The position numbers were made by a program, and so were the translations under genes. From Rhodococcus sp. HM1 (GTDB lineage: Bacteria > Actinomycetota > Actinomycetes > Mycobacteriales > Mycobacteriaceae): a DNA stretch of 64,000 nucleotides. The DNA is taken from positions 1 through 64,000 of the forward strand of contig NZ_JALPTB010000017.1 in NCBI RefSeq assembly GCF_023218075.1, in the 5' to 3' direction. Each line of letters starts with the position of its first letter. The first letter of the stretch is position 1. Below are positions 1-64,000 of this stretch, in pieces. The notes under the pieces were generated by a model, which was given only the letters and a program-made list of their open reading frames with translations, was not told the origin of the DNA and did not search any database.

Positions 1-33
1 CACCACAGAGCGGGGAATTCCGGGTAGCTGACA

Positions 34-60
34 CCGAACATGCTTTCAGAGCATGTTCGG
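34..60. promoter_or_regulatory. Perfect inverted repeat at left edge
   Basis: The arms CCGAACATGCT and AGCATGTTCGG form a perfect 11-bp inverted repeat around a 5-base spacer. No T-tract follows, so it could be an operator for the heptad-repeat gene to its right or the terminator of a gene outside the window. An ATG lies inside the left arm and is unlikely to be a start. Confidence 0.5.
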
Positions 61-249
61 ACGCCTATCATTCGAGGTCAGGGGCAGGAAATGGCGGGTT
101 CTGTACACACATTCTGGCCATTAACCCACACCCGCCGAGCGGGCGGACACACGCGCGCTGCCCGCACCGCGCGTGTGTCTATGCGGTGTGCGGAGACCGA
201 CATCACGTTGCCAAGGAATTCTCACAATCGGGCTGTACCGTGGCCGAAC

Positions 250-1245
250 GTGCTTTCACGTGTTGTCTCCATCCTCATCGCGGCCGGCTTGGTCCTTCTC
301 GCAACAGGCTCCACATTCGCCTATCTCGATGCACCGTCGACGACGGTGACCGTGGCCGAGTCCCCGCAGCCGGCGGCCGACTCCGATGACGGCGTCGACG
401 CGGCCCGCTCCCGTCTGCAGCGTGCCGGACTGCCCCTGTCGATGCTCGACGGCGGCGTCGGGCAGCTCACCGACGGCAGCCGTCAGCTCGACGACGGTGC
501 GCGTCAGCTCTCGGACGGTCTCCGGCAGGCACGAGAGGGCGGCGAACAGCTCGCGACCGGGCTGGATCAGCTCGACGGCGGCGTGGCCGAACTCGGCGAC
601 GGCGCGACGCAGATCAGCGGCGGAGTCGACGAGGTGGTCGGCCGGCTCACCGGGTTCGGTGCGATGCAGGGAACGGTGACCGAGCAGCTCACCACCGTCG
701 CCGACACCCTCGGTGCCTCCCCCGACCCGGTGTCGCAGAGCGCCGCCGGACAGTTGCGCACCCTCGTCGACACGCTGAACACCCAGGGCCTCGGCCAGGA
801 CACCCTCGACCAGCTCGGCCTGCTCCGCGACGGCGCCCGGCAACTCGCCTACGAGCTCACCGATCCGAACGCCCGGTTCGTGGCGGGGATGTCGCAGGCC
901 GCCGGAGGAGCCGCACAGCTCCGCGACGGCCTCGTGCTGCTCGACGACGGCGGACGGGCGCTGTCGGACGGCACGGGACAACTCGTCGACGGTGTGGAGC
1001 CGGTGGCCGGTGTGGTCGCGGGGATCGCGGACAACGTCAGATCGGCAACGGACGCGCTGCCGCGCGTCTCCGGTGCCCAGGTGGAGCCGTCGGCCACGAC
1101 CACGACGACGACCGGTCCGCAGTGGTGGCCGTATGCGTTGATCGCTCTCGGTGCCGTTGCGCTCGTCGCGGCGGCACTGTGGACCCGGATCCCGGGTGTG
1201 GGAAGCCGGTCGCGTGGCGGCGGCGTGGCGGTGTCGGACAGCTGA
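250..1245 (+). CDS. Membrane-anchored Leu-x-x-Gly heptad-repeat protein (YhgE/Pip-like stalk)
   Basis: The protein has an N-terminal hydrophobic segment (LIAAGLVLLATGSTFAYL), a long extracytoplasmic region of L-x-D-G-x-x-Q-L type heptads as in the stalk of YhgE/Pip or MmpL-associated proteins, a short Thr-rich linker and a C-terminal membrane segment with a basic tail. Both ends are probably anchored, with the repeats outside the membrane. No enzymatic motif is visible. The start is uncertain: codons before 250 do not have the third-position GC of coding DNA, so the GTG at 250 just before the membrane segment is chosen, although no clear ribosome site precedes it. In-frame ATGs lie at 91 and 181, and the one at 91 has a purine-rich stretch upstream. 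The heptad class is fairly sure; the cellular role is unknown. Confidence 0.7.
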   Translation: MLSRVVSILIAAGLVLLATGSTFAYLDAPSTTVTVAESPQPAADSDDGVDAARSRLQRAGLPLSMLDGGVGQLTDGSRQLDDGARQLSDGLRQAREGGEQLATGLDQLDGGVAELGDGATQISGGVDEVVGRLTGFGAMQGTVTEQLTTVADTLGASPDPVSQSAAGQLRTLVDTLNTQGLGQDTLDQLGLLRDGARQLAYELTDPNARFVAGMSQAAGGAAQLRDGLVLLDDGGRALSDGTGQLVDGVEPVAGVVAGIADNVRSATDALPRVSGAQVEPSATTTTTTGPQWWPYALIALGAVALVAAALWTRIPGVGSRSRGGGVAVSDS

Positions 1246-1256
1246 CGCGACACGGC

Positions 1257-1289
1257 GCCACCCGGGCGACCCCTCCTCGCCCGGGTGGC
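1257..1289. terminator. Bidirectional hairpin between convergent genes
   Basis: GCCACCCGGGCGA pairs perfectly with TCGCCCGGGTGGC across a 7-base loop. It lies between two convergent stop codons, as expected for a shared intrinsic terminator; there is no strong T-run, which is common in high-GC actinobacteria. Confidence 0.7.
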
Positions 1290-1300
1290 ACCGGTCGGGG

Positions 1301-2125
1301 CTACGAGGCTTCGCGCAGCGTCAGACCCGACAGTGCGATGACGTACTCCCCCGCCTCCTCGTCGAAGTCGACGGTGTAGACGGTCGGGAAGTACCCGGCC
1401 CGCTGGTAGGCGGCGGGCTGACTGACCTCTTCGCGGATCTGTGGTTTGGTGGCGAGCCACTCGCGGGTCATCATCGGTTCGATGAACGTGAACTCGCCGT
1501 CCCACGTTCCGAAGAGCAGCACCTCGGTGAAGTCGAACGATCCGGGTATCGCGCCGTCGGCGGCATTCGTCCAGTGCATGCCCATGAACGGCACGGTGTT
1601 CTCCGCCGCGGGCCCCGGCGGCGGACCGTACCCGGCCGGAACATACTGCGGTTCGGGAAGAGTGGCGGCCCGGGTCGCGAAGTCGGGGGCGGCAGGATCG
1701 ACGTCGCTCTCGGTGTCCGTCGTGTAGAAGTGCATGTCGAAATGTGGCTTGCCGAAGAGGACCTCGGGCTCGTGGCCGTTCGGGTTCCAGTCGAGCATGA
1801 CGTGGTCGAAACCGGTCTCGGGTGCGCCGGACGGCAGGTCCAGCATCAGCATCGTCATCGCGGCGTCCGGTCCCTCCGGCAGCCCGGTGAGTGCGGACTC
1901 GGAGATCCGGATGCCGATCTCCTGGGGCGTTCCCGCGTCGTCGACCGTGATGTACGTCCTGGACCTGCCCTCCCCGAGGGATTGTTCCGCACCGTAGAGG
2001 GTGGCTTCGTGGCCGTGCGCCTGCGAGCCGTGCGCGACGGGGGTGGACGAGTCACCGCAACCCGCGACCGCAAGTACGGCGAGAGCGGCGAGTCCGAGCC
2101 CGGTAGCGGTCCGAACCGTATGCAT
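1301..2125 (-). CDS. TTHB210-like (DUF5602-type) lipoprotein
   Basis: A 274-residue exported protein. The N-terminus is a lipoprotein signal (hydrophobic run ending LAVAGC, acylated Cys near residue 21). The mature part carries a His-rich core FDHVMLDWNPNGHEPEVLFG followed by KPHFDMHFY, then an EPMMTREWLA block near the C-terminus. The same blocks recur in the paralogue at 19760-20557. The family has no established function; the paired HxH suggests metal binding, which is inference. GAAAGG lies about 8 bases before the ATG. It is the last gene of a probable leftward operon, 52 bases after the FAD oxidase, so it may act on the cell surface with the product or substrate of that oxidase. Confidence 0.72.
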   Translation of the reverse strand: MHTVRTATGLGLAALAVLAVAGCGDSSTPVAHGSQAHGHEATLYGAEQSLGEGRSRTYITVDDAGTPQEIGIRISESALTGLPEGPDAAMTMLMLDLPSGAPETGFDHVMLDWNPNGHEPEVLFGKPHFDMHFYTTDTESDVDPAAPDFATRAATLPEPQYVPAGYGPPPGPAAENTVPFMGMHWTNAADGAIPGSFDFTEVLLFGTWDGEFTFIEPMMTREWLATKPQIREEVSQPAAYQRAGYFPTVYTVDFDEEAGEYVIALSGLTLREAS

Positions 2126-2177
2126 GGGTGTGCCTTTCGAGGTGATGGTGTTCGTGGGGTCGAGCCGGTGCCGCCGG

Positions 2178-3563
2178 TCAGCGGTCACGGCGCACGACCT
2201 GCCCGACGCGCAGCACACCGTTGCTGTCGTATTCGTCGGCGAGTGCGCTGAGCCAGTGGGCGGTGTCGTCGTCGTAGGCGCGGGCGATGGTGGCCGGGTC
2301 GGCGCTGGCCGCGAAATTGGGAAGATGCCGGCCGGTGGTCCACGGCGCCAGCGCCCGGTCGATGGTGCGGGCGTGCCCGACCACGTTCTCCGCGGTGGGC
2401 GGCGCCAGCACACCGGCGACCATCACCGCGAACTGCGCGTCGCGGTGGCAGAAGGCGCTGCGGTGCCGCGGTTCCCGGGCCAGCGCGCCGCCGAGCTGCC
2501 GGACTTCGACGACGGTCTGCGGCGAGTGCGATCCCGGTCCCGCGACCGACAGCAGGGCGTCGATCGCCTCGTGCGTCAGTTCATTTGTCAGCGCGCTGTA
2601 TTCGTGGGTCGGCATCGGGTCGACAGGGTCGGCGTGCACCGCGGCGATGGCGGCGAACGGCAAGGTTCCGATGCCGTCGAGGATCGGGGTCGCGACCGCA
2701 CGCAGGCGGCCGAGGAGGGCTTCGGCCTCCGCCGGGTCCGCGAGGCTGGCGAAGCGGACCGCGAAGGTCAGGCGACCCGCGAGCGGCGCGGGCACCTGCG
2801 GCAGCGGGGGCAGCTGCAGGAACGCGATCGACGTCGTGCTGTGCTCGGGCAGTTCGGCGCACCAGTCCAACCACGCGTGGGCGACCGCGGCCGCGTCGGA
2901 TCCGTCGAAATAGAGTGCTCCGCCGTAGAAGTGGGTGACGGGCAGCAGTTCGATCTCGACGGCTGTGACGATCCCGAGGGTCGCCTTGCCGCCGCGGAGC
3001 CCCCAGAACAGTTCCGCGTGTTCCTCGGGTGTCACGTGCAGCACCTCGCCGTTGCCGGTCACGATGTCGAAGGCGCGCACGTAGTCGGACGACAATCCGT
3101 AGGTGCGCACCAGCGGCCCGATGCCGCCGCCGGTGAGGAAGCCGGCGACGCCGACGGTCGTGGAGGATCCCGCCAGCGGCGCGAGTCCGTGCGGTGTCGC
3201 GGCGTCGATGACGTCCTGCCACACGAGACCGGCCCCGAGCCGTGCGGTGCGGGCGTCCGGATCGATCGCGCATTCGGTCAGCCGGCCGGTATGAACCAGC
3301 AGGACGTCGTCGCCCAGCGGGACCGCGCCGTGGCCGGTGCGCTGAACGGCGACCTTCAATCCGTGGTCCGCCGCGTATCGCACGGCCGCGGCGACATCGT
3401 CGGCGCTCTCCACCTCGACCACCGCGTGCGGCCGGACCGGCACCGCGACGTTCCACGGAGTCGCCAGCTCGTATCCGGGCTCACCGGGCAACGCCACCGC
3501 GCCGGACACCGCCGCCCGGAGCGATTCGATCGATGCGGCCACCGCAGGTGTCGTGTTGGTCAT
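2178..3563 (-). CDS. FAD-linked oxidase (PCMH/BBE fold)
   Basis: A 461-residue cytoplasmic flavoprotein of the berberine-bridge/6-hydroxynicotine-oxidase type. The N-terminal PCMH FAD domain carries RTGHG (residues about 75-80), the position of the His that binds FAD covalently in many relatives, followed by GVAGFLTGGGIGPL. The C-terminus ends with a BBE-like segment (DEYDSNGVLRVGQ). No signal peptide is seen. GGAAGGAAG lies just before the ATG. It follows the SARP-type regulator by about 110 bases and precedes the TTHB210-like lipoprotein by 52, so the three probably form one transcript. The substrate is unknown; relatives oxidise alkaloids, sugars or polyketide intermediates. Confidence 0.82.
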   Translation of the reverse strand: MTNTTPAVAASIESLRAAVSGAVALPGEPGYELATPWNVAVPVRPHAVVEVESADDVAAAVRYAADHGLKVAVQRTGHGAVPLGDDVLLVHTGRLTECAIDPDARTARLGAGLVWQDVIDAATPHGLAPLAGSSTTVGVAGFLTGGGIGPLVRTYGLSSDYVRAFDIVTGNGEVLHVTPEEHAELFWGLRGGKATLGIVTAVEIELLPVTHFYGGALYFDGSDAAAVAHAWLDWCAELPEHSTTSIAFLQLPPLPQVPAPLAGRLTFAVRFASLADPAEAEALLGRLRAVATPILDGIGTLPFAAIAAVHADPVDPMPTHEYSALTNELTHEAIDALLSVAGPGSHSPQTVVEVRQLGGALAREPRHRSAFCHRDAQFAVMVAGVLAPPTAENVVGHARTIDRALAPWTTGRHLPNFAASADPATIARAYDDDTAHWLSALADEYDSNGVLRVGQVVRRDR

Positions 3564-3673
3564 CGGGACTTCCTTCCATCCGTGTTGCGGGTGTGAAGGA
3601 AGGATGGAGGAGCTGCCTTGGCCGGTTCTTGACTCGAGCGGCCGGCCCGTCCAAGCAACGGCCAAGGGCAGCG

Positions 3674-6600
3674 TCAGTCCAGAATCGAGCGCGCGTAGTC
3701 GGCCAGTCCGAACATCCCGAGACGGGAGGCCTCGTCGGCGATCTGCTCGATCGCCCGGTCCCGTTCCGGCGAGGCCGCCCGCAGCTGGGTGCGCAGCAAC
3801 CGGCAGCGCAGCAACGTCGGAGGGCTCGATGTCCGTGTGGCGAGCTCCTCGGCCCGGTCCAGCAGCTCGTGGGCCGTTTCGACACGTCCGAGCAGCGCGT
3901 GCAGGCGCGCGGACGCCTCCGCGACGGAACCGATCACGCCGACCTGGCCCACCGTGGCGATGCGGTCGTGGAACGGCGCGAGCAGTTCGATGAAGGTCTC
4001 CGCGTGCTCGACGAGTTCGAGATCGGCGATCACGCGCGCGAGCAACGAGCGGTGCCCGAGCGTGGTCCACGTGAACGGCCCCTGGCCGACGGACCACCGT
4101 GCGATCTCGGTCGTCACGGCCTGCCTGTCACCCCGCGCCGCGGCGATGGCGATCCGCCACGAATCCGGTTCCACGAAGCCCGGATCCGAATCGGCAAGCA
4201 TTCCGCGTTCCCACTCGAGGGTGTTCGCGGCGAGGTCGGGGCTGCCGGCGACGTACAGCTCCGTCTGCAGGTGGAACTGCCTCGCGGCCTCGTACTGCCG
4301 CCGCGCCTCGTCGAAGTCCCCGTGCCACGACGCCAATGTCGCTTCCATCCAACGCAACTGGACTCGAACGACCGGAAGCCGCAGCAGGTCGCACCCGACG
4401 ATCCCGTGCCGTACATGCGCGGCGGCGGCATCGACATCCCCCAGGTTCATGCGGGCCATGCTGGCTGCGGCGTGGGCGATGACCGCGTCGAAGCGGGATT
4501 GCCGGTGCCGCAGGGTGAACAGCTCGTCGATCAGCCATACGGATTCGTCGCTGTGCGTCGCCACGCCGGAGTAGAGCAGGATCCGCCCCAGCAGCGCGTC
4601 GGCGATCACATCGGGATCGCCTGTCTCGCGGGCGATCGCGAGTGATCTGCTGCTCAGTTCGTCGGGAACGGCCGAATCCGGGTGGTAGCAGCTGCCGACG
4701 GCCAGTGCCGCAAGCACCCGGCAGTGGGCCGTCGGGTCGTCGGAGACGAAAGGTTCCAGACCCGACAGTCTTTCGAGAAGCGGTCCGGGATCCTTGCCGT
4801 AGGACACCCACGGCCACGCGCCCGCGGAGCGCAGCAGTGCCGCGGCCAGTCGGCCCGCGGCCGAGGTTCGGCCCTCGCGGACCGCGGCGAGCAGACCGGC
4901 GTCGACGACGTCGAGCACCGTCTGGCCACGGCCGGCCCGCGCGAGCGCCTCGACTCGGGCCACGAGCAGATCGTCACGGGCACCGGCCGATTGTTCGGAG
5001 GCCGGAAGCAGGTCGAATGCCTTCACCGCCGCCTCCCACCACTGCGCCGCGGTCTCCGAGTTCCATCGCTCGGTCGCTTCCCGCGCCGCGTCGGTGCACG
5101 CGTCGAGCACGGTACGCGGATCGGCGACGGGCAACGCGGCCATCAGATGCTGCGCTCGCCTGCTCGAGCGATCGCTGTCGGACGAGTCCGCCAGCGCCTC
5201 GGCTACCTGGGCGTGGATGCGCTGGCGGCGCAGTTCCGGTATCTCTGCGAGCACTTCGTCGCGGAGCAGACCGTGAGCGAACACATATCCGCGAACACCG
5301 GGGTCGGCGACGATGATCCGCTCGTCGGCTGCGTCGTCGAGATAGTCGGCGAGGGTGCCGAGATCCAGCCGGGTCGCGGCGGCCAGGATGTCGGTCTCGA
5401 TGTTGTCACCGATCACCGCGGCGACCCGAAGAACCTGCAGCACAGCCGGTTCCACGGACGTCAAGCGACGGCCGAGGACCGAACGGACGGCCAGCGGGAT
5501 CTCCCCGCCGAGTCGCTCGTCCCGCGGAAGTCGCGCGTACTCGGAGACGAACAGCGGATTGCCGCCGGTGCGTTCGGCGAGCATCCGCGCCTCGGTCGCA
5601 TCGAGTTCCTCGCCGGTCACGTGACGGGCAAGGGCCGCCACTTCCGACTCGGCGAGCGCCGGTACCACGATGTGCCGGTTGCCGTCGCGACGCAGGACGG
5701 CGTCGACGAATTCGCGCACGCCGGAACGCATCTCCGAATCACGCAGCGTGAGGACGAACCAGACCCGCTGCCGGTGCAGCGCTCCGACCAGGTATCTCAG
5801 GCAGCGGAGGGACGTCGGGTCGGCCCATTGGATGTCGTCGACGACGACGGTCAGCGCGGCTTTCTCCGCGGCCACCGTCTCGATCGCGTTCAGAACGCGT
5901 TCGTAGACGGCGAAACGGGCTTCGTCCGGTTCGACCCCGGTCGGCGGGATGAGCGCGGCGTCGGCGTCGACACCGAGTTCCCTCAGCATCCGCCGGATCG
6001 GCCACCACGCGGGCGCACCTTCGTCCTCGAGGCACCGCGCCCACACTGCGGTGCCGCCCGCCGAGACCGTGCGGGCGTCGCATTCCTCGGCCAGCCGGGT
6101 CTTTCCGATTCCCGCGGGGCCGGTCAGCACCACCCAGCGGGGTGCGCCGGCCAGGACCTCGTCGAACATCCCGTCGATCACGCCGGTCTCCGTCTCGCGT
6201 CCGACGAACACGCGCCCGGATTCTGCCTCTGCGGCCGGGACCGTGACGGACGGCGGGGCGGGTGCCGGAACCGTCTCGGCGCCCGTCCATTCCGGTGTCC
6301 TCGGCCAGGCCGCGAGTTCGGGTTCGTGCCTCAGGATCGCGCCCTGCAGTGCGGTCAGCTCGGCGCCCGGCCGCAGGCCCAGCTCGGCATCGAGGCGAGC
6401 GACGTGAACACCGAACTGCTCCAACGCTTCCGGCGAGCGGCCGGCCCGGTGCAGAGCCAGCATCCGCAACCAGCACGTCCGGTCCCGGAACGGGTACTCG
6501 TCGTACAACCGGGTCGCCTCGGCGAGGGCCGGGACCGGCCGTCCCATCGCGAGCAGCGCCGTGACCAGGGTTTCCCGGCAGTCGGTACGGACCTCCTCGA

Positions 6601-7093
6601 AGCCGGCGGCGGCCACCTCCACCCACTCCTCGTCGCGGAGATCCTCGAGTAGCGGTCCCCGGACGGACGCGAGAGCACGACCGGCCGTGTCCAGCGCGGA
6701 TTCCCATTCGCCGTTGTCGGCGTGCCGGCGCGCCGCCTCCGCGTCGTCGAGGAACACGGACAGGTCCACGTCCTCGCGGGGGATGTCGAGGACGTATCCG
6801 GGTGGCTGGCGCACGATCGGTGATGCGGCACCCGATTCGCTGCGCAGCGCCCGGCGCAGGTTGGAGATGTACGCCTGGATGCTCGAGACGGCGCTCGCGG
6901 GCGCGTCACCGGACCACAGCGCGTCGATGAGCCGATCGGTGGAGACGACCTTTCCGCGGCTCAGGAGCAGGACCGCGAGCACCGCACGTTGCTTGCGTGG
7001 CCCGAGATCGACGAGATCCGTCCCGGAACCCGGGTCGTGTGGACTGCCCGGCTTCCGCGCGACCTCGAGGGGTCCGAGCAGTCGGTAGATCAT
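3674..7093 (-). CDS. SARP/AfsR-type transcriptional regulator with BTAD, AAA and TPR-like regions
   Basis: An 1139-residue regulator. Residues 1-100 are an OmpR-like winged helix (LGPRKQRAVLAVLLLSRGKVV then SIQAYISNLRRAL), residues about 105-255 are the bacterial transcriptional activation domain, and an ATPase follows with Walker A GPAGIGKT (about 325-332) and Walker B TVVVDDIQWAD (about 415-424). The remaining 600 residues are helical repeats of TPR type. Such proteins activate neighbouring specialised-metabolism or catabolic genes in response to ATP and a ligand. The start has GAGGAG 7 bases upstream. It sits between the exporter and the FAD oxidase, which are its likely targets. Family assignment is firm; effector and targets are inferred. 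Confidence 0.88.
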   Translation of the reverse strand: MIYRLLGPLEVARKPGSPHDPGSGTDLVDLGPRKQRAVLAVLLLSRGKVVSTDRLIDALWSGDAPASAVSSIQAYISNLRRALRSESGAASPIVRQPPGYVLDIPREDVDLSVFLDDAEAARRHADNGEWESALDTAGRALASVRGPLLEDLRDEEWVEVAAAGFEEVRTDCRETLVTALLAMGRPVPALAEATRLYDEYPFRDRTCWLRMLALHRAGRSPEALEQFGVHVARLDAELGLRPGAELTALQGAILRHEPELAAWPRTPEWTGAETVPAPAPPSVTVPAAEAESGRVFVGRETETGVIDGMFDEVLAGAPRWVVLTGPAGIGKTRLAEECDARTVSAGGTAVWARCLEDEGAPAWWPIRRMLRELGVDADAALIPPTGVEPDEARFAVYERVLNAIETVAAEKAALTVVVDDIQWADPTSLRCLRYLVGALHRQRVWFVLTLRDSEMRSGVREFVDAVLRRDGNRHIVVPALAESEVAALARHVTGEELDATEARMLAERTGGNPLFVSEYARLPRDERLGGEIPLAVRSVLGRRLTSVEPAVLQVLRVAAVIGDNIETDILAAATRLDLGTLADYLDDAADERIIVADPGVRGYVFAHGLLRDEVLAEIPELRRQRIHAQVAEALADSSDSDRSSRRAQHLMAALPVADPRTVLDACTDAAREATERWNSETAAQWWEAAVKAFDLLPASEQSAGARDDLLVARVEALARAGRGQTVLDVVDAGLLAAVREGRTSAAGRLAAALLRSAGAWPWVSYGKDPGPLLERLSGLEPFVSDDPTAHCRVLAALAVGSCYHPDSAVPDELSSRSLAIARETGDPDVIADALLGRILLYSGVATHSDESVWLIDELFTLRHRQSRFDAVIAHAAASMARMNLGDVDAAAAHVRHGIVGCDLLRLPVVRVQLRWMEATLASWHGDFDEARRQYEAARQFHLQTELYVAGSPDLAANTLEWERGMLADSDPGFVEPDSWRIAIAAARGDRQAVTTEIARWSVGQGPFTWTTLGHRSLLARVIADLELVEHAETFIELLAPFHDRIATVGQVGVIGSVAEASARLHALLGRVETAHELLDRAEELATRTSSPPTLLRCRLLRTQLRAASPERDRAIEQIADEASRLGMFGLADYARSILD

Positions 7094-7166
7094 GCGGGCT
7101 CCTCGTACCGGCAGGGGTGGAACGGTAGAAGTGTAGGGACCTGATCCTGCCTGCGCGCGGGGACGG

Positions 7167-8636
7167 TCAGGCGTCGACGTTCGCGATCTCGCGGCTGTCC
7201 TCGACCGGTGTGCGGGCCGGACGCAGCATCACCACGCACACCAGCGCGCCGAGCGCGGCGATCACGCCTGCGACCAGCAGCGCGTGGTGCAGGCCGGTGA
7301 CGAAGTCGTGCGGCGATCCACCGGGCAGCAGCGACTGCGCGGGTAGCAGTGCGCCGAGACCCGCGACCCCGACCGCGATGCCGGTCTGACGGAACGCGTC
7401 GTTGATCCCTGCCGCCAAACCGGAATGGTCCGATGTGCTTTCACCGAGAACCAGGCCGCTCATCACGGGATTGAACACCCCTGACCCGACGCAGGCGAGG
7501 ATCAGGCCGGGCAACATCGCGTACCTGGACCCGGCGACGTCGACGGTGGTCATCAGGACCAGACCGACGGCAACGAGGAGCAGCGAGACGCTCAGCGAGA
7601 TGTACACGGGGATCCGCCGGTCCAGTTTCGCGGTGGCACCGGCCACGACGAACATCGCCACGGTCGCGGGAATGTAGACGAGCCCGGCCTCGACGGGCGA
7701 CAGATGCAGCACGTTCTGCAGGTAGATCGTGGTGTAGACGAAGACCGCGAACAACGACGCGGAGATCGCGAACGCTGCGATCTGAGCGCCGGCGAACGCG
7801 CGGTTCGCGAGCAGGTGCGGCGGCAGCATCGGTTCGCGGGTGCGGAGTTCGTGCAGCACGAACCAGACCAGCGCGACTGCGGCGACCGCAGCGGCGGTGA
7901 GGGTCGTCGGGTCGAGCCAGCCGTGTTCGTTGCCGTGCAGCAGTCCGAAGACCAGGGCCGCCAGGCCCGTGGAGACGAGGAGTTGTCCGGGCAGGTCGGC
8001 ACCGCGGGGATGCGGGTCGCGCGATTCCGGTACCCACCGGACCGTGAGCGCGAGCGTGACGAGGCCGATCGGAATGTTGACGAGGAAGATGGCACGCCAG
8101 TTCAGCAATTCGGTCAGCAGACCACCGACGAGTGGGCCGACCGCGAACGCCCCGCCGATGGTGGCACCGTAGGCGGCCAGCGCCGCCGCGCGCTGTGGGC
8201 CCTCCTCGAACACGTCCGCCAGCAGCGCGAGCGAGCACGCGAACAGGATGGCGCCCCCGATACCCTGTGCGGCGCGGGCGATGTCGAGTATCCAGATGTC
8301 GGGAGCGAGAGCGCACAGCAGCGACGCCGCGGTGAACCACACGACGCCGACGAGGAACACGCGGCGCCGGCCCCGGCGGTCCGCCCAGGATCCGGCGCTC
8401 AGGACCACCGTGGCCAATGCCAGCGTGTAGGCGTCGATCACCCATTGGAGCGCGCTCACACCGGTCTCCAGGTCGACGGCGATGGACGGCAGTGCCGTGT
8501 TGACGACCGCGATGTCGAGCATGAGCATCGCGGTCGTCACGCACACCACCGCGAGGGTGGCTCGTCGGGTCGCGGGGCTTTTCGGGGTGGCCGGAACAGT
8601 CGTCGGCCCGTTCTGGTTCGTCGAGGTTGAAGTCAC
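7167..8636 (-). CDS. MFS drug exporter, DHA2 (EmrB/QacA) 14-TM type
   Basis: A 489-residue polytopic membrane protein of the 14-helix drug/H+ antiporter family. The N-terminus has the DHA2 pattern LDIAVVNTALPSIA, then motif A (SWADRRGRRR), and later WRAIFLVNIPIG, typical of this class. It probably exports a small hydrophobic compound made or met by the neighbouring oxidase cluster. The chosen start is GTG at 8636 with GGGGAG about 13 bases upstream; the frame is open further upstream, but that part overlaps a palindrome and is not membrane-protein-like. The regulator gene follows after about 70 bases, so co-transcription is likely. Confidence 0.85.
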   Translation of the reverse strand: MTSTSTNQNGPTTVPATPKSPATRRATLAVVCVTTAMLMLDIAVVNTALPSIAVDLETGVSALQWVIDAYTLALATVVLSAGSWADRRGRRRVFLVGVVWFTAASLLCALAPDIWILDIARAAQGIGGAILFACSLALLADVFEEGPQRAAALAAYGATIGGAFAVGPLVGGLLTELLNWRAIFLVNIPIGLVTLALTVRWVPESRDPHPRGADLPGQLLVSTGLAALVFGLLHGNEHGWLDPTTLTAAAVAAVALVWFVLHELRTREPMLPPHLLANRAFAGAQIAAFAISASLFAVFVYTTIYLQNVLHLSPVEAGLVYIPATVAMFVVAGATAKLDRRIPVYISLSVSLLLVAVGLVLMTTVDVAGSRYAMLPGLILACVGSGVFNPVMSGLVLGESTSDHSGLAAGINDAFRQTGIAVGVAGLGALLPAQSLLPGGSPHDFVTGLHHALLVAGVIAALGALVCVVMLRPARTPVEDSREIANVDA

Positions 8637-8716
8637 CTCGCAGACGCTGCTCCCCCGCGCTTGGACCGGACCGGGTCGAACGCTTGGATGCGTGAAATTC
8701 GATGCGCCCCTGCCGA

Positions 8717-8768
8717 GTGCGCACAAATTGTTGCGACGCGCCGACGCGACGCGACAAGTTGTGCACAC
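8717..8768. repeat. Imperfect palindrome, possible terminator and variant repeat
   Basis: GTGCGCACAAATTGTTGCG (8717-8735) pairs with CGCGACAAGTTGTGCACAC (8750-8768), 16 of 19 positions. It lies just downstream of the thioesterase-like gene on its coding strand, so it may end that transcript. Its outer arm resembles the right arm of the palindrome at 28041-28080 (CACTTGTGCACAC). Confidence 0.5.
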
Positions 8769-8779
8769 TCGAACGGCGC

Positions 8780-9691
8780 CTACGGGCGCTGCAGTGTCAC
8801 CGTGATCAGCGCGAGCACCCGCTCGTCGTCACCGGCGTCGACGAGACGGATGTCGATCACGCTGTGGTCGGGGGCGTCGCGCAGCACGGTGCCGTACGAG
8901 CGCGCCGGGCCGGACCGCACCTGGGACAGGTAGCGGACGAGCATGTCGGTGGCGACGAGTCCGGGTCGCATCGCGTGGGCGGCGGCCTCGGCGAGCAGGG
9001 CCTGTGCGCCGCCCTGGATGGTGCCGATCTGGTTGATGACGAACACGCTCCGGTCGAGTTCGAGGATGCCGGCCGCCGCGTCGACGACGCGCAAATCGAG
9101 GCGTTCGTAGATGTCGCCGTCGATTTCGCGGTCCGGGTGAGCGCGCACCTTGCCAACCCACTGTTCGGGTGTGTAGAGGTCCGCGTGGGCTGCCGCGTGC
9201 CGGGGCAGCCGCGCGAAGGTGACGAGCCCGCGCGCCACGAGGGTCGGTCCGCCGGGTTCGTCCGCCGCGCCGGCGTCGATCTCGCGTGCGAAACCGGCGA
9301 TGTCCTGGCGACCGTGACCGTCGTAGACGTCCGCCGAGACGACGACCGTCTTCTTGCCGGTACGGACGAGGTTGGCGTCGACGAACAGCGGGCCGTCCTT
9401 CGGCGTGCTCACGGCGTGCAGGGACAGGTCCTGCGTTGCGGTCCAGTCGCCGGCCCCGGCGACGAGCGCGGGGTCGGAGGTCACGATGTCGACGGCGGTG
9501 ACCAGGAAGCCCAGAGCCGCCCCGCCGGCCGGGGAGCGCACCTTGTCGGTGAGGTTCGCGCGGATCACCGAGCGGCGCTCGTCGAGCAGGAGGGTGTTCA
9601 GTCCGAAGTCCGCGGTGAACGTGCGCGCCCCCGACAGGATGAGCTCGGACAGATCCTCCGAGAAGTCGACGGAAATGGCGTTCTCTTTCAT
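8780..9691 (-). CDS. Double-hotdog thioesterase-like protein
   Basis: A 303-residue soluble protein made of two similar halves, each with hotdog-fold features: GGAALGFLVTAVDIVTS in the first half and QIGTIQGGAQALLAEAAAHA in the second, followed by D-x-x-V-x-Y-L-S-x-V-R as in PaaI/acyl-CoA thioesterases. Such proteins hydrolyse or bind acyl-CoA. No catalytic residue can be assigned with certainty. It is transcribed divergently from the amidohydrolase at 9833 with about 140 bases between starts, and ends 143 bases before the exporter. The ribosome site before the ATG is weak. The family call is moderately sure; the substrate is unknown. Confidence 0.68.
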   Translation of the reverse strand: MKENAISVDFSEDLSELILSGARTFTADFGLNTLLLDERRSVIRANLTDKVRSPAGGAALGFLVTAVDIVTSDPALVAGAGDWTATQDLSLHAVSTPKDGPLFVDANLVRTGKKTVVVSADVYDGHGRQDIAGFAREIDAGAADEPGGPTLVARGLVTFARLPRHAAAHADLYTPEQWVGKVRAHPDREIDGDIYERLDLRVVDAAAGILELDRSVFVINQIGTIQGGAQALLAEAAAHAMRPGLVATDMLVRYLSQVRSGPARSYGTVLRDAPDHSVIDIRLVDAGDDERVLALITVTLQRP

Positions 9692-9832
9692 ATCGGCATC
9701 ATGACAGAGGTTCTGCCTGCCGTGTTGGCGTCCCTTCGCGGCGGATCGAAATCTGGATTCTCAGTTCTGAAAGTAATATTCTCACAGGAGCGAGTGCCGC
9801 CGGACAGCTCTGTTCCGCACGAGAGGATTCCG

Positions 9833-11104
9833 ATGAACATTGACGACATGGTGATGATCAGCATCGACGACCACGTGGTCGAACCGCCCGATCTCTTCGA
9901 GAAATACTTCCCCAAGAGCCTCAAGGACCAGGCACCGAAGCTGACCGCCAACCCGCGAAATCCCGACGTGCAGGCGTGGATGTTCCAGGGCGTCGTGGTC
10001 GGGAGCTCGGGACTCAACGCGGTCGCGTCGTGGCCCAAGGAGGAATGGGGCATGGACCCCACCGGCTACGCCGAGATGCGGCCGGGCATCTACGACATGA
10101 GTCTGCGCGTGCGCGACATGGACGCCAACGGCACCCTCGCTGCGACCCTGTTCGCCACGTTCCCCGGATTCGCGGGCACGCACCTGGCGAGTCTGCCGGA
10201 CAAGAAGCTGTCGCTCGCAGCGTGCAAGGCGTTCAACGACTGGGTGGTCGGCGAGGTCCCGAGCACCTACCCCGGCCGCTTCATCCCGCTCGGAATCATT
10301 CCGTTCTTCGACGTCGACGAATCGGTCAAGGAGATCGAGCGCCTCGACGCGATGGGTGTCCGTTCGATCAGCATTCCCGAGACCCCGTACGGCGTCGGCG
10401 AAGGCTATCCGCCGTTCAAGTCGGGCTACTGGGATCCGATCTTCAAGGCGTGCGCCGACCGCAACATCGTGCTGAGTCTGCACATCGGTGGCGGCATCAA
10501 CCTCGTCAAGCGCGCCGAGGGCTTCGACCTCGACGACATGATGATCCTGACGCCGCTCATCTCGACGATCGCCGCGACCGACGTCATGCTCAGCGGTGCG
10601 CTCAAGAAGTTCCCCGACCTGAAGTTCGCGATGAGCGAGGGCGGTGTCGGCTGGGTTCCGCCGTGGCTCGACCGGCTCGAGCGGCACGTCACCAACCAGG
10701 AATGGACCGGGCGGACCTTCCTGCCCAAGGGCGTGACCCCGACCGACGCGTGGCGCAAGAACTTCCTGGCCTGCTACATCACCGAGCCGAGTGCGCTGAG
10801 CAACCGCGACCGTCTCGGCATCGACACGATCGCCTGGGAATGCGACTACCCACACTCGGATTCGACGTGGCCGCGGTCGCCCGAGATGCTGATGGAGGAG
10901 CTGAAGGCGTCGAACTGCACCGACGAGGAGATCAACAAGATCACGCACGAGAACGTCGCGCGCTTCTTCGGCTGGGATCCGTTCAAGCACATCCCGCGTG
11001 AGGAGGCCACCGTCGGCGCGCTGCGCGCCAAGGCGACCGACGTCGACGTCAGTGAGACCTCCAAGCACGAGTACCGCCGTCGCTACGAGCTCGCGAACTC
11101 GTAG
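9833..11104 (+). CDS. Amidohydrolase 2 family metal-dependent hydrolase
   Basis: A 423-residue protein of the amidohydrolase-2 (ACMSD/resorcylate decarboxylase-like) TIM barrel family. The N-terminal metal site normally reads HxH; here the motif is SIDDHVVEP, the variant usual in actinobacterial members. Further conserved points are LHIGGG (about residue 220) and ECDYPHSDSTWP near the end, which supplies the late Asp/His. Relatives act in aromatic, steroid or phthalate catabolism. GAGAGG lies 6 bases before the ATG. The upstream gap holds an ATTCTCA motif close to one found near 41.6 kb. A palindrome of the GTGTGCC family follows the stop. The exact reaction cannot be read. Confidence 0.83.
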   Translation: MNIDDMVMISIDDHVVEPPDLFEKYFPKSLKDQAPKLTANPRNPDVQAWMFQGVVVGSSGLNAVASWPKEEWGMDPTGYAEMRPGIYDMSLRVRDMDANGTLAATLFATFPGFAGTHLASLPDKKLSLAACKAFNDWVVGEVPSTYPGRFIPLGIIPFFDVDESVKEIERLDAMGVRSISIPETPYGVGEGYPPFKSGYWDPIFKACADRNIVLSLHIGGGINLVKRAEGFDLDDMMILTPLISTIAATDVMLSGALKKFPDLKFAMSEGGVGWVPPWLDRLERHVTNQEWTGRTFLPKGVTPTDAWRKNFLACYITEPSALSNRDRLGIDTIAWECDYPHSDSTWPRSPEMLMEELKASNCTDEEINKITHENVARFFGWDPFKHIPREEATVGALRAKATDVDVSETSKHEYRRRYELANS

Positions 11105-11113
11105 GCTGCCGCT

Positions 11114-11155
11114 GGTGTGCCTTTGTGGCGGCCAGGGGCGCCAGAAAGGCACACC
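11114..11155. repeat. GTGTGCC-family palindrome, copy 1
   Basis: GGTGTGCCTTTGTGGCG and CGCCAGAAAGGCACACC pair with one mismatch around an 8-base loop, and the outer bases (CTGCCG/CGGCAG) extend the stem with a 2-base bulge. It fills the gap between convergent genes. Related copies lie at 17431-17478, 28041-28080 and 33443-33494. Confidence 0.8.
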
Positions 11156-11170
11156 GGCAGCGAAGCTGCA

Positions 11171-11929
11171 CTACACGGTCACGGCGCTTCGCCAGCGCTC
11201 GAGGATCGCGCGGTCCCCGAACACCTCGAGCCCGGCGGAATCCACCCGGTTCCACAGCAGAAGCAACAGATCCGACGCGGAACCACGCACCGCGACATCA
11301 CCTTTCGCGTGCGTATGTTCGACGGTCACGGCGTCGGCACCCAGCACGATCAACCACTCGCCGAGTCCCTCGCCGAGATCCGGGTCGGTCGCGTGCAGGT
11401 GGACCGTCTCCCCACCACGACGCAGTTCGCCGGTGCCGCGGTGCGGGATGATCACCTCGAACAACTCGTCGACACCGTCGACGGCCAGGGCCGCATCGAT
11501 CGGCGTGGGCGCACCGACCGCCGACTCGCCGTCGACACGGTGCAGTGCGGTTTCGACCGCCATGCGCCGGACCCAGAACGCGGAATGCCGCGGCCCGTCC
11601 CAGGTCTCGACCGTCTGCTCGGGGTCGGCGGCATCCTGCGCCGCGAGCAGCTCGTCGAGGCCGCGCCGCACCCAGTCCACGAGACTCTCGGAGCCCGGCG
11701 GCTGTTCGATCTCGGTGACATTCCCCGTCGCTCCGCTCGCCCCGACTTCACCACCAGCGGTCGTCAGCCACGCCGCCGCGCGACGGTGCACCCGGCCGAC
11801 GTGCCCCACCAGCCGTTCGACGGTCCAGCCCGGGCAGGTCGGAACCGGCCGATCGAAGTGTCCGTCGGCGACGTGGAGCAGCCGGTCGGTGTCGGCGCGC
11901 AGCAACGCCGCGTATTCGGGACGAGTCAT
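11171..11929 (-). CDS. Maleylpyruvate isomerase family mycothiol-dependent enzyme
   Basis: A 252-residue protein of the DinB/MDMPI superfamily. The N-terminal MDMPI domain shows CPGWTVERLVGHVGRVH, the usual P-x-W-x-x-x-x-L-x-x-H pattern that holds a metal-binding His. A second conserved stretch is RRMAVETALHRVD (about residue 120-132), giving the E-x-x-x-H pair. The C-terminal part is the small domain found in actinobacterial members. These enzymes use mycothiol for isomerisation or conjugation, which fits an actinomycete. It stands alone, convergent with the amidohydrolase and 32 bases upstream of the end of the cholesterol oxidase gene. The substrate is not predictable. Confidence 0.8.
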   Translation of the reverse strand: MTRPEYAALLRADTDRLLHVADGHFDRPVPTCPGWTVERLVGHVGRVHRRAAAWLTTAGGEVGASGATGNVTEIEQPPGSESLVDWVRRGLDELLAAQDAADPEQTVETWDGPRHSAFWVRRMAVETALHRVDGESAVGAPTPIDAALAVDGVDELFEVIIPHRGTGELRRGGETVHLHATDPDLGEGLGEWLIVLGADAVTVEHTHAKGDVAVRGSASDLLLLLWNRVDSAGLEVFGDRAILERWRSAVTV

Positions 11930-11961
11930 TGCCCGATCATGCCTCAGAGAACGAATTCGAC

Positions 11962-13710
11962 TCAGGGAAACAGCCGGTCGAGGAATTCGTTGCCGAAGAC
12001 GCGGTGCGGATCGTGCCGGTCGAACACCTCGAGAGCGCCGTCCCAGCCGGCCTTCGACGACAGTCCGGTGCGGTACATGGCCGGGATGGTCTCACCGAGG
12101 AACTCCGCATGGCGGTAGCCGCCCTCCTCGTCGAACGCCCAGCCCTTGGACCATTCGGAACGGAAGGTCGCGTAGTCACCGGAGTAGTGGTCCGCCATCC
12201 ACTGCTCCATCTCCCGGAAGAACGCCGGCATCCCGGCCGTGCCAGGAAGCGAGACCACGTTCATCCAGATCGCGGTGTCCCAGTCCGGCCGGTCGGGCCG
12301 CGGCCTCACCGGCGACAGGTTCGGGGCGCCCGCCGAGTCGACGAGAACCTCGGACTGGTCGTCGACGGTGCACAGCCGCACCTCGAACGGGCCGTTGACC
12401 GGGTACTGGCCGAGCGAGGCGAAGTGCGTCATGCGTTCGTGCAGCCACGTGGTGAACTCGTTGATGACGCGCGCGATGTTCTCGCGACGGGTCACCACGA
12501 CACCACCACCGGCGACGACCCGCAGCGTGGTGTGCCGCAGGTAGAACAACAGGTCCTTCGACCAGCCCCACAGGTCGTTGGTTCCGGTCGCGACGAGTCC
12601 TGCCGCGACAGCCCCGAACTGGCCTGCCCCGAACGCCGGGGTGGCGGACTGGAGACCGCTCGCGACCTGACCGAGCGGGGTGGTCACGGCCTCCGGGATC
12701 GTATCGGTGAAGAAGTAGTTGTAGGGACCGGACACCTCGCGGGACCCGGCCGGCTTCTCCGGGCTGACGGACCAGATCTTCAGCCACGGCGTTTCGGTGA
12801 ACGGGAACCAGATCGCCTCGACGCGTCCGCTCTCCTCGACGAACCGCTCGAACGTGCGGCCGGGCGAACCGGCCGGGGCGAACAGTTCCTGCCACGGCAC
12901 GTCGGTGAAACTCTGGCAACGCAGCCGGTAGTTCGCGCCGGCCTGCAGGGTCACCGAGGTGACGAAGCTGCGGCCGACGTGGGCGAGCAACGCGGTGATG
13001 TCGGCGTCGGACCGCTGGAAGGTGCGCACCTCGTAGGCGCCGGATGCGGAGTTCCACACGACGGCGTCGAGCGCGACCACGAGGTTCGACAAGGAGCCGA
13101 ACGACTGCCCCGGGATCGCCTTCTCCCCCGCCGCCGGGTAGGTCGCACCGTGGGCACCGATGGACAGGGCGCCGGCGATGGTGATGTCACCGATGGCAGG
13201 CGAATTCGCCCATCCGAGTCCCTCGTGCTCGAGGGCGGTCAGGATCGACTCGATGCTCGCCCCGGCACCGGCGGTGACGGTCGCGGGGGTGCCGGAGGGG
13301 TCGACGGTCACGGAGTTCAGGTGCGCCATCGTGTCGATGAGCACGATCTTCTCGACGCTGCCTCCCGGCACCACGGTCAGGGGGCTCCAGCTGTGCATGG
13401 TGCCCCGCGGGCGGACGCGGTAGCCGTGGGCGTGCGCCCAGTTCGCGATGCGCGCGACGTCCTGGGGATCGCGGGCCGTCGCGGTCCACACGGCGTCGAA
13501 GCGGATGGTCTTGGCCCAGTTCTCGAAGCGCTGCTGGGCGAGCGGGATGTCGGCCGGGAAGTCGGGCGGTGCCGGGATGGTCGCCCGCGGGTCGCCGAGG
13601 GGCACGGCACCGGCGGGGCTCCAGCCGAGGCCGGTCAGCGCTGCTGCTCCTGCGGCGGCGCCGAGGAATCCACGTCGGCTGAGGCTGATGGCCGGTGCGC
13701 TGTCGCTCAC
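11962..13710 (-). CDS. Secreted type II cholesterol oxidase (VAO fold, covalent FAD)
   Basis: A 582-residue exported flavoprotein resembling Brevibacterium sterolicum type II cholesterol oxidase, which turns cholesterol into cholestenone via hydrogen peroxide production. The N-terminus is a Tat signal (SRRGFLGAAAGAAAL, residues 11-25). RPRGTMHSWSPLT places His106 where type II enzymes attach FAD. Later blocks GDITIAGALSIGAHG and the C-terminal VFGNEFLDRLFP fit the vanillyl-alcohol-oxidase fold. Start GTG at 13710 has GGAG nine bases upstream. A KstR-like box lies about 50 bases upstream. It differs in fold from the GMC-type ChoD at 21.2 kb. Whether cholesterol itself is the substrate is inferred from similarity. 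Confidence 0.85.
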   Translation of the reverse strand: MSDSAPAISLSRRGFLGAAAGAAALTGLGWSPAGAVPLGDPRATIPAPPDFPADIPLAQQRFENWAKTIRFDAVWTATARDPQDVARIANWAHAHGYRVRPRGTMHSWSPLTVVPGGSVEKIVLIDTMAHLNSVTVDPSGTPATVTAGAGASIESILTALEHEGLGWANSPAIGDITIAGALSIGAHGATYPAAGEKAIPGQSFGSLSNLVVALDAVVWNSASGAYEVRTFQRSDADITALLAHVGRSFVTSVTLQAGANYRLRCQSFTDVPWQELFAPAGSPGRTFERFVEESGRVEAIWFPFTETPWLKIWSVSPEKPAGSREVSGPYNYFFTDTIPEAVTTPLGQVASGLQSATPAFGAGQFGAVAAGLVATGTNDLWGWSKDLLFYLRHTTLRVVAGGGVVVTRRENIARVINEFTTWLHERMTHFASLGQYPVNGPFEVRLCTVDDQSEVLVDSAGAPNLSPVRPRPDRPDWDTAIWMNVVSLPGTAGMPAFFREMEQWMADHYSGDYATFRSEWSKGWAFDEEGGYRHAEFLGETIPAMYRTGLSSKAGWDGALEVFDRHDPHRVFGNEFLDRLFP

Positions 13711-13759
13711 GTCGTCGAGCTCCGATCTGAGGTGGGGGGTAGAAAGATCAGAGCCAAAA

Positions 13760-13773
13760 TAGAACAAGTTCAG
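13760..13773. promoter_or_regulatory. KstR-like operator
   Basis: TAGAACAAGTTCAG matches 13 of 14 positions of the KstR consensus described for cholesterol catabolic genes (TAGAAC/GTTCTA-type, AAC-nn-GTT core). It lies about 50 bases before the start of the cholesterol oxidase, in the promoter region. KstR control is inference. Confidence 0.6.
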
Positions 13774-13803
13774 TTCCGATACCAGCGGCCCCGAAAATGT
13801 CCC

Positions 13804-14613
13804 TCAGAACGCGAGCCCGGAAGCTTCCAGCGCCCCCTGGATGTATTCGGGCGCACCGTCGATCGACCAGATCGCGAATCCCACCGCCGCCAGTGTCAGG
13901 CCCGGCCCGAGAATCCCCACCTCGAACGGACCACCGGCGCGGATCGCGACGGCCCGCGGCATCTTGAACTCCCACCAGCGCTCACCGCGCCACGGCAGGA
14001 AGGGTGCCAGGAACGGGATGCCCTCCTTCGTGATGGCGTCGCCGAGGCAGTGCGTCGCACAGCCCAGCGTCACCGCCACCCCGAGACCGACGGAACCGAC
14101 CTCCCCGGGAAACCACGTCCACGTCAGCACCGACAGGATGGCAGCGGTCGCGGTGACCGCGAGCCAGCCGTTCCGCTTCGCCCATCCCCCGAACAGTCCC
14201 CGCAGCGCCAGTCCGAGGGTGACGAACAGGACCGCGACGATCGCCTCGCGCCCGAACCGCGCGACGAGCGCGGACACCCCGACCCCGAGCAGTCCGGCGA
14301 ACAGCGCGGTGTGGGTCAGGGTGCGGTGCCCGCCGCGGCGCTTGCGGTCCCGGCGACCCTTGGTGAGGTTGTAGTAGCCGACCGAGACCCGGTCGATGCC
14401 GCCGGCGACGGCCTGGCTCACCGGGCCGAACGAGCGGGCGACCGTCGACTGTGCGGTGTCGAGGTCGGGCAGCAGCGCCGCGCCGGCGCACACCCCCGCG
14501 AACGCGAACGTCTCGGCAGTGGACGTCGGCCCACCCCAGTCCTGCGGCAGCACGTCGGCGACGAGCAACCCGACGAGCGCGCCGGAAACCGCGTGGGTGG
14601 GACCCATCACCAT
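13804..14613 (-). CDS. YdjM-type membrane-bound metal-dependent hydrolase-like protein
   Basis: A 269-residue polytopic membrane protein of the YdjM/DUF457 family. Signature stretches are GPTHAVSGALVGLL at the N-terminus, the HRTLTHTALFA motif (about residue 115), and LGCATHCLGDAITKEGIPFLAPFLP later, whose His and Asp residues form the predicted metal site. In E. coli the family member is LexA-controlled, but its activity is not established. The start is taken at MVMGPTHAVSG, where GAAAGG lies about 12 bases upstream; the open frame extends another 34 codons without membrane-like sequence. It sits alone, 93 bases upstream of the cholesterol oxidase start and 180 bases from dps. Confidence 0.8.
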   Translation of the reverse strand: MVMGPTHAVSGALVGLLVADVLPQDWGGPTSTAETFAFAGVCAGAALLPDLDTAQSTVARSFGPVSQAVAGGIDRVSVGYYNLTKGRRDRKRRGGHRTLTHTALFAGLLGVGVSALVARFGREAIVAVLFVTLGLALRGLFGGWAKRNGWLAVTATAAILSVLTWTWFPGEVGSVGLGVAVTLGCATHCLGDAITKEGIPFLAPFLPWRGERWWEFKMPRAVAIRAGGPFEVGILGPGLTLAAVGFAIWSIDGAPEYIQGALEASGLAF

Positions 14614-14794
14614 GACAGAGAACACCTTTCGAGAGCGCAGGCAGAAGAACCCGGCCCGACGCCGTGGCATCGGTCCGGGTTCCAACCTAGCAATGACTCC
14701 CGACACATCCGTCACACAGTTGTTCGAACGGACGGGTGATGGATCAGGCGAGCTGCGCCTGCCACATCCAGTGCAGCTGCTCGAGCCGAGCGGT

Positions 14795-15217
14795 CTACCC
14801 GATGAGCAGGTCCTGCGTCACCGGATCGGCATCCGCGGTGGAGTCGATCCGGTGACGCAGCCGCGAGACGACGGCGGCGATGTTGTCGACGATCGCCGCG
14901 ACGACCTCCTCGCCCTTGGTCCAGTCGTTACCGAACCCCTTCGTGCCCGATTCGCGCGCCACCGTGGCGGCGCGGCCGTCCGGGGCGACACCGATGGCGG
15001 TGAGTCGTTCGGCCGCCTGGTCCGCGAAATCACGTGCGACTGTTACCAACTCGTCGAGTGCGAGGTGGATGCTGCGGAACTGGGGTCCGACGACCGTCCA
15101 GTGCGCCTGCTTGCCGATCAGGCTCAGGTCGACGAGGTCGACCAGGGCGGCCTGCAGGGCGTCCGCGGCGACGTCGCGGCGTGCCGGATCGAGTGTGCTG
15201 GTGATGGGGCTGTTCAT
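14795..15217 (-). CDS. dps: Dps-family DNA protection and ferritin-like protein
   Basis: A 140-residue member of the Dps/MrgA family, which forms dodecamers that store iron with hydrogen peroxide and protect DNA. The ferroxidase signature is seen in LIGKQAHWTVVGPQFRSIHLALDEL (about residues 33-57), with His39, His51 and Asp55 in the usual places, followed by ARDFADQAAERL. The protein is short for the family (usually 160-180) because the basic N-terminal DNA-binding tail is nearly absent. GAAAGGAGTGGCAAG precedes the ATG. Its neighbours katA and furA also answer to peroxide, which supports the call. Confidence 0.88.
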   Translation of the reverse strand: MNSPITSTLDPARRDVAADALQAALVDLVDLSLIGKQAHWTVVGPQFRSIHLALDELVTVARDFADQAAERLTAIGVAPDGRAATVARESGTKGFGNDWTKGEEVVAAIVDNIAAVVSRLRHRIDSTADADPVTQDLLIG

Positions 15218-15345
15218 CTTGCCACTCCTTTCGAGGGCTTCGGGGATTCCCCCGAAGCGGTGAGCACGTACGTGGTGGATGTGGAGATCGGTGCCGGCGG
15301 GGCGGATGATGGAGGCAACCGCTCGCATCGCGAAGGAGGCCGACG

Positions 15346-15405
15346 ATGGAATCCTTGATCGTCTTCGCTCTCGCCGTTCTCGTCTACTGGTGGGGCCTGC
15401 TCTGA
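15346..15405 (+). CDS. Nineteen-residue hydrophobic peptide between dps and katA
   Basis: The frame encodes MESLIVFALAVLVYWWGLL and a TGA. GAAGGAGG lies 6 bases before the ATG, one of the strongest ribosome sites in the window. After Glu2 the sequence is a single transmembrane helix with a Tyr-Trp-Trp interface. It runs opposite to dps and katA in their 200-base gap, so it would be transcribed divergently from dps. It is too short for usual gene callers. No function is known; small single-span peptides often modulate a larger membrane protein or respond to stress. Expression is inferred only from the ribosome site and composition. Confidence 0.6.
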   Translation: MESLIVFALAVLVYWWGLL

Positions 15406-15417
15406 TCCGGCGTCCGG

Positions 15418-16878
15418 TCAGCCGCGGCCGGCCCGGACACCCTCCTCGACCTTCTTGCCGAGGTCGGCGTCGACACTCCGCCAGTAGTCGAAGATCCGCT
15501 CGTACAAGGACTCCGAGGTTCCGCCGAGGATGTGGCCGACGATGTTGTCGACCAGGCGCTCCCGCGCGGCGTCGTCGAGAACCTCGCGTACGAGCGTCCC
15601 CGCCTGCGCGAAGTCGTCGTCCTCGGCGTGCCGGACGTATCCGGCGCGGATCGCCTCGGTGCCGAACTCCCACAGGCCGTCGTCACCGGCCCGCTGCGGG
15701 TCGGCGTGCGGTCCACCGAAGCTGTTCGGTGCGTACACCGGCGTCGCCGGGTCGTTGAACGAGAACGCCATGTTTCCGTCCTGCGAGTACGAGCGCACCT
15801 CGTTGCGCGCCGCATTCACCGGCAGCTGCGCGTGGTTGGCGCCGATGCGGTAGCGGTGCGCGTCGGCGTAGGAGAACACGCGGCCGAGCAGCATCTTGTC
15901 GGGCGAGAAGCCGATACCCGGCACGATGTTCGACGGCGCGAACGCGGCCTGCTCGATCTCCGCGAAGAAGTTGCGCGGGTTGCGGTTCAGCGTCCACGTG
16001 CCGACCTCGATGAGCGGGTAGTCCTTCTGCGACCACACCTTCGTCAGGTCGAACGGGTTGAAGCGGTACGCCTCGGCCTCGGCGACCGGCATGACCTGCA
16101 CCTTCAGCGTCCAGCTGGGGTACTCGCCGCGCTCGATCGCGTTGTAGAGATCGGCCCGATGGTAGTCCGGATCGGTTCCGGCGAGGGTGTCCGCCTCGGC
16201 CTGGGTGAGGAACTCGATCCCCTGGTCGGTCTTGAAGTGGTACTTGACCCAGAAGCGCTCACCGGCGGCGTTGATCCACTGGTAGGTGTGCGAACCGAAC
16301 CCGTCCATGTGCCGCCAGGTCTTCGGAATACCGCGGTCGCCCATCAGCCACGTCACCTGGTGTGCGGTTTCCGGCCGCAGTGTCCAGAAGTCCCACTGCA
16401 TCGTGTGGTCGCGCAGGCCCGAGCCGGGCAGGCGCTTCTGCGAGTGGATGAAGTCGGGGAACTTGATCGGATCCTTGATGAAGAAGACCGGCGTGTTGTT
16501 CCCGACCAGGTCGTAGTTGCCGTCCTCGGTGTAGAACTTGACCGCGAAGCCGCGCGGGTCGCGCCACGTGTCCGGGCTGCCCTGCTCACCGGCGACGGTC
16601 GAGAAACGCACGAGCGATTCGGTTTTCGCGCCCGGCTGGAACAGCTTGGCGTTGGTGTAGGCGCTGACGTCACCGGTGACGACGAGCTCACCGAACGCAC
16701 CGCCGCCCTTGGCGTGGACGACCCGCTCGGGCACCCGCTCCCGGTTGAAGTGCGCGAGCTTCTCGATGAGGTAGTGGTCGTGCAGCAGAATCGGGCCCTG
16801 GGTACCGGCGGTCAGCGATTCGTCGTCGCTGCCGATCGGGTTTCCCACGTTATTGGTGGTGAAGGGTGCGTTGGTCAT
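15418..16878 (-). CDS. katA: Monofunctional haem catalase
   Basis: A 486-residue small-subunit (clade 3) catalase that converts hydrogen peroxide to water and oxygen. The distal His lies in [15 protein letters not shown] (His55), the distal Asn in [15 protein letters not shown], and the proximal haem-ligand Tyr in [15 protein letters not shown] (about residue 340). NADPH-binding and C-terminal helical regions are present, and length is typical. CAGGAGATCAGC precedes the ATG at 16878. It follows furA by 76 bases in the same direction, so a furA-katA operon repressed by FurA and induced by peroxide is likely. Confidence 0.95.
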
Positions 16879-16954
16879 GCTGATCTCCTGATGCGTTGTG
16901 CGCGTAGATCTTCTCGGTCCGGGGGCGCGATACCATCCTGGCCGACGGGGTGGA

Positions 16955-17380
16955 CTAACGGCAGTCGGGACACAGTCCCCAGAACGTGATCTCGGCCTCG
17001 TCGACGGCGAATCCGCGTGCGTCCGAGGGAGCGAGACAGGGGGCCGCGCCGACCACACAATCGACGTCGACGACCGTGCCGCAGTTGCGGCACACGAGGT
17101 GGTGATGGTTGTCGCCGGTTCGGGCTTCGAACCGCGCCGGGGAGCCGGCCGGCTCTATCCGGCGGAGCAATCCCGCACTCACACAGGCTTTCAGCACATC
17201 GTAGATCGCCTGGGTGGACACGGAACCGAGTTCGCGGCGCACGGCTGCGGCCACCTCGTCGGCATCGGAATGCGGATGTGCGGCAACCATTCCGAGTACC
17301 GCGACGCGCGGAGCGGTCACTCGGAGCCCCACCGAGCGCAACTGCTCGCGAGGGTCGAAGTTCTCGTCCGTTCGTTCCAT
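16955..17380 (-). CDS. furA: Fur-family peroxide/iron regulator FurA
   Basis: A 141-residue Fur-family repressor. A winged helix covers residues about 15-85 ([25 protein letters not shown], then [21 protein letters not shown]), followed by the metal-binding region [20 protein letters not shown] and a C-terminal CPDCR; two CxxC pairs form a structural zinc site. It lies directly upstream of katA, as furA does before katG or catalase in other actinobacteria, and probably represses itself and katA until peroxide oxidises it. The ATG follows a promoter so closely that the mRNA is probably leaderless (see 17388-17415). Confidence 0.92.
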
Positions 17381-17387
17381 GACTACG

Positions 17388-17415
17388 AGTATGCCCCTTT
17401 TCTGGAATTAGTCAA
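17388..17415 (-). promoter_or_regulatory. furA-katA promoter with FurA-type operator, leaderless
   Basis: On the minus strand TTGACT (17415-17410) and CATACT (17393-17388) are separated by 16 bases, AATTCCAGAAAAGGGG. The run CTTGACTAATTCCAGAAAAGG closely matches the FurA operator known upstream of mycobacterial furA-katG. The predicted transcript begins at or within a base or two of the furA ATG. Confidence 0.75.
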
Positions 17416-18188
17416 GAAAAGGGGCGCTTCGCCCGTGTGCCTTTGTGGCGGTCGGAGGCGCCACAAAGGCACACGGGCGGCTGAGCCGCACGGCAGACCA
17501 GCATGCGGTCGGCGCCCTTCTGGAAGCGGTAGTCGACCTCGACGACTTCACCGGCGATGTTCCGTCCCCGAAGCTCCGCGAGCAACTCGTCCAGGCGCGG
17601 ATAGAGAACCGACGATCCCGAGGCCACGAGCGGAAAGATCCGCACCTCGCCGCTGGCGACGCGCACGAGTTCGACGATCGCGTCGACGTGGAAGGCGTGG
17701 TCGAGGCGGTCGGAATAGCTGAACAGCAGGTGTGAACTGAGCACGAGGTCGAAGCTGTCGTCCGCGAACGGCAGGGACGGCAAGCGCCCGGCGACGTAGT
17801 GCTGCGGGTGCCGGCTCATGTCGGCGGCGAACTTCCGGACCGCGTACTGCCGGACGCGCCGGTGCTCGTCCGGGTCGACGAAGAACGTCCAGTCGTACTC
17901 GTCGGCGTGAGCGCGGACGTATCGGTCACCGCGGTCGGTCTCGGCTGCCGCGACGGCGGCCAGTTCTTCCGCTCCGTTACCGAAATAGGCCGTGTCACAT
18001 GCAGTTACATCGCCGCCGCGGTCGTTCACTTCGCCGGTGAACCCGGCCGCACCTCCAGGGCAGTCCAAGATCCGTCGGAACAGGTCGTCGGCGGTGAGGC
18101 CGAACATCGCCCGGTACTCGTCCAGCGAACGGGAACTGATCAGCATCTCTCCGATACCGCCGGCCGGAACAGGATCGTCGTGGGTCAT
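17412..18188 (-). CDS. Class I SAM-dependent methyltransferase-like protein with palindrome-encoded tail
   Basis: A 258-residue protein. The N-terminal half holds DDLFRRILDCPGGAAGFTGEV and DVTACDTAYFG, which look like the SAM-binding motif I/II region, and RLPSLPFADDSFDLVLSSHLLFSYSDRLDH (about 145-175) is a typical motif IV. The substrate is unknown. GAGGAACC lies 4 bases before the ATG. The last 20 residues (PVCLCGASDRHKGT and onwards) are encoded by the palindrome at 17431-17478 and by the furA -35 region, so the natural end was probably near DRMLVCRAA and the tail was gained by insertion of the repeat. The stop codon lies inside the furA -35 element. Confidence 0.72.
   Translation of the reverse strand: MTHDDPVPAGGIGEMLISSRSLDEYRAMFGLTADDLFRRILDCPGGAAGFTGEVNDRGGDVTACDTAYFGNGAEELAAVAAAETDRGDRYVRAHADEYDWTFFVDPDEHRRVRQYAVRKFAADMSRHPQHYVAGRLPSLPFADDSFDLVLSSHLLFSYSDRLDHAFHVDAIVELVRVASGEVRIFPLVASGSSVLYPRLDELLAELRGRNIAGEVVEVDYRFQKGADRMLVCRAAQPPVCLCGASDRHKGTRAKRPFS
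17431..17478. repeat. GTGTGCC-family palindrome, copy 2
   Basis: GCCCGTGTGCCTTTGTGGCG pairs perfectly over 20 bp with its complement, around the 8-base loop GTCGGAGG. Unlike the other copies it lies within a coding region, forming the 3' end of the methyltransferase gene immediately upstream of the furA promoter. Confidence 0.9.
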
Positions 18189-18387
18189 GGGTGGTTCCTC
18201 TCGAATCGAGGCCACCTCACCGGACGTGCCGCCACCGTCCAGGAAGCGAGCGTGATCGACCGCGGAAGAGGCGGCCGGAAAGCACAGTCGACGGGCCGCT
18301 AGGAGTACGGCCACCAACGCTGCGTCACGGTAATCACCGCTCCATTGGAGCACGGCGAGAGATGGTTCGGCAATCGGCCGAACTGCT

Positions 18388-18393
18388 ACGCTG
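18388..18393 (+). promoter_or_regulatory. Probable -10 of the trpS attenuator transcript
   Basis: TACGCT lies exactly 6 bases before the GTG of the Trp leader peptide, the spacing of leaderless actinobacterial promoters. A perfect TTCGGC/GCCGAA inverted repeat (18367-18383) lies just upstream and may be an operator; no clear -35 is seen. Confidence 0.5.
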
Positions 18394-18399
18394 GCCGGG

Positions 18400-18450
18400 T
18401 GATCGTCATCCGACAGGCATGGTGGTGGCTGCGCCGGCAGCCCAATTGAC
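18400..18450 (+). CDS. Tryptophan leader peptide of trpS attenuator
   Basis: A 16-residue frame, (V/M)IVIRQAWWWLRRQPN, with three consecutive TGG codons at 18421-18429 and a TGA at 18448. It starts with GTG directly behind a -10-like TACGCT, so its mRNA is probably leaderless. The codon run is placed so that a ribosome stalled for charged tRNA-Trp covers the first arm of the hairpin at 18428-18443. This is the arrangement of a classical amino-acid attenuator, located 86 bases before the trpS start. Confidence 0.78.
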
Positions 18451-18479
18451 CATGTCCGCGGGCTGTACGCAGCCCGCGA
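18428..18479 (+). promoter_or_regulatory. Transcription attenuator upstream of trpS
   Basis: Segment 1 GGCTGC (18428-18433) pairs with segment 2 GCAGCC (18438-18443). Segment 2, extended as CAGCCC, can instead pair with segment 3 GGGCTG (18461-18466), and segment 3 pairs with segment 4 in the terminator-like hairpin CGCGGGCTG-TACG-CAGCCCGCG (18458-18479). Stalling on the Trp codons masks segment 1 and frees 2 to pair with 3, preventing the terminator. The U-run after the hairpin is weak. Confidence 0.72.
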
Positions 18480-18535
18480 TCGTCGTCCGACCAGATCGAG
18501 GTTCGTGCAGCCCCTGACCATTTCAGGAGCAGTAC

Positions 18536-19576
18536 ATGACTTCCCTTGCCACCAGCGTCGAACGCAGCGAGACTCTTCGCACCGACGTCGCCGCGAACCC
18601 TGGTCGATATCGGGTTCTGACCGGTGAAAGACCAACGGGCCCATTGCATCTGGGACACTACTTCGGCACCGTCGCCGAGCGTGTGCGTCTGCACGACTCG
18701 GGCGTGGACACCTTCGTCGTCCTCGCGGACTACCAGGTCGTCACCGACCGCGATGCCATCGGCCGGGTCCGGGACAACGTCTACAGCGCAGTCCTGGACT
18801 ATCTGGCCGCCGGGATCGACCCCGATCGGGCCACGATCTTCACCCACTCCGCGGTGCCGGCACTGAACCAGCTGATGCTGCCGTTCCTGAGCCTGGTCAC
18901 CGAAGCCGAACTGCACCGCAACCCGACCGTCAAGGCCGAGCATGCCGCCTCGGGCCGCGCGCTCAGCGGCCTGCTGTTGACGTATCCGGTGCACCAGGCC
19001 GCCGACATCCTGTTCTGCAAGGGCAATCTGGTCCCGGTCGGAAAGGACAACCTGCCCCATGTGGAACTGACCCGGGTGATCGCCCGGCGGTTCAACGACC
19101 GCTACGGGGCGGTGTTTCCGGAGCCGCAGGCGCTGCTCACCTCCAGCCCGGAAGTACCCGGCCTGGACGGACGGAAGATGTCCAAGTCGTACGGCAACGC
19201 GATCACGTTGTCGATGACCGCCGACGAGACAGCCGCGGTGATCCGCAAGGCCCCGACCGATTCGGATCGGCGGATCACCTTCGACCCCGTCGCCCGCCCC
19301 GGGGTCTCGGCGCTGCTGACCACTACGGCGCTGTGCACGGGCAGCGACGAGCACGAGATCGCCGACACGATCGGCGACGCCGGGGCCGGAGCACTGAAGA
19401 AGATCGCCACGGAGGCCGTCAACGACTTCCTTGCCGCACACCGTCGTCGGCGCGACGACCTCGCCGGGAACCCGGACCACGTCCACGCAGTCCTGCGGGA
19501 GGGTAACCGACGCGCCTGCGAGATCGCCGAGCAGACACTCGCCGAGGTACGAACCGCGATGGGAACGATGTACTGA
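18536..19576 (+). CDS. trpS: Tryptophanyl-tRNA synthetase, probably the auxiliary inducible form
   Basis: A 346-residue class I synthetase that charges tRNA-Trp. The HIGH motif is GPLHLGHY (residues 35-42) and the KMSKS loop is intact (214-218); length is normal for bacterial TrpRS. AGGAG lies 6 bases before the ATG. The gene is preceded by a Trp-Trp-Trp leader peptide and attenuator, as in the auxiliary, indolmycin-resistant TrpRS gene of Streptomyces coelicolor, where poor Trp-tRNA charging induces the second enzyme. That this is a second, antibiotic-resistant copy is inference; the rest of the genome would have to be checked. It stands alone between a methyltransferase and a TTHB210-like gene. 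Confidence 0.93.
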   Translation: MTSLATSVERSETLRTDVAANPGRYRVLTGERPTGPLHLGHYFGTVAERVRLHDSGVDTFVVLADYQVVTDRDAIGRVRDNVYSAVLDYLAAGIDPDRATIFTHSAVPALNQLMLPFLSLVTEAELHRNPTVKAEHAASGRALSGLLLTYPVHQAADILFCKGNLVPVGKDNLPHVELTRVIARRFNDRYGAVFPEPQALLTSSPEVPGLDGRKMSKSYGNAITLSMTADETAAVIRKAPTDSDRRITFDPVARPGVSALLTTTALCTGSDEHEIADTIGDAGAGALKKIATEAVNDFLAAHRRRRDDLAGNPDHVHAVLREGNRRACEIAEQTLAEVRTAMGTMY

Positions 19577-19712
19577 TGCGACCGGCCACCCCTCGCCGCG
19601 GTCGCCGGGATCGGGTTGCCGCGACACTCGGATGCCGAGGCCCGGACGCACTCGGAACACCCGACGATCACGAATCGATCTACCGCGCCCGCGCCCGCCC
19701 GACGCGCAGTTA

Positions 19713-19732
19713 GTATCCGAAACGACGGATAC
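19713..19732. promoter_or_regulatory. Inverted repeat upstream of second TTHB210-like gene
   Basis: GTATCCG and CGGATAC form a perfect 7-bp repeat around AAACGA, about 27 bases before the ATG at 19760. The position suits an operator or a promoter-proximal hairpin. Confidence 0.45.
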
Positions 19733-19759
19733 CCCCGCGTCGGAAATCGAGGGCTGTAC

Positions 19760-20557
19760 ATGGTGATTCGACCCTGCGCGCGCCTGCTCGCCGTGATCGC
19801 CGCCGCAGGGTGCCTCGGATTGTTCGTGACTCCCGCGACCGCGGCCGGTGGGGGCATTTCCGGCCTGGTCGAGGGCCCCACGCGTCCCGTCGGGGCGGGC
19901 AACGCCCGCGCGTACGTCACCCTCGACGACGACGGCACGCCGGCCACGATCGGGGTCAGGCTCGACGCGGCCACGCTCGACGAACTGCCCGACGGCCTGC
20001 TGCCGACCACCGAGGAGTACGTGCTCGAGCTGCCCGAGCAGGCGAAGGCCACGCCGTTCGACCACGTCACCGTCGACTGGAATTCGCACGGCCACAACCC
20101 CGAGCACGGTTTCGACGTGCCGCACTTCGACGTGCATTTCTATCTGCTCGACAGGGCCACGGTGTCCACGATCGACCCGTTCGTCCCCGGCTACGTCCAG
20201 GCAGCCACCACCCTGCCGGACCCGAGATACCTGCCCGCGGGCTACGCACCGAGCGGGGATCCGCTGATGTCGACGGTTCCGCGCATGGGACTGCACTGGG
20301 TCGACACCGCCGAATCGGGACACCACCTCACCGAGACGGTGTTGTACGGCACGTGGAACGGACGGCAGGTGTTCGTCGAACCGATGATGAGCCGCGACTG
20401 GCTCGCGGCCCGGCCGCTGTTGCACGAGCAGCTGCCGCAACCCGAGGCATACCAGCGCACCGGCCTCTACCCCACCACGTACGCGGTGTGGTGGGACGAG
20501 GCGGCCCGGACGTACACGATCGAACTCGGCGGACTGACAATGCGCGAGGCGTCGTAG
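19760..20557 (+). CDS. Secreted TTHB210-like (DUF5602-type) protein, second copy
   Basis: A 265-residue exported protein and paralogue of the lipoprotein at 1301-2125. It has a signal peptide with likely signal-peptidase-I cleavage at ATA-AG near residue 28; a Cys in AAAGC could be acylated but the lipobox is poor. The shared blocks are FDHVTVDWNSHGHNPEHGF, VPHFDVHFY, YLPAGYAP and EPMMSRDWLA, and both end with the same residues (MREAS versus LREAS). The clustered His residues suggest metal binding. GAGGG lies 6 bases before the ATG. It is a single gene ending at a strong hairpin. Function is unknown for the family. Confidence 0.75.
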   Translation: MVIRPCARLLAVIAAAGCLGLFVTPATAAGGGISGLVEGPTRPVGAGNARAYVTLDDDGTPATIGVRLDAATLDELPDGLLPTTEEYVLELPEQAKATPFDHVTVDWNSHGHNPEHGFDVPHFDVHFYLLDRATVSTIDPFVPGYVQAATTLPDPRYLPAGYAPSGDPLMSTVPRMGLHWVDTAESGHHLTETVLYGTWNGRQVFVEPMMSRDWLAARPLLHEQLPQPEAYQRTGLYPTTYAVWWDEAARTYTIELGGLTMREAS

Positions 20558-20577
20558 GGGTCAGCCGACGGGGAAGA

Positions 20578-20607
20578 CAGCCGCGCGCGGTCGCCCACGC
20601 GCGGCTG
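20578..20607. terminator. Bidirectional hairpin between convergent genes
   Basis: CAGCCGCGCG and CGCGCGGCTG pair perfectly over 10 bp with a 10-base loop, between the ends of the TTHB210-like gene and the ADC-like gene. Confidence 0.7.
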
Positions 20608-20630
20608 CCTCCTGCCTCCGCCGATCCGCG

Positions 20631-21260
20631 CTACCGACCCGGCCCCGTACTCATCCGACCCCGTGTGATGACGATGCCGTGATGGGTTCCGGCCCGCAGC
20701 CACCGGTCGAGCGTCGGACCGCCGGCCTGCACCTCCACCCGGGCGTACCGGAAGCGGCCGCGCAGCTTGGCCGTCGCCCGCAACAGTCCCCCGCCGTCGA
20801 GGGGCTGCGCGAACGTCAGCCCCCCGGCGATGGGCAGCTCGGGACCCCTGGGCGATGCCGTGGTCGTCACCTTCCACGACTCACCCGTCGCCGAGAACGT
20901 CCGGGTGACGTCGCCGGCGAACTCCGCAAGCACCTTCGGCAGATGCCAGTGGGTCCGGCCGCCGTGCACCGACGGCTCCGAGTCGACGGCGATGAACGGC
21001 ACCGCCATCGACGGAATCACGCCCGGTCGCAGCACCGGGCTGGCCAGGATCTCCCGGTAGGGCCCGACCGGCGACTCGAGGTAGTCCACCATCATCGCGA
21101 GGGTGAACGGCAGCGTCGTCCCGCCCGGCCCGAACTGCGCCGCGTCGGGGGTACTGCGGTGCCACCACAGGGTCGCGCGCACGGCCGCCGGCCAGGGCGG
21201 CGGGGGCGAGACCGGCCAGTCCTCCCGGTCCGTGCTGCTCTCAGGCACGCTCCACAGCAT
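20631..21260 (-). CDS. Acetoacetate decarboxylase-like domain protein
   Basis: A 209-residue protein whose middle resembles the acetoacetate-decarboxylase superfamily: an early WWHRST, then VGPYREILASPVLRPG, MAVPFIAVDSEPSVHGGRTHWHLPKVLAEF (the conserved G-R-x-x-W-x-x-P-K-x-L-A block, residues about 85-115). The Lys of PKVLAEF is not where the Schiff-base Lys of true decarboxylases lies, so another reaction is likely. Its ATG overlaps the end of choD by 20 bases, with GAGAGG upstream, so it is translated from the same TetR-controlled transcript as the Baeyer-Villiger enzyme and ChoD. It could process a product of these oxidations; this is inference. Confidence 0.65.
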   Translation of the reverse strand: MLWSVPESSTDREDWPVSPPPPWPAAVRATLWWHRSTPDAAQFGPGGTTLPFTLAMMVDYLESPVGPYREILASPVLRPGVIPSMAVPFIAVDSEPSVHGGRTHWHLPKVLAEFAGDVTRTFSATGESWKVTTTASPRGPELPIAGGLTFAQPLDGGGLLRATAKLRGRFRYARVEVQAGGPTLDRWLRAGTHHGIVITRGRMSTGPGR

Positions 21261-22956
21261 GTGCAGGTTCCTCTCGGCGGACGGTGGGTACGGGCAACAG
21301 CAGCGCGGCCGGAGCGTCGGCGGGCACCGCCGGCCGGACCGGCGCCACCGGCGCCACGGGGACGTAGCCCTCCCCGAGCGCGGGGCGGGTGTCGGCTTCA
21401 CCCTTGTTGGGCCACAGGGCCATCGCGCGTTCGGCCTGCGCGGTGATGGTGAGCGAGGGGTTCACACCCAGGTTCGCGCTGACCGCCGAGCCGTCGACGA
21501 CGTGCAGCCCCGGATGGCCGTACGCGCGCAGGTACGGGTCGACGACGCCGGTGTCCGGCGAGTCGCCGATGACGCAGCCACCGAGGAAGTGGGCGGTCAT
21601 CGGAATGTTCACCAGGTCGGCGATCGAGCCTCCCGCATCACCGTCGAGCTTGTCCGCGACCCGCCGGATCGCCTCGTGCCCCACCGGGATCCACTCCGGC
21701 GGCGGTTCCCCCGGTCCGGGCTTGCTCGTCACACCGCGACCGAACGGGCTTCGGCGGCTGCGTAATTCGAGCGAGTTGTCGTCGGTCTGCATGACGAGCG
21801 CGATCACGGTGCGTTCGGACCAGTGCCGCACCGACAGACTGCGGAAGAACGCGCCCGGGTTGCGGGCGGCGACACCGAAGAACTTCACCAGGCGCGGTGC
21901 GCGACCGCCGCCGTCGGTGAGCAGTGCCTGCAGCAGGCCGATGGCGTTGCTGCCCTTGCCGTATCGGACGGGCTCGATGTGCGTGTGGTCGTCCGGGTGG
22001 AACGACGACGTGATCGCCACGCCGCGGGTGTAGTCGATCGTGGTGTCCTGCGCGGACGCGGCGAGCACCGCCTCCGAGTTGGTGCGCACGACCGTGCCGA
22101 GGCGGGGCGACAGGTTCGGCAGCGCACCGGTCTCCTGCATCGCGAGCAGCAACCGCGCGGTGCCGTACGTGCCGGCCGCGACGACGACCTGATCTGCGGA
22201 GAAGACCTTGCGGCGCTTACGGATCCGGTTGGTGCTCTTCGTGTGGATCTCGTAGCCGCCACCCTCCCGCGGACGTACCTCGGTGACGGTCGTGAGCGGA
22301 TGGACGGTCGCACCGGCCTTCTCGGCGAGGTACAGGTAGTTCTTGACGAGGGTGTTCTTGGCCCCGACCCGGCAGCCGGTCATGCACCCACCGCATTCGG
22401 TGCAGCCGGTGCGCTCGGGCCCGGCACCGCCGAAGAACGGATCCGGCACGGTCTCGCCGGGCGTTCCGAAGAACACGCCGACCGGCGTGGTCGTGAAGGT
22501 CTCACCGACACCCATGTCCTCGGCGACCGAGCGCATCACCTCGTCGGCGGGAGTGGTCGACGGATTGGGGCGGGCCCCGAGCATCTTCGCGGCCTGGTCG
22601 TAGTACGGCCCGAGTTCGGCTTCCCAGTCGGTGATGTGCCCCCACTGGGGATCCTGGAAGAACGCCGACGGCGGCCGGTAGAGCGTGTTGGCGTAGTTGA
22701 GCGATCCTCCGCCGACCCCTGCGCCGGCCATCACCAGTACGTCGGGAAGCAGGTGGATGCGCTGGATGCCGTAGCAGCCGAGGGCCGGTGCCCACAGGTA
22801 CTTGCGCAGCCGCCAGCTGGTCTTCGGCAGCTCGTCGTCGCTGAACCGCCGCCCGGCCTCGAGGACACCGACGCGGTAGCCCTTCTCGGTCAGCCGCAGT
22901 GCCGAGACGCTGCCGCCGAAGCCCGAGCCGATCACGAGCACGTCGTAATGGGTCAT
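21241..22956 (-). CDS. choD: GMC-family oxidoreductase, ChoD-like
   Basis: A 571-residue flavoprotein similar to M. tuberculosis ChoD (Rv3409c), annotated as putative cholesterol oxidase. The dinucleotide motif GSGFGGS lies at residues 10-16, VMAGAGVGGGSLNYAN near 80 is the GMC signature, a Cys-rich stretch CTECGGCMTGCRVGAKNT follows near residue 190, and HFLGGCVIGDSPDTGVVD and NPSLTITAQAERA complete the C-terminal domain. The start overlaps the stop of the upstream monooxygenase (ATGA). No signal peptide is seen, unlike the other cholesterol oxidase in the window. The C-terminal 60 residues are Pro/Ala-rich and probably disordered. Steroid substrate is likely but unproven. Confidence 0.82.
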   Translation of the reverse strand: MTHYDVLVIGSGFGGSVSALRLTEKGYRVGVLEAGRRFSDDELPKTSWRLRKYLWAPALGCYGIQRIHLLPDVLVMAGAGVGGGSLNYANTLYRPPSAFFQDPQWGHITDWEAELGPYYDQAAKMLGARPNPSTTPADEVMRSVAEDMGVGETFTTTPVGVFFGTPGETVPDPFFGGAGPERTGCTECGGCMTGCRVGAKNTLVKNYLYLAEKAGATVHPLTTVTEVRPREGGGYEIHTKSTNRIRKRRKVFSADQVVVAAGTYGTARLLLAMQETGALPNLSPRLGTVVRTNSEAVLAASAQDTTIDYTRGVAITSSFHPDDHTHIEPVRYGKGSNAIGLLQALLTDGGGRAPRLVKFFGVAARNPGAFFRSLSVRHWSERTVIALVMQTDDNSLELRSRRSPFGRGVTSKPGPGEPPPEWIPVGHEAIRRVADKLDGDAGGSIADLVNIPMTAHFLGGCVIGDSPDTGVVDPYLRAYGHPGLHVVDGSAVSANLGVNPSLTITAQAERAMALWPNKGEADTRPALGEGYVPVAPVAPVRPAVPADAPAALLLPVPTVRREEPAHAVERA

Positions 22957-24458
22957 GCGTTCACCTGCTCGGCGGCGGGGCGCGCCACGTAGTTCTCGGA
23001 GTCGAAACGCCGGGTCGCCTGCCGGAACTTCCACGTGAAGGTCGGCCACATCACGGAGTTGCGGCCCTTACGGTCCAGGTACCAGCTCTGGCATCCGCCC
23101 GCGTTCCAGATCGTATCGGCGAGCATCGGATCCAGTCCGGAGTTGTAGCGTCGCTGCGCGCCGTCGGTCACCTCGACGGAACTCAGCCGTCGGGTGCGCA
23201 TCGTGCGGATCGCGTCGGCGATGTAGGTGGCCTGCGATTCGAGCATGTACACGATGGAGCTGTGGCCGAGGTTGGTGTTCGGTCCGTACATGAGGAACAG
23301 GTTCGGGAACCCGTGCACCGCCGTGCCGAGGTGCGCGGACGGGCTGCCGTTCCACGTCTCGGCGAGGGTGCGTCCACTGGTACCCCGAATGTGCTGGGCC
23401 ACAGGAGGTTCGGTCGGCGTGAAGCCGGTGCCGAAGATGATCGCGTCGACCTCGTACTCGTTGCCCTTGTCGTCGACGACGGCGTTCCCGGTGACCGCGG
23501 TGAGACCGGAGGCGACCACGGTGACATCGGGCCGGGTGATCGCGGGGAACCAGTCGTTGGACAACAGGATCCGCTTGCACATGATCCGGAAGTTCGGCTC
23601 GAGCTTCGCGCGCAGCTCGGGATCGGCGACCTGCTTCGCGAGGATGGACCGCGCCCGGCGTTCGAACAGCGGCACGATCCACTTGCGCGCGAACGGCTTG
23701 GTCATCCCGACCACGTAGGTTTCCTTCTGGCCGTAGACGGCCGCACGGACCAGCTTCTGCGCCGCCGGGACCCGGCGATAGAGCGCTTTGACCGGAGCCG
23801 CGATCGTGTGGTCGTGCTTGGGCATGACCCACGAGGCGGTCCGCTGGAAGAGGGTGAGGTGCGCGACCTTGTCGACGATGGCGGGAACGAACTGGATCGC
23901 CGATGCTCCGGTACCGATCACGGCGACCCGCTTGCCGGTCAGGTCGTAGTCGTGGTTCCACTCGGCGGAGTGGAACATGGTGCCGCCGAACAGTTCCAGT
24001 CCCGGAACCTTCGGCAGGGTCGGAGTGGACAGGGCGCCGGTGGCGGCGACGAGGACGTCGGCGGTCAAGTCACCCTTGGAGGTCGACACGAGCCAGCTCC
24101 CCCGCGCGTCGTCCCACTGCGCATCGCGCAGTTCGCAGTCGAACACGGTCCGGTCGGCCACTCCGGTCTCACGTGCGACGCGGCGCAGGTAGGCGTAGAT
24201 CTCGGCCTGGGTGCCGTGGGCCTTCGACCAATCCGGCTCGGGCGCAAAGGAGAACGAGTACAGCGCGCTGGGCACGTCGCATGCGGCCCCGGGGTAGTTG
24301 TTCACCCGCCAGGTACCGCCGACGTCGTCCCCGCGTTCGATCACGACGACGTCCGCCTTCGGATCCTCGCGCAACAGCGTTGCGGCCATGCCGATTCCGC
24401 CGAACCCGGCGCCTACGACGAGGGTGTGCACGTGGGTGGGGAGCGTTGCCGAACTCAT
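22953..24458 (-). CDS. Baeyer-Villiger-type flavin monooxygenase
   Basis: A 501-residue NADPH- and FAD-dependent monooxygenase. GAGFGG (residues 16-21) binds FAD, GTGASA (182-187) binds NADPH, and F157-x-G-x-x-x-H163-x-x-x-W167 is the type I Baeyer-Villiger fingerprint. Relatives turn ketones (including steroid ketones) into esters or lactones, or oxidise N and S atoms. It overlaps TetR upstream and choD downstream by 4 bases each, so all are translated in concert. The operator at 25054-25077 probably controls them. Joint action with ChoD on a sterol or terpenoid ketone is inferred from context. Confidence 0.87.
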   Translation of the reverse strand: MSSATLPTHVHTLVVGAGFGGIGMAATLLREDPKADVVVIERGDDVGGTWRVNNYPGAACDVPSALYSFSFAPEPDWSKAHGTQAEIYAYLRRVARETGVADRTVFDCELRDAQWDDARGSWLVSTSKGDLTADVLVAATGALSTPTLPKVPGLELFGGTMFHSAEWNHDYDLTGKRVAVIGTGASAIQFVPAIVDKVAHLTLFQRTASWVMPKHDHTIAAPVKALYRRVPAAQKLVRAAVYGQKETYVVGMTKPFARKWIVPLFERRARSILAKQVADPELRAKLEPNFRIMCKRILLSNDWFPAITRPDVTVVASGLTAVTGNAVVDDKGNEYEVDAIIFGTGFTPTEPPVAQHIRGTSGRTLAETWNGSPSAHLGTAVHGFPNLFLMYGPNTNLGHSSIVYMLESQATYIADAIRTMRTRRLSSVEVTDGAQRRYNSGLDPMLADTIWNAGGCQSWYLDRKGRNSVMWPTFTWKFRQATRRFDSENYVARPAAEQVNA

Positions 24459-25030
24459 TTCATCACCAGCGCTTTCCAGACGGGGAGCAGCCGCTCCCGG
24501 AACTCACGATCGGATTCGGGGGTACGCATCAGGGAGGACACCGCGAAGCCGCGGGCCAGTTCGATACTCAGGTCGATGGCGTCCGGACTGATCCGGTCGC
24601 CCATGATCTCGAGGCAGCCGACGTGCAGGGCGTCGGACACCTTCCGCTCCAAGGGGATCATCGCCTCGTGCAGAGCGGGATCGGTGCGGGCGGCGACCCA
24701 CAGTTCGAGTGCCGCGTCGAACAACGGGCCGACGAACGCGTCGAACAGCGTCTCGAGCGCGCGGTCCGGTTCGGGCCGTGCCTCGAGGATCTCCGCGAGC
24801 CGTTTGTCGACGAGGTGCGCGACGGCGGCGACGACGAGCGACTCCTTGGTCGGGAAGTGGTGCAACTGGGCGCCGCGGGACACGCCGGCGCGTTTGGCGA
24901 TGCCCTGCGTGCTGGTGCCCGCGTATCCCAGTTCGACGAGGGAGTCGACGGCGGCGTCGAGCAACTTGGCTCTCGTCGCCGCGGTTCGCTGGGCCTGCGT
25001 GCGGGGCACACCGGCTGTGGTGTCGGTCAC
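24455..25030 (-). CDS. TetR-family regulator of the BVMO-choD operon
   Basis: A 191-residue TetR repressor. The N-terminal helix-turn-helix is AKLLDAAVDSLVELGYAGTSTQGIAKRAGVSRGAQLHHFPTKESLV; the rest is an all-helical ligand domain. The start is GTG at 25030; no ribosome site is seen, and a TACTCT hexamer 7 bases upstream suggests a leaderless message. A perfect palindrome covers the region just upstream, so the protein most likely represses itself and the three downstream genes, which overlap it. The ligand is probably a substrate of the monooxygenase. Confidence 0.87.
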   Translation of the reverse strand: MTDTTAGVPRTQAQRTAATRAKLLDAAVDSLVELGYAGTSTQGIAKRAGVSRGAQLHHFPTKESLVVAAVAHLVDKRLAEILEARPEPDRALETLFDAFVGPLFDAALELWVAARTDPALHEAMIPLERKVSDALHVGCLEIMGDRISPDAIDLSIELARGFAVSSLMRTPESDREFRERLLPVWKALVMK

Positions 25031-25053
25031 GAAACCGAGAGTAACGGTAAAAC

Positions 25054-25077
25054 TACAAACAGTCCAGACTGTTTGTA
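25054..25077. promoter_or_regulatory. TetR operator, perfect palindrome
   Basis: TACAAACAGTC and GACTGTTTGTA form a perfect 11-bp inverted repeat with a 2-base centre, 24-47 bases upstream of the tetR start. Symmetry and location are those of a TetR autoregulatory site. Confidence 0.8.
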
Positions 25078-25104
25078 ACTTTCTTTTCCGGGCTGCGAGG
25101 ACGG

Positions 25105-25557
25105 TCAGCCGGCCTCCCGGCGCATCGGCACATGGTCGATCCCGGCCTCGAGATAGTTCGGCCCGGTCCGGCGGAAACCCCAGCGGCCGTACCACTTCTC
25201 CAGATACGCCTGCGCCGAGATCTCGATCGGACGGGGGAAGTCGCCGATCACGGCATCGATCAGCCGCGCTGCGTGACCACGCCCGCGGGCATGCTTCGCG
25301 GTGGCGACCCGCCCGATGTGGATCACCGGCCCGTCGTCGAGGACCCGCAGGGTCGCCACCACGTCGCCGTCGACCTCGGTCCAGTACAGCGTGGTGGTCG
25401 GTTCGAGATCGAGACCGTCGAGCTCGGGTTCGCAGACGATCCCCTGCTCGTAGACGAACACCTCGAGGCGTAACCGAACTATCCGATAGAGGGTTGCCGG
25501 GTCGATGCGGTCGAGCGTTGCGGAGCGGATGGACAGCACGCTGTCAGACTGGCACAT
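25105..25557 (-). CDS. GNAT acetyltransferase, ElaA family
   Basis: A 150-residue N-acetyltransferase of the ElaA subgroup. Typical features are LYRIVRLRLEVFVYEQGIVCEPELDGLD at the N-terminus, the acetyl-CoA loop HIGRVATAKHARGRGHAARLI (Q/R-x-x-G-x-G/A type, about residues 83-102), and YLEKWYGRWGFRRTGPNYLEAGIDHVPM at the C-terminus. The acceptor is unknown. Start assignment is loose: ATG at 25557 and GTG at 25539 both lack a clear ribosome site. It lies between the TetR operator and the asd terminator, as an independent leftward gene. Confidence 0.83.
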   Translation of the reverse strand: MCQSDSVLSIRSATLDRIDPATLYRIVRLRLEVFVYEQGIVCEPELDGLDLEPTTTLYWTEVDGDVVATLRVLDDGPVIHIGRVATAKHARGRGHAARLIDAVIGDFPRPIEISAQAYLEKWYGRWGFRRTGPNYLEAGIDHVPMRREAG

Positions 25558-25579
25558 TTTCGGACCGGCGCGACGAAAA

Positions 25580-25617
25580 GAGCGAGTGGACCACCCCGAA
25601 GGGTGATCCACTCGCTC
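25580..25617 (-). terminator. Hairpin terminator of the lysC-asd operon
   Basis: GAGCGAGTGGA pairs perfectly with TCCACTCGCTC, and inside it CACCC pairs with GGGTG around CGAA. It begins 24 bases after the asd stop on the coding strand, in the 83-base gap before elaA. Confidence 0.8.
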
Positions 25618-25640
25618 GAGTGCAGTGGGAGGCTACTCGC

Positions 25641-27940
<2,300 letters not shown>

Positions 27941-28040
27941 GCTGGCGAACCTCCGGGTATTGGGTGCAAGTACCAGGAAGCGAGTCTACCGATGAGGCCC
28001 CGGACGACCCCGCTCGGGCCGTCCTGCGCCTCCGGCGCCC

Positions 28041-28080
28041 GTGTGCCTTTGTGGCGGTTCCGGGCGCCACTTGTGCACAC
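28041..28080. repeat. GTGTGCC-family palindrome, copy 3 (divergent right arm)
   Basis: GTGTGCCTTTGTGGCG is followed by an 8-base loop and CGCCACTTGTGCACAC; the outer and inner parts pair but the centre of the right arm has changed. GC-rich flanks (GGCGCC and CGGCGCGG) extend the symmetry. It lies between the divergent starts of lysC and the PPOX-class gene. Confidence 0.75.
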
Positions 28081-28115
28081 CGGCGCGGAGCGCCCGGAGG
28101 GCTAGCGTGAGGTGC

Positions 28116-28517
28116 ATGGACGCCCGCCGCCGCGTCGCTGCCGCCCGGGTGGCCCGACTCGCCACGGCGGACGGGTCCGGCACGCCGCACGTGGTCCCGA
28201 TCGTGTTCGCCCTGGACGGCGACGCGATCCACACCTGCGTCGACGACAAGCCGAAGACCACCCGGCGGCTGCGGCGCCTGACCGACATCGCCGAGAATCC
28301 GCGGGTGAGCGTGCTCGTCGACCACTACAGCGACGACTGGTCGCAGCTGTGGTGGATCCGCATCGACGGCATCGCCACGGTCCACGACGCGGACACCGAG
28401 GCGGGCGCCACCGGACTCGACGCGCTGGCCCGCAAGTACCCGCAGTACCGAGAACAACGGCCACCCGGCCCGGTGATCACGATCGACCGGCTGCGCTGGC
28501 GCTCGTGGTCGGCCTGA
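28116..28517 (+). CDS. PPOX-class F420-dependent oxidoreductase, Rv0121-like
   Basis: A 133-residue protein of the pyridoxamine-phosphate-oxidase-like split beta-barrel fold, close to the Rv0121-type subgroup thought to use coenzyme F420. The sequence RVARLATADGSGTPHVVPIVFALDGDAIHTCVDDKPKTTRRLRRL is the typical cofactor-binding stretch, and VSVLVDHYSDDWSQLWWIRIDG and KYPQYREQRPPGPVITI complete it. The ATG at 28116 follows GAGG closely. An upstream extension of the frame runs through the repeat palindrome and is not credible. Substrate unknown. Confidence 0.83.
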   Translation: MDARRRVAAARVARLATADGSGTPHVVPIVFALDGDAIHTCVDDKPKTTRRLRRLTDIAENPRVSVLVDHYSDDWSQLWWIRIDGIATVHDADTEAGATGLDALARKYPQYREQRPPGPVITIDRLRWRSWSA

Positions 28518-28560
28518 GCCACGACGGTCGCCGGGTCCTCGACGTCGGCTCACCCGGTGA

Positions 28561-28848
28561 TCACGGCCGCGGGTTGGTGCGGACCCACCGGCGCCGGTCG
28601 CTCTGCGTGGCCCCGGTGCAGCGACGACACAAGACGACGCCGTGCTCCCCGATCTCCGCCAGGTACAGCGCCTCGCTCCACGGCACGTGCGCGAAGCGAT
28701 CCAGACGGGCACGAGAGAGCGGAACTCCGCACAAGGTTTGATTCGTGCCGGGCGTCCATGCGTGCGTGTCACCGCACGGGTACCGGATCCCGTCGCTGTC
28801 GATCCACCGACTCGATGCCGCGACCGCGTGCTCGGTTCGCTGGGCCAT
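28561..28848 (-). CDS. Small Cys-containing conserved-type protein, unknown function
   Basis: A 95-residue soluble protein I do not recognise by name. It has four Cys in three clusters (YPCGDTHAW, LCGVPLS, VLCRRC) that could form a metal site, a Trp-rich core (HAWTPGTN, HVPWSEAL) and a basic tail. Third-position GC is high across the frame. The ATG at 28848 follows TGGGAATCC at moderate distance; the frame continues upstream but loses coding character. It is convergent with the PPOX-class gene and divergent from the small exported protein at 29074. Confidence 0.55.
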   Translation of the reverse strand: MAQRTEHAVAASSRWIDSDGIRYPCGDTHAWTPGTNQTLCGVPLSRARLDRFAHVPWSEALYLAEIGEHGVVLCRRCTGATQSDRRRWVRTNPRP

Positions 28849-29073
28849 GAGTCCGGATTCCCACGGCCGGGTGAATTCATGCCGGCCCGGCGAAAAGTGC
28901 CGTCGGCCCCGGCCGGAAGAACACCCGGTGCCGGCCACGGCGACGATTCCGTTCCGCCGAGGGTTGTTTCGCAATGCCGCCGGATGGGAACAGGACTTCT
29001 TGTTCGACGCGGACTCCACGGTTCAGCAGGGACCGAATTTCCGTGCCACCCTTACAGATCAGGGAGAATCCCC

Positions 29074-29343
29074 ATGCGCAAGACAATCATTGCTGTCCTC
29101 GCCGCGACCACGGTCGCCTTCACCGGTGCCGGCCTTGCCCATGCCGACACCTCCGCCCCGGCCACCGCGGCTGTTGTCGCTCAAGCCGAAAACGATCCCG
29201 ACGACGGTGACAACACCGGCCTGTGGGGCCTGCTCGGCCTTGCCGGGCTGGTCGGCTTGGCCGGACTCAAGCGGCGCAACGCGCCGGCGACACCCGTTGC
29301 AGACGGCACCGTCTACGGCACCGACCCAAACCGCCGCTTGTAA
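29074..29343 (+). CDS. Small exported WGxxGxxG protein
   Basis: An 89-residue protein with a clean signal peptide (MRKTIIAVLAATTVAFTGAGLAHA), a short acidic segment (ENDPDDGDN), then WGLLGLAGLVGLAGLKRRN, a Trp-Gly plus Gly-Leu repeat with a basic end. This is the WGxxGxxG anchor motif found in small surface proteins of several phyla, where it probably forms a C-terminal membrane helix; here another 22 residues follow. AGGGAGA lies 7 bases before the ATG. Function is unknown. A strong hairpin directly follows the stop. Confidence 0.72.
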   Translation: MRKTIIAVLAATTVAFTGAGLAHADTSAPATAAVVAQAENDPDDGDNTGLWGLLGLAGLVGLAGLKRRNAPATPVADGTVYGTDPNRRL

Positions 29344-29402
29344 TCGCGCCCGACCTGTGGTCCTGCACACCGGTCGCAGGACCACAGGTCGGTCGGGCGC
29401 GA
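29344..29402. terminator. Long bidirectional hairpin
   Basis: CGACCTGTGGTCCTGC pairs perfectly with GCAGGACCACAGGTCG around a 9-base loop, and an outer TCGCGCC/GGCGCGA pair extends the stem. It separates the convergent WGxxG and yegP genes. Confidence 0.8.
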
Positions 29403-29434
29403 CCCGGTCGTCGATATCGTCGACAGACCCCGAT

Positions 29435-29626
29435 TCACGACTTTTTCGAGGTCAAGTCCTCCACGGGAGCCGAGGCGGCATTGGCCTTGACCGACGCAAT
29501 ACCGTTCTGAGCCGCTGCCTTCGAGGTGTAACCCTGGCTGGCCGCGATGATCTCGCCGTTGGCTGCTTTCAGCCGGAACCGGAAATCTCCGCCGGTGTCC
29601 TTGAAGAGCTCGAACCTGGCAGACAT
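29435..29626 (-). CDS. yegP: YegP-family (DUF1508) small protein
   Basis: A 63-residue single YegP/DUF1508 unit. The diagnostic run is FELFKDTGGDFRFRLKAANGEIIAASQGYTSKAAAQNGIASVKANA, with the F-R-x-x-A-x-N-x-x-x-I-x-x-S-x-G-Y pattern. E. coli YegP has two such units and is a stress-abundant protein of unclear role; this is the one-unit form. The tail is SKKS. AGGTGTC precedes the ATG. It lies 148 bases downstream of lsr2 on the same strand. Confidence 0.85.
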   Translation of the reverse strand: MSARFELFKDTGGDFRFRLKAANGEIIAASQGYTSKAAAQNGIASVKANAASAPVEDLTSKKS

Positions 29627-29773
29627 GACACCTCCACTGCGATGTCCACGACGGTCGCAGACCCCGTGTCACCACGGTAGGTCGCGCTCTCGAACACCGG
29701 CTGCGGAACAGCGTGATCGCCTGTGGCGCTGCGTGACTGTGCTTGCCGTCTACGGACCGACACGGAACGGAGG

Positions 29774-30106
29774 TCAGTGCGCCGCCGTGTACTCGTCGAC
29801 GAGCGACTGCGGCATGCGTCCGCGGGCAGGGACCTCGTAACCGGCCGAGATGGCCCATTCCCGGATCTCCTTGGAAGTCGGCGAACCCGAGACGCCGGGC
29901 GGGCTTCCTCGCCGCTTGCGTCCTCCGACACGGGTGGCATTCGCCACGTAGGGCTCGATCTTCTTGCGGAAGTCCCGAGCGTTCTTCTTGTTCAGATCGA
30001 TGGTGTATTCGACCCCGTCGAGTGCAAAACTTATCGTCTCTCCGTCCTCTTCCAAAGGGGTTCCGTCGATGTCGTCGAATATCTCGACAACGGTTCTTTT
30101 CGCCAC
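29774..30106 (-). CDS. lsr2: Lsr2-type nucleoid protein / xenogeneic silencer
   Basis: A 110-residue Lsr2 homologue. The N-terminal dimerisation domain AKRTVVEIFDDIDGTPLEEDGETISFALDGVEYTIDL and the C-terminal domain SKEIREWAISAGYEVPARGRMPQSLVDEY with the minor-groove-binding R-G-R core are intact. Lsr2 bridges AT-rich DNA and silences foreign genes, like H-NS. Start GTG at 30106 has GGAGG 6 bases upstream. The promoter carries an operator between -35 and -10. In mycobacteria lsr2 lies elsewhere (near lysS-clpC), so this may be an extra copy; that is inference. Confidence 0.92.
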   Translation of the reverse strand: MAKRTVVEIFDDIDGTPLEEDGETISFALDGVEYTIDLNKKNARDFRKKIEPYVANATRVGGRKRRGSPPGVSGSPTSKEIREWAISAGYEVPARGRMPQSLVDEYTAAH

Positions 30107-30146
30107 AGGAAACCTCCATTTCCGGTATTCGAACGAGTCCAAAAGC

Positions 30147-30175
30147 AGTGTACATACCGACGGTATGAATTGTCC
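30147..30175 (-). promoter_or_regulatory. lsr2 promoter with operator in the spacer
   Basis: On the minus strand GGACAA (30175-30170) and TACACT (30152-30147) are 17 bases apart, and the spacer contains the perfect palindrome CATACCG-T-CGGTATG (30153-30167). A protein bound there would block RNA polymerase. The predicted 5' leader is about 35 bases and carries GGAGG. Confidence 0.65.
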
Positions 30176-30268
30176 GAAATCATCGGAGCGCTACTCAGAA
30201 GTGTTGGCTGCTGCCGATTCCGACCGCGACGCCCTCACGTGAGCCGAAATGGATTCGGCATGCGTTGA

Positions 30269-32905
<2,637 letters not shown>

Positions 32906-32935
32906 TTCCGCTCGCCGTTCGGCCTGCATTCGGAC

Positions 32936-32984
32936 AAACGCGGCGGTACTCTTCGGGAAGTCTCCCGGGGGTGCCGCCGCGTTT
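32936..32984 (+). terminator. leuA terminator hairpin
   Basis: AAACGCGGCGGTAC pairs with GTGCCGCCGCGTTT with one G-U pair, and the loop itself contains CTTCGGGAAG. GCTGTTTCTC follows. It starts 31 bases after the leuA stop. Confidence 0.75.
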
Positions 32985-33057
32985 GCTGTTTCTCCCGGCG
33001 TGACGGCTCCCCTCCGGATCGGGACTCGAGGTTCACACGGGACGAGAGGGAAGCTCC

Positions 33058-33432
33058 ATGGATTTCTGGGACATCATCTGGTTCATCATCGTCAGCTTCG
33101 CGTTCGTCGCCTACCTGATCATGCTGTGGATGATCATCGGCGACCTGTTCCGCAATCGTGAGCAGTCCGGTTGGGTGAAGGCGATCTGGATCATCTTCCT
33201 GTTCATCTTCCCGCTGCTCACCGCGCTGGTGTACCTGATCGTCCACGGCGACGGCATGGCCAAGCGGAGCGCGCGGGAAGCCGCCGAGTTCAAGACCGCC
33301 CAGGACAACTACATCCGCGAGGTCGCGGGCAAGTCCCCCGCCGAGCACATCGCCGACGCCAAGGCGCTCCTCGACGCCGGGACCATCACCGAGGAGGAGT
33401 TCCAGGCGCTGAAGGCGAAGGCTCTCTCCTAA
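33058..33432 (+). CDS. PLDc_N membrane protein with C-terminal SHOCT motif
   Basis: A 124-residue protein with two transmembrane segments (IIWFIIVSFAFVAYLIMLWMIIGDLF and KAIWIIFLFIFPLLTALVYLIVHG) that match the phospholipase D nuclease N-terminal membrane domain, and a C-terminal SHOCT motif (IADAKALLDAGTITEEEFQALKAKAL). No phospholipase catalytic motif is present. Such proteins are common small membrane adaptors of unknown role. A good GAGGGAAG site lies before the ATG. It takes the place that dnaQ has between leuA and murT in mycobacteria. Confidence 0.83.
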   Translation: MDFWDIIWFIIVSFAFVAYLIMLWMIIGDLFRNREQSGWVKAIWIIFLFIFPLLTALVYLIVHGDGMAKRSAREAAEFKTAQDNYIREVAGKSPAEHIADAKALLDAGTITEEEFQALKAKALS

Positions 33433-33765
33433 GGCGCCTGCGGCGCCGGTGTGCCTTTGTGGCGGTCGGAGGCGCCACAAAGGCACACCGGCGCGGAGCG
33501 CCGCTCCACGTGCCGGCACCGCCCGGGCGAGGCAATCGGCAGCTCTTCGCCCCGATCCCGGTCGTCTCGTTCTCGAGCACGGAACTCACCTCCGCCGGCC
33601 GTCGCCCCCTTGATCCCTGCGTCCGGTGCCAGGGAGCACGCGCGGCACACGCTCGCACCCGCCCACGGCCGGTCTGTGAGCGATTCCGGCCGTCCGGTCG
33701 CGGTGTGACCGCACGTACACCACTCGGCTCCGCAGCCCGAACGCAGCTGTGGAAAACTCGCCGGG
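33433..33765. other. Intergenic gap with palindrome and a possible small Cys-rich frame
   Basis: The 333-base gap holds the palindrome at 33443-33494. A minus-strand frame ending at 33429 has Cys clusters (WCTCGHTA and VCRACS) and high third-position GC, but its start would overlap murT and its last 20 residues read through the palindrome. I cannot decide whether it is a gene. Nothing else is recognised. Confidence 0.4.
33443..33494. repeat. GTGTGCC-family palindrome, copy 4
   Basis: The arms of 22 bp (33443-33464 and 33473-33494) are perfectly complementary, core GTGTGCCTTTGTGGCG, with the same 8-base loop GTCGGAGG as copy 2. It lies 10 bases after the stop of the PLDc_N gene and may end its transcript. 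Confidence 0.9.
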
Positions 33766-35019
33766 GTGGGTACTAGCACTGGAATCACCACGCGCGGCCG
33801 GTTGGCGTTGCGCGCGGCGAAGGCAGCCGCGTGGGCGTCGCAGAAGGCCGGACGCGGCAAGGGCTCGATGATCGGCGGGCTGATCGCCCTGAAGATCGAT
33901 CCGACGCTGATGAAGCAGCTCGGTCACGGCCGGAGAACGGTGCTCGTCACCGGCACCAACGGCAAGTCCACCACGACCCGCATGACCGCGGCCGCGCTCG
34001 CAACTCTCGACGACGTCGCGACGCAGCCGGACGGGGCGAACATGGACGCCGGCATCGTCTCCACCCTCGCCTCGAACCTCACCGCGCCGCTCGCCGCGAT
34101 CGAGGTCGACGAGCTGCACACACCGCACGTCGCCGACGCACTCGATCCGCAGGCGATCGTGCTGCTCAATCTCAGCCGCGACCAGCTCGACCGCGTCGGC
34201 GAGATCAACATGATCGAACGCAAATTGCGCGCGGGTCTGCAGCGTCATCCCGATGCCGTGATCGTCGCGAACTGCGACGACGTCCTCGTCACCTCCGCGG
34301 CCTACGACAACCCGAACGTCGTGTGGGTGGCGGCGGGTGCCGGCTGGGCCAACGACTCGGTCAGCTGCCCCCGCTCCGGCGAGCCCATCGTCCGCGACGG
34401 CGACCACTGGTACAGCAGTGGCTCCGATTTCGCTCGGCCCCAGCCTCATTGGTGGGTCGACGACGAGAACCTGTACGGCCCGGACGGGCTGGTGCTGCCG
34501 ATGAAGCTGACCCTGCCCGGTCGCGCCAATCGGGGCAATGCCGCGCAGGCGGTCGCCGCCGCCGTCGCGCTCGGCGCCGATCCGGCCGAGGCGGTCGCCG
34601 CGGCCTCGATCGTCGAAGAGGTCGCCGGCCGGTATTCGACGGTGCAGGTGGGCCCGCATTCGGTGCGCATGCTGCTGGCGAAGAACCCCGCGGGCTGGCA
34701 GGAAGCGCTGTCCATGATCGACCCGACCGTCGACGGTCTCGTCATCGCCGTCAACGGTCAGGTGCCGGACGGCGAGGATCTGTCGTGGCTGTGGGATGTG
34801 CGGTTCGAGCACTTCGACGGTGTGCAGGTCGTCGCGTCCGGTGAACGCGGAACCGATCTCGGGGTCCGCCTCACCTACGCGGGCGTCGAACACACACTGG
34901 TGCCGGATCCGTTGCGCGCCATCGCGTCCTGCCCTCCCGGCCGGGTGGAGGTACTCGCCAACTACACCGCGTTCCGGGATCTGAACACTGCGCTCGCGAA
35001 GGGATCTGCACATGCCTGA
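33766..35019 (+). CDS. murT: Lipid II isoglutaminyl synthase, ligase subunit MurT
   Basis: A 417-residue Mur-ligase-type protein that, with GatD, amidates D-glutamate of lipid II. The P-loop is VLVTGTNGKSTTTR (about residues 59-72), followed by VDELHTPHV and LLNLSRDQLDRVGEINM, and the C-terminal DUF1727 domain (NPAGWQEALSMI, DGEDLSWLWDVRFE) that binds GatD. The insertion that in many MurT proteins is a Cys4 zinc ribbon here has only one Cys (CPRSGE, then YSSGSDF). The start is GTG at 33766 with little ribosome-site signal. It overlaps gatD by 8 bases, and the pair matches Rv3712-Rv3713. Confidence 0.95.
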   Translation: MGTSTGITTRGRLALRAAKAAAWASQKAGRGKGSMIGGLIALKIDPTLMKQLGHGRRTVLVTGTNGKSTTTRMTAAALATLDDVATQPDGANMDAGIVSTLASNLTAPLAAIEVDELHTPHVADALDPQAIVLLNLSRDQLDRVGEINMIERKLRAGLQRHPDAVIVANCDDVLVTSAAYDNPNVVWVAAGAGWANDSVSCPRSGEPIVRDGDHWYSSGSDFARPQPHWWVDDENLYGPDGLVLPMKLTLPGRANRGNAAQAVAAAVALGADPAEAVAAASIVEEVAGRYSTVQVGPHSVRMLLAKNPAGWQEALSMIDPTVDGLVIAVNGQVPDGEDLSWLWDVRFEHFDGVQVVASGERGTDLGVRLTYAGVEHTLVPDPLRAIASCPPGRVEVLANYTAFRDLNTALAKGSAHA

Positions 35020-35725
35020 GTCGACCGTGCGCATCGGCCTGATCCTGCCCGACGTGATGGGCACCTACGGGGACGGCGGCAACGCCCTCGTGCTGCGGCA
35101 ACGTCTGCGGATGCGCGGATACGACGCCGAGATCGTCCCCATCGGCCTGGAGGATCCGGTGCCGGATTCGATGGACCTGTACACACTCGGCGGCGCCGAG
35201 GACTCGGCGCAGCGGCTCGCGACCCGGCACCTGCTGCGCTACCCGGGCCTGCAGCGCGCCGCCGAGCGCGGCGCACCGGTGCTGGCGATCTGCGCGGCCA
35301 TCCAGGTGCTCGGCCACTGGTACGAGACGTCGGCGGGCGAACGCGTCGATGGTGTCGGCCTGCTCGACGTGACCACCACACCGCAGAAGACCCGCGCGAT
35401 CGGCGAGATCGTGATCTCCCCCGCCGTCGAGGGCCTCACACAGCCGCTCACCGGATTCGAGAACCACCGTGGCGGAACGACTCTCGGGTCGTCGGCGCGG
35501 GGCCTGGGCCGAGTGACCCGCGGCGTCGGCAACGGTGTCGGCGACGGCCTCGAAGGCGCTGTGCAGGGCTCCGTGTTCGGTACGTACCTTCACGGCCCGG
35601 TGCTGGCCCGCAACCCGGAGTTGGCCGATCTGCTGCTGGCGCGCGCGCTCGGCGTCGACGCACTGGCACCGCTGGATCTCCCGGAGGTCGAACAGCTGCG
35701 CCGCGAGCGCCTGCGGACGAACTGA
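35012..35725 (+). CDS. gatD: Lipid II isoglutaminyl synthase, glutaminase subunit GatD
   Basis: A 237-residue CobB/CobQ-like class I glutamine amidotransferase that releases ammonia for MurT. The nucleophile is Cys94 in PVLAICAAIQVLG and the catalytic His is His194 in GTYLHGPVLARNP. The N-terminal stretch LPDVMGTYGDGGNALVLRQRLR is characteristic of GatD. Its start lies inside the end of murT, so the two subunits are made together. Amidated muropeptides are needed for transpeptidase cross-linking. Confidence 0.95.
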   Translation: MPESTVRIGLILPDVMGTYGDGGNALVLRQRLRMRGYDAEIVPIGLEDPVPDSMDLYTLGGAEDSAQRLATRHLLRYPGLQRAAERGAPVLAICAAIQVLGHWYETSAGERVDGVGLLDVTTTPQKTRAIGEIVISPAVEGLTQPLTGFENHRGGTTLGSSARGLGRVTRGVGNGVGDGLEGAVQGSVFGTYLHGPVLARNPELADLLLARALGVDALAPLDLPEVEQLRRERLRTN

Positions 35726-35735
35726 CCGGACCGGT

Positions 35736-36575
35736 TCAGCCCCGGCCGCCGACGTGCTCGACGACGAGTTCGGCGAGCGCTTCGGGGACCTCGTCCGGGA
35801 TCCAGTGGCTCACACCGGGCAGTGTCTCGAACCGGAACGGGCCGGTGACCCAGCGACCGCTCGCCGCGGGGCCGGACCGTCCGATCGCGAAGTCGCCGTC
35901 GCTCCACACCATCAGCGTGGGCACCGGCACCCGGCCGACGGCCTCGCGCGGCGACCACACCGACAACGCCCGATACCAGTTCAGACCTCCGCGCACCGCG
36001 GCACGATCCGCCAGTCGCGCCGCGTCGCGGTCGGCGGCATTCGCCGGCTGACCGCTGCGCCGCAGCACCCGGCGTGCCGTCTTCTCGTCGGCGAACAACC
36101 GCTCGGGCAGCCCGGGCAGCTGGAAGAAGAGCATGTACCAGGATCGGAACAGCTGCAGGCTCGTGCCCAGCGCCCGGACGAACGCGGCGGGATGCGGCAC
36201 CGACACGGCGGTGAGCGACCGCACCAGGTGCGGATGACGGGCGGCGGTCGCCCACGCGACGACCGCGCCCCAGTCGTGTCCGACCACGTGGAGCGGCCGC
36301 CCGATCCGGTCGATGAGGGCCGCCGTGTCGGCGACGAGTTCGGACTGCCGGTAGTCACGGCGCCGGCGCGGGCGCGCGCCGGGCGAGTAGCCGCGTTGGT
36401 CCGGTGCGATCGTGCGGTACCCGCGGGCGTGCAGCAACGGTGCCACCCCGTCCCACGAGCGGGCGTCCTGCGGGAATCCGTGCAAGAGCACTATCGGTTC
36501 GCCGTCGAGCGGTCCGTGGTCGCGGACGTCGAAGGTCAGTCCCGCCCTGCTGAACGATTCGATGCGCTCCGGCAC
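35736..36575 (-). CDS. Alpha/beta hydrolase, epoxide-hydrolase/haloalkane-dehalogenase-like
   Basis: A 279-residue alpha/beta hydrolase. The oxyanion motif HGFPQDARSWDGV (from residue 32), PDQRGYSPGARPR and the nucleophile elbow GHDWGA (Asp101) are those of epoxide hydrolases and dehalogenases, which use Asp as nucleophile; the His is in GVSHWIPDEVPEAL near the end. Substrate unknown. It is convergent with gatD, only 10 bases apart, and marks the left edge of the accessory block that separates gatD from recR. Confidence 0.83.
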   Translation of the reverse strand: MPERIESFSRAGLTFDVRDHGPLDGEPIVLLHGFPQDARSWDGVAPLLHARGYRTIAPDQRGYSPGARPRRRRDYRQSELVADTAALIDRIGRPLHVVGHDWGAVVAWATAARHPHLVRSLTAVSVPHPAAFVRALGTSLQLFRSWYMLFFQLPGLPERLFADEKTARRVLRRSGQPANAADRDAARLADRAAVRGGLNWYRALSVWSPREAVGRVPVPTLMVWSDGDFAIGRSGPAASGRWVTGPFRFETLPGVSHWIPDEVPEALAELVVEHVGGRG

Positions 36576-36676
36576 CCGGCCCCCCGTTGCGATCTGTCCC
36601 CGAACCGCGAACTGCCCCTGAACAGGGGTTCGGCCCGAATATTCGCTTTACGCGAACTCCGGGCCGGATCTCTGCT

Positions 36677-37108
36677 TCACGAGCCTCTGTCGTCCTCGGA
36701 CGTCTGCTCGATTCGCACCAACGATGTTACGCGCGTCACAATCGAGAGCGCAAGTGCATTTCCGGCCGCGATCGCCTGATCGGCCAGCGCCGACACTTCC
36801 GGTCGTTGCACCAGCTCGCGCACGGCCGTGACCGGGGCGAAGAGCCACTCGACCGTGCCGACGATCTTCTCGACGCCGACCAGCGTCGCGTCGACCCTGT
36901 CGATCGAGCCACCGAGCCGATCGACGACGGTCTCGAAGTCCCCGAGCCTCGAATCGAAGGAGGCGAGCACCCGGTTGAACTCGTCGAGCGATGCCGCGAT
37001 CCCGCCGGAGACGTCGTCGATCCGAGCGATCGTCGCGTCGGCGTTCAGTGCTGCGGCGGTGAGACGCCGCAGCCGGCTCGGATCGTTCGGCCTGGTCTGA
37101 TCCACCAC
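36677..37108 (-). CDS. Small amphipathic coiled-coil protein, unknown function
   Basis: A 143-residue soluble protein I do not recognise. The centre (IDDVSGGIAASLDEFNRVLASFDSRLGDFETVVDRLGGSIDRVDATLVGVEKIVG) is a regular helix with hydrophobic residues every three to four positions, so a coiled coil or a surface-lying amphipathic helix is likely. The N-terminus is basic. It lies 43 bases downstream of the Mce-associated-like gene on the same strand, so they are probably co-transcribed and may work at the membrane together; this is inference. Confidence 0.6.
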   Translation of the reverse strand: MVDQTRPNDPSRLRRLTAAALNADATIARIDDVSGGIAASLDEFNRVLASFDSRLGDFETVVDRLGGSIDRVDATLVGVEKIVGTVEWLFAPVTAVRELVQRPEVSALADQAIAAGNALALSIVTRVTSLVRIEQTSEDDRGS

Positions 37109-37151
37109 GTCGGCTCCCCCTCCCCCCGCTCACGGCTCTCGCCGTGGGCTG

Positions 37152-37715
37152 TCACTTCGCGTCGGCACCGTCCAGCAGCCACCGGTCGCCATCACGCTCC
37201 AGCGTGATCAGGAACCGCGTCGCGTCGGTGCGCCCCTCCGGCACGGCCACGTTCTTCACATCCTGGTCGAGGAACACCAGTACCGTCGCGCGGTCGCCGT
37301 CGACGGTTTCGACGGCGGCGTGATCGGCGCGCGCGACCGAGCTGCCCTGTCCGTTCTCGACCAGCGACCGCAGCTCGCCGGCGACCGTGTTGTACTTCGC
37401 CGCGAACTCGTCCGTGGAGATCTCGGTGACCGCGGCGATCGAGGCGTCGAAACCCTGGAAGTCGTAGGTGCCCAGCGTGATCGCGTACTCGCGGGCACTG
37501 TCGAGTGCCTCGGTGCGCAACCGGTCCGCCGACTCGGCCCGCCACCACAGCACGGCGAAGGTCCCGGCGGCGATCGCGAGCACGAGAACCAGGCCCCTCA
37601 CGATCCACTGCCGGCCCGAACCGGCCTTGGTCGACGTCCGCTCGGGAACCTCGATCGCTTCGAAGGGTGCTGTCACCTCTGGAGCCTTGCCGTCCGACGT
37701 ATCCGTCGTTGCCAT
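37152..37715 (-). CDS. Mce-associated-like single-pass membrane protein
   Basis: A 187-residue protein with a 45-residue cytoplasmic tail, one transmembrane helix (WIVRGLVLVLAIAAGTFAVLWW) and an extracytoplasmic domain of SnoaL/NTF2-like type (AREYAITLGTYDFQGFDASIAAVTEISTDEFAAKYNTVAGELRSLV, then ATVLVFLDQDVKN and FLITLERDGDRWLLDG). This is the architecture of the Mce-associated proteins encoded behind mce operons, but no mce genes are in the window. ATG at 37715 has GGAAGG about 12 bases upstream. An orphan lipid-transport accessory role is inference. Confidence 0.75.
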   Translation of the reverse strand: MATTDTSDGKAPEVTAPFEAIEVPERTSTKAGSGRQWIVRGLVLVLAIAAGTFAVLWWRAESADRLRTEALDSAREYAITLGTYDFQGFDASIAAVTEISTDEFAAKYNTVAGELRSLVENGQGSSVARADHAAVETVDGDRATVLVFLDQDVKNVAVPEGRTDATRFLITLERDGDRWLLDGADAK

Positions 37716-37766
37716 CAGTCGCGCAGTCCTTCCAGCGATTTCCGCCGTTTCTTGAAACTCGACACC

Positions 37767-37793
37767 GGGGGCAGCGGTTTGACCGCTGCCCCC
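37767..37793 (-). terminator. fadD terminator hairpin
   Basis: GGGGGCAGCGGT pairs perfectly with ACCGCTGCCCCC around TTG. It lies about 100 bases after the fadD stop on its coding strand and before the Mce-associated-like gene. Confidence 0.7.
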
Positions 37794-37897
37794 CGGTCCG
37801 GACACGATGCCCCTGTCGTCGTGTTCCGAAATCCCCCCGACCATCCCCCGACCGGGGGCACACGGCTCCCCCCGCCATGTGCCCCCCAACTCGACCG

Positions 37898-39481
37898 TCA
37901 GCCCTGCACGACGGCCGAGAGTCCTCCACGCAGTTCGTGCTTGACGACCTTGCCGCTCGCGTTGCGCGGCAGGGCCTCGACGATCACCACTTCCTTCGGG
38001 TGCTTGTAGCGCGCCAGGTTCTCGTCGAGGTACGGCTGCAGTTCCTCGATCGTGAGATCGTCGGCGCCGGGAGCCAGTGCGACGACCGCGACCGGAACCT
38101 CACCCCACTTGGCATCCGGACGGCCGATCACCGCGGCCTCGAGCACCTTCTCGTGGCCGTACAGGACGTTCTCGACCTCGGCGCAGTAGATGTTCTCGCC
38201 GCCGGAGATGATCATGTCCTTCTTGCGGTCCACGACGTAGACGAAGCCTTCTTCGTCGACGCGCACGAGGTCGCCGGAGTGGAACCAGCCGCCCGCGAAC
38301 GCATCCGCGGTCGCAGCCTCGTTGTTCCAGTACTCGCGCATCATGGTCGGTCCGCGGTAGACGATCTCACCGACCTCGCCGGGCGCGACGTCGTTCATCT
38401 CGTCGTCGACGACGCGAGCCTGGATCGTCGGGATGACCTGGCCGACGGAACCGAGCTTGCGAATCGCGTCCTCGCCGTTGAGAACACACGTGATCGGCGA
38501 CATCTCGGTCTGCCCGAACACGGCGACGTTCGACGCCTCCGGGAAGGTCTCGGCCATGGCCCGCAGGATCGTGTCCGAACTCGGTGCCGCTCCCCAGGAG
38601 ATGTTGCGCAGCGAGAGCTTGCGCGGATTCGCCTGCTGCGCAGCACACATCGCCTGCCACTGCACCGGAACGAGGAACAGACTCGTGACTTTTTCGGCCT
38701 CCAGGACGTCGAGCAGCGTGTTCGGGTCGAACGCGCCGACCGGGTAGATGACGGTCGTCTGACCGAGCATCAGACTCGGGGCCATCGAGCCGAGCGCGGC
38801 GATGTGGAACATCGGCGACGCACAGAAGCTGATCGTGTCGTCACCGAAGTTGTGGAATGCGCGGATGCAGGTGAGGGACTGTGCTTCCATATTCGAGTGC
38901 GTCAGCACCGCGCCCTTGGGCCGGCCCGTCGTTCCCGAGGTGTACATGATCAGCGCGGGCGTGTCGTTCGGAATATCCAGGGGCTCGTGCGCTTCCCCTT
39001 CTTCCGCGACGAGATCCTCGTAGGCCACGGCGTCGCCCTGCGGGTCCGCGCCGACGGTGACGACCAGGTCCAGGCCCTCCGACTGCGCACGCGCCGCATC
39101 GGCGAGCGGGACGAGCGGTCCCTCCACGACGATGGCCTTGGAACCGGAGTCCGCGATGAGGAATGCCACCTCGGGCGGCGTGAGCCGGAAGTTGACCGGT
39201 ACGGCGATCGCGCCGAGCGCGTTCGCGGCGAGCACGGTCTCGAGGTACTCGGGGCGGTTGAGCATCAGGATGATGACGCGGTCGCCGAAACCGACGCCGC
39301 GCCGCGACAGTGCGTCGGCGAGCTTGTCGACCCGCTCGTCGAGCTGCGCCCAGGTGATCGACTCACCCTGGAATCGCAGCGCCGTGCGCTCGGGGATCAT
39401 CAGGGCGTGGCGGGCGACCTGGTTGTTCCAGTTGTTGTTGCGGAAGCGCGTGGACTCCGAGCGTGCGGAGGTAGCGGTCAT
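37898..39481 (-). CDS. Fatty-acyl-CoA synthetase (FadD family)
   Basis: A 527-residue AMP-forming acyl-CoA ligase. The P-loop is IMYTSGTTGRPKGAVLTH, then a core motif WGAAPSSDTILRAM, GQTEMSPITC, the GWFHSGDLVRVDEEGFVYVVDRKKDMIISGGENIY hinge, and the catalytic Lys in LPRNASGKVVKHEL. It activates a carboxylic acid as acyl-CoA for beta-oxidation. GAGGAAC lies before the ATG at 39481. The upstream region shares the motif GAGAATC-n3-GTTAA with the nitronate monooxygenase promoter at 41.6 kb, suggesting a common regulator with the crotonase and monooxygenase genes. Chain-length preference is unknown. Confidence 0.9.
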   Translation of the reverse strand: MTATSARSESTRFRNNNWNNQVARHALMIPERTALRFQGESITWAQLDERVDKLADALSRRGVGFGDRVIILMLNRPEYLETVLAANALGAIAVPVNFRLTPPEVAFLIADSGSKAIVVEGPLVPLADAARAQSEGLDLVVTVGADPQGDAVAYEDLVAEEGEAHEPLDIPNDTPALIMYTSGTTGRPKGAVLTHSNMEAQSLTCIRAFHNFGDDTISFCASPMFHIAALGSMAPSLMLGQTTVIYPVGAFDPNTLLDVLEAEKVTSLFLVPVQWQAMCAAQQANPRKLSLRNISWGAAPSSDTILRAMAETFPEASNVAVFGQTEMSPITCVLNGEDAIRKLGSVGQVIPTIQARVVDDEMNDVAPGEVGEIVYRGPTMMREYWNNEAATADAFAGGWFHSGDLVRVDEEGFVYVVDRKKDMIISGGENIYCAEVENVLYGHEKVLEAAVIGRPDAKWGEVPVAVVALAPGADDLTIEELQPYLDENLARYKHPKEVVIVEALPRNASGKVVKHELRGGLSAVVQG

Positions 39482-39583
39482 CGACTGTTCCTCTCGAGGG
39501 GACGGGGAGCGAACCGGCGAGGTCGGCACCGTTACGTTGTGACACACATTACAGATGCCGAGGGGTCTGCGCCAGGCCCTTTG

Positions 39584-39598
39584 TTAACGTGGATTCTC
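39584..39598 (-). promoter_or_regulatory. GAGAATC-n3-GTTAA motif upstream of fadD
   Basis: On the minus strand GAGAATCCACGTTAA lies about 100 bases before the fadD start. The same arrangement, GAGAATCAAAGTTAA, is found at 41598-41612 upstream of the nitronate monooxygenase gene in the same orientation. Confidence 0.45.
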
Positions 39599-39674
39599 GA
39601 ATTCTTCGGACGTTCACGGGCACGTGATTCCGGAGGAACTGCGGCCCGCAGCATCTCGTAATCCGCTGGCCAGA

Positions 39675-39714
39675 GCGGTGTGCGCCGGTAGCGTGGGCCG
39701 CCGGAGCACACCGC
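39675..39714 (-). terminator. Terminator hairpin of the monooxygenase-crotonase operon
   Basis: GCGGTGTGCGCCGG pairs with CCGGAGCACACCGC with one mismatch, loop about 12 bases. It lies 31 bases after the crotonase stop on the coding strand. Confidence 0.65.
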
Positions 39715-39745
39715 GAACCAGCGGTGACAAGTGCATCGTCGGTCG

Positions 39746-41625
<1,880 letters not shown>

Positions 41626-41650
41626 TCAATACGTTGTGTACTGCAGTTTT

Positions 41651-41663
41651 CCCGAAGTTCGGG
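41651..41663. promoter_or_regulatory. Short palindrome upstream of tandem TetR gene
   Basis: CCCGAA-G-TTCGGG is perfectly symmetric and lies 75-87 bases before the tandem TetR start. It could be a half of its operator system; no other support. Confidence 0.3.
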
Positions 41664-41737
41664 TGCTTCCTGATGCTGTCGGGCGTGGAGTAGGATTGTT
41701 ACCTTAGAGACAGAGACCCCGAACGCGAGGAGGCCCT

Positions 41738-43015
41738 GTGGCCGAACAGGCACAGGTCGAGAGTCGCCCGAGCCGCACCCGCGCAGCCGACGATTCCAAC
41801 CGGCCCGCACCCCGGCGCCGCCCGAAGAACCGGAAGGCGCAGATAGCCACGGTCGCGGCCGAGGCGTTCAGCGAACGCGGATACCACGGGGTCAGCGTCG
41901 ACGAGATCGCCGCGACCGTCGGCATCTCCGGTCCCGCGCTCTATCGGCACTTCCCCAACAAGTACGCGTTGTTCCTGCACGCGGTGACCGCACTGACCGA
42001 GGCTCTGCAGGCCGCCGTGGCCGCGCCCGATCCGGACTCCGACGCCGCCGGACTCGGTCCGCAGGACGAACTCGACCGGCAGCTGCTCGCGACGATCCGC
42101 ACCTCCATCGACAACCGCCGCACCGGCGGTCTGTACCGCTGGGATCGGCGGTACCTCACGAAGGAGGACCGCGCCGAGATCGACCGCATGATGCGGGACA
42201 TCAACAGCCGCATCGGCGAGACGATCGCCGGGGTCCGGCCCGGCCTGGCCAGGTCCGACTACGTGCTGCTCAGCAGCGCGGTGCTCAGCGTCATCGGCTC
42301 CATCACCGCCCATCGGGCTCCCCTCGCGAGCCGCCGGCTCGAGCAGCTGCTGCTCGGCGCGTGCCATGCCGTGATCGGCACCGAACTCGAGCCGGACGAG
42401 CCGCAGACGGACGAGCCCACGCGGGGTCCGGGACTCGCGGTCGCCAACCGGCGTGAGGTGCTCCTGCGCGAGGCGATCCTCCTGTTCGATGCCCACGGGT
42501 ACCACGAGGTGAGCATCGAGGAGATCGGTGCGGCCGCGGGTATCAACGCCTCCGGCGTCTACCGGCACTTCGCCAGCAAGGCGGATCTGCTCGCCGCGGC
42601 CTTCCACCGGGCCGCCGACCGGCTGGCCGTCGCCGTCGGTTCGGCGCTCGCCGAGTCCACGACTCCGTCCGAAGCGATCGACGCGCTCACCGAGGTCTAC
42701 GTGCGATTGGCGTTCGAACGCAGCGAGCTGATGTCGGTGTACTTCGCCGAGATCGGGAATCTGCCCGACTCCCATCGCGCGGACCTTCGCAACGTGCAGC
42801 GGCTGCACGTCGACGAGTGGGCCCGCCTGGTCGGTGAGGTGCGGCCCGAACTGTCCGCGGTCGAGTGCCGTTTCCTCGTCCACGCGGCCCTCAATCTGGT
42901 CCTCGACAGCGGCCGGCTCGTGCGATTCGATCCGGCTCCGTCGAACCTGAAGCGCGTGCAGCAGTTGATGCTTGCCGTCCTGCTCGGCGACAACACCGGG
43001 CAGGCCGGCGCATGA
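41738..43015 (+). CDS. Tandem TetR regulator with two DNA-binding domains
   Basis: A 425-residue protein consisting of two complete TetR units. The first helix-turn-helix is IATVAAEAFSERGYHGVSVDEIAATVGISGPALYRHFPNKYALF (from about residue 36), the second VLLREAILLFDAHGYHEVSIEEIGAAAGINASGVYRHFASKADLL (from about 240); each is followed by a helical ligand domain. Normal TetR proteins are 190-230 residues, so this is a head-to-tail fusion. A basic 30-residue N-terminal tail precedes the first. GAGGAGG lies before the GTG start. It overlaps the alcohol dehydrogenase gene by 4 bases and is divergent from the monooxygenase operon, and probably controls both. Confidence 0.88.
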   Translation: MAEQAQVESRPSRTRAADDSNRPAPRRRPKNRKAQIATVAAEAFSERGYHGVSVDEIAATVGISGPALYRHFPNKYALFLHAVTALTEALQAAVAAPDPDSDAAGLGPQDELDRQLLATIRTSIDNRRTGGLYRWDRRYLTKEDRAEIDRMMRDINSRIGETIAGVRPGLARSDYVLLSSAVLSVIGSITAHRAPLASRRLEQLLLGACHAVIGTELEPDEPQTDEPTRGPGLAVANRREVLLREAILLFDAHGYHEVSIEEIGAAAGINASGVYRHFASKADLLAAAFHRAADRLAVAVGSALAESTTPSEAIDALTEVYVRLAFERSELMSVYFAEIGNLPDSHRADLRNVQRLHVDEWARLVGEVRPELSAVECRFLVHAALNLVLDSGRLVRFDPAPSNLKRVQQLMLAVLLGDNTGQAGA

Positions 43016-44118
43016 CCCGCACCGCGACCGCGGCGGTGCTGCGCGCGCACGGCAGCGCCCCCGCCCTCGAAACCGTCACCGTCCCGGACCTGCGCCCCGA
43101 CGAAGTGCTCGTGCGCATCGCGGGCGTCGGCATCTGTCACACCGACCTCACCGCCGCCGACGGTGGTGTTCCCCTGCCGCTGCCCGCGGTGCTCGGGCAC
43201 GAAGGCGCCGGCATCGTCGCCGAGATCGGCTCGGAGGTCACCGAACTCGCGGTCGGCGACGCGGTGGTCCTCGGATTCGACTCGTGTCGTACGTGCCGCA
43301 ACTGCAGCCGCGGTCGACCCGCCTACTGCACCCGGTTCGCACCCCTCAACTACGGGGGCCGCCGACCCGACGGCAGCACCACGATGCACGACGCCGCGGG
43401 CGAACCCGTCCACGGCAACTGGTTCGGGCAGTCGTCGTTCTCGTCGCTGGCGGTCGCGACCGCGCGCAACGCCGTGCGCCTGCCCGACGACGTGCCGGTG
43501 GCGCTCGCGGGGCCCCTCGGCTGCGGCCTGCAGACCGGCGCCGGCACGGTACTGAACACGCTGCGACCCGAGCCCGGCTCGTCGATCGCGGTGTTCGGGC
43601 TCGGTGCGGTCGGCATGGCCGCGATCGCGGCGGCGAAGATCGCCGGATGCACCACGATCGTCGGAATCGATCCGAATCCGCGGCGGCACGACGTCGCGGG
43701 GCAACTGGGCGCGACCACCGTCCTGTCCCCGGACGAGAACACGGCGCGACGAATCCGCGAACTGACCGGAGGCGGAGCCGATTTCGCGGTCGAGTCGGTC
43801 GGGTCCGAGACGGTGATCCGGCAGGCGCTGTCGTCGCTGGCCAGTCCCGGAACGTGCGCCACGCTGGGCCTGCGCGCGGGACGCAACCCGATCACCGTCG
43901 ACCAGACGCACCTGCTCAGCGGTCGCACCCTGACCGGGGTCATCGAGGGTGACAGCGATCCGCACGTGTTCCTGCCACAACTCGCCCGGTGGTGGCGCGA
44001 GGGCCGGTTCCCGGTGGACGCGCTGGTTCGGACGTTCCCGTTCGAGAAGTTCGGCGACGCACTCGCCGCGGTCGAGGCGGGCGAAGTCGTCAAAGCGGTA
44101 CTGACATTCGAACAGTGA
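43012..44118 (+). CDS. Zinc-dependent alcohol dehydrogenase, aryl-alcohol type
   Basis: A 368-residue medium-chain dehydrogenase. Catalytic zinc ligands Cys42 and His63 (GICHTDL and GHEGAG) and the four structural Cys (92, 95, 98, 106 in SCRTCRNCSRGRPAYC) are intact, and the NAD motif is VFGLGAVGMAA with Asp in GIDPNPRR. The sequence resembles benzyl/aryl alcohol dehydrogenases. It starts inside the stop of the tandem TetR gene and is followed after 11 bases by the GXWXG protein, so the three form one operon. Oxidation of an aromatic or terpene alcohol is the likely role. Confidence 0.9.
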   Translation: MTRTATAAVLRAHGSAPALETVTVPDLRPDEVLVRIAGVGICHTDLTAADGGVPLPLPAVLGHEGAGIVAEIGSEVTELAVGDAVVLGFDSCRTCRNCSRGRPAYCTRFAPLNYGGRRPDGSTTMHDAAGEPVHGNWFGQSSFSSLAVATARNAVRLPDDVPVALAGPLGCGLQTGAGTVLNTLRPEPGSSIAVFGLGAVGMAAIAAAKIAGCTTIVGIDPNPRRHDVAGQLGATTVLSPDENTARRIRELTGGGADFAVESVGSETVIRQALSSLASPGTCATLGLRAGRNPITVDQTHLLSGRTLTGVIEGDSDPHVFLPQLARWWREGRFPVDALVRTFPFEKFGDALAAVEAGEVVKAVLTFEQ

Positions 44119-44129
44119 AGGAGTTTGGG

Positions 44130-44606
44130 ATGACGGTCCAGGAGGACGTCGCGGCCCTGCGTGCCCGCACGGATCGCATCGATCCGCGTGAACTCGACGC
44201 GGTGTGGGACCGACTCGAACCGGCCACGATCGACGATCTGGTCGGATATCGGTGGCGCGGATTCAGTTTCGACACCGGTCACCACACGCACCAGATGCTG
44301 GGCGCGGCACGCTGGTACGGCAAGTCGTTCGCCTCCGCCGAGAGCGCCCAGCCGTTGCTGTGCTACGACGAAGACGGAAACCTCTTCTCCGACAAGGCCA
44401 CCGGTCGCGGCGGCGCGTCGCTGTGGGAGGTGCGGTTCCGCGGTGAGGTCACCGCGACCATGGTGTACGACGGCATGCCGATCTTCGACCACTTCAAGAA
44501 GGTCGACGACGACACGCTGATCGGCGTGATGAACGGCAAGGGCCGGCTGGTCTTCGACAACGGCGAGCACTACTGGTTCGGCCTCGAGCGCGACGTCGCT
44601 CTCTGA
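44130..44606 (+). CDS. GXWXG/DUF4334 protein
   Basis: A 158-residue protein with the two-domain GXWXG plus DUF4334 layout. The first domain holds LVGYRWRGFSFDTGHHTHQMLGAARWYGKSF; the second LWEVRFRGEVTATMVYDGMPIFDHFKKVDDDTLIGVMNGKG ending near YWFGLERD. The family has no established biochemical function, but is often next to dehydrogenases and TetR genes, as here. GAAGGAG lies before the ATG. It could be a lipid- or terpenoid-binding partner of the dehydrogenase; this is inference. Confidence 0.82.
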   Translation: MTVQEDVAALRARTDRIDPRELDAVWDRLEPATIDDLVGYRWRGFSFDTGHHTHQMLGAARWYGKSFASAESAQPLLCYDEDGNLFSDKATGRGGASLWEVRFRGEVTATMVYDGMPIFDHFKKVDDDTLIGVMNGKGRLVFDNGEHYWFGLERDVAL

Positions 44607-44623
44607 AACCCGTTGGTGGGGGC

Positions 44624-44648
44624 CGACATCCGGCCGGACCGGATGTCG
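44624..44648. terminator. Bidirectional hairpin
   Basis: CGACATCCGG and CCGGATGTCG pair perfectly over 10 bp with a 5-base loop, between convergent gene ends. Confidence 0.7.
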
Positions 44649-44705
44649 ACTCCCGTTACCCGGTAGTGCGCGGGACCTCGCCGAGGCGAGCGCAACGTCC
44701 GACGA

Positions 44706-45560
44706 TCAGATGATGTGCTTGTCGGCGGCGAAGCGGCGGCGCATGTCGCGCAGGTAGTAGGTCGCCGACAGCTGCCGGATCGGACGGGGCACCTTGACGT
44801 AGACGGCTCCGATCGTGGCCATGAGACGGTCGAAGCGGCGCTGGTCGCGGGGACTCCACGGGAGCGCGAACTCGTCCCGGATACGCTGCGGCAGAAGGCC
44901 GATCGTGAGGAACCGCTGCAGCGGCATGGCGAGGCGCACCGGCAACGGCGAGTCGCCGCCGCTGAGCAGCACGCGGGTGTACGCGCGGACCTTGTCGTCG
45001 ACCTGGAGGGTTGAGATCTTCTCGTCCCAGTAGGCGTCGAACTCGGCCCGGGTCGCCGGCCACATCTCTTCCTTGACCTGCAGCGCGGTGCCGTAGACCG
45101 CGGACTGCCGGTAGATGCGCTCGGCGTCGGCGTCGGACAGCTTCCCGAAGAAGCGCTCGTACATGTTCAGACCGTTGCGGTACAGCGTTGCCGCGACCCA
45201 CAACTGCAGCTCGGGATCGAATGCGCTGTAGGTCTCCGAGCGCACCGGCACGTGGGCCTTGTTGACCAGCCGGACGATCGCCTTCTTCTCCTCCTCGGTG
45301 CCGAGGGTGACGGCGTAGACGTAGGTCATAGTGGTGCGCAGACGGTCGAGCGGCCGCTGCAGGGTCGTGCTGTGGTCGGCGACGCCGTACCCGACCCCAC
45401 GCTCGGCGAGCTGCAGCAGCACGGTGGCGCCGGCACCGAGGAGCAGCATGGACTCACCGACGAAGTCGTTCAGGTTCACCGAGCCGGGCGGGATCGGCGG
45501 CACCGCCGCCGGCGTTTCCGGCGCAGACGTTTCGACACGCTCTTCCGTACGGGTCCCCAT
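44706..45560 (-). CDS. MpaB/Lcp-like (DUF2236) oxygenase-family protein, first copy
   Basis: A 284-residue helical protein of the DUF2236 family, which includes fungal MpaB and the rubber-cleaving Lcp enzymes (haem-dependent oxygenases of isoprenoid chains). Seen here are GAGATVLLQLAERGVGYGVADHS, RTTMTYVYAVTLGT, the HVPVRSETYSAFDPELQLWVAATLYRN block with a conserved His and Trp, and ATYYLRDMRRRFAADK at the C-terminus. No export signal is evident. The gene stands alone, divergent from nothing but followed by a hairpin. A second, distant member is at 48102. The substrate is unknown. Confidence 0.82.
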   Translation of the reverse strand: MGTRTEERVETSAPETPAAVPPIPPGSVNLNDFVGESMLLLGAGATVLLQLAERGVGYGVADHSTTLQRPLDRLRTTMTYVYAVTLGTEEEKKAIVRLVNKAHVPVRSETYSAFDPELQLWVAATLYRNGLNMYERFFGKLSDADAERIYRQSAVYGTALQVKEEMWPATRAEFDAYWDEKISTLQVDDKVRAYTRVLLSGGDSPLPVRLAMPLQRFLTIGLLPQRIRDEFALPWSPRDQRRFDRLMATIGAVYVKVPRPIRQLSATYYLRDMRRRFAADKHII

Positions 45561-45654
45561 CGGTTCGTCCTCTTCTCAGCGAAATTCCGAGTGCTACACG
45601 GTCACCCAATATTGTGCACGGGTGTGTGCAGATTTCACAAGGGGTCGAACGGCC

Positions 45655-46365
45655 CTACTCCGCGGACCCGAAACCGACGCGCTCGAGATGCGTCACGAGG
45701 CGCTTCGCGGCGTCGTCGAACAGGGACAGGGTTTCGCCTCGCACGGCGTCGCGGTCGCGGGTACGCAGAGCGGCGATCAGGCGCCGATGCGATTCGACGG
45801 CCCGCTCGCCCCACCCGATATCCCCTGCGTAGAGGCGGTACGGGGTGTTGCGGGCGGCGCTGCCGAGGAACCAGGCCAGCTTCGGACTGTGCGCGAGGCG
45901 GTTGAGTTCCCGATGGAAGACGAACTCGGCATCCGCGATTCGCTCGACGTCCGGATCCCCACCCCGGGACGACGAAACCGCCGCAGCCAGAGCCTGATTG
46001 AGCTCGTCCAGGCGATCGAGATCGGCCTCCTTCGCACGATCGACGACGCGGAGAGCCAGCTCCACCGCGATGCGCCCCTGCAACCAGAAGACGTCGGCGA
46101 CGTCGCCGGACCCGAACGGTGCGACGACGTACCCGCGGTTGGGGACCGACTCCACCATCCCCTCCCCCCGCAGCGTCAGCAGCGCCTCGCGCACGGGCGT
46201 GACGCTGACGCCCAGGTCGGAGGCGGTTTCGTCGAGCCGGACGAAGTCGCCGGGACGGAGTTCACCGGACATGATCGACCCGCGCAGATGCGCCGCGACC
46301 TCGTCGGACAGTTGCGGCCGTCGCGCCGATCCCGTGCCGCGGGACGTGCGTGTGGGTGCAGCCAT
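45655..46365 (-). CDS. GntR-family regulator, FadR/FCD type
   Basis: A 236-residue GntR regulator. The winged helix LSDEVAAHLRGSIMSGELRPGDFVRLDETASDLGVSVTPVREALLTLRGEGMVESVPNRGYVV covers residues 19-81. The C-terminal FCD domain has the metal-binding Asp/His pattern (ADAEFVFHRELNRLAH and SHRRLIAAL). It is divergent from the aldehyde dehydrogenase-MpaB operon with about 220 bases between starts, where a strong inverted repeat (46545-46566) lies, so it most likely represses that operon. The ligand would be an acid or aldehyde product. Confidence 0.87.
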   Translation of the reverse strand: MAAPTRTSRGTGSARRPQLSDEVAAHLRGSIMSGELRPGDFVRLDETASDLGVSVTPVREALLTLRGEGMVESVPNRGYVVAPFGSGDVADVFWLQGRIAVELALRVVDRAKEADLDRLDELNQALAAAVSSSRGGDPDVERIADAEFVFHRELNRLAHSPKLAWFLGSAARNTPYRLYAGDIGWGERAVESHRRLIAALRTRDRDAVRGETLSLFDDAAKRLVTHLERVGFGSAE

Positions 46366-46544
46366 CGCCTCTCCTCATCCTTCTCTCGCGCAACGATCCG
46401 ATCGCGGGCAACAGGCGAATAGGGCGTGGCCGGTTGTCATTTCGCCTTTTCGCGCTCCCGGATCGGGCGAATACGGCCACACCTGCCCACGAGGGGTTGT
46501 CGACGCGGGACGCGCAGCCTAGTGTGAAACGCATTACCAGGAAT

Positions 46545-46566
46545 CGCATCAAATATATGTGATGCG
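46545..46566. promoter_or_regulatory. Operator upstream of the aldehyde dehydrogenase operon
   Basis: CGCATCA and TGATGCG are perfect complements around the 8-base AT-rich centre AATATATG, 23 bases before the ATG at 46589. Candidate site for the divergent GntR protein. An ATG inside it (46559) is a less likely start. Confidence 0.6.
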
Positions 46567-46588
46567 CTCGGCCAAGGAAGCGGCGCCA

Positions 46589-48097
46589 ATGACCCAGGAA
46601 CTGACCCCCACCGAGACGACAGGAGAGGCGGCCACCACGTTCGCCAGCCTCGATCCGCGCAACGGCAATGTGCTCGCCGAATATCCGATCGCCACCACCG
46701 CAGACGTCGCCGGCGCGGTCGAACGCGCTCGGACCGCCGCCCGTTGGTGGGACGCTCAGGGCTTCCGCGGCCGCCGCGACTGGCTGCTCGAATTCAAGAA
46801 GGCCATCGCGGTGGACGCCGACTCGCTCGCGAGCGTCGTCTCTGCCGAGACCGGAAAGCCGCACGGCGACGCGTTTCTCGAAGTGATGCTCGCCATCGAG
46901 CATCTCGACTGGGCGGCGAAGAACGCGAAGAAGGTTCTCAAGGCGCGCAAGGTGCCGTCCGGCCTCGCGAGCTTCAACCAGGCGGCGACGCTCGAATACA
47001 AGGCGCTCGGCGTCGTCGGCGTCATCGGGCCGTGGAACTACCCGGTGTACACCCCGATGGGTTCGATCTCGTACGCCCTCGCCGCCGGCAACGCCATCGT
47101 GTTCAAGCCCAGCGAACTCACGCCCGGCGTCGGCAAGTGGCTCGAGACCAAGTGGAACTCGATCGCCCCGACCCAGCCGGTCTTCCAGGTGATCACCGGT
47201 CTCGGTGAGACGGGCGCGGCACTCGCCCGCTCCGGCGTGGACAAGATCGCGTTCACCGGTTCCGGCCCGACCGCCCGCAAGGTCATGGCAGTGTGCGCCG
47301 AAACCCTCACCCCACTCGTCGCCGAGTGCGGCGGCAAGGACGCGATGATCGTCGCCGCGGACGCCGACCTGGACAAGGCCGTGCAGTTCGCCGCGTTCGG
47401 TGCCTTCGGCAACGCCGGCCAGACCTGCGCCGGCGTCGAGCGCGTCTACGTCGTCGAGTCGGTCTACCAGCAGTTCCTGGACAAGTTCGTCGCGGCCGTC
47501 GAGCGGGCCGTCCCCGGCGGCACGGACGATTCCACCTACGGCCCGATGACCCTGCCGCGCCAGATCGACGTCGTGCGCAGCCACGTCGAGGACGCCCTCG
47601 CCAAGGGCGGCACCGCCGTCGTCGGCGGCCCCGAGTCCGTCAAGGAGCGGTACGTCGAGCCGGTGATCCTCACGAACGTGCCGGAGACGTCCAGCGCGGT
47701 GTGTGAGGAGACGTTCGGCCCGACCGTCGTCGTCAACAAGGTGCGCGACCTCGACGAGGCCGTGGAGCGCGCGAACGGCACCAGCTACGGTCTCGGCGCG
47801 TCGATCTTCACCAAGAGCAAGTCGCGGGGTCGCGCGATCGCCGAACGCCTGAACAACGGCATGGTGTCGGTGAACTCGGTCCTCGGTTTCGCGGGCATCC
47901 CGTCGCTGCCGTTCGGTGGCATCGGCGAGTCCGGTTTCGGCCGTATCCACGGTGCCGACGGCCTGCGCGAGTTCAGCCGCCCGAAGGCCGTCACGGTCGA
48001 GAAGTTCAAGGCTCCTCTGAACCTGATGTCGCTCGAGCGGTCCGAGCGGGACATGAAGATCTCCGCCGCCATGCTCAAGTACATGCACGGTCGGTGA
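46589..48097 (+). CDS. Aldehyde dehydrogenase family protein
   Basis: A 502-residue NAD(P)-dependent aldehyde dehydrogenase. GPWNYPVYTPMGSISYALAAGNAIVFKPSE binds the cofactor, VAECGGKDAMIV holds the general-base Glu and AFGNAGQTCAGVERVYV the catalytic Cys; the C-terminal EETFGPTVVV is typical. The C-terminus is extended by about 30 basic residues, as in the membrane-linked long-chain aldehyde dehydrogenases. AAGGAAG lies 9 bases before the ATG. The MpaB-like gene follows after 4 bases, so they are co-translated. The pair may oxidise and cleave an isoprenoid or long-chain substrate; this is inference. Confidence 0.9.
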   Translation: MTQELTPTETTGEAATTFASLDPRNGNVLAEYPIATTADVAGAVERARTAARWWDAQGFRGRRDWLLEFKKAIAVDADSLASVVSAETGKPHGDAFLEVMLAIEHLDWAAKNAKKVLKARKVPSGLASFNQAATLEYKALGVVGVIGPWNYPVYTPMGSISYALAAGNAIVFKPSELTPGVGKWLETKWNSIAPTQPVFQVITGLGETGAALARSGVDKIAFTGSGPTARKVMAVCAETLTPLVAECGGKDAMIVAADADLDKAVQFAAFGAFGNAGQTCAGVERVYVVESVYQQFLDKFVAAVERAVPGGTDDSTYGPMTLPRQIDVVRSHVEDALAKGGTAVVGGPESVKERYVEPVILTNVPETSSAVCEETFGPTVVVNKVRDLDEAVERANGTSYGLGASIFTKSKSRGRAIAERLNNGMVSVNSVLGFAGIPSLPFGGIGESGFGRIHGADGLREFSRPKAVTVEKFKAPLNLMSLERSERDMKISAAMLKYMHGR

Positions 48098-48101
48098 TCG
48101 C

Positions 48102-49073
48102 GTGACCACGACACGTCCGTCCACCCGCCGCACCCGCAAGCCCGCGGTCGCGGCGGTGCCCGCGGCCCGCATCGAGAAGGCGGGTTCGTTCCCTGCGCCC
48201 GATCGTGATCCGCATCCGAAGCGCGGGCGCCTCGGGTGGCTGAGGGTGATCGAGGGTCTCGACCCCGTCACCCACCATCAGGACATCATGCGCATCACGG
48301 CGGGCTACGAGTTCCCGTGGGACTACCAGCGCTCGCTCGAGTTCGCTCTGTTCCGCACCTACTGCGTGCCGACGATCTCCGACTTGCTGGCGCGCACCGG
48401 GGAGTTCGAGAAGCGACCGCAGAAGCGGTACGACGACACGTCGCTGCTGATGGCCGAGCTGATCGAGCACGGCTACGACTCCGATCGGGGCCGCGAGTCG
48501 CTGCGCAACATCAACCGGATGCACGGGATGTACACGATCGACAACGACGACATGCTGTATGTCCTGTCGACGTTCATCTACGACCCGTTGGACTGGATCG
48601 ACCGGTACGGCTGGCGGCGGCTGCATCCGAACGAGCGCCTCGCCTCGTTCCACTTCTACCGCCAGGTCGGGATCCGGATGGGCATCAAGGACATCCCGGA
48701 GTCCTTCCAGGAGTTCCACCGTTTCAAGACGGAGTACGAGCGGACGAAGTTCGTCTACAGCGACTCCAACAACAAGATCGGCACGTACACGCTGCGGCTG
48801 TTCGAGTCGTGGTACCCGTCGGTGCTCCGGCCGGTCGTCGCGTCGGCGGTGTATGCGCTGATCGACGAGCAGATGGCGACGGCGTTCGGATTCGAGCAGG
48901 GATCGCCGCGGTCGCGGGCGATCGCCGAGTCGGCACTGCGTGCGCGGTCGGCACTGGTGCGCCTGCTGCCGAAGCGCCGGGCGTCGGTGTCGGCGAAGAA
49001 CCCGCAGAACCGCACGTATCCGGGCTATCCGGTCGGTTACCGGCCGCGCGATCTGGGCGTCGGACACCACTGA
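48102..49073 (+). CDS. MpaB/Lcp-like (DUF2236) oxygenase-family protein, second copy
   Basis: A 323-residue helical protein of the same family as 44706-45560 but of a distinct subgroup. Conserved stretches are GLDPVTHHQDIMRITAGYEFPWDYQRSLEFALFRTYCVP, NRMHGMYTIDNDDMLYVLSTFIYDPLDWIDRYGWR (the His and Asp/Trp block), and AFGFEQGSPRSRAIAESALRARSALVRLLPKR. The N-terminus is basic. It starts with GTG 4 bases after the aldehyde dehydrogenase stop. In MpaB and Lcp the conserved His binds haem or acts at the active site; here function is not known. Confidence 0.83.
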   Translation: MTTTRPSTRRTRKPAVAAVPAARIEKAGSFPAPDRDPHPKRGRLGWLRVIEGLDPVTHHQDIMRITAGYEFPWDYQRSLEFALFRTYCVPTISDLLARTGEFEKRPQKRYDDTSLLMAELIEHGYDSDRGRESLRNINRMHGMYTIDNDDMLYVLSTFIYDPLDWIDRYGWRRLHPNERLASFHFYRQVGIRMGIKDIPESFQEFHRFKTEYERTKFVYSDSNNKIGTYTLRLFESWYPSVLRPVVASAVYALIDEQMATAFGFEQGSPRSRAIAESALRARSALVRLLPKRRASVSAKNPQNRTYPGYPVGYRPRDLGVGHH

Positions 49074-49091
49074 TCCGGCCGGATCCCGAAT

Positions 49092-49155
49092 CCACTCGGC
49101 CCCCGTTCCTCCGCCGGTTCGATCGAATCGGACGGGGGAACGGGGGGCCGAGTGG
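49092..49155. terminator. Long bidirectional hairpin
   Basis: CCACTCGGCCCCCGTTCC (49092-49109) pairs with the complementary stretch at 49137-49155, with one extra G in the right arm. The loop is 27 bases, and TTGTT follows. It separates convergent genes. Confidence 0.8.
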
Positions 49156-49168
49156 TTGTTCGCTGTGA

Positions 49169-50644
49169 TCAGGCGATGCAGCTGCGACGCCCGCGTGCCG
49201 GCAGCGCGAAGGCGGCGGCGAACACGATCACCGCGCATGCCCCGCACGCGAGGTAGGCGAGCGTGAATCCGGTGCCCGAGATCCCGCCGGCCAGGGTGTA
49301 CGCAGCGAGGATCGAGGCGACCGTCGCGCTGCACACGGTGCTGCCGACGGTGCGCAGCAGCACGTTCACGCCGTTGGCGGCGGCATTCTGCGTGGCCGGG
49401 ACCGCACCGAGGATGAGCAGCGGCAGCGTGCAGTAGACGAAGGTGGTGCCGACCGCGGCGACGAACACCGCGGCGACGACCGTCCAGACCGGCTTGTCCG
49501 GCACGGCATGGACGGCATACCCCGCGATGAGGAACAGCGCACCACCGAACATCGCGGCGCGTGCGCCGAACCGGTCCGCGACGCGCGCCGCGACGAGCGC
49601 GAAGATCATCATCGCGAAACTCGCGGGCAGCTGGCACAGCGCGGCCTGCAGGATCGTCAGCCCGTAGCCGGCTCCCTGTTCGGGCGAGGCCTGCAGCAGC
49701 TGAGTGGTGATGAGCGTGTTGCCGTAGAACGCGAAACCGACGACGAGCGCCGTCAGGTGCGGGACCAGGACCGCCCGCTTCGCGGAGACACGCAGGTCGA
49801 CGAGGGGGTTTCCGTTGCGCAGCTGCTGCATACCCCACAGCAGGAAGAGCACGATCGCGGTCGCGAACATCGTCAGCACCGCGGGACTGGTCCACCCCCA
49901 CGTGCTGCCCTGGGTGATCGGCACCAGCAGGCACACCAGGGCCCCGGTGAGACCGACGGCGCCGACGGCGTCGAAGCGGCCGCCGGTGCGGGTTCGGGAT
50001 TCGCGGATGAAGATCACTGCCGCGGCGAGCACACCGGCGCCGATCGCAGTGGTGACCCAGAAGAGCACGTGCCAGTCGGCGTACTCCACGATGGTCGCGG
50101 CGAACGGGATACCGACGGCGGTACCGATACCGAGGGTGGCGCTGAGCACGGCGACGGCACGGTCGACGCGCTCCCGGGGCAGTTCGTCCCGGAGGATCGA
50201 CATGCCGATGGGCAGCACCGCGGCACCGGCGCCCTGCAGCCCGCGGGCCAGGATGAGCAGGCCGATCTGCGAGGTCAGCGCGCAGATCAGGGAGCCCAGC
50301 GTCATGAGTGCGAAGGCGGTGACGAGCATCCGCTTCTTGCCGATCATGTCGGCGAGGCGACCGAAGATGGGAGTCATGATGGCGCCGACCAGCAGTGTCG
50401 TGGTCAGCAGCCAGGACGCGGCGGTGGCGCCGGCACCGGTGAGGGCCGGCATGCTCGGCAACAGCGGAACCATGACCGTCTGCATGATGGCCTGGAACAC
50501 CGCGCCGACGGCGAGAATCGGGAAGACGAAACGCGACGAGCCGCCGTCGGGGGCGGTCGTGCGGGAAGGTGCGACTACTGGTGAGGACAACCGGTCTGTG
50601 CGCGGGAAGCGGATGCGCAAGGGGAGAACCGATGCCTGAGTCAT
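49169..50644 (-). CDS. MFS transporter, DHA2-like drug exporter, second copy
   Basis: A 491-residue polytopic exporter with motif A as GRLADMIGKKRMLV and the DHA2-like helix-4/5 region ARGLQGAGAAVLPIGMSILRDELP, then WHVLFWVTTAIGAG; about 14 transmembrane segments. The first 37 residues are hydrophilic. GCAAGGAG lies 7 bases before the ATG. A 40-bp dyad (50664-50703) covers the promoter, and the TetR gene upstream on the same strand is the obvious repressor. Substrate is unknown; export of a toxic hydrophobic compound is likely. Confidence 0.87.
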   Translation of the reverse strand: MTQASVLPLRIRFPRTDRLSSPVVAPSRTTAPDGGSSRFVFPILAVGAVFQAIMQTVMVPLLPSMPALTGAGATAASWLLTTTLLVGAIMTPIFGRLADMIGKKRMLVTAFALMTLGSLICALTSQIGLLILARGLQGAGAAVLPIGMSILRDELPRERVDRAVAVLSATLGIGTAVGIPFAATIVEYADWHVLFWVTTAIGAGVLAAAVIFIRESRTRTGGRFDAVGAVGLTGALVCLLVPITQGSTWGWTSPAVLTMFATAIVLFLLWGMQQLRNGNPLVDLRVSAKRAVLVPHLTALVVGFAFYGNTLITTQLLQASPEQGAGYGLTILQAALCQLPASFAMMIFALVAARVADRFGARAAMFGGALFLIAGYAVHAVPDKPVWTVVAAVFVAAVGTTFVYCTLPLLILGAVPATQNAAANGVNVLLRTVGSTVCSATVASILAAYTLAGGISGTGFTLAYLACGACAVIVFAAAFALPARGRRSCIA

Positions 50645-50663
50645 CAGAAACTCCTTGCCTGTA

Positions 50664-50703
50664 GTAAATAATTGTTCACCACTGTAGGTGAACGGTCATT
50701 TAC
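50664..50703. promoter_or_regulatory. Forty-bp dyad operator before the MFS exporter
   Basis: Inner arms GTTCACC/GGTGAAC are 6 bases apart and outer arms GTAAAT/ATTTAC are each 4 bases further out, all perfect complements. The dyad ends 20 bases before the exporter start and 22 bases after the tetR stop. Confidence 0.8.
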
Positions 50704-50725
50704 CTCACAAGGTGTGAGAGCTTTT

Positions 50726-51340
50726 TCACTCGCCGTCGAGCAGTTTCTGCACCAGAGGCGCGTACAACGGCAGCACGTCGTCGACCGTCCCGGTCGCGAG
50801 CTCTCGCATCATCCGGCGCCGCATGATCGCCAGTCCCATCACCATCGACATCGCCAGCTCCGCCCGCAGCCGCGCGTCCGGGCCGGGCAGACGCGCGGCG
50901 AGCGCGTCGATCATCTGCGTCGAGTAGTTCTCCCGCAGGGTGCGGTTGCTCTCCTCGCTGGTCCCGCTCATGAACAGGATGTTCATCGACAGCGGACGAT
51001 AGGGCTCGCTCGGTCGCGCGAGCAACGACACCATGTGCTCGCCGAGTCGTTCCACGGGCGCGTCGAACAGTGTTTCGGCGCCGCTGTGGAAATCGATCAG
51101 TTCCTCGAACAACTGCTCCTTGGAGCCGAAGTACTTGATGATCAGCGAGGCGCTGACCCCGGCATCCTCGGCGATGTCCTTGAGCGTGATCTCGCGGTAC
51201 GGCCGGGTCGCGAACGCGACACCGGCCGCGTCGACGATCAGCTTCCGAGTCTCCTCGGCGGTCCGGCGGCGGCGGTGTTCCGGCGCTCCCGCTTCCGGCG
51301 CTCCCGCTTCCGTCGGCGCCGTCTCCCTGGGCACCGACAC
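50726..51340 (-). CDS. TetR-family regulator of the exporter
   Basis: A 204-residue TetR repressor with helix-turn-helix KLIVDAAGVAFATRPYREITLKDIAEDAGVSASLIIKYFGSKEQLF (from about residue 34) and a helical C-terminal domain. The first 30 residues repeat a Gly-Ala-Pro-Glu-Ala unit and are probably flexible. The GTG start lies 2 bases after the recR stop, so it can be expressed from the ybaB-recR transcript, an odd coupling of a DNA-repair operon to an exporter regulator. It probably binds the dyad at 50664-50703. Confidence 0.85.
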   Translation of the reverse strand: MSVPRETAPTEAGAPEAGAPEHRRRRTAEETRKLIVDAAGVAFATRPYREITLKDIAEDAGVSASLIIKYFGSKEQLFEELIDFHSGAETLFDAPVERLGEHMVSLLARPSEPYRPLSMNILFMSGTSEESNRTLRENYSTQMIDALAARLPGPDARLRAELAMSMVMGLAIMRRRMMRELATGTVDDVLPLYAPLVQKLLDGE

Positions 51341-51342
51341 GG

Positions 51343-51951
51343 CTACAGCGTCCGGCGACCGGACAACGCCCGGCCGAGGGTCAGTTCGTCGGCGAATTCG
51401 AGGTCGCCGCCCATCGGCAGACCCGACGCGAGCCGGGTGACGGTCAGGCCCGGGAAGTCGCGCAGCATCCGCACCAGATACGTCGCCGTCGCCTCCCCCT
51501 CGGTGTTCGGGTCCGTCGCGATGATGACCTCGGTGACGTCGACGCCGTCCTCCTGGTTGCCGATGCGGGTCAGCAACTCGCGGATGCGCAGCTGGTCGGG
51601 GCCGATCCCGTTGAGCGGATCGAGCGCACCGCCCAGTACGTGGTAGCGGCCGCGGAACTCCCGGGTGCGTTCGATGGCATGCACGTCCTTGGGTTCTTCG
51701 ACCACGCAGATCTGGGTGCGGTCGCGCCGCGGGTCCGCGCAGATCCGGCACCGTTCGTGATCGGACACGGTGCCGCACACCTCGCAGAAGCGCACGCCGT
51801 CGCGCACTCTCTGCAGGGCCGCCTGCAACCGGTCGATCTCCGGCGGCTCCACCGACAGCAGGTGGAACGCGATGCGCTGGGCGCTCTTCGGTCCGACGCC
51901 CGGCAGTTTCCCGAGTTCGTCGATCAGGTCCTGGACGGGTCCCTCGTACAC
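51343..51951 (-). CDS. recR: Recombination mediator protein RecR
   Basis: A 202-residue RecR, which with RecO and RecF loads RecA at gaps. The N-terminal helix-hairpin-helix is [20 protein letters not shown], the zinc finger is [23 protein letters not shown] (residues 56-78), and the Toprim domain has [16 protein letters not shown] and [17 protein letters not shown]. Length is normal. It follows ybaB by 9 bases, the usual order, and matches Rv3715c. Confidence 0.97.
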
Positions 51952-51960
51952 GCCGGTCCT

Positions 51961-52305
51961 CTAGAACCCGGGCAGGCCCGGGATACCGCCCCCGAGACCG
52001 CCGGCCAGCGGGCCCAGCTTCTCCGCGGCGATTTCCTGTGCCTTCGCGGACGCGTCGGCGATCGCACCGACCACCAGATCCTGCAGCGTCTCGACGTCTT
52101 CCGGGTCGACGACCTTCGGGTCGATGTGCACGGCCACGACCTCACCGGTGCCCTTGACGGTCGCGGTCACCAGGCCGCCACCGGCCTGACCGGTCACCTC
52201 CGCCTCGGCCATCTCGGCCTGCGCGGACATCAGCTGCTGCTGCATCTGCTGGGCCTGGGCGAGGAGCTGTTGCATATCGGGCATTCCACCGGGCTGCACG
52301 AGCAC
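51961..52305 (-). CDS. ybaB: YbaB/EbfC nucleoid-associated protein
   Basis: A 114-residue YbaB/EbfC DNA-binding protein. The helix [76 protein letters not shown] is typical; the C-terminus is Gly-rich ([15 protein letters not shown]). The start is GTG with a fair ribosome site. It lies upstream of recR as in most bacteria; dnaX, the common upstream gene, is absent and the divergent amidase gene replaces it, as in M. tuberculosis. Confidence 0.93.
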
Positions 52306-52360
52306 GTCCTTTCAGCAAGTTTCCACCGCCAGCGTAGTCGCTCGCCGGTACCGTGACGGA

Positions 52361-53101
52361 ATGCGTGCGCGCCGGTGGTCGGGATGGATCGTCCCAGTTG
52401 CTGTTGCTGCGGTGCTGGTTGCCGGGGGCGGCCCGGCGCCGGCGCAACCGGGAAGCGGCCCGCTCGCCGGCCGCACCGTCTATCTCGACCCGGGGCACAG
52501 CGGCGCGAACGACGGCACCCTCACCACCCAGGTCCCCACGGGACGCGGCGGCACCAAGGACTGCCAGACCACCGGGACCGCCACCGACGACGGATATCCC
52601 GAGCACACCTTCAACTGGCAGCTCGCGCAGCTGGTCCGCGACGACCTCGTCGCGCTCGGAGCCCGGGTGCTGCTGAGCCGGTCCGACGACAGCTCGGTCG
52701 GCAGCTGCGTCGACCGGCGTGCGATCGAAGCGAACGAGGCCGGGGTGGACGCCGCCGTCAGCCTGCACGCCGACGGCGCCGCCGCCGACGCCCACGGCTT
52801 CCACGTGAACTACTCGGCGCCGCCGCTCAACGAGGTACAAGCCGGGCCGTCGGTCGCGCTGGCGACGTCGATCCGCGACGCACTGCTCGCCGCGGGAGCC
52901 ACGCCGTCGACCTATCTGGGCGCCGACGGGCTGCTCGGCCGCGACGACCTGGCCGGCCTGAACCTGTCGCAGCGCCCGTCCGTGCTCGTCGAGGTGGGCA
53001 ACATGCGCAACCCCGGCGACGCCGCGCGCATGGCCGATCCTGCGGGCCGCGCTCAGCTGGCCGGTGCGGTCGTCGCGGGGATCGCGGCGTTCCTCGGGTG
53101 A
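52361..53101 (+). CDS. N-acetylmuramoyl-L-alanine amidase, Rv3717-like
   Basis: A 246-residue exported Amidase_3 zinc enzyme that cuts the amide bond between MurNAc and the stem peptide. A signal peptide (MRARRWSGWIVPVAVAAVLVAGGGPAPAQP) precedes the catalytic domain: zinc His in YLDPGHSGAND, Glu in DGYPEHTFNW, His in VSLHADGAAA, and general-base Glu in VLVEVGNMRN. There is no cell-wall-binding repeat, as in the M. tuberculosis enzyme. It is divergent from ybaB. The end of the gene is duplicated (53086-53119) without effect on the protein. Confidence 0.92.
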   Translation: MRARRWSGWIVPVAVAAVLVAGGGPAPAQPGSGPLAGRTVYLDPGHSGANDGTLTTQVPTGRGGTKDCQTTGTATDDGYPEHTFNWQLAQLVRDDLVALGARVLLSRSDDSSVGSCVDRRAIEANEAGVDAAVSLHADGAAADAHGFHVNYSAPPLNEVQAGPSVALATSIRDALLAAGATPSTYLGADGLLGRDDLAGLNLSQRPSVLVEVGNMRNPGDAARMADPAGRAQLAGAVVAGIAAFLG

Positions 53102-53119
53102 CGGCGTTCCTCGGGTGAC
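53086..53119. repeat. Perfect 17-bp tandem duplication over the amidase stop
   Basis: GGCGTTCCTCGGGTGAC occurs twice in direct tandem, including the last codons and stop of the amidase gene. The second copy lies outside the gene, so this is a recent slippage event without coding effect. Confidence 0.85.
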
Positions 53120-53144
53120 GACCGACCCCCGTCGAACCCTGCTG

Positions 53145-53579
53145 TCAGTCGACTTCGCGGCGGAGGTTCTCGAGCACCTGCTGCTGGATCTTGCGCAGCC
53201 CGAGCGGAGCGAAGGTGCGTTCGAAGAAGCCGCCGATGCCGCTCCCACCCTTCCACTGGGTCAGCGTCACGACGGTCGACCCGGTGCCGTTCGGCACCAC
53301 GCTCCACGTGGTGACCAGCGTCGAATTCGCGTCCTCTTCGGTGATCGTGCTGCCCGACACCGACACCTTCGCCTCGATGTCGCGGACGCGCTTCTCGGTG
53401 GCGTGCAGTTTCCACCGCGCGACGGTTCCGGTGCCCTGACCGCCCGAGACGACCCGGTAGTCGGTGTAGTGGTCGGAGAGGATGCGCGGTCGCACCGTCT
53501 CGTAGTCCGCGAGGGCCGCGAGCACCCGCTCGGGAGCCGCCGCGAGCTGAATCGAACTGCTTGCGCTGACCTGCGCCAT
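53145..53579 (-). CDS. SRPBCC (START/polyketide-cyclase-like) family protein
   Basis: A 144-residue protein with the SRPBCC ligand-binding fold: ASSSIQLAAAPERVLAALADYETVRPRILSDHYTDYRVV at the N-terminus, alternating beta strands, and a C-terminal helix GGFFERTFAPLGLRKIQQQVLENLRREV. Such proteins bind lipids or polyketides in a hydrophobic cavity. The homologue Rv3718c has the same position. It is convergent with the amidase and 144 bases from the FAD oxidase on the other strand. Ligand unknown. Confidence 0.87.
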   Translation of the reverse strand: MAQVSASSSIQLAAAPERVLAALADYETVRPRILSDHYTDYRVVSGGQGTGTVARWKLHATEKRVRDIEAKVSVSGSTITEEDANSTLVTTWSVVPNGTGSTVVTLTQWKGGSGIGGFFERTFAPLGLRKIQQQVLENLRREVD

Positions 53580-53723
53580 TGGGGTCCTCCTGGTGTCGTG
53601 TCTCGGCCGTCTGCGGTCGCACCGACCGGCAACTCGTCGAGTCCGCGCGGTAACCGGACGTACTCGACACTCCGGTCTATTGTGGATTGCGCCCGCAGAC
53701 GCCGAGCCCGCAGGGGGAGCCGA

Positions 53724-55169
53724 ATGCCGAGTACGCCACGTCAGATCGTTCCGACCGGTGTGCCGGCGCACCGTGAAGGCGTGGACCGCCTGCTTCGTTC
53801 CTACCGCAACATCCCCGGCGACGCACCGGTTCGGCTCGCGAAGAAGACCTCGAATCTGTTCCGCGCCCGCGCAAAGATTTCCGCACCCGGCCTGGACGTC
53901 TCCGGTCTCGGCGGGGTGATCTCCGTGGATCCGAAGGCGCGCACCGCCGATGTGGCGGGAATGTGCACCTACGAGGACCTCGTGGACGCCACGCTCCCCT
54001 ACGGTCTTGTGCCGCTCGTGGTGCCGCAGCTCAAGACCATCACGCTCGGCGGTGCCGTCACCGGGCTCGGGATCGAGTCCACGTCGTTCCGCAACGGCCT
54101 TCCGCACGAGTCGGTCCTGGAGATGGACATCCTCACCGGTGCCGGTGAGATCGTCACCGCCACCCCGGACAACGAGCACGCCGACCTGTTCCGGGGCTTT
54201 CCCAACTCCTACGGTTCGCTCGGCTACGCAACGAGGCTGCGCATCGAACTCGAGCCGGTGAAACCCTATGTTGCGCTGCGGCACCTGCGGTTCGATTCGC
54301 TCGGCGCGCTGCAGGCCGCACTGGACCGCATCGTCAACGAACGCAGCCATGCGGGCGTGCCGGTCGACTATCTCGACGGCACCGTGTTCTCGGCGACCGA
54401 GAGCTACCTGACTCTCGGTACACAGACCGACGAGCCGGGTCCGGTCAGCGACTACACCGGCGAACACATCTACTACCGCTCGATCCAGCACGCTTCGGTC
54501 AACCATCCCAAGACCGACCGCCTCACGATCCGCGACTACCTGTGGCGGTGGGACACCGACTGGTTCTGGTGCTCACGCGCATTCGGCGCCCAGAACCCGC
54601 GGATCCGGCGCTGGTGGCCGAAGAGTCTGCTGCGCAGCAGCTTCTACTGGAAGCTCATCGCACTCGACCACAAGTACGGCATCGCCGACCGGATCGAGGC
54701 CCGCAAGGGGAACCCGCCCCGCGAGCGCGTCGTCCAGGACGTCGAGGTGCCCATCGAGCGCACCGCAGAGTTCATGCGGTGGTTCCTCGCCGAGATCCCG
54801 ATCGAACCGGTGTGGCTGTGCCCGCTGCGGTTGCGTGATCGCAGCGCCCCGTCCGATGCGTTGTCGTTCGACGCGCAGCGGCCGTGGCCGATGTACCCGC
54901 TCGAGCCGAAGCGCACCTACGTGAACGTCGGATTCTGGTCGTCGGTTCCGGTCGTCCCCGGCAACATCGAAGGAGCCGCAAACCGGACGATCGAGCGGAA
55001 GGTCGCCGAACTCGACGGCCACAAGTCGCTGTACTCGGATTCCTACTATTCGCGGGAAGAATTCGAAAAGCTCTACTACGGCGGGGGCGAATACCCGGCG
55101 CTGAAACAGAAGTACGACCCCAGGTCCCGTCTGCTGGACCTCTTCGCGAAGGCGGTGCATCGAAAGTGA
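53724..55169 (+). CDS. FAD-binding oxidoreductase, Rv3719-like
   Basis: A 481-residue flavoprotein of the DHCR24/TmsA-like class. The PCMH FAD domain runs from about residue 35 (ISAPGLDVSGLGGVISVDPKARTADVAGMCTYEDLVDATLPYGL), then LKTITLGGAVTGLGIESTSFRNGLPHESVLEMDILTGAGEIV; the rest is the substrate domain with many aromatic residues (WRWDTDWFWCSRAF). Gly-rich purines precede the ATG. Its stop overlaps the start of the methyltransferase by 4 bases. Oxidase plus SAM-methyltransferase pairs of this type make 10-methyl-branched fatty acids; that role is a hypothesis here. Confidence 0.87.
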   Translation: MPSTPRQIVPTGVPAHREGVDRLLRSYRNIPGDAPVRLAKKTSNLFRARAKISAPGLDVSGLGGVISVDPKARTADVAGMCTYEDLVDATLPYGLVPLVVPQLKTITLGGAVTGLGIESTSFRNGLPHESVLEMDILTGAGEIVTATPDNEHADLFRGFPNSYGSLGYATRLRIELEPVKPYVALRHLRFDSLGALQAALDRIVNERSHAGVPVDYLDGTVFSATESYLTLGTQTDEPGPVSDYTGEHIYYRSIQHASVNHPKTDRLTIRDYLWRWDTDWFWCSRAFGAQNPRIRRWWPKSLLRSSFYWKLIALDHKYGIADRIEARKGNPPRERVVQDVEVPIERTAEFMRWFLAEIPIEPVWLCPLRLRDRSAPSDALSFDAQRPWPMYPLEPKRTYVNVGFWSSVPVVPGNIEGAANRTIERKVAELDGHKSLYSDSYYSREEFEKLYYGGGEYPALKQKYDPRSRLLDLFAKAVHRK

Positions 55170-56485
55170 CCACATTCAAATCGGCGCCGACAACCCGCAG
55201 AGCGGGTGGACACGACGACAAGCTGAATCTGGCGGAGATCGTCGAGATCGTGACCGGCGGCGACATGCCGCTGCGATTCACCGCGTACGACGGGTCCGCC
55301 GCCGGACCCGAGGACTCCCCGTTCGGCCTGGCCCTGAAGTCCCCGCGCGGTGCCACCTACATCGCGACCGCCCCCGGCGACCTCGGGATGGCCCGCGCCT
55401 ACGTCGCCGGCGATCTCGAACCCGAAGGGGTGCATCCCGGCAACCCCTACGAACTGCTGAAATCGCTGGGCGACCTGCACTTCGAACGCCCGCCGGCGCT
55501 GGTCCTCGCCCAGATCGCACGGTCGCTGGGTCGTGACCTGCTGCGGCCGATCGCCCCGCCGCCGCAGGAACACCTGCCGCGCTGGCGCCGGATCGCGGAG
55601 GGCCTGAGGCATTCCCGCAGCCGCGACGCCGAGGTCATCCACCACCACTACGACGTGTCGAACGAGTTCTACGAGATGGTGCTCGGCCCGTCCATGACGT
55701 ACACGTGCGCCCTGTTCGACTCCGAGGACCAGTCGCTCGAGGAGGCGCAGGAGAACAAGTACCGGATCGTCTTCGAGAAGCTGAACCTGAAGCCCGGCGA
55801 CCGCCTGCTCGACATCGGTTGCGGCTGGGGCGGAATGGTCCGGTACGCGGCGCGCCGCGGCGTCACGGCGATCGGCGCGACGCTGTCGCGCGAGCAGGCG
55901 GAGTGGGCGCAGAAGGCGATCGCCGCGGAGGGACTGAGCGATCTGGCCGAGGTGCGGTTCTCCGACTACCGGGACGTACCCGAGACCGGCTTCGACGCCA
56001 TCTCCTCGATCGGGTTGACCGAGCACATCGGCGTCAGCAACTACCCTGCGTACTTCGGGTTGCTGCACAGCAAACTCCGCGAGGGTGGCCTGCTCCTCAA
56101 CCACTGCATCACCCGTCCCCGCAACAACGGGAAGGTGAAGGCCGGCGGGTTCATCGACCGCTACGTCTTCCCCGACGGCGAGCTGACCGGTTCCGGCCGG
56201 ATCATCACCGAGGCGCAGGACGTCGGCTTCGAGGTGCTCCACGAGGAGAACCTGCGTCAGCACTACGCCCTGACGCTCAAGGGCTGGTGCGAGTACCTCG
56301 AGGCCAACTGGGATGCGTGCGTCGCCGAGGTCGGTGAGGGCACGGCCCGCGTATGGGGCCTGTACATGGCCGGATCCCGGCTCGGATTCGAGCGCAATAT
56401 CGTTCAGCTGCACCATGTTCTGGCGGTCAAGCTCGGCGCCGACCAGCGGCCCCTGACCCCGCTGCGTCCCTGGTGGAAGCCGTAG
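55166..56485 (+). CDS. Cyclopropane-fatty-acid-synthase-like SAM methyltransferase, Rv3720-like
   Basis: A 439-residue protein of the CFA synthase family that methylates the double bond of phospholipid acyl chains. An N-terminal lipid-binding part (residues 1-150) precedes HHHYDVSNEFYEMVLGPSMTYTCALF, the hallmark of the family, SAM motif LLDIGCGWGGMVRYAARRGV, and ISSIGLTEHIGVSNY and NHCITRP. Start GTG overlaps the FAD gene stop (GTGA). The pair resembles the mycobacterial/rhodococcal tuberculostearic-acid genes (oxidase plus methyltransferase), but a paralogous function is possible. A perfect palindrome follows. Confidence 0.9.
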   Translation: MTTFKSAPTTRRAGGHDDKLNLAEIVEIVTGGDMPLRFTAYDGSAAGPEDSPFGLALKSPRGATYIATAPGDLGMARAYVAGDLEPEGVHPGNPYELLKSLGDLHFERPPALVLAQIARSLGRDLLRPIAPPPQEHLPRWRRIAEGLRHSRSRDAEVIHHHYDVSNEFYEMVLGPSMTYTCALFDSEDQSLEEAQENKYRIVFEKLNLKPGDRLLDIGCGWGGMVRYAARRGVTAIGATLSREQAEWAQKAIAAEGLSDLAEVRFSDYRDVPETGFDAISSIGLTEHIGVSNYPAYFGLLHSKLREGGLLLNHCITRPRNNGKVKAGGFIDRYVFPDGELTGSGRIITEAQDVGFEVLHEENLRQHYALTLKGWCEYLEANWDACVAEVGEGTARVWGLYMAGSRLGFERNIVQLHHVLAVKLGADQRPLTPLRPWWKP

Positions 56486-56499
56486 GCGGCTCCGCCGCC

Positions 56500-56541
56500 C
56501 GTGCGTGGTTTCGGTAGCACCCACTACCGAAACCACGCACG
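56500..56541. repeat. GTGCGTGG-family palindrome, copy 1
   Basis: CGTGCGTGGTTTCGGTAG pairs perfectly over 18 bp with its complement around a 6-base loop (CACCCA). The right arm starts with the stop codon and last codons of the AbiEi-like gene, and the left arm lies 15 bases after the methyltransferase stop. Confidence 0.9.
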
Positions 56542-57561
56542 ACACTCGCAGGGGCCGGGAGCGTCGCGCACCCACCCCAGCCTGGTCAGCACCGCTTCGA
56601 CCTCCCGCGCGACCTCGCACGGCGCCGACGCGACCTCCTGATAGCCGAAGACCAGCCGCGCCCGTCCGGCCAGTTCGGCGGCGTTGTCGCGACGCCGGTC
56701 CCGGAATGCGACCTCGACCATCGAATGCGCCCACCGGCCGTCCAGCCGAACCGTGAGCGGGCATCCGGCGGCGTCGTAGGTGCAGTCCTCGTACAACGTC
56801 CGGCCGTCGACGACCGTCGGGGCCTGCCGGGTCGCGACGGGCAGTGCGTGCGCCCGCTCGACGTCGATCGCGTAGTGATATTCGAGGACGGACTGCACAC
56901 CGTCCGCCAGCAACGTCAGGGCCTCGGTGATCGGACCGCGGTAGCGGTACGGTGGCCGTTCCTCGATCCGCCGGCGCACATCGTGCAGTCGCAGCCCGGC
57001 GTTCGTGACCGTGGAGATCAGCGACATGTACGCCTCCCGCGGAGATGCTTGCGCCGTCGCCAGATCCAGTGCCGTGTCGACCTTCGTCGTGCGCGGCAAC
57101 CGTGCGTCGACACCGATGTAGGCGTGCGCGCGGGACCGGTGCACGACGACCCCGGGATGCAGCGAGGCGGACGGTTTCGACACCGGCAGTTTCGCCTTCG
57201 GCCCGGCTGCCCGGACGGTTGCGCGTTGTGGCAGTGCGGATCTGCCGACCGGGACCGTGATGTGGACGGGTGCGGTGTCGTCGACGGGCAGCATGCCCCA
57301 CACCTCCGCCGCCGTGCGATGACTGAGCATCGCCGGACCGCCTCCGTACAACAGCGCAGCTTCGAGCACCATCGTCCGGGTGAGCGGTCCGCTGCTGACC
57401 GCGTAGACACCCTGCAGCACCCGTTGCCATCGCCCGGTGTCGAGCAGGTGCCGGACCGCTCCCCTGCCGATACCCGCCTCCGTCAGCTCGGCCTGGGTGA
57501 CCAGACCGGTGCGGTCGTCGAACAGCCTCTGTACGTTGCTTTTTCCGAAATCGTCCCCCAT
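56524..57561 (-). CDS. AbiEi-like (type IV antitoxin family) protein
   Basis: A 345-residue protein with an N-terminal winged helix like AbiEi antitoxins (LVTQAELTEAGIGRGAVRHLLDTGRWQRVLQGVYAVS, residues 20-57), then a middle domain with AALLYGGGPAMLSHRTAAEVWGML, and a C-terminal part resembling a DUF559-type nuclease fold (VQSVLEYHYAIDVERAHAL, LYEDCTYDAAGCPLTVRLDGRWAH, FGYQEVASAPCEVAREVEAVLTRLGW). No toxin gene is next to it. It lies between two copies of the same palindrome; the last four residues and stop are encoded by one. ATG at 57561 has no strong ribosome site. Orphan relatives are common in actinobacteria. Confidence 0.72.
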   Translation of the reverse strand: MGDDFGKSNVQRLFDDRTGLVTQAELTEAGIGRGAVRHLLDTGRWQRVLQGVYAVSSGPLTRTMVLEAALLYGGGPAMLSHRTAAEVWGMLPVDDTAPVHITVPVGRSALPQRATVRAAGPKAKLPVSKPSASLHPGVVVHRSRAHAYIGVDARLPRTTKVDTALDLATAQASPREAYMSLISTVTNAGLRLHDVRRRIEERPPYRYRGPITEALTLLADGVQSVLEYHYAIDVERAHALPVATRQAPTVVDGRTLYEDCTYDAAGCPLTVRLDGRWAHSMVEVAFRDRRRDNAAELAGRARLVFGYQEVASAPCEVAREVEAVLTRLGWVRDAPGPCECRAWFR

Positions 57562-57591
57562 GCGGTCGATGATGACCGACGCGGAGACGGG

Positions 57592-57622
57592 AAAGGCTCC
57601 CGACCGGGGTCGGGAGCCCTTT
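57592..57622 (-). terminator. Terminator of the fadA-fadB transcript
   Basis: AAAGG-CTCCCGAC pairs with GTCGGGAG-CCCTTT across a 4-base loop with one bulged base; on the coding strand CCTTTCCC follows. It lies 62 bases after the fadB stop. Confidence 0.75.
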
Positions 57623-57635
57623 CGTGTGGATAACT

Positions 57636-57677
57636 CGTGCGTGGTTTTGGTAGCTGCTGCTACCAAAACCACGCACG
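57636..57677. repeat. GTGCGTGG-family palindrome, copy 2
   Basis: CGTGCGTGGTTTTGGTAG pairs perfectly over 18 bp around CTGCTG. It differs from copy 1 at one position of each arm (a compensated C-T change), which keeps the stem. It lies 6 bases after the fadB stop. Confidence 0.9.
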
Positions 57678-57683
57678 GGCGCG

Positions 57684-59828
57684 CTAGCGCAGGGAGGCCG
57701 GCGGGGTGAAGCGCTCGCCGTACTTGGCGGCGAGTTCCTCGGCCCGCTTGACGAAGCCTTCCTTGCCACCCGGGTAGCCGACGATGAACTGCGCGACACC
57801 ACCGGTCCAGGCCGGGAAGCCGATGCCGAGGATCGAACCGATGTTGGCGTCGGCGGTCGTCTCCAGAACGCCCTCGTCGAAGCACTTCTGGGTCTCGATC
57901 GCCTCGGCGAACAGCATGCGGTCGATCAGGTCCTGCAGCGGCACGTCGAGCGTCGCCTCGGTCTGGTAGTGGTCACGCAGACCCTGCCAGATGCCGAGAC
58001 GCTTGCCGGTCTCGTCGTACTCGTAGAAGCCGGCCTTCTCGAGGCGTCCCGGACGACCCTGCTCGACCATCCAGTCGACGACGTCGAGCGCGGGGTGACG
58101 GGTGGCGCCCATCTTGGTGTCGCCCTTGGCCGCGGCCTCGGCCGTCTCCTTCGCGATCTTCTGCATGAGCTTCATGTTCAGCTCGTCGGTCAGCTGCAGC
58201 GGCGGAGCCGGGTAACCGGCCTGCGAGCCGGCCTGCTCGATCGTCGCGGGCTCGATGCCCTCGCCGAGCATCGCGATGGCCTCGTTCACGAACGTGCCGA
58301 TCACCCGCGAGGTGAAGAAGCCGCGGCTGTCGTTCACGACGATCGGGGTCTTGCGGATCGCGAGCGTGTAGTCGAACACGCGGGCCAGCGCCTCGTCGGA
58401 GGTCTTCTCGCCCTTGATGATCTCGACCAGCGGCATCTTGTCGACCGGGGAGAAGAAGTGGATGCCGATGAAGTCCTCGGGGCGCTTCACACCGGTCGCG
58501 AGACCCGTGATCGGCAGCGTCGAGGTGTTCGAGCCGAGCAGCGCGTCGGGATCGACGATGTCCTCGATCTCCTGGAACACCTTGTGCTTGAGCTCGGTGC
58601 TCTCGAAGACGGCCTCGATGACGAAGTCGACGCCCGCGAAGTCGGCGACATCGGCGGTCGGCTTGATGCGATCGAGCAGAGCCTTCGACTTCTCCTCGGT
58701 GGTCTTGCCACGCGAGAGGGCCTTGGCCTCGATCTTCTCCGAGTAGCTCTTGCCACGCTCGGCGGCCTCGAGGGTGACGTCCTTGAGGACGACCTCGAAA
58801 CCGGCCTTGGCGGAGACGTACGCGATGCCGGCGCCCATCATGCCCGCGCCGAGCACGCCGACCTTCTTGATCTCACGCTTGGGCACGTCCTTCGGACGCG
58901 AGGCGCCCGAGTTGATGGCCTGCATGTCGAAGAAGAACGCCTGGATCATGTTCTTCGCGACCTGACCGGTGGCCAGCTCCACGAAGTAGCGGGACTCGAT
59001 GGTCGACGCGTTGTCGAAGTCGACCTGCGAGCCCTCGACCGCCGCGGCCATGATGGCGCGCGGAGCCGGCATCGGAGCACCCTTGAGCTGCTTGCGCAGG
59101 TTCGCAGGGAACGCAGGGAGGTTCGCGGCGAAGGCCGGCGACGACGGGGTGCCACCGGGGATCTTGTAGCCCTTGACATCCCACGGCTGCACGCCGCCCT
59201 CGGGGTTGGCCTTGATCCACGCCTTCGCGGCCGGGACGAGTTCCTCGATGCTGCCGACGACCTCGTCGATCAGGCCGAGCTCCTTGGCCTTGACCGCGTT
59301 GTACTTGTTGCCCTGCAACAGAACCGAGAGCAGGGCGGTCTGGATGCCGAGCAGGCGGACGGTGCGGGTGACGCCACCGCCACCGGGCAGCAGGCCGAGG
59401 CTCGCCTCGGGCAGACCGATCTGCACGCCCTTGACGTCGGCGGCGATGCGGTGGTGGGTCGCGAGGGCGATCTCGAGGCCGCCACCGAGCGCGGCACCGT
59501 TGATCGCGGCGACGACGGGCTTGCCGAGGGTCTCGAGGCGACGCAGGTCCGCCTTGATGTCCTGCACCTCGTCGAACGTCGCCTGCGCGTCGTCGGGTCC
59601 GATGGCGATGAGGTTGCGCAGGTCGCCGCCGGCGAAGAAGGTCTTCTTCGCGGAGGTGATCACGACACCGGTGATCGAATCCTTCTCGGCGACGAGACGA
59701 TCCACGGTCGCCTTCATCGAGGACTTGTAGAGCGCGTTCATCGTGTTCGCGCCCTGGTTGGGGTCGTCGAGGGTCAGCACGACGATGCCGTCGGCGTCCT
59801 TATCCCAGGAAATCATGTTGTCGCTCAC
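57684..59828 (-). CDS. fadB: Fatty acid oxidation complex alpha subunit (FadB-type)
   Basis: A 714-residue fusion of enoyl-CoA hydratase and 3-hydroxyacyl-CoA dehydrogenase. The crotonase part has NGAALGGGLEIALATHHRIAAD and GLLPGGGGVTRTVRLLG; the dehydrogenase part begins VGVLGAGMMGAGIAYVSAKAG (about residue 337) with GSNTSTLPIT and HFFSPVDKMPLVEII containing the catalytic His. It performs the middle two steps of beta-oxidation. It follows fadA by 23 bases, as Rv0859-Rv0860 in mycobacteria. A palindrome and a terminator follow. Confidence 0.95.
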   Translation of the reverse strand: MSDNMISWDKDADGIVVLTLDDPNQGANTMNALYKSSMKATVDRLVAEKDSITGVVITSAKKTFFAGGDLRNLIAIGPDDAQATFDEVQDIKADLRRLETLGKPVVAAINGAALGGGLEIALATHHRIAADVKGVQIGLPEASLGLLPGGGGVTRTVRLLGIQTALLSVLLQGNKYNAVKAKELGLIDEVVGSIEELVPAAKAWIKANPEGGVQPWDVKGYKIPGGTPSSPAFAANLPAFPANLRKQLKGAPMPAPRAIMAAAVEGSQVDFDNASTIESRYFVELATGQVAKNMIQAFFFDMQAINSGASRPKDVPKREIKKVGVLGAGMMGAGIAYVSAKAGFEVVLKDVTLEAAERGKSYSEKIEAKALSRGKTTEEKSKALLDRIKPTADVADFAGVDFVIEAVFESTELKHKVFQEIEDIVDPDALLGSNTSTLPITGLATGVKRPEDFIGIHFFSPVDKMPLVEIIKGEKTSDEALARVFDYTLAIRKTPIVVNDSRGFFTSRVIGTFVNEAIAMLGEGIEPATIEQAGSQAGYPAPPLQLTDELNMKLMQKIAKETAEAAAKGDTKMGATRHPALDVVDWMVEQGRPGRLEKAGFYEYDETGKRLGIWQGLRDHYQTEATLDVPLQDLIDRMLFAEAIETQKCFDEGVLETTADANIGSILGIGFPAWTGGVAQFIVGYPGGKEGFVKRAEELAAKYGERFTPPASLR

Positions 59829-59851
59829 TGTTTTTCAGATTCCTTCCGGTG

Positions 59852-61066
59852 TCAGACGCGCTCGATGATGGTGGCCACACCCATACCGCCACCGATGCAC
59901 AGGGTGACGAGGGCGCGCTTGGCTCCGCGACGCTCGAGCTCGTCGACCATCGTGCCGGTGATCATGGCGCCCGTGGCGCCGAGCGGGTGGCCCATCGCGA
60001 TGGCGCCGCCGTTGACGTTGAGCTTCTCGTCCGGGATGTTCAGATCCTTCTGGAACTTCAGGACGACGGAGGCGAAGGCCTCGTTGATCTCGAACAGGTC
60101 GATGTCGTCGACCGTCAGGCCCGCCGCGGCGAGGACCTTGTGCGCGGCCGGGGTGGGGCCGGTGAGCATGATCGTCGAGTCGGCACCGGAGGTGGCGGTC
60201 GCGACGACGCGGGCACGCGGGGTCAGGCCCAGGTCCTTGCCGGCCTGCTCGGAACCGACGAGCACCAGCGCGGCACCGTCGACGATGCCGGAGCTGTTGC
60301 CACCGTGGTGGACGTGGTTGATCTTCTCGACGAAGTGGTACTTCTGCATCGCGACGGCGTCGAAGCCGCCCATCTCACCGATCGTCGCGAACGACAGAGC
60401 GAGCTTGCCGAGGCCCTCGAGGGTGGTGTCGGGGCGCATGTGCTCGTCGTGGTCGAGGATGGTCAGGCCGTTCTGGTCCTTGACCGGCACGACCGACTTG
60501 GAGAAGTAGCCACCGGACCACGCGGCAGCGGCGAGCTGCTGCGAACGCAGGGCGTAGGCATCGACGTCCTCGCGGCTGAAGCCCTCGATGGTCGCGATGA
60601 GGTCGGCGGAGATGCCCTGGGGCACGAGGTAGCTGTCGTAGTTGGTGGCGGGATCGAGCATCCACGCGCCACCGTCGGAGCCCATCGGGACGCGCGACAT
60701 GGACTCGACACCGCCGGCGATGACCAGCTCGTCCCAGCCGGAGCGCACCTTCTGCGCAGCCAGGTTCACGGCCTCGAGGCCGGAGGCACAGAAGCGGTTG
60801 AGCTGGAAGCCGCCGGTGGTCACGGGCAGGCCGGACACGGTGACCGCGGTGCGCGCGATGTCGGCACCCTGGTCGCCGACCGGGCCGACGACGCCGAGGA
60901 TCAGGTCGGAGATGCGGTTCTCGTCCAGGTCGGGGAAGCGAACACGCAGCTCGTCGATCAGGCCCGTAACCAGGGAGATCGGCTTGACGGAGTGCAGCGA
61001 CCCGGTCTTCTTGCCGCGGCCGCGCGGAGTTCGGATGGCTTCATAGATGAATGCCTCTGTGGTCAC
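59852..61066 (-). CDS. fadA: Acetyl-CoA acyltransferase (thiolase, FadA-type)
   Basis: A 404-residue thiolase for the last step of beta-oxidation. The nucleophile is Cys93 in [14 protein letters not shown], the catalytic His is in [16 protein letters not shown] and the second Cys in [11 protein letters not shown] near the C-terminus. The start is GTG at 61066 with GGAAGGAAC upstream; an open extension of 23 codons is not thiolase-like. With fadB it forms the trifunctional complex. Expression signals upstream are not clear. Confidence 0.95.
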
Positions 61067-61239
61067 AGTGCGGGGTTCCTTCCCGTGCTTTCGAATGTGA
61101 CGGGCGTTGTCCGCTGTGACAGCAGCCACGCCCAACCTCCACCACCCTAGGAGCGTCCGGTCCGGCTTTTAAGGACCGAACCGATCGGAGTCCGTGACCG
61201 AAGCGAGCGAGCGCTCGGGTGCGGGACGGACGGATGGAG

Positions 61240-61878
61240 TCAGATGCCGAGACCGGCCTCGCGGGCCCGCACGATCGCGGTCGCGCGGTCGACGGCGCCG
61301 AGTTTGCCCAGCACGTTCGACACGTGGTTGCGCACCGTCTTCTGGCTCAGGACCAGCCGCCGCGAGATCGTGGCGTTGTCGTAGCCGCGCGCGACCAGGT
61401 CCAGCACCTCGCGTTCACGCTCGGTCAGTTCGGGGAACGCACCGCGCGCGACCGTGCGGGACGTGGCCATCACACCCAGCGCCTTCTCCGCGACCGCGGC
61501 ACCGACGATCAGTTCCCCGCCCGCGACCGCCCGGATCGCGCGTTCCACCCCGGACGGATCGGCACCTTTGACGAGGTAGCCGCGCGCCCCGGCCCGCATC
61601 GCCGCGACGAGCAGATCCGCGTCCTCGTGCATGGTCACCATCAGCACCCGGAGTGCGGGATGTTTCGCGACGAGGCCGGCGGTCGCTTCGATGCCGGAAC
61701 CGTCACCGAGTTCGATGTCCATCAGCACGACGTCGACGTCCGCGGTCACCACGTCGAGGGCCTGGCTCACCGAGCTGGCCTCGGCGACCACGTCGATTCC
61801 GTCGAGGGTGCCGAGCAGCGCGACCATCCCGAGCCGGAAGACCGGATGATCGTCGACGACGGCGACGCGGATGCTCAT
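61240..61878 (-). CDS. NarL/LuxR-family response regulator
   Basis: A 212-residue two-component regulator. The receiver has acidic pocket residues Asp9-Asp10, the phosphoacceptor Asp54 (VLMDIELGDGSG) and Lys in GYLVKGAD. The C-terminal GerE-type helix-turn-helix is LTEREREVLDLVARGYDNATISRRLVLSQKTVRNHVSNVLGKLG. The ATG overlaps the stop of the histidine kinase (ATGA), so the two are translated together. Target genes are unknown. Confidence 0.93.
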   Translation of the reverse strand: MSIRVAVVDDHPVFRLGMVALLGTLDGIDVVAEASSVSQALDVVTADVDVVLMDIELGDGSGIEATAGLVAKHPALRVLMVTMHEDADLLVAAMRAGARGYLVKGADPSGVERAIRAVAGGELIVGAAVAEKALGVMATSRTVARGAFPELTEREREVLDLVARGYDNATISRRLVLSQKTVRNHVSNVLGKLGAVDRATAIVRAREAGLGI

Positions 61879-63836
61879 GACTCTCCTGCCGGAACTGCCG
61901 GTGACGTGGCCGTCCACGGCAGACGAGCGCGCACGACGGTGCCGTGCGGGTGTGCTTCGGTGATGTCGACGACGCCGCCGACGTCGCGGGCACGTTCGCG
62001 CATGCTGTGGGTGCCGACGCCGGCGCGGGCGTCCGGTCCCCTGCCGCGACCGTCGTCGCTGACCTCGACGGTGAGCAGGTCTCCGGTGGTGTGAATGCGG
62101 ACCGTGCATCCGCGAGCACCGGAATGCCTGCGCGCGTTCGTGACCGCTTCGACGGTGATGCCGTACGCCGCGGCGGCCACCGCCCGGGACAGTCCGGCCG
62201 GGGCGTCGGCGTCGACGTCGATCGTGAACCCGCTGTTCGAATGGATGCCGGCGAGTTCGTCGACCGCGGCGACGAGTCCCAGCTCGTCGAGCACGGGCGG
62301 GAGCAGTCCCCGCGACAGTTCGCGCACGCCCTCCACCTGGTGGTCGAGTTCGCGCAGCAGCGCGTCGATCAGCTCCAGCGCGCCCTTCGGGTCGGTGCCG
62401 GCGAGGTTGCGAGCCCCCTGCAGCCCGAGCCGGATTCCGGCGAGGGACGGGCCCAGCCCGTCGTGCAGTTCCCGGCGGATGGTGCGCCGCTCCTCGAGGC
62501 GTGCCTCCCGGAGCTGGTGCCGCGCCGCGTCGAGTTCCTCCGCGGACCGCAGCACGACGAGTCCGGCTTCGACGACGGTGGCGAGCTCACCGAGCGCGCG
62601 CAGACTGCGGGGCCCGAGGGCCTCCCCGGGTGGCGCGGTCACCGTGAGGGTTCCGGAGTCCAGGATCATCTCCTCGGCGCGGCCGGTGGGTTCGCCCCAG
62701 CGCGCGAGGATCTCGCCGTCCCGGCTCACCGTGACCGATTCGAGCCGCAGCGCGGTGCCGATGCCGGCGGTGAGGTCGCCGAGGAGCCGGCGGGGCGTGC
62801 CGGCACCCGCGAAGTGCCGGCCGAGGTTCTGCACCGCGCGGACGGAGTCGATGCCGTCGCCGTACACGAGGCGGTGCACGCGTCGTGTCAGGCTGCTCCG
62901 CACCGGCTGCACGGCCAGCGCGACCGCGGTCGCGGCGATGGCCTGGGCGGCGACCGAGCCGTCCGTCGGCAACATCAGCGACGCGGTCACCGCGACCACG
63001 AGATACCCGGCGGCGAGCACCGCGACGAGACTGCCGGCGAGCGCGGCGCGGCTGACCGCGAAATCCAGCCCCCACAGTCGTTGCCGCAGCACCACGACGA
63101 GGATCGCGACGGGGTAGAACGCCTGGGTCGCCAGGTGGATCAGCGGAGTGAGCATCCACGGCAGCCCGGGGACGGCGAGCGGAATGTAGGAGGCCGTCAT
63201 CAGCGCCGCGCCGAGCGCGAGCCAGCCGAGCCCGGCGGACTCCGCCGCCGGGGCGGTGCGGCGCCGCCACAGCACGTGCGCGGCGGCGAGGAACCCGACC
63301 ACCACGACGGGTAGCACCAGCCACAGGTCGGCGGTGTCGGTGTACGTGCGGGCCCACCAGAACCATACGGTCGCAACAGTTCCGGCGGCCACGCCGATCT
63401 GCTCGAGCTGCCCGAGCGTGCCGTCCCGGACCAGCCACGGCACCACCAGGAACAACGCGAGCGTTCCCGGGATCCACGCCGAATTCTGCAGGGGCGCGAG
63501 CGCGCCGACGAACGGCAACTCGGGTCGCACGAGCGCGAGCCGCGACCACGCGTAGGACAGCGCCGCGATCCCCGGGCCGATCGCGGCGACCGCCGTGATG
63601 ATCGGCACCGGATGCACGCGACGTGCGAGCACCACCCCCGTGACCGTTCCGTACACGGCGGCACCGACGACGTCGACGAGGAAGAACAACTGATCGGCGT
63701 CCAGCGTCGGCCGGGCGGCGGCGAACACCACGACCGAAACGACTGCGAGTGCCCAGGCCAGGACGGCGACGACTGCGGCGGGCACCGGTGTTCCACCGGT
63801 GCCCGCCGACCCCTCGTTCTCGTGCGCGACTGTCAT
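61875..63836 (-). CDS. NarL-type membrane sensor histidine kinase
   Basis: A 653-residue kinase. The N-terminal 310 residues hold about nine transmembrane segments, a possible 7TM-like sensor. Then follows a linker with a GAF-like region (RRLLGDLTAGIGTALRLESVTVSRDGEILARWG), the HisKA_3 box REARLEERRTIRRELHDGLGPSLAGIRLGL (His458) and an HATPase domain with AYGITVEAVTNARRHSGARG, DDGRGRGPDARAGVGTHSMRERA. The ATG at 63836 is taken rather than 63941 because upstream codons lose coding character. The signal may be membrane-derived; unknown. Confidence 0.92.
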   Translation of the reverse strand: MTVAHENEGSAGTGGTPVPAAVVAVLAWALAVVSVVVFAAARPTLDADQLFFLVDVVGAAVYGTVTGVVLARRVHPVPIITAVAAIGPGIAALSYAWSRLALVRPELPFVGALAPLQNSAWIPGTLALFLVVPWLVRDGTLGQLEQIGVAAGTVATVWFWWARTYTDTADLWLVLPVVVVGFLAAAHVLWRRRTAPAAESAGLGWLALGAALMTASYIPLAVPGLPWMLTPLIHLATQAFYPVAILVVVLRQRLWGLDFAVSRAALAGSLVAVLAAGYLVVAVTASLMLPTDGSVAAQAIAATAVALAVQPVRSSLTRRVHRLVYGDGIDSVRAVQNLGRHFAGAGTPRRLLGDLTAGIGTALRLESVTVSRDGEILARWGEPTGRAEEMILDSGTLTVTAPPGEALGPRSLRALGELATVVEAGLVVLRSAEELDAARHQLREARLEERRTIRRELHDGLGPSLAGIRLGLQGARNLAGTDPKGALELIDALLRELDHQVEGVRELSRGLLPPVLDELGLVAAVDELAGIHSNSGFTIDVDADAPAGLSRAVAAAAYGITVEAVTNARRHSGARGCTVRIHTTGDLLTVEVSDDGRGRGPDARAGVGTHSMRERARDVGGVVDITEAHPHGTVVRARLPWTATSPAVPAGES

Positions 63837-63876
63837 GGTGCGCCGAGTATCCCCGATTCCCCCCGTATTTCGTGAT

Positions 63877-64000
63877 TCACCGCGTCCGCGCGGCGACCGC
63901 GAAGCCGACCCCGGCCACGAGAACCCACACCGGGCCGACAAATCCGGCCAGGTACTGCAGCGGCGAGATGCCGGTCAGCAGCGTGAGGCCCCCCAGCACC
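63877..64000 (-). CDS. C-terminal end of a membrane protein (cut by window edge)
   Basis: The last 40 codons of a leftward gene that continues past the window: LGGLTLLTGISPLQYLAGFVGP then VWVLVAGVGFAVAARTR and a TGA. Two hydrophobic segments and a basic end suggest a small integral membrane protein. It is encoded upstream of the histidine kinase with a gap of 40 bases, so it may belong to the same operon. Confidence 0.6.
   Translation of the reverse strand, partial: VLGGLTLLTGISPLQYLAGFVGPVWVLVAGVGFAVAARTR

Follow-up and report, generated by a model that had tools for sequence, protein, structure and literature searches.

The leader in front of trpS in the window (the whole stretch of DNA analysed, 64,000 nucleotides from Rhodococcus sp. 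HM1) is an attenuator of the kind known from Streptomyces trpS leaders, seen here in a new host. It has an additional strand that is conserved, and it is likely to be linked to translation initiation. The gene encodes a second tryptophanyl-tRNA synthetase (TrpRS). The leader has the anatomy collected in Table 1 and is conserved among relatives; the helix of strands 3 and 4 (3:4) and that of strands 3 and 5 (3:5) show covariation, and the hairpin at the trpS start (5:6) is unusually stable. The reading we prefer, with slightly less than even confidence, is that the leader senses Trp codons on behalf of an auxiliary TrpRS and that its output is at least partly at translation initiation, through 3:5 versus 5:6. 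We infer the stalling of the ribosome, the order of folding, the direction of the response, and translation rather than (or besides) transcription as the controlled step.

Table 1. Positions of the leader elements and of trpS in the window
Feature	Position	Strand	Remarks
-10-like box TACGCT	18387..18392	+	six bases 5' of GTG
Leader frame GTG...TGA	18399..18449	+	16 codons; probably leaderless (putative transcript start at or near GTG)
Three consecutive Trp codons (TGG)	18420..18428	+	read directly
Strand 1, GGCTGC	18427..18432	+	pairs with strand 2
Strand 2, GCAGCCC	18437..18443	+	partner of strand 1 or strand 3
Strand 3, CGCGGGCTG	18457..18465	+	with loop 18466-18469, partner of strands 2, 4 or 5
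Loop TACG	18466..18469	+	between strands 3 and 4
Strand 4, CAGCCCGCG	18470..18478	+	terminator-like stem with strand 3
Hairpin 5:6	18498..18543	+	arms 18498-18517 and 18523-18543; closes Shine-Dalgarno, flanks ATG
Strand 5, CGTGCAGCCC	18504..18513	+	pairs with 18460-18469 (strand 3 and loop)
trpS Shine-Dalgarno AGGAG	18525..18529	+	read directly
Second trpS, TrpRS of 346 aa	18536..19576	+	TIGR00233 240 bits (cut-off 176.75); PF00579

The leader frame reads V I V I R Q A W W W L R R Q P N and stops at TGA 18447-18449. It is the leaderless 16-codon frame with three TGG codons that a sequence-only reading had proposed, and the span proposed there (18388-18540) holds the entire leader, reaching just into trpS. 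A TAnnnT box is located 4-8 bases 5' of an in-frame ATG or GTG in 59 of the 65 leaders kept for analysis, compared with 0 of 512 other ATG or GTG codons in the same stretches. The mutually exclusive pairings 1:2, 2:3 and 3:4, of which the same reading had described 2:3 as competing, are all present. The RNA from 18399 to 18480 (82 nt) folds at -44.5 kcal/mol, as compared with -31.85 kcal/mol (sd 3.36) for 200 dinucleotide shuffles; this corresponds to a z of -3.76, and one of the 200 shuffles was as good. Helix 3:4 is paired in 95.8% of 144 cells, and its covariation score exceeded that of all 500 shuffles. Helix 2:3 is paired in 112 of 112 cells; because it is nearly invariant, it receives no covariation test. 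The frame with three Trp codons, the exclusive pairings and the trpS gene downstream are features of a ribosome-mediated amino-acid attenuator, the expression of which would respond to charged tRNA-Trp.

A scan of 17500-19500 against Rfam gave five matches up to E 5 (the best at E 0.074), with no family at its gathering score. A covariance model of the leader found the window locus as its sole match in the genome; under stricter filters, it matched in 3 of 197 genomes of the class, namely the window and two trpS leaders that were already known. No Trp-rich leader was seen by eye in the inspected stretch upstream of the genome's own trpE.

Conservation was scored at 117 TrpRS loci with at least 300 bits to the window protein (the search for relatives retained the best 80 of 556, and the duplicates L001 and L141 were left out). 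These are 81 actinomycete loci, the window included, 22 loci from Bifidobacterium/Coriobacteriia and 14 from other phyla. Of the 81 actinomycete loci, 70 carry a leader containing two or more Trp codons. Two loci (L169 and L114) have a leader with one Trp codon, and nine (L116, L126, L127, L134, L138, L119, L008, L012 and L013) show none; several of the nine seem, by eye, to begin directly at a promoter. In the 65 kept leaders, the number of Trp codons is three in 19, two in 45 and one in 1. No leader passed the screen at the remaining 36 loci (Bifidobacterium/Coriobacteriia and the other phyla together); a looser screen showed a W-x-W frame at L040 (Bifidobacterium). The sequence-only reading had named loss of the Trp codons in relatives that keep the gene as an observation against it, and it survived this comparison since two or more are retained at the 70 loci above. 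A tree with 71 rows places the window inside a supported set of 13 rows (99/94), all of which have the leader; the leader label needs eight changes across the whole tree. Comparison among relatives therefore establishes a leader predicted to sense Trp.

For the analysis by clusters, 52 of the 117 loci were dropped: the 22 from Bifidobacterium/Coriobacteriia, the 14 from other phyla and 16 actinomycete loci. The last group consists of L112 (cut by a contig end), L178 (Trp-Arg-Trp), L114 (one Trp codon), the nine loci without a Trp leader, and L117, L160, L161 and L162, in which a Trp-Trp leader is present and no 3:4 stem passed.

A search of the genome for another trpS, as the sequence-only reading had advised, found one (G000:C181:32908-33927), and the window gene is a second TrpRS gene beside this housekeeping copy. 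No comparable Trp leader was seen by eye in the 400 bases upstream of the latter. The window TrpRS resembles the auxiliary, indolmycin-resistant TrpRS and TrpRS II: it is 33-34% identical to the housekeeping TrpRS, and its nearest solved structure is 1yi8 (presumably from Deinococcus), which is of the TrpRS II type. In addition, a Gln (ADYQ) is aligned with a His (PDLH) of the genome's other TrpRS, and 1yi8 also has Gln here. This is a position that we take to matter for indolmycin. Resistance to TrpRS inhibitors conferred by the window trpS is plausible.

At E <= 1e-60, this type of TrpRS was found in the window's own genome and in none of the 17 other congeners searched (1 of 18). At E <= 1e-70, 18 of the 401 genomes searched in the family have it, and 48 of the 393 searched in the class. 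In a first survey of 61 genomes, the match was below 1e-97 in 12, and all 12 list two TrpRS matches. Copies of trpS are also present on plasmids, 83% identical on two from Rhodococcus and 73% identical on two from Microbacterium. Because the neighbours of the plasmid copies are unlike those of the window gene in the three plasmids inspected, trpS appears to be mobile together with its leader.

The same trpS type with a Trp leader was also noted near IS elements, with varied neighbours, at L141 and L142 (Rhodococcus plasmids) and L143 (Microbacterium plasmid). In the window, a divergent gene with a methyltransferase domain (PF08241, 24.7 bits) occupies 17415-18188 on the minus strand. The segment upstream of it (18200-18356) has a counterpart of 77% identity on seven Rhodococcus plasmids; in the single plasmid of these that was inspected, the counterpart adjoins a methyltransferase-domain gene. 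By eye, 17420-17480 holds a long inverted repeat (around CGTGTGCCTTTGTGGCG / CGCCACAAAGGCACACG), close to where the methyltransferase frame has its 3' end.

The extra strand, strand 5, is the word just 5' of the trpS Shine-Dalgarno in close relatives and is complementary to strand 3 and the loop. In an alignment of 16 of the 23 close relatives (the other seven differ in loop length or register), 158 of 160 cells of 3:5 are paired, compared with 20-57% in slid registers. Out of 500 shuffles, three reached the covariation score and three the paired percentage; two of the five measures (doubly changed pairs and further pair types) were not above the shuffles. On all 23 relatives, the six core pairs are formed in every row together with 88 of 92 loop pairs, and permuting the partners among the 10 distinct types gave a p of 0.0016. 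In L174, two positions of the 3:4 loop differ, and both of their partners in strand 5 follow. Strand 5 has an A opposite the U of the loop in 10 of the 16 aligned relatives; this fits pairing with strand 3, not with strand 1.

In distant families the words differ and the 3:5 pairing persists: 30 of 50 leaders (4 of 54 having been left out) beat their shuffles at p <= 0.05. When the loci were grouped into 33 clusters at 80% protein identity, with the best duplex taken from up to 170 bases, 14 of the 33 had p <= 0.05 (Fisher p 1.3e-13), and swapped strands from other clusters were as good as a cluster's own 3:5 in 23% on average. The RNAalifold consensus of the 23 sequences contains 1:2, 3:4 and a helix that joins the Trp codons to strand 5, and neither 3:5 nor 5:6; the Trp-codon/strand-5 helix has five pairs, none of which is changed on both sides. 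A literature search, with the S. coelicolor attenuation paper outside its scope, found neither a third partner strand nor a Rhodococcus trpS leader.

Strand 5 doubles as the 5' arm of hairpin 5:6, the 3' arm of which holds the Shine-Dalgarno. In the window, the z of this hairpin is -3.85 (-3.8 in a repeat), and it is below -2 in 12 of the 23 relatives. For 50 other annotated starts, which are CDS of four plasmid loci and not the window's own genes, the mean z was 0.20 and the lowest -2.01. Five loci of one genus (L172-L176) gave no signal of start-hairpin stability. Covariation was not found in 5:6, with 75.6% of 238 cells paired as against a shuffled mean of 75.9. Pairing of the Shine-Dalgarno taken alone beat the shuffles (p <= 0.05) in 3 of 23 relatives, with a median p of 0.165. 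In other words, stability is the one line of evidence for hairpin 5:6. In the 3:4 state of the window, the Shine-Dalgarno is paired at 0.80 and the ATG at 0.33. The Shine-Dalgarno pairing in the 3:5 state is 0.76, as against 0.80, when the ribosome is stalled on the window leader; averaged over the relatives, it is 0.62 in the 3:5 state as against 0.84.

The balance between the two folds depends on where the RNA ends. For window RNA that reaches no further than strand 5, the best fold includes 3:5 with no ribosome (-56.9 versus -53.6 kcal/mol for 3:4) and also with a ribosome on the Trp codons (-32.9 versus -32.2 kcal/mol). At full length, 3:4 with 5:6 is preferred over 3:5 by 9.1 kcal/mol with no ribosome (-70.6 versus -61.5) and by 2.9 kcal/mol in the stalled state (-43.7 versus -40.8). 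The median cost of 3:5 over the 33 clusters is 0.2 kcal/mol at the strand-5 end and 7.8 at full length; it lies no more than 1.5 kcal/mol above the best fold in 24 of the 33 clusters at the former and in 3 of 33 at the latter. It should be mentioned that the stopping point at strand 5 was picked at the end of the pairing, a choice that favours 3:5. Equilibrium folding with the Trp codons or the stop codon masked did not move most of the full-length folds of the 23 relatives to 3:5, and stalling lowers the preference for 3:4 with 5:6 in only 11 of the 23. Since the full-length equilibrium favours 3:4 with 5:6, a kinetic switch would be required, and the modelled energies look like those of a folding path timed by transcription.

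The following course of events is proposed. When charged tRNA-Trp is scarce, because of Trp starvation or inhibition of the housekeeping TrpRS, the ribosome would stall at the three Trp codons and cover strand 1, leaving strand 2 free to take strand 3. The 2:3 pairing would prevent strand 4 from capturing strand 3 before strand 5 is transcribed. After that, strand 3 and the loop would pair with strand 5, which would keep strand 5 off the Shine-Dalgarno, so as to allow translation of trpS. When Trp is plentiful, 3:4 would form at once and strand 5 would close 5:6 over the ribosome-binding site, keeping trpS off. The equilibrium models show no opening of the start upon stalling; we therefore only infer this step, and termination at 3:4 is a serious rival.

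The sequence-only reading had taken the 3:4 stem as a transcription terminator, with the missing strong U-run as its weak point. Intrinsic termination usually needs a U-run. The segment directly 3' of strand 4, ATCGTCGTCC, confirms the weak point: no U-run follows 3:4 in the window, the longest being of one U, and a U-run of at least four is found in only 5 of 33 clusters. Because the U-run is absent from the window and most relatives, and because the Shine-Dalgarno hairpin and the covarying 3:5 suggest a translational output, the terminator as originally put forward is not supported. Classical ribosome-mediated transcription attenuation, in which 3:4 would terminate when Trp is plentiful and 2:3 would prevent this upon stalling, is possible, although we are inclined to doubt it. 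On this account, helix 3:5 and the start hairpin would have a secondary role, or one in the stability of the mRNA or in basal expression. The presence of 1:2, 2:3 and a covarying 3:4 speaks for this account, as do the five clusters with a U-run, and the auxiliary trpS of S. coelicolor is reportedly a transcriptional attenuator. The leaderless trpL2-trpS of S. lividans, too, is called an attenuator in the part of the source covered, despite having no U-rich stretch after trpL2 (PMC8079986). Against it are the absence of a U-run from the window and most clusters and the covariation of 3:5, which it leaves unexplained.

The idea that 3:5 is restricted to leaders without a U-run was dropped because the 33 clusters show no association (Mann-Whitney p 0.30 for the five clusters with a U-run of at least four, and p 0.68 with the cut at three). 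Helix 3:5 is no weaker where a U-run exists, which is uninformative for or against classical attenuation.

Termination that is Rho-dependent or otherwise independent of a U-run, under the same stalling at the Trp codons, would be in keeping with the U-run-free leader, and a Rho-dependent reading has been offered, in a passage of PMC1262725, for actinobacterial cys leaders that have no terminator. This seems improbable to us, as 3:5 and the start hairpin would be left unexplained. It is very improbable that strand 5 is a by-product, either of the reuse of words in G+C-rich leaders, by which strands 2, 4 and 5 would come to resemble each other, or of conservation for the start hairpin only. The core words GGGCTG and CAGCCC are indeed nearly invariant, the gain per cluster in the best-duplex search is modest, and a few clusters (L123, L156, L007 and L011 among them) have their best duplex at or past the start of homology, but the bases of the 3:4 loop, which are free of any pairing need, change together with strand 5 (L174 included), and the A of strand 5 that faces the loop U agrees with pairing to strand 3, not to strand 1.

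The preferred reading, a Trp-codon sensor acting at least partly on translation initiation, may be compared with known systems as these are described in the passages of the cited papers covered here. Attenuators before Streptomyces trpS genes, including trpS2 of S. avermitilis, were predicted in 2005 (PMC1262725). They share with the window a Trp-codon leader before trpS, and trpL2 of S. lividans is leaderless, as the window leader probably is, and lacks a U-rich stretch; it has one Trp codon, as against three in the window leader (PMC8079986). These passages on Streptomyces trpS leaders describe neither a 3:5 helix nor a start hairpin such as those of the window. SCO3334, a trpS of S. coelicolor, is stated to be under WblC control (PMC7157823), and an auxiliary TrpRS is stated to give indolmycin resistance in Streptomyces (PMC9437257, PMC6804068).

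Outside the trpS leaders, translation attenuation by leaderless Cys-codon ORFs has been reported in mycobacteria (PMC9031893, PMC13236596). These resemble the window leader in having a short ORF, probably leaderless in the window too, with a run of one codon, and they are from the same order; they reportedly control downstream translation, as is proposed for the window. The amino acid and the genes are different. The ilvB1 attenuator of M. tuberculosis, also from the same order, has an amino-acid-rich uORF together with an anti-terminator and a terminator (PMC13236596). A U-tract forms its end, and its action is described as Rho-independent termination, whereas the stem of the window has no U-run. 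The LEU element of actinobacterial leuA combines a leader peptide containing regulatory codons with an RNA fold in which the Shine-Dalgarno box is paired with the run of codons (PMC1262725); its fold, a pseudoknot, and its gene are different from those of the window.

In its broader form, the preferred reading is that of a five-plus-one-strand attenuator present across many actinomycete families and on plasmids, in which a third conserved partner of strand 3 locks the ribosome-binding site. This is advanced tentatively, at less than even confidence. It is with similar reserve that we propose a single sensor of Trp codons in this attenuator, driving translation initiation by a folding path that is timed by transcription. 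Where lineages lack the U-run, such a mechanism may have taken the place of the intrinsic terminator. If this is true, the textbook four-strand attenuator would be extended by a fifth strand that ties the reading of codons to the ribosome-binding site, and working Trp leaders without a U-run would be accounted for in this group. The natural variants would make translational versus transcriptional output directly testable. Furthermore, a spare TrpRS, which possibly gives tolerance to natural inhibitors, would carry its own sensor between chromosomes and plasmids.
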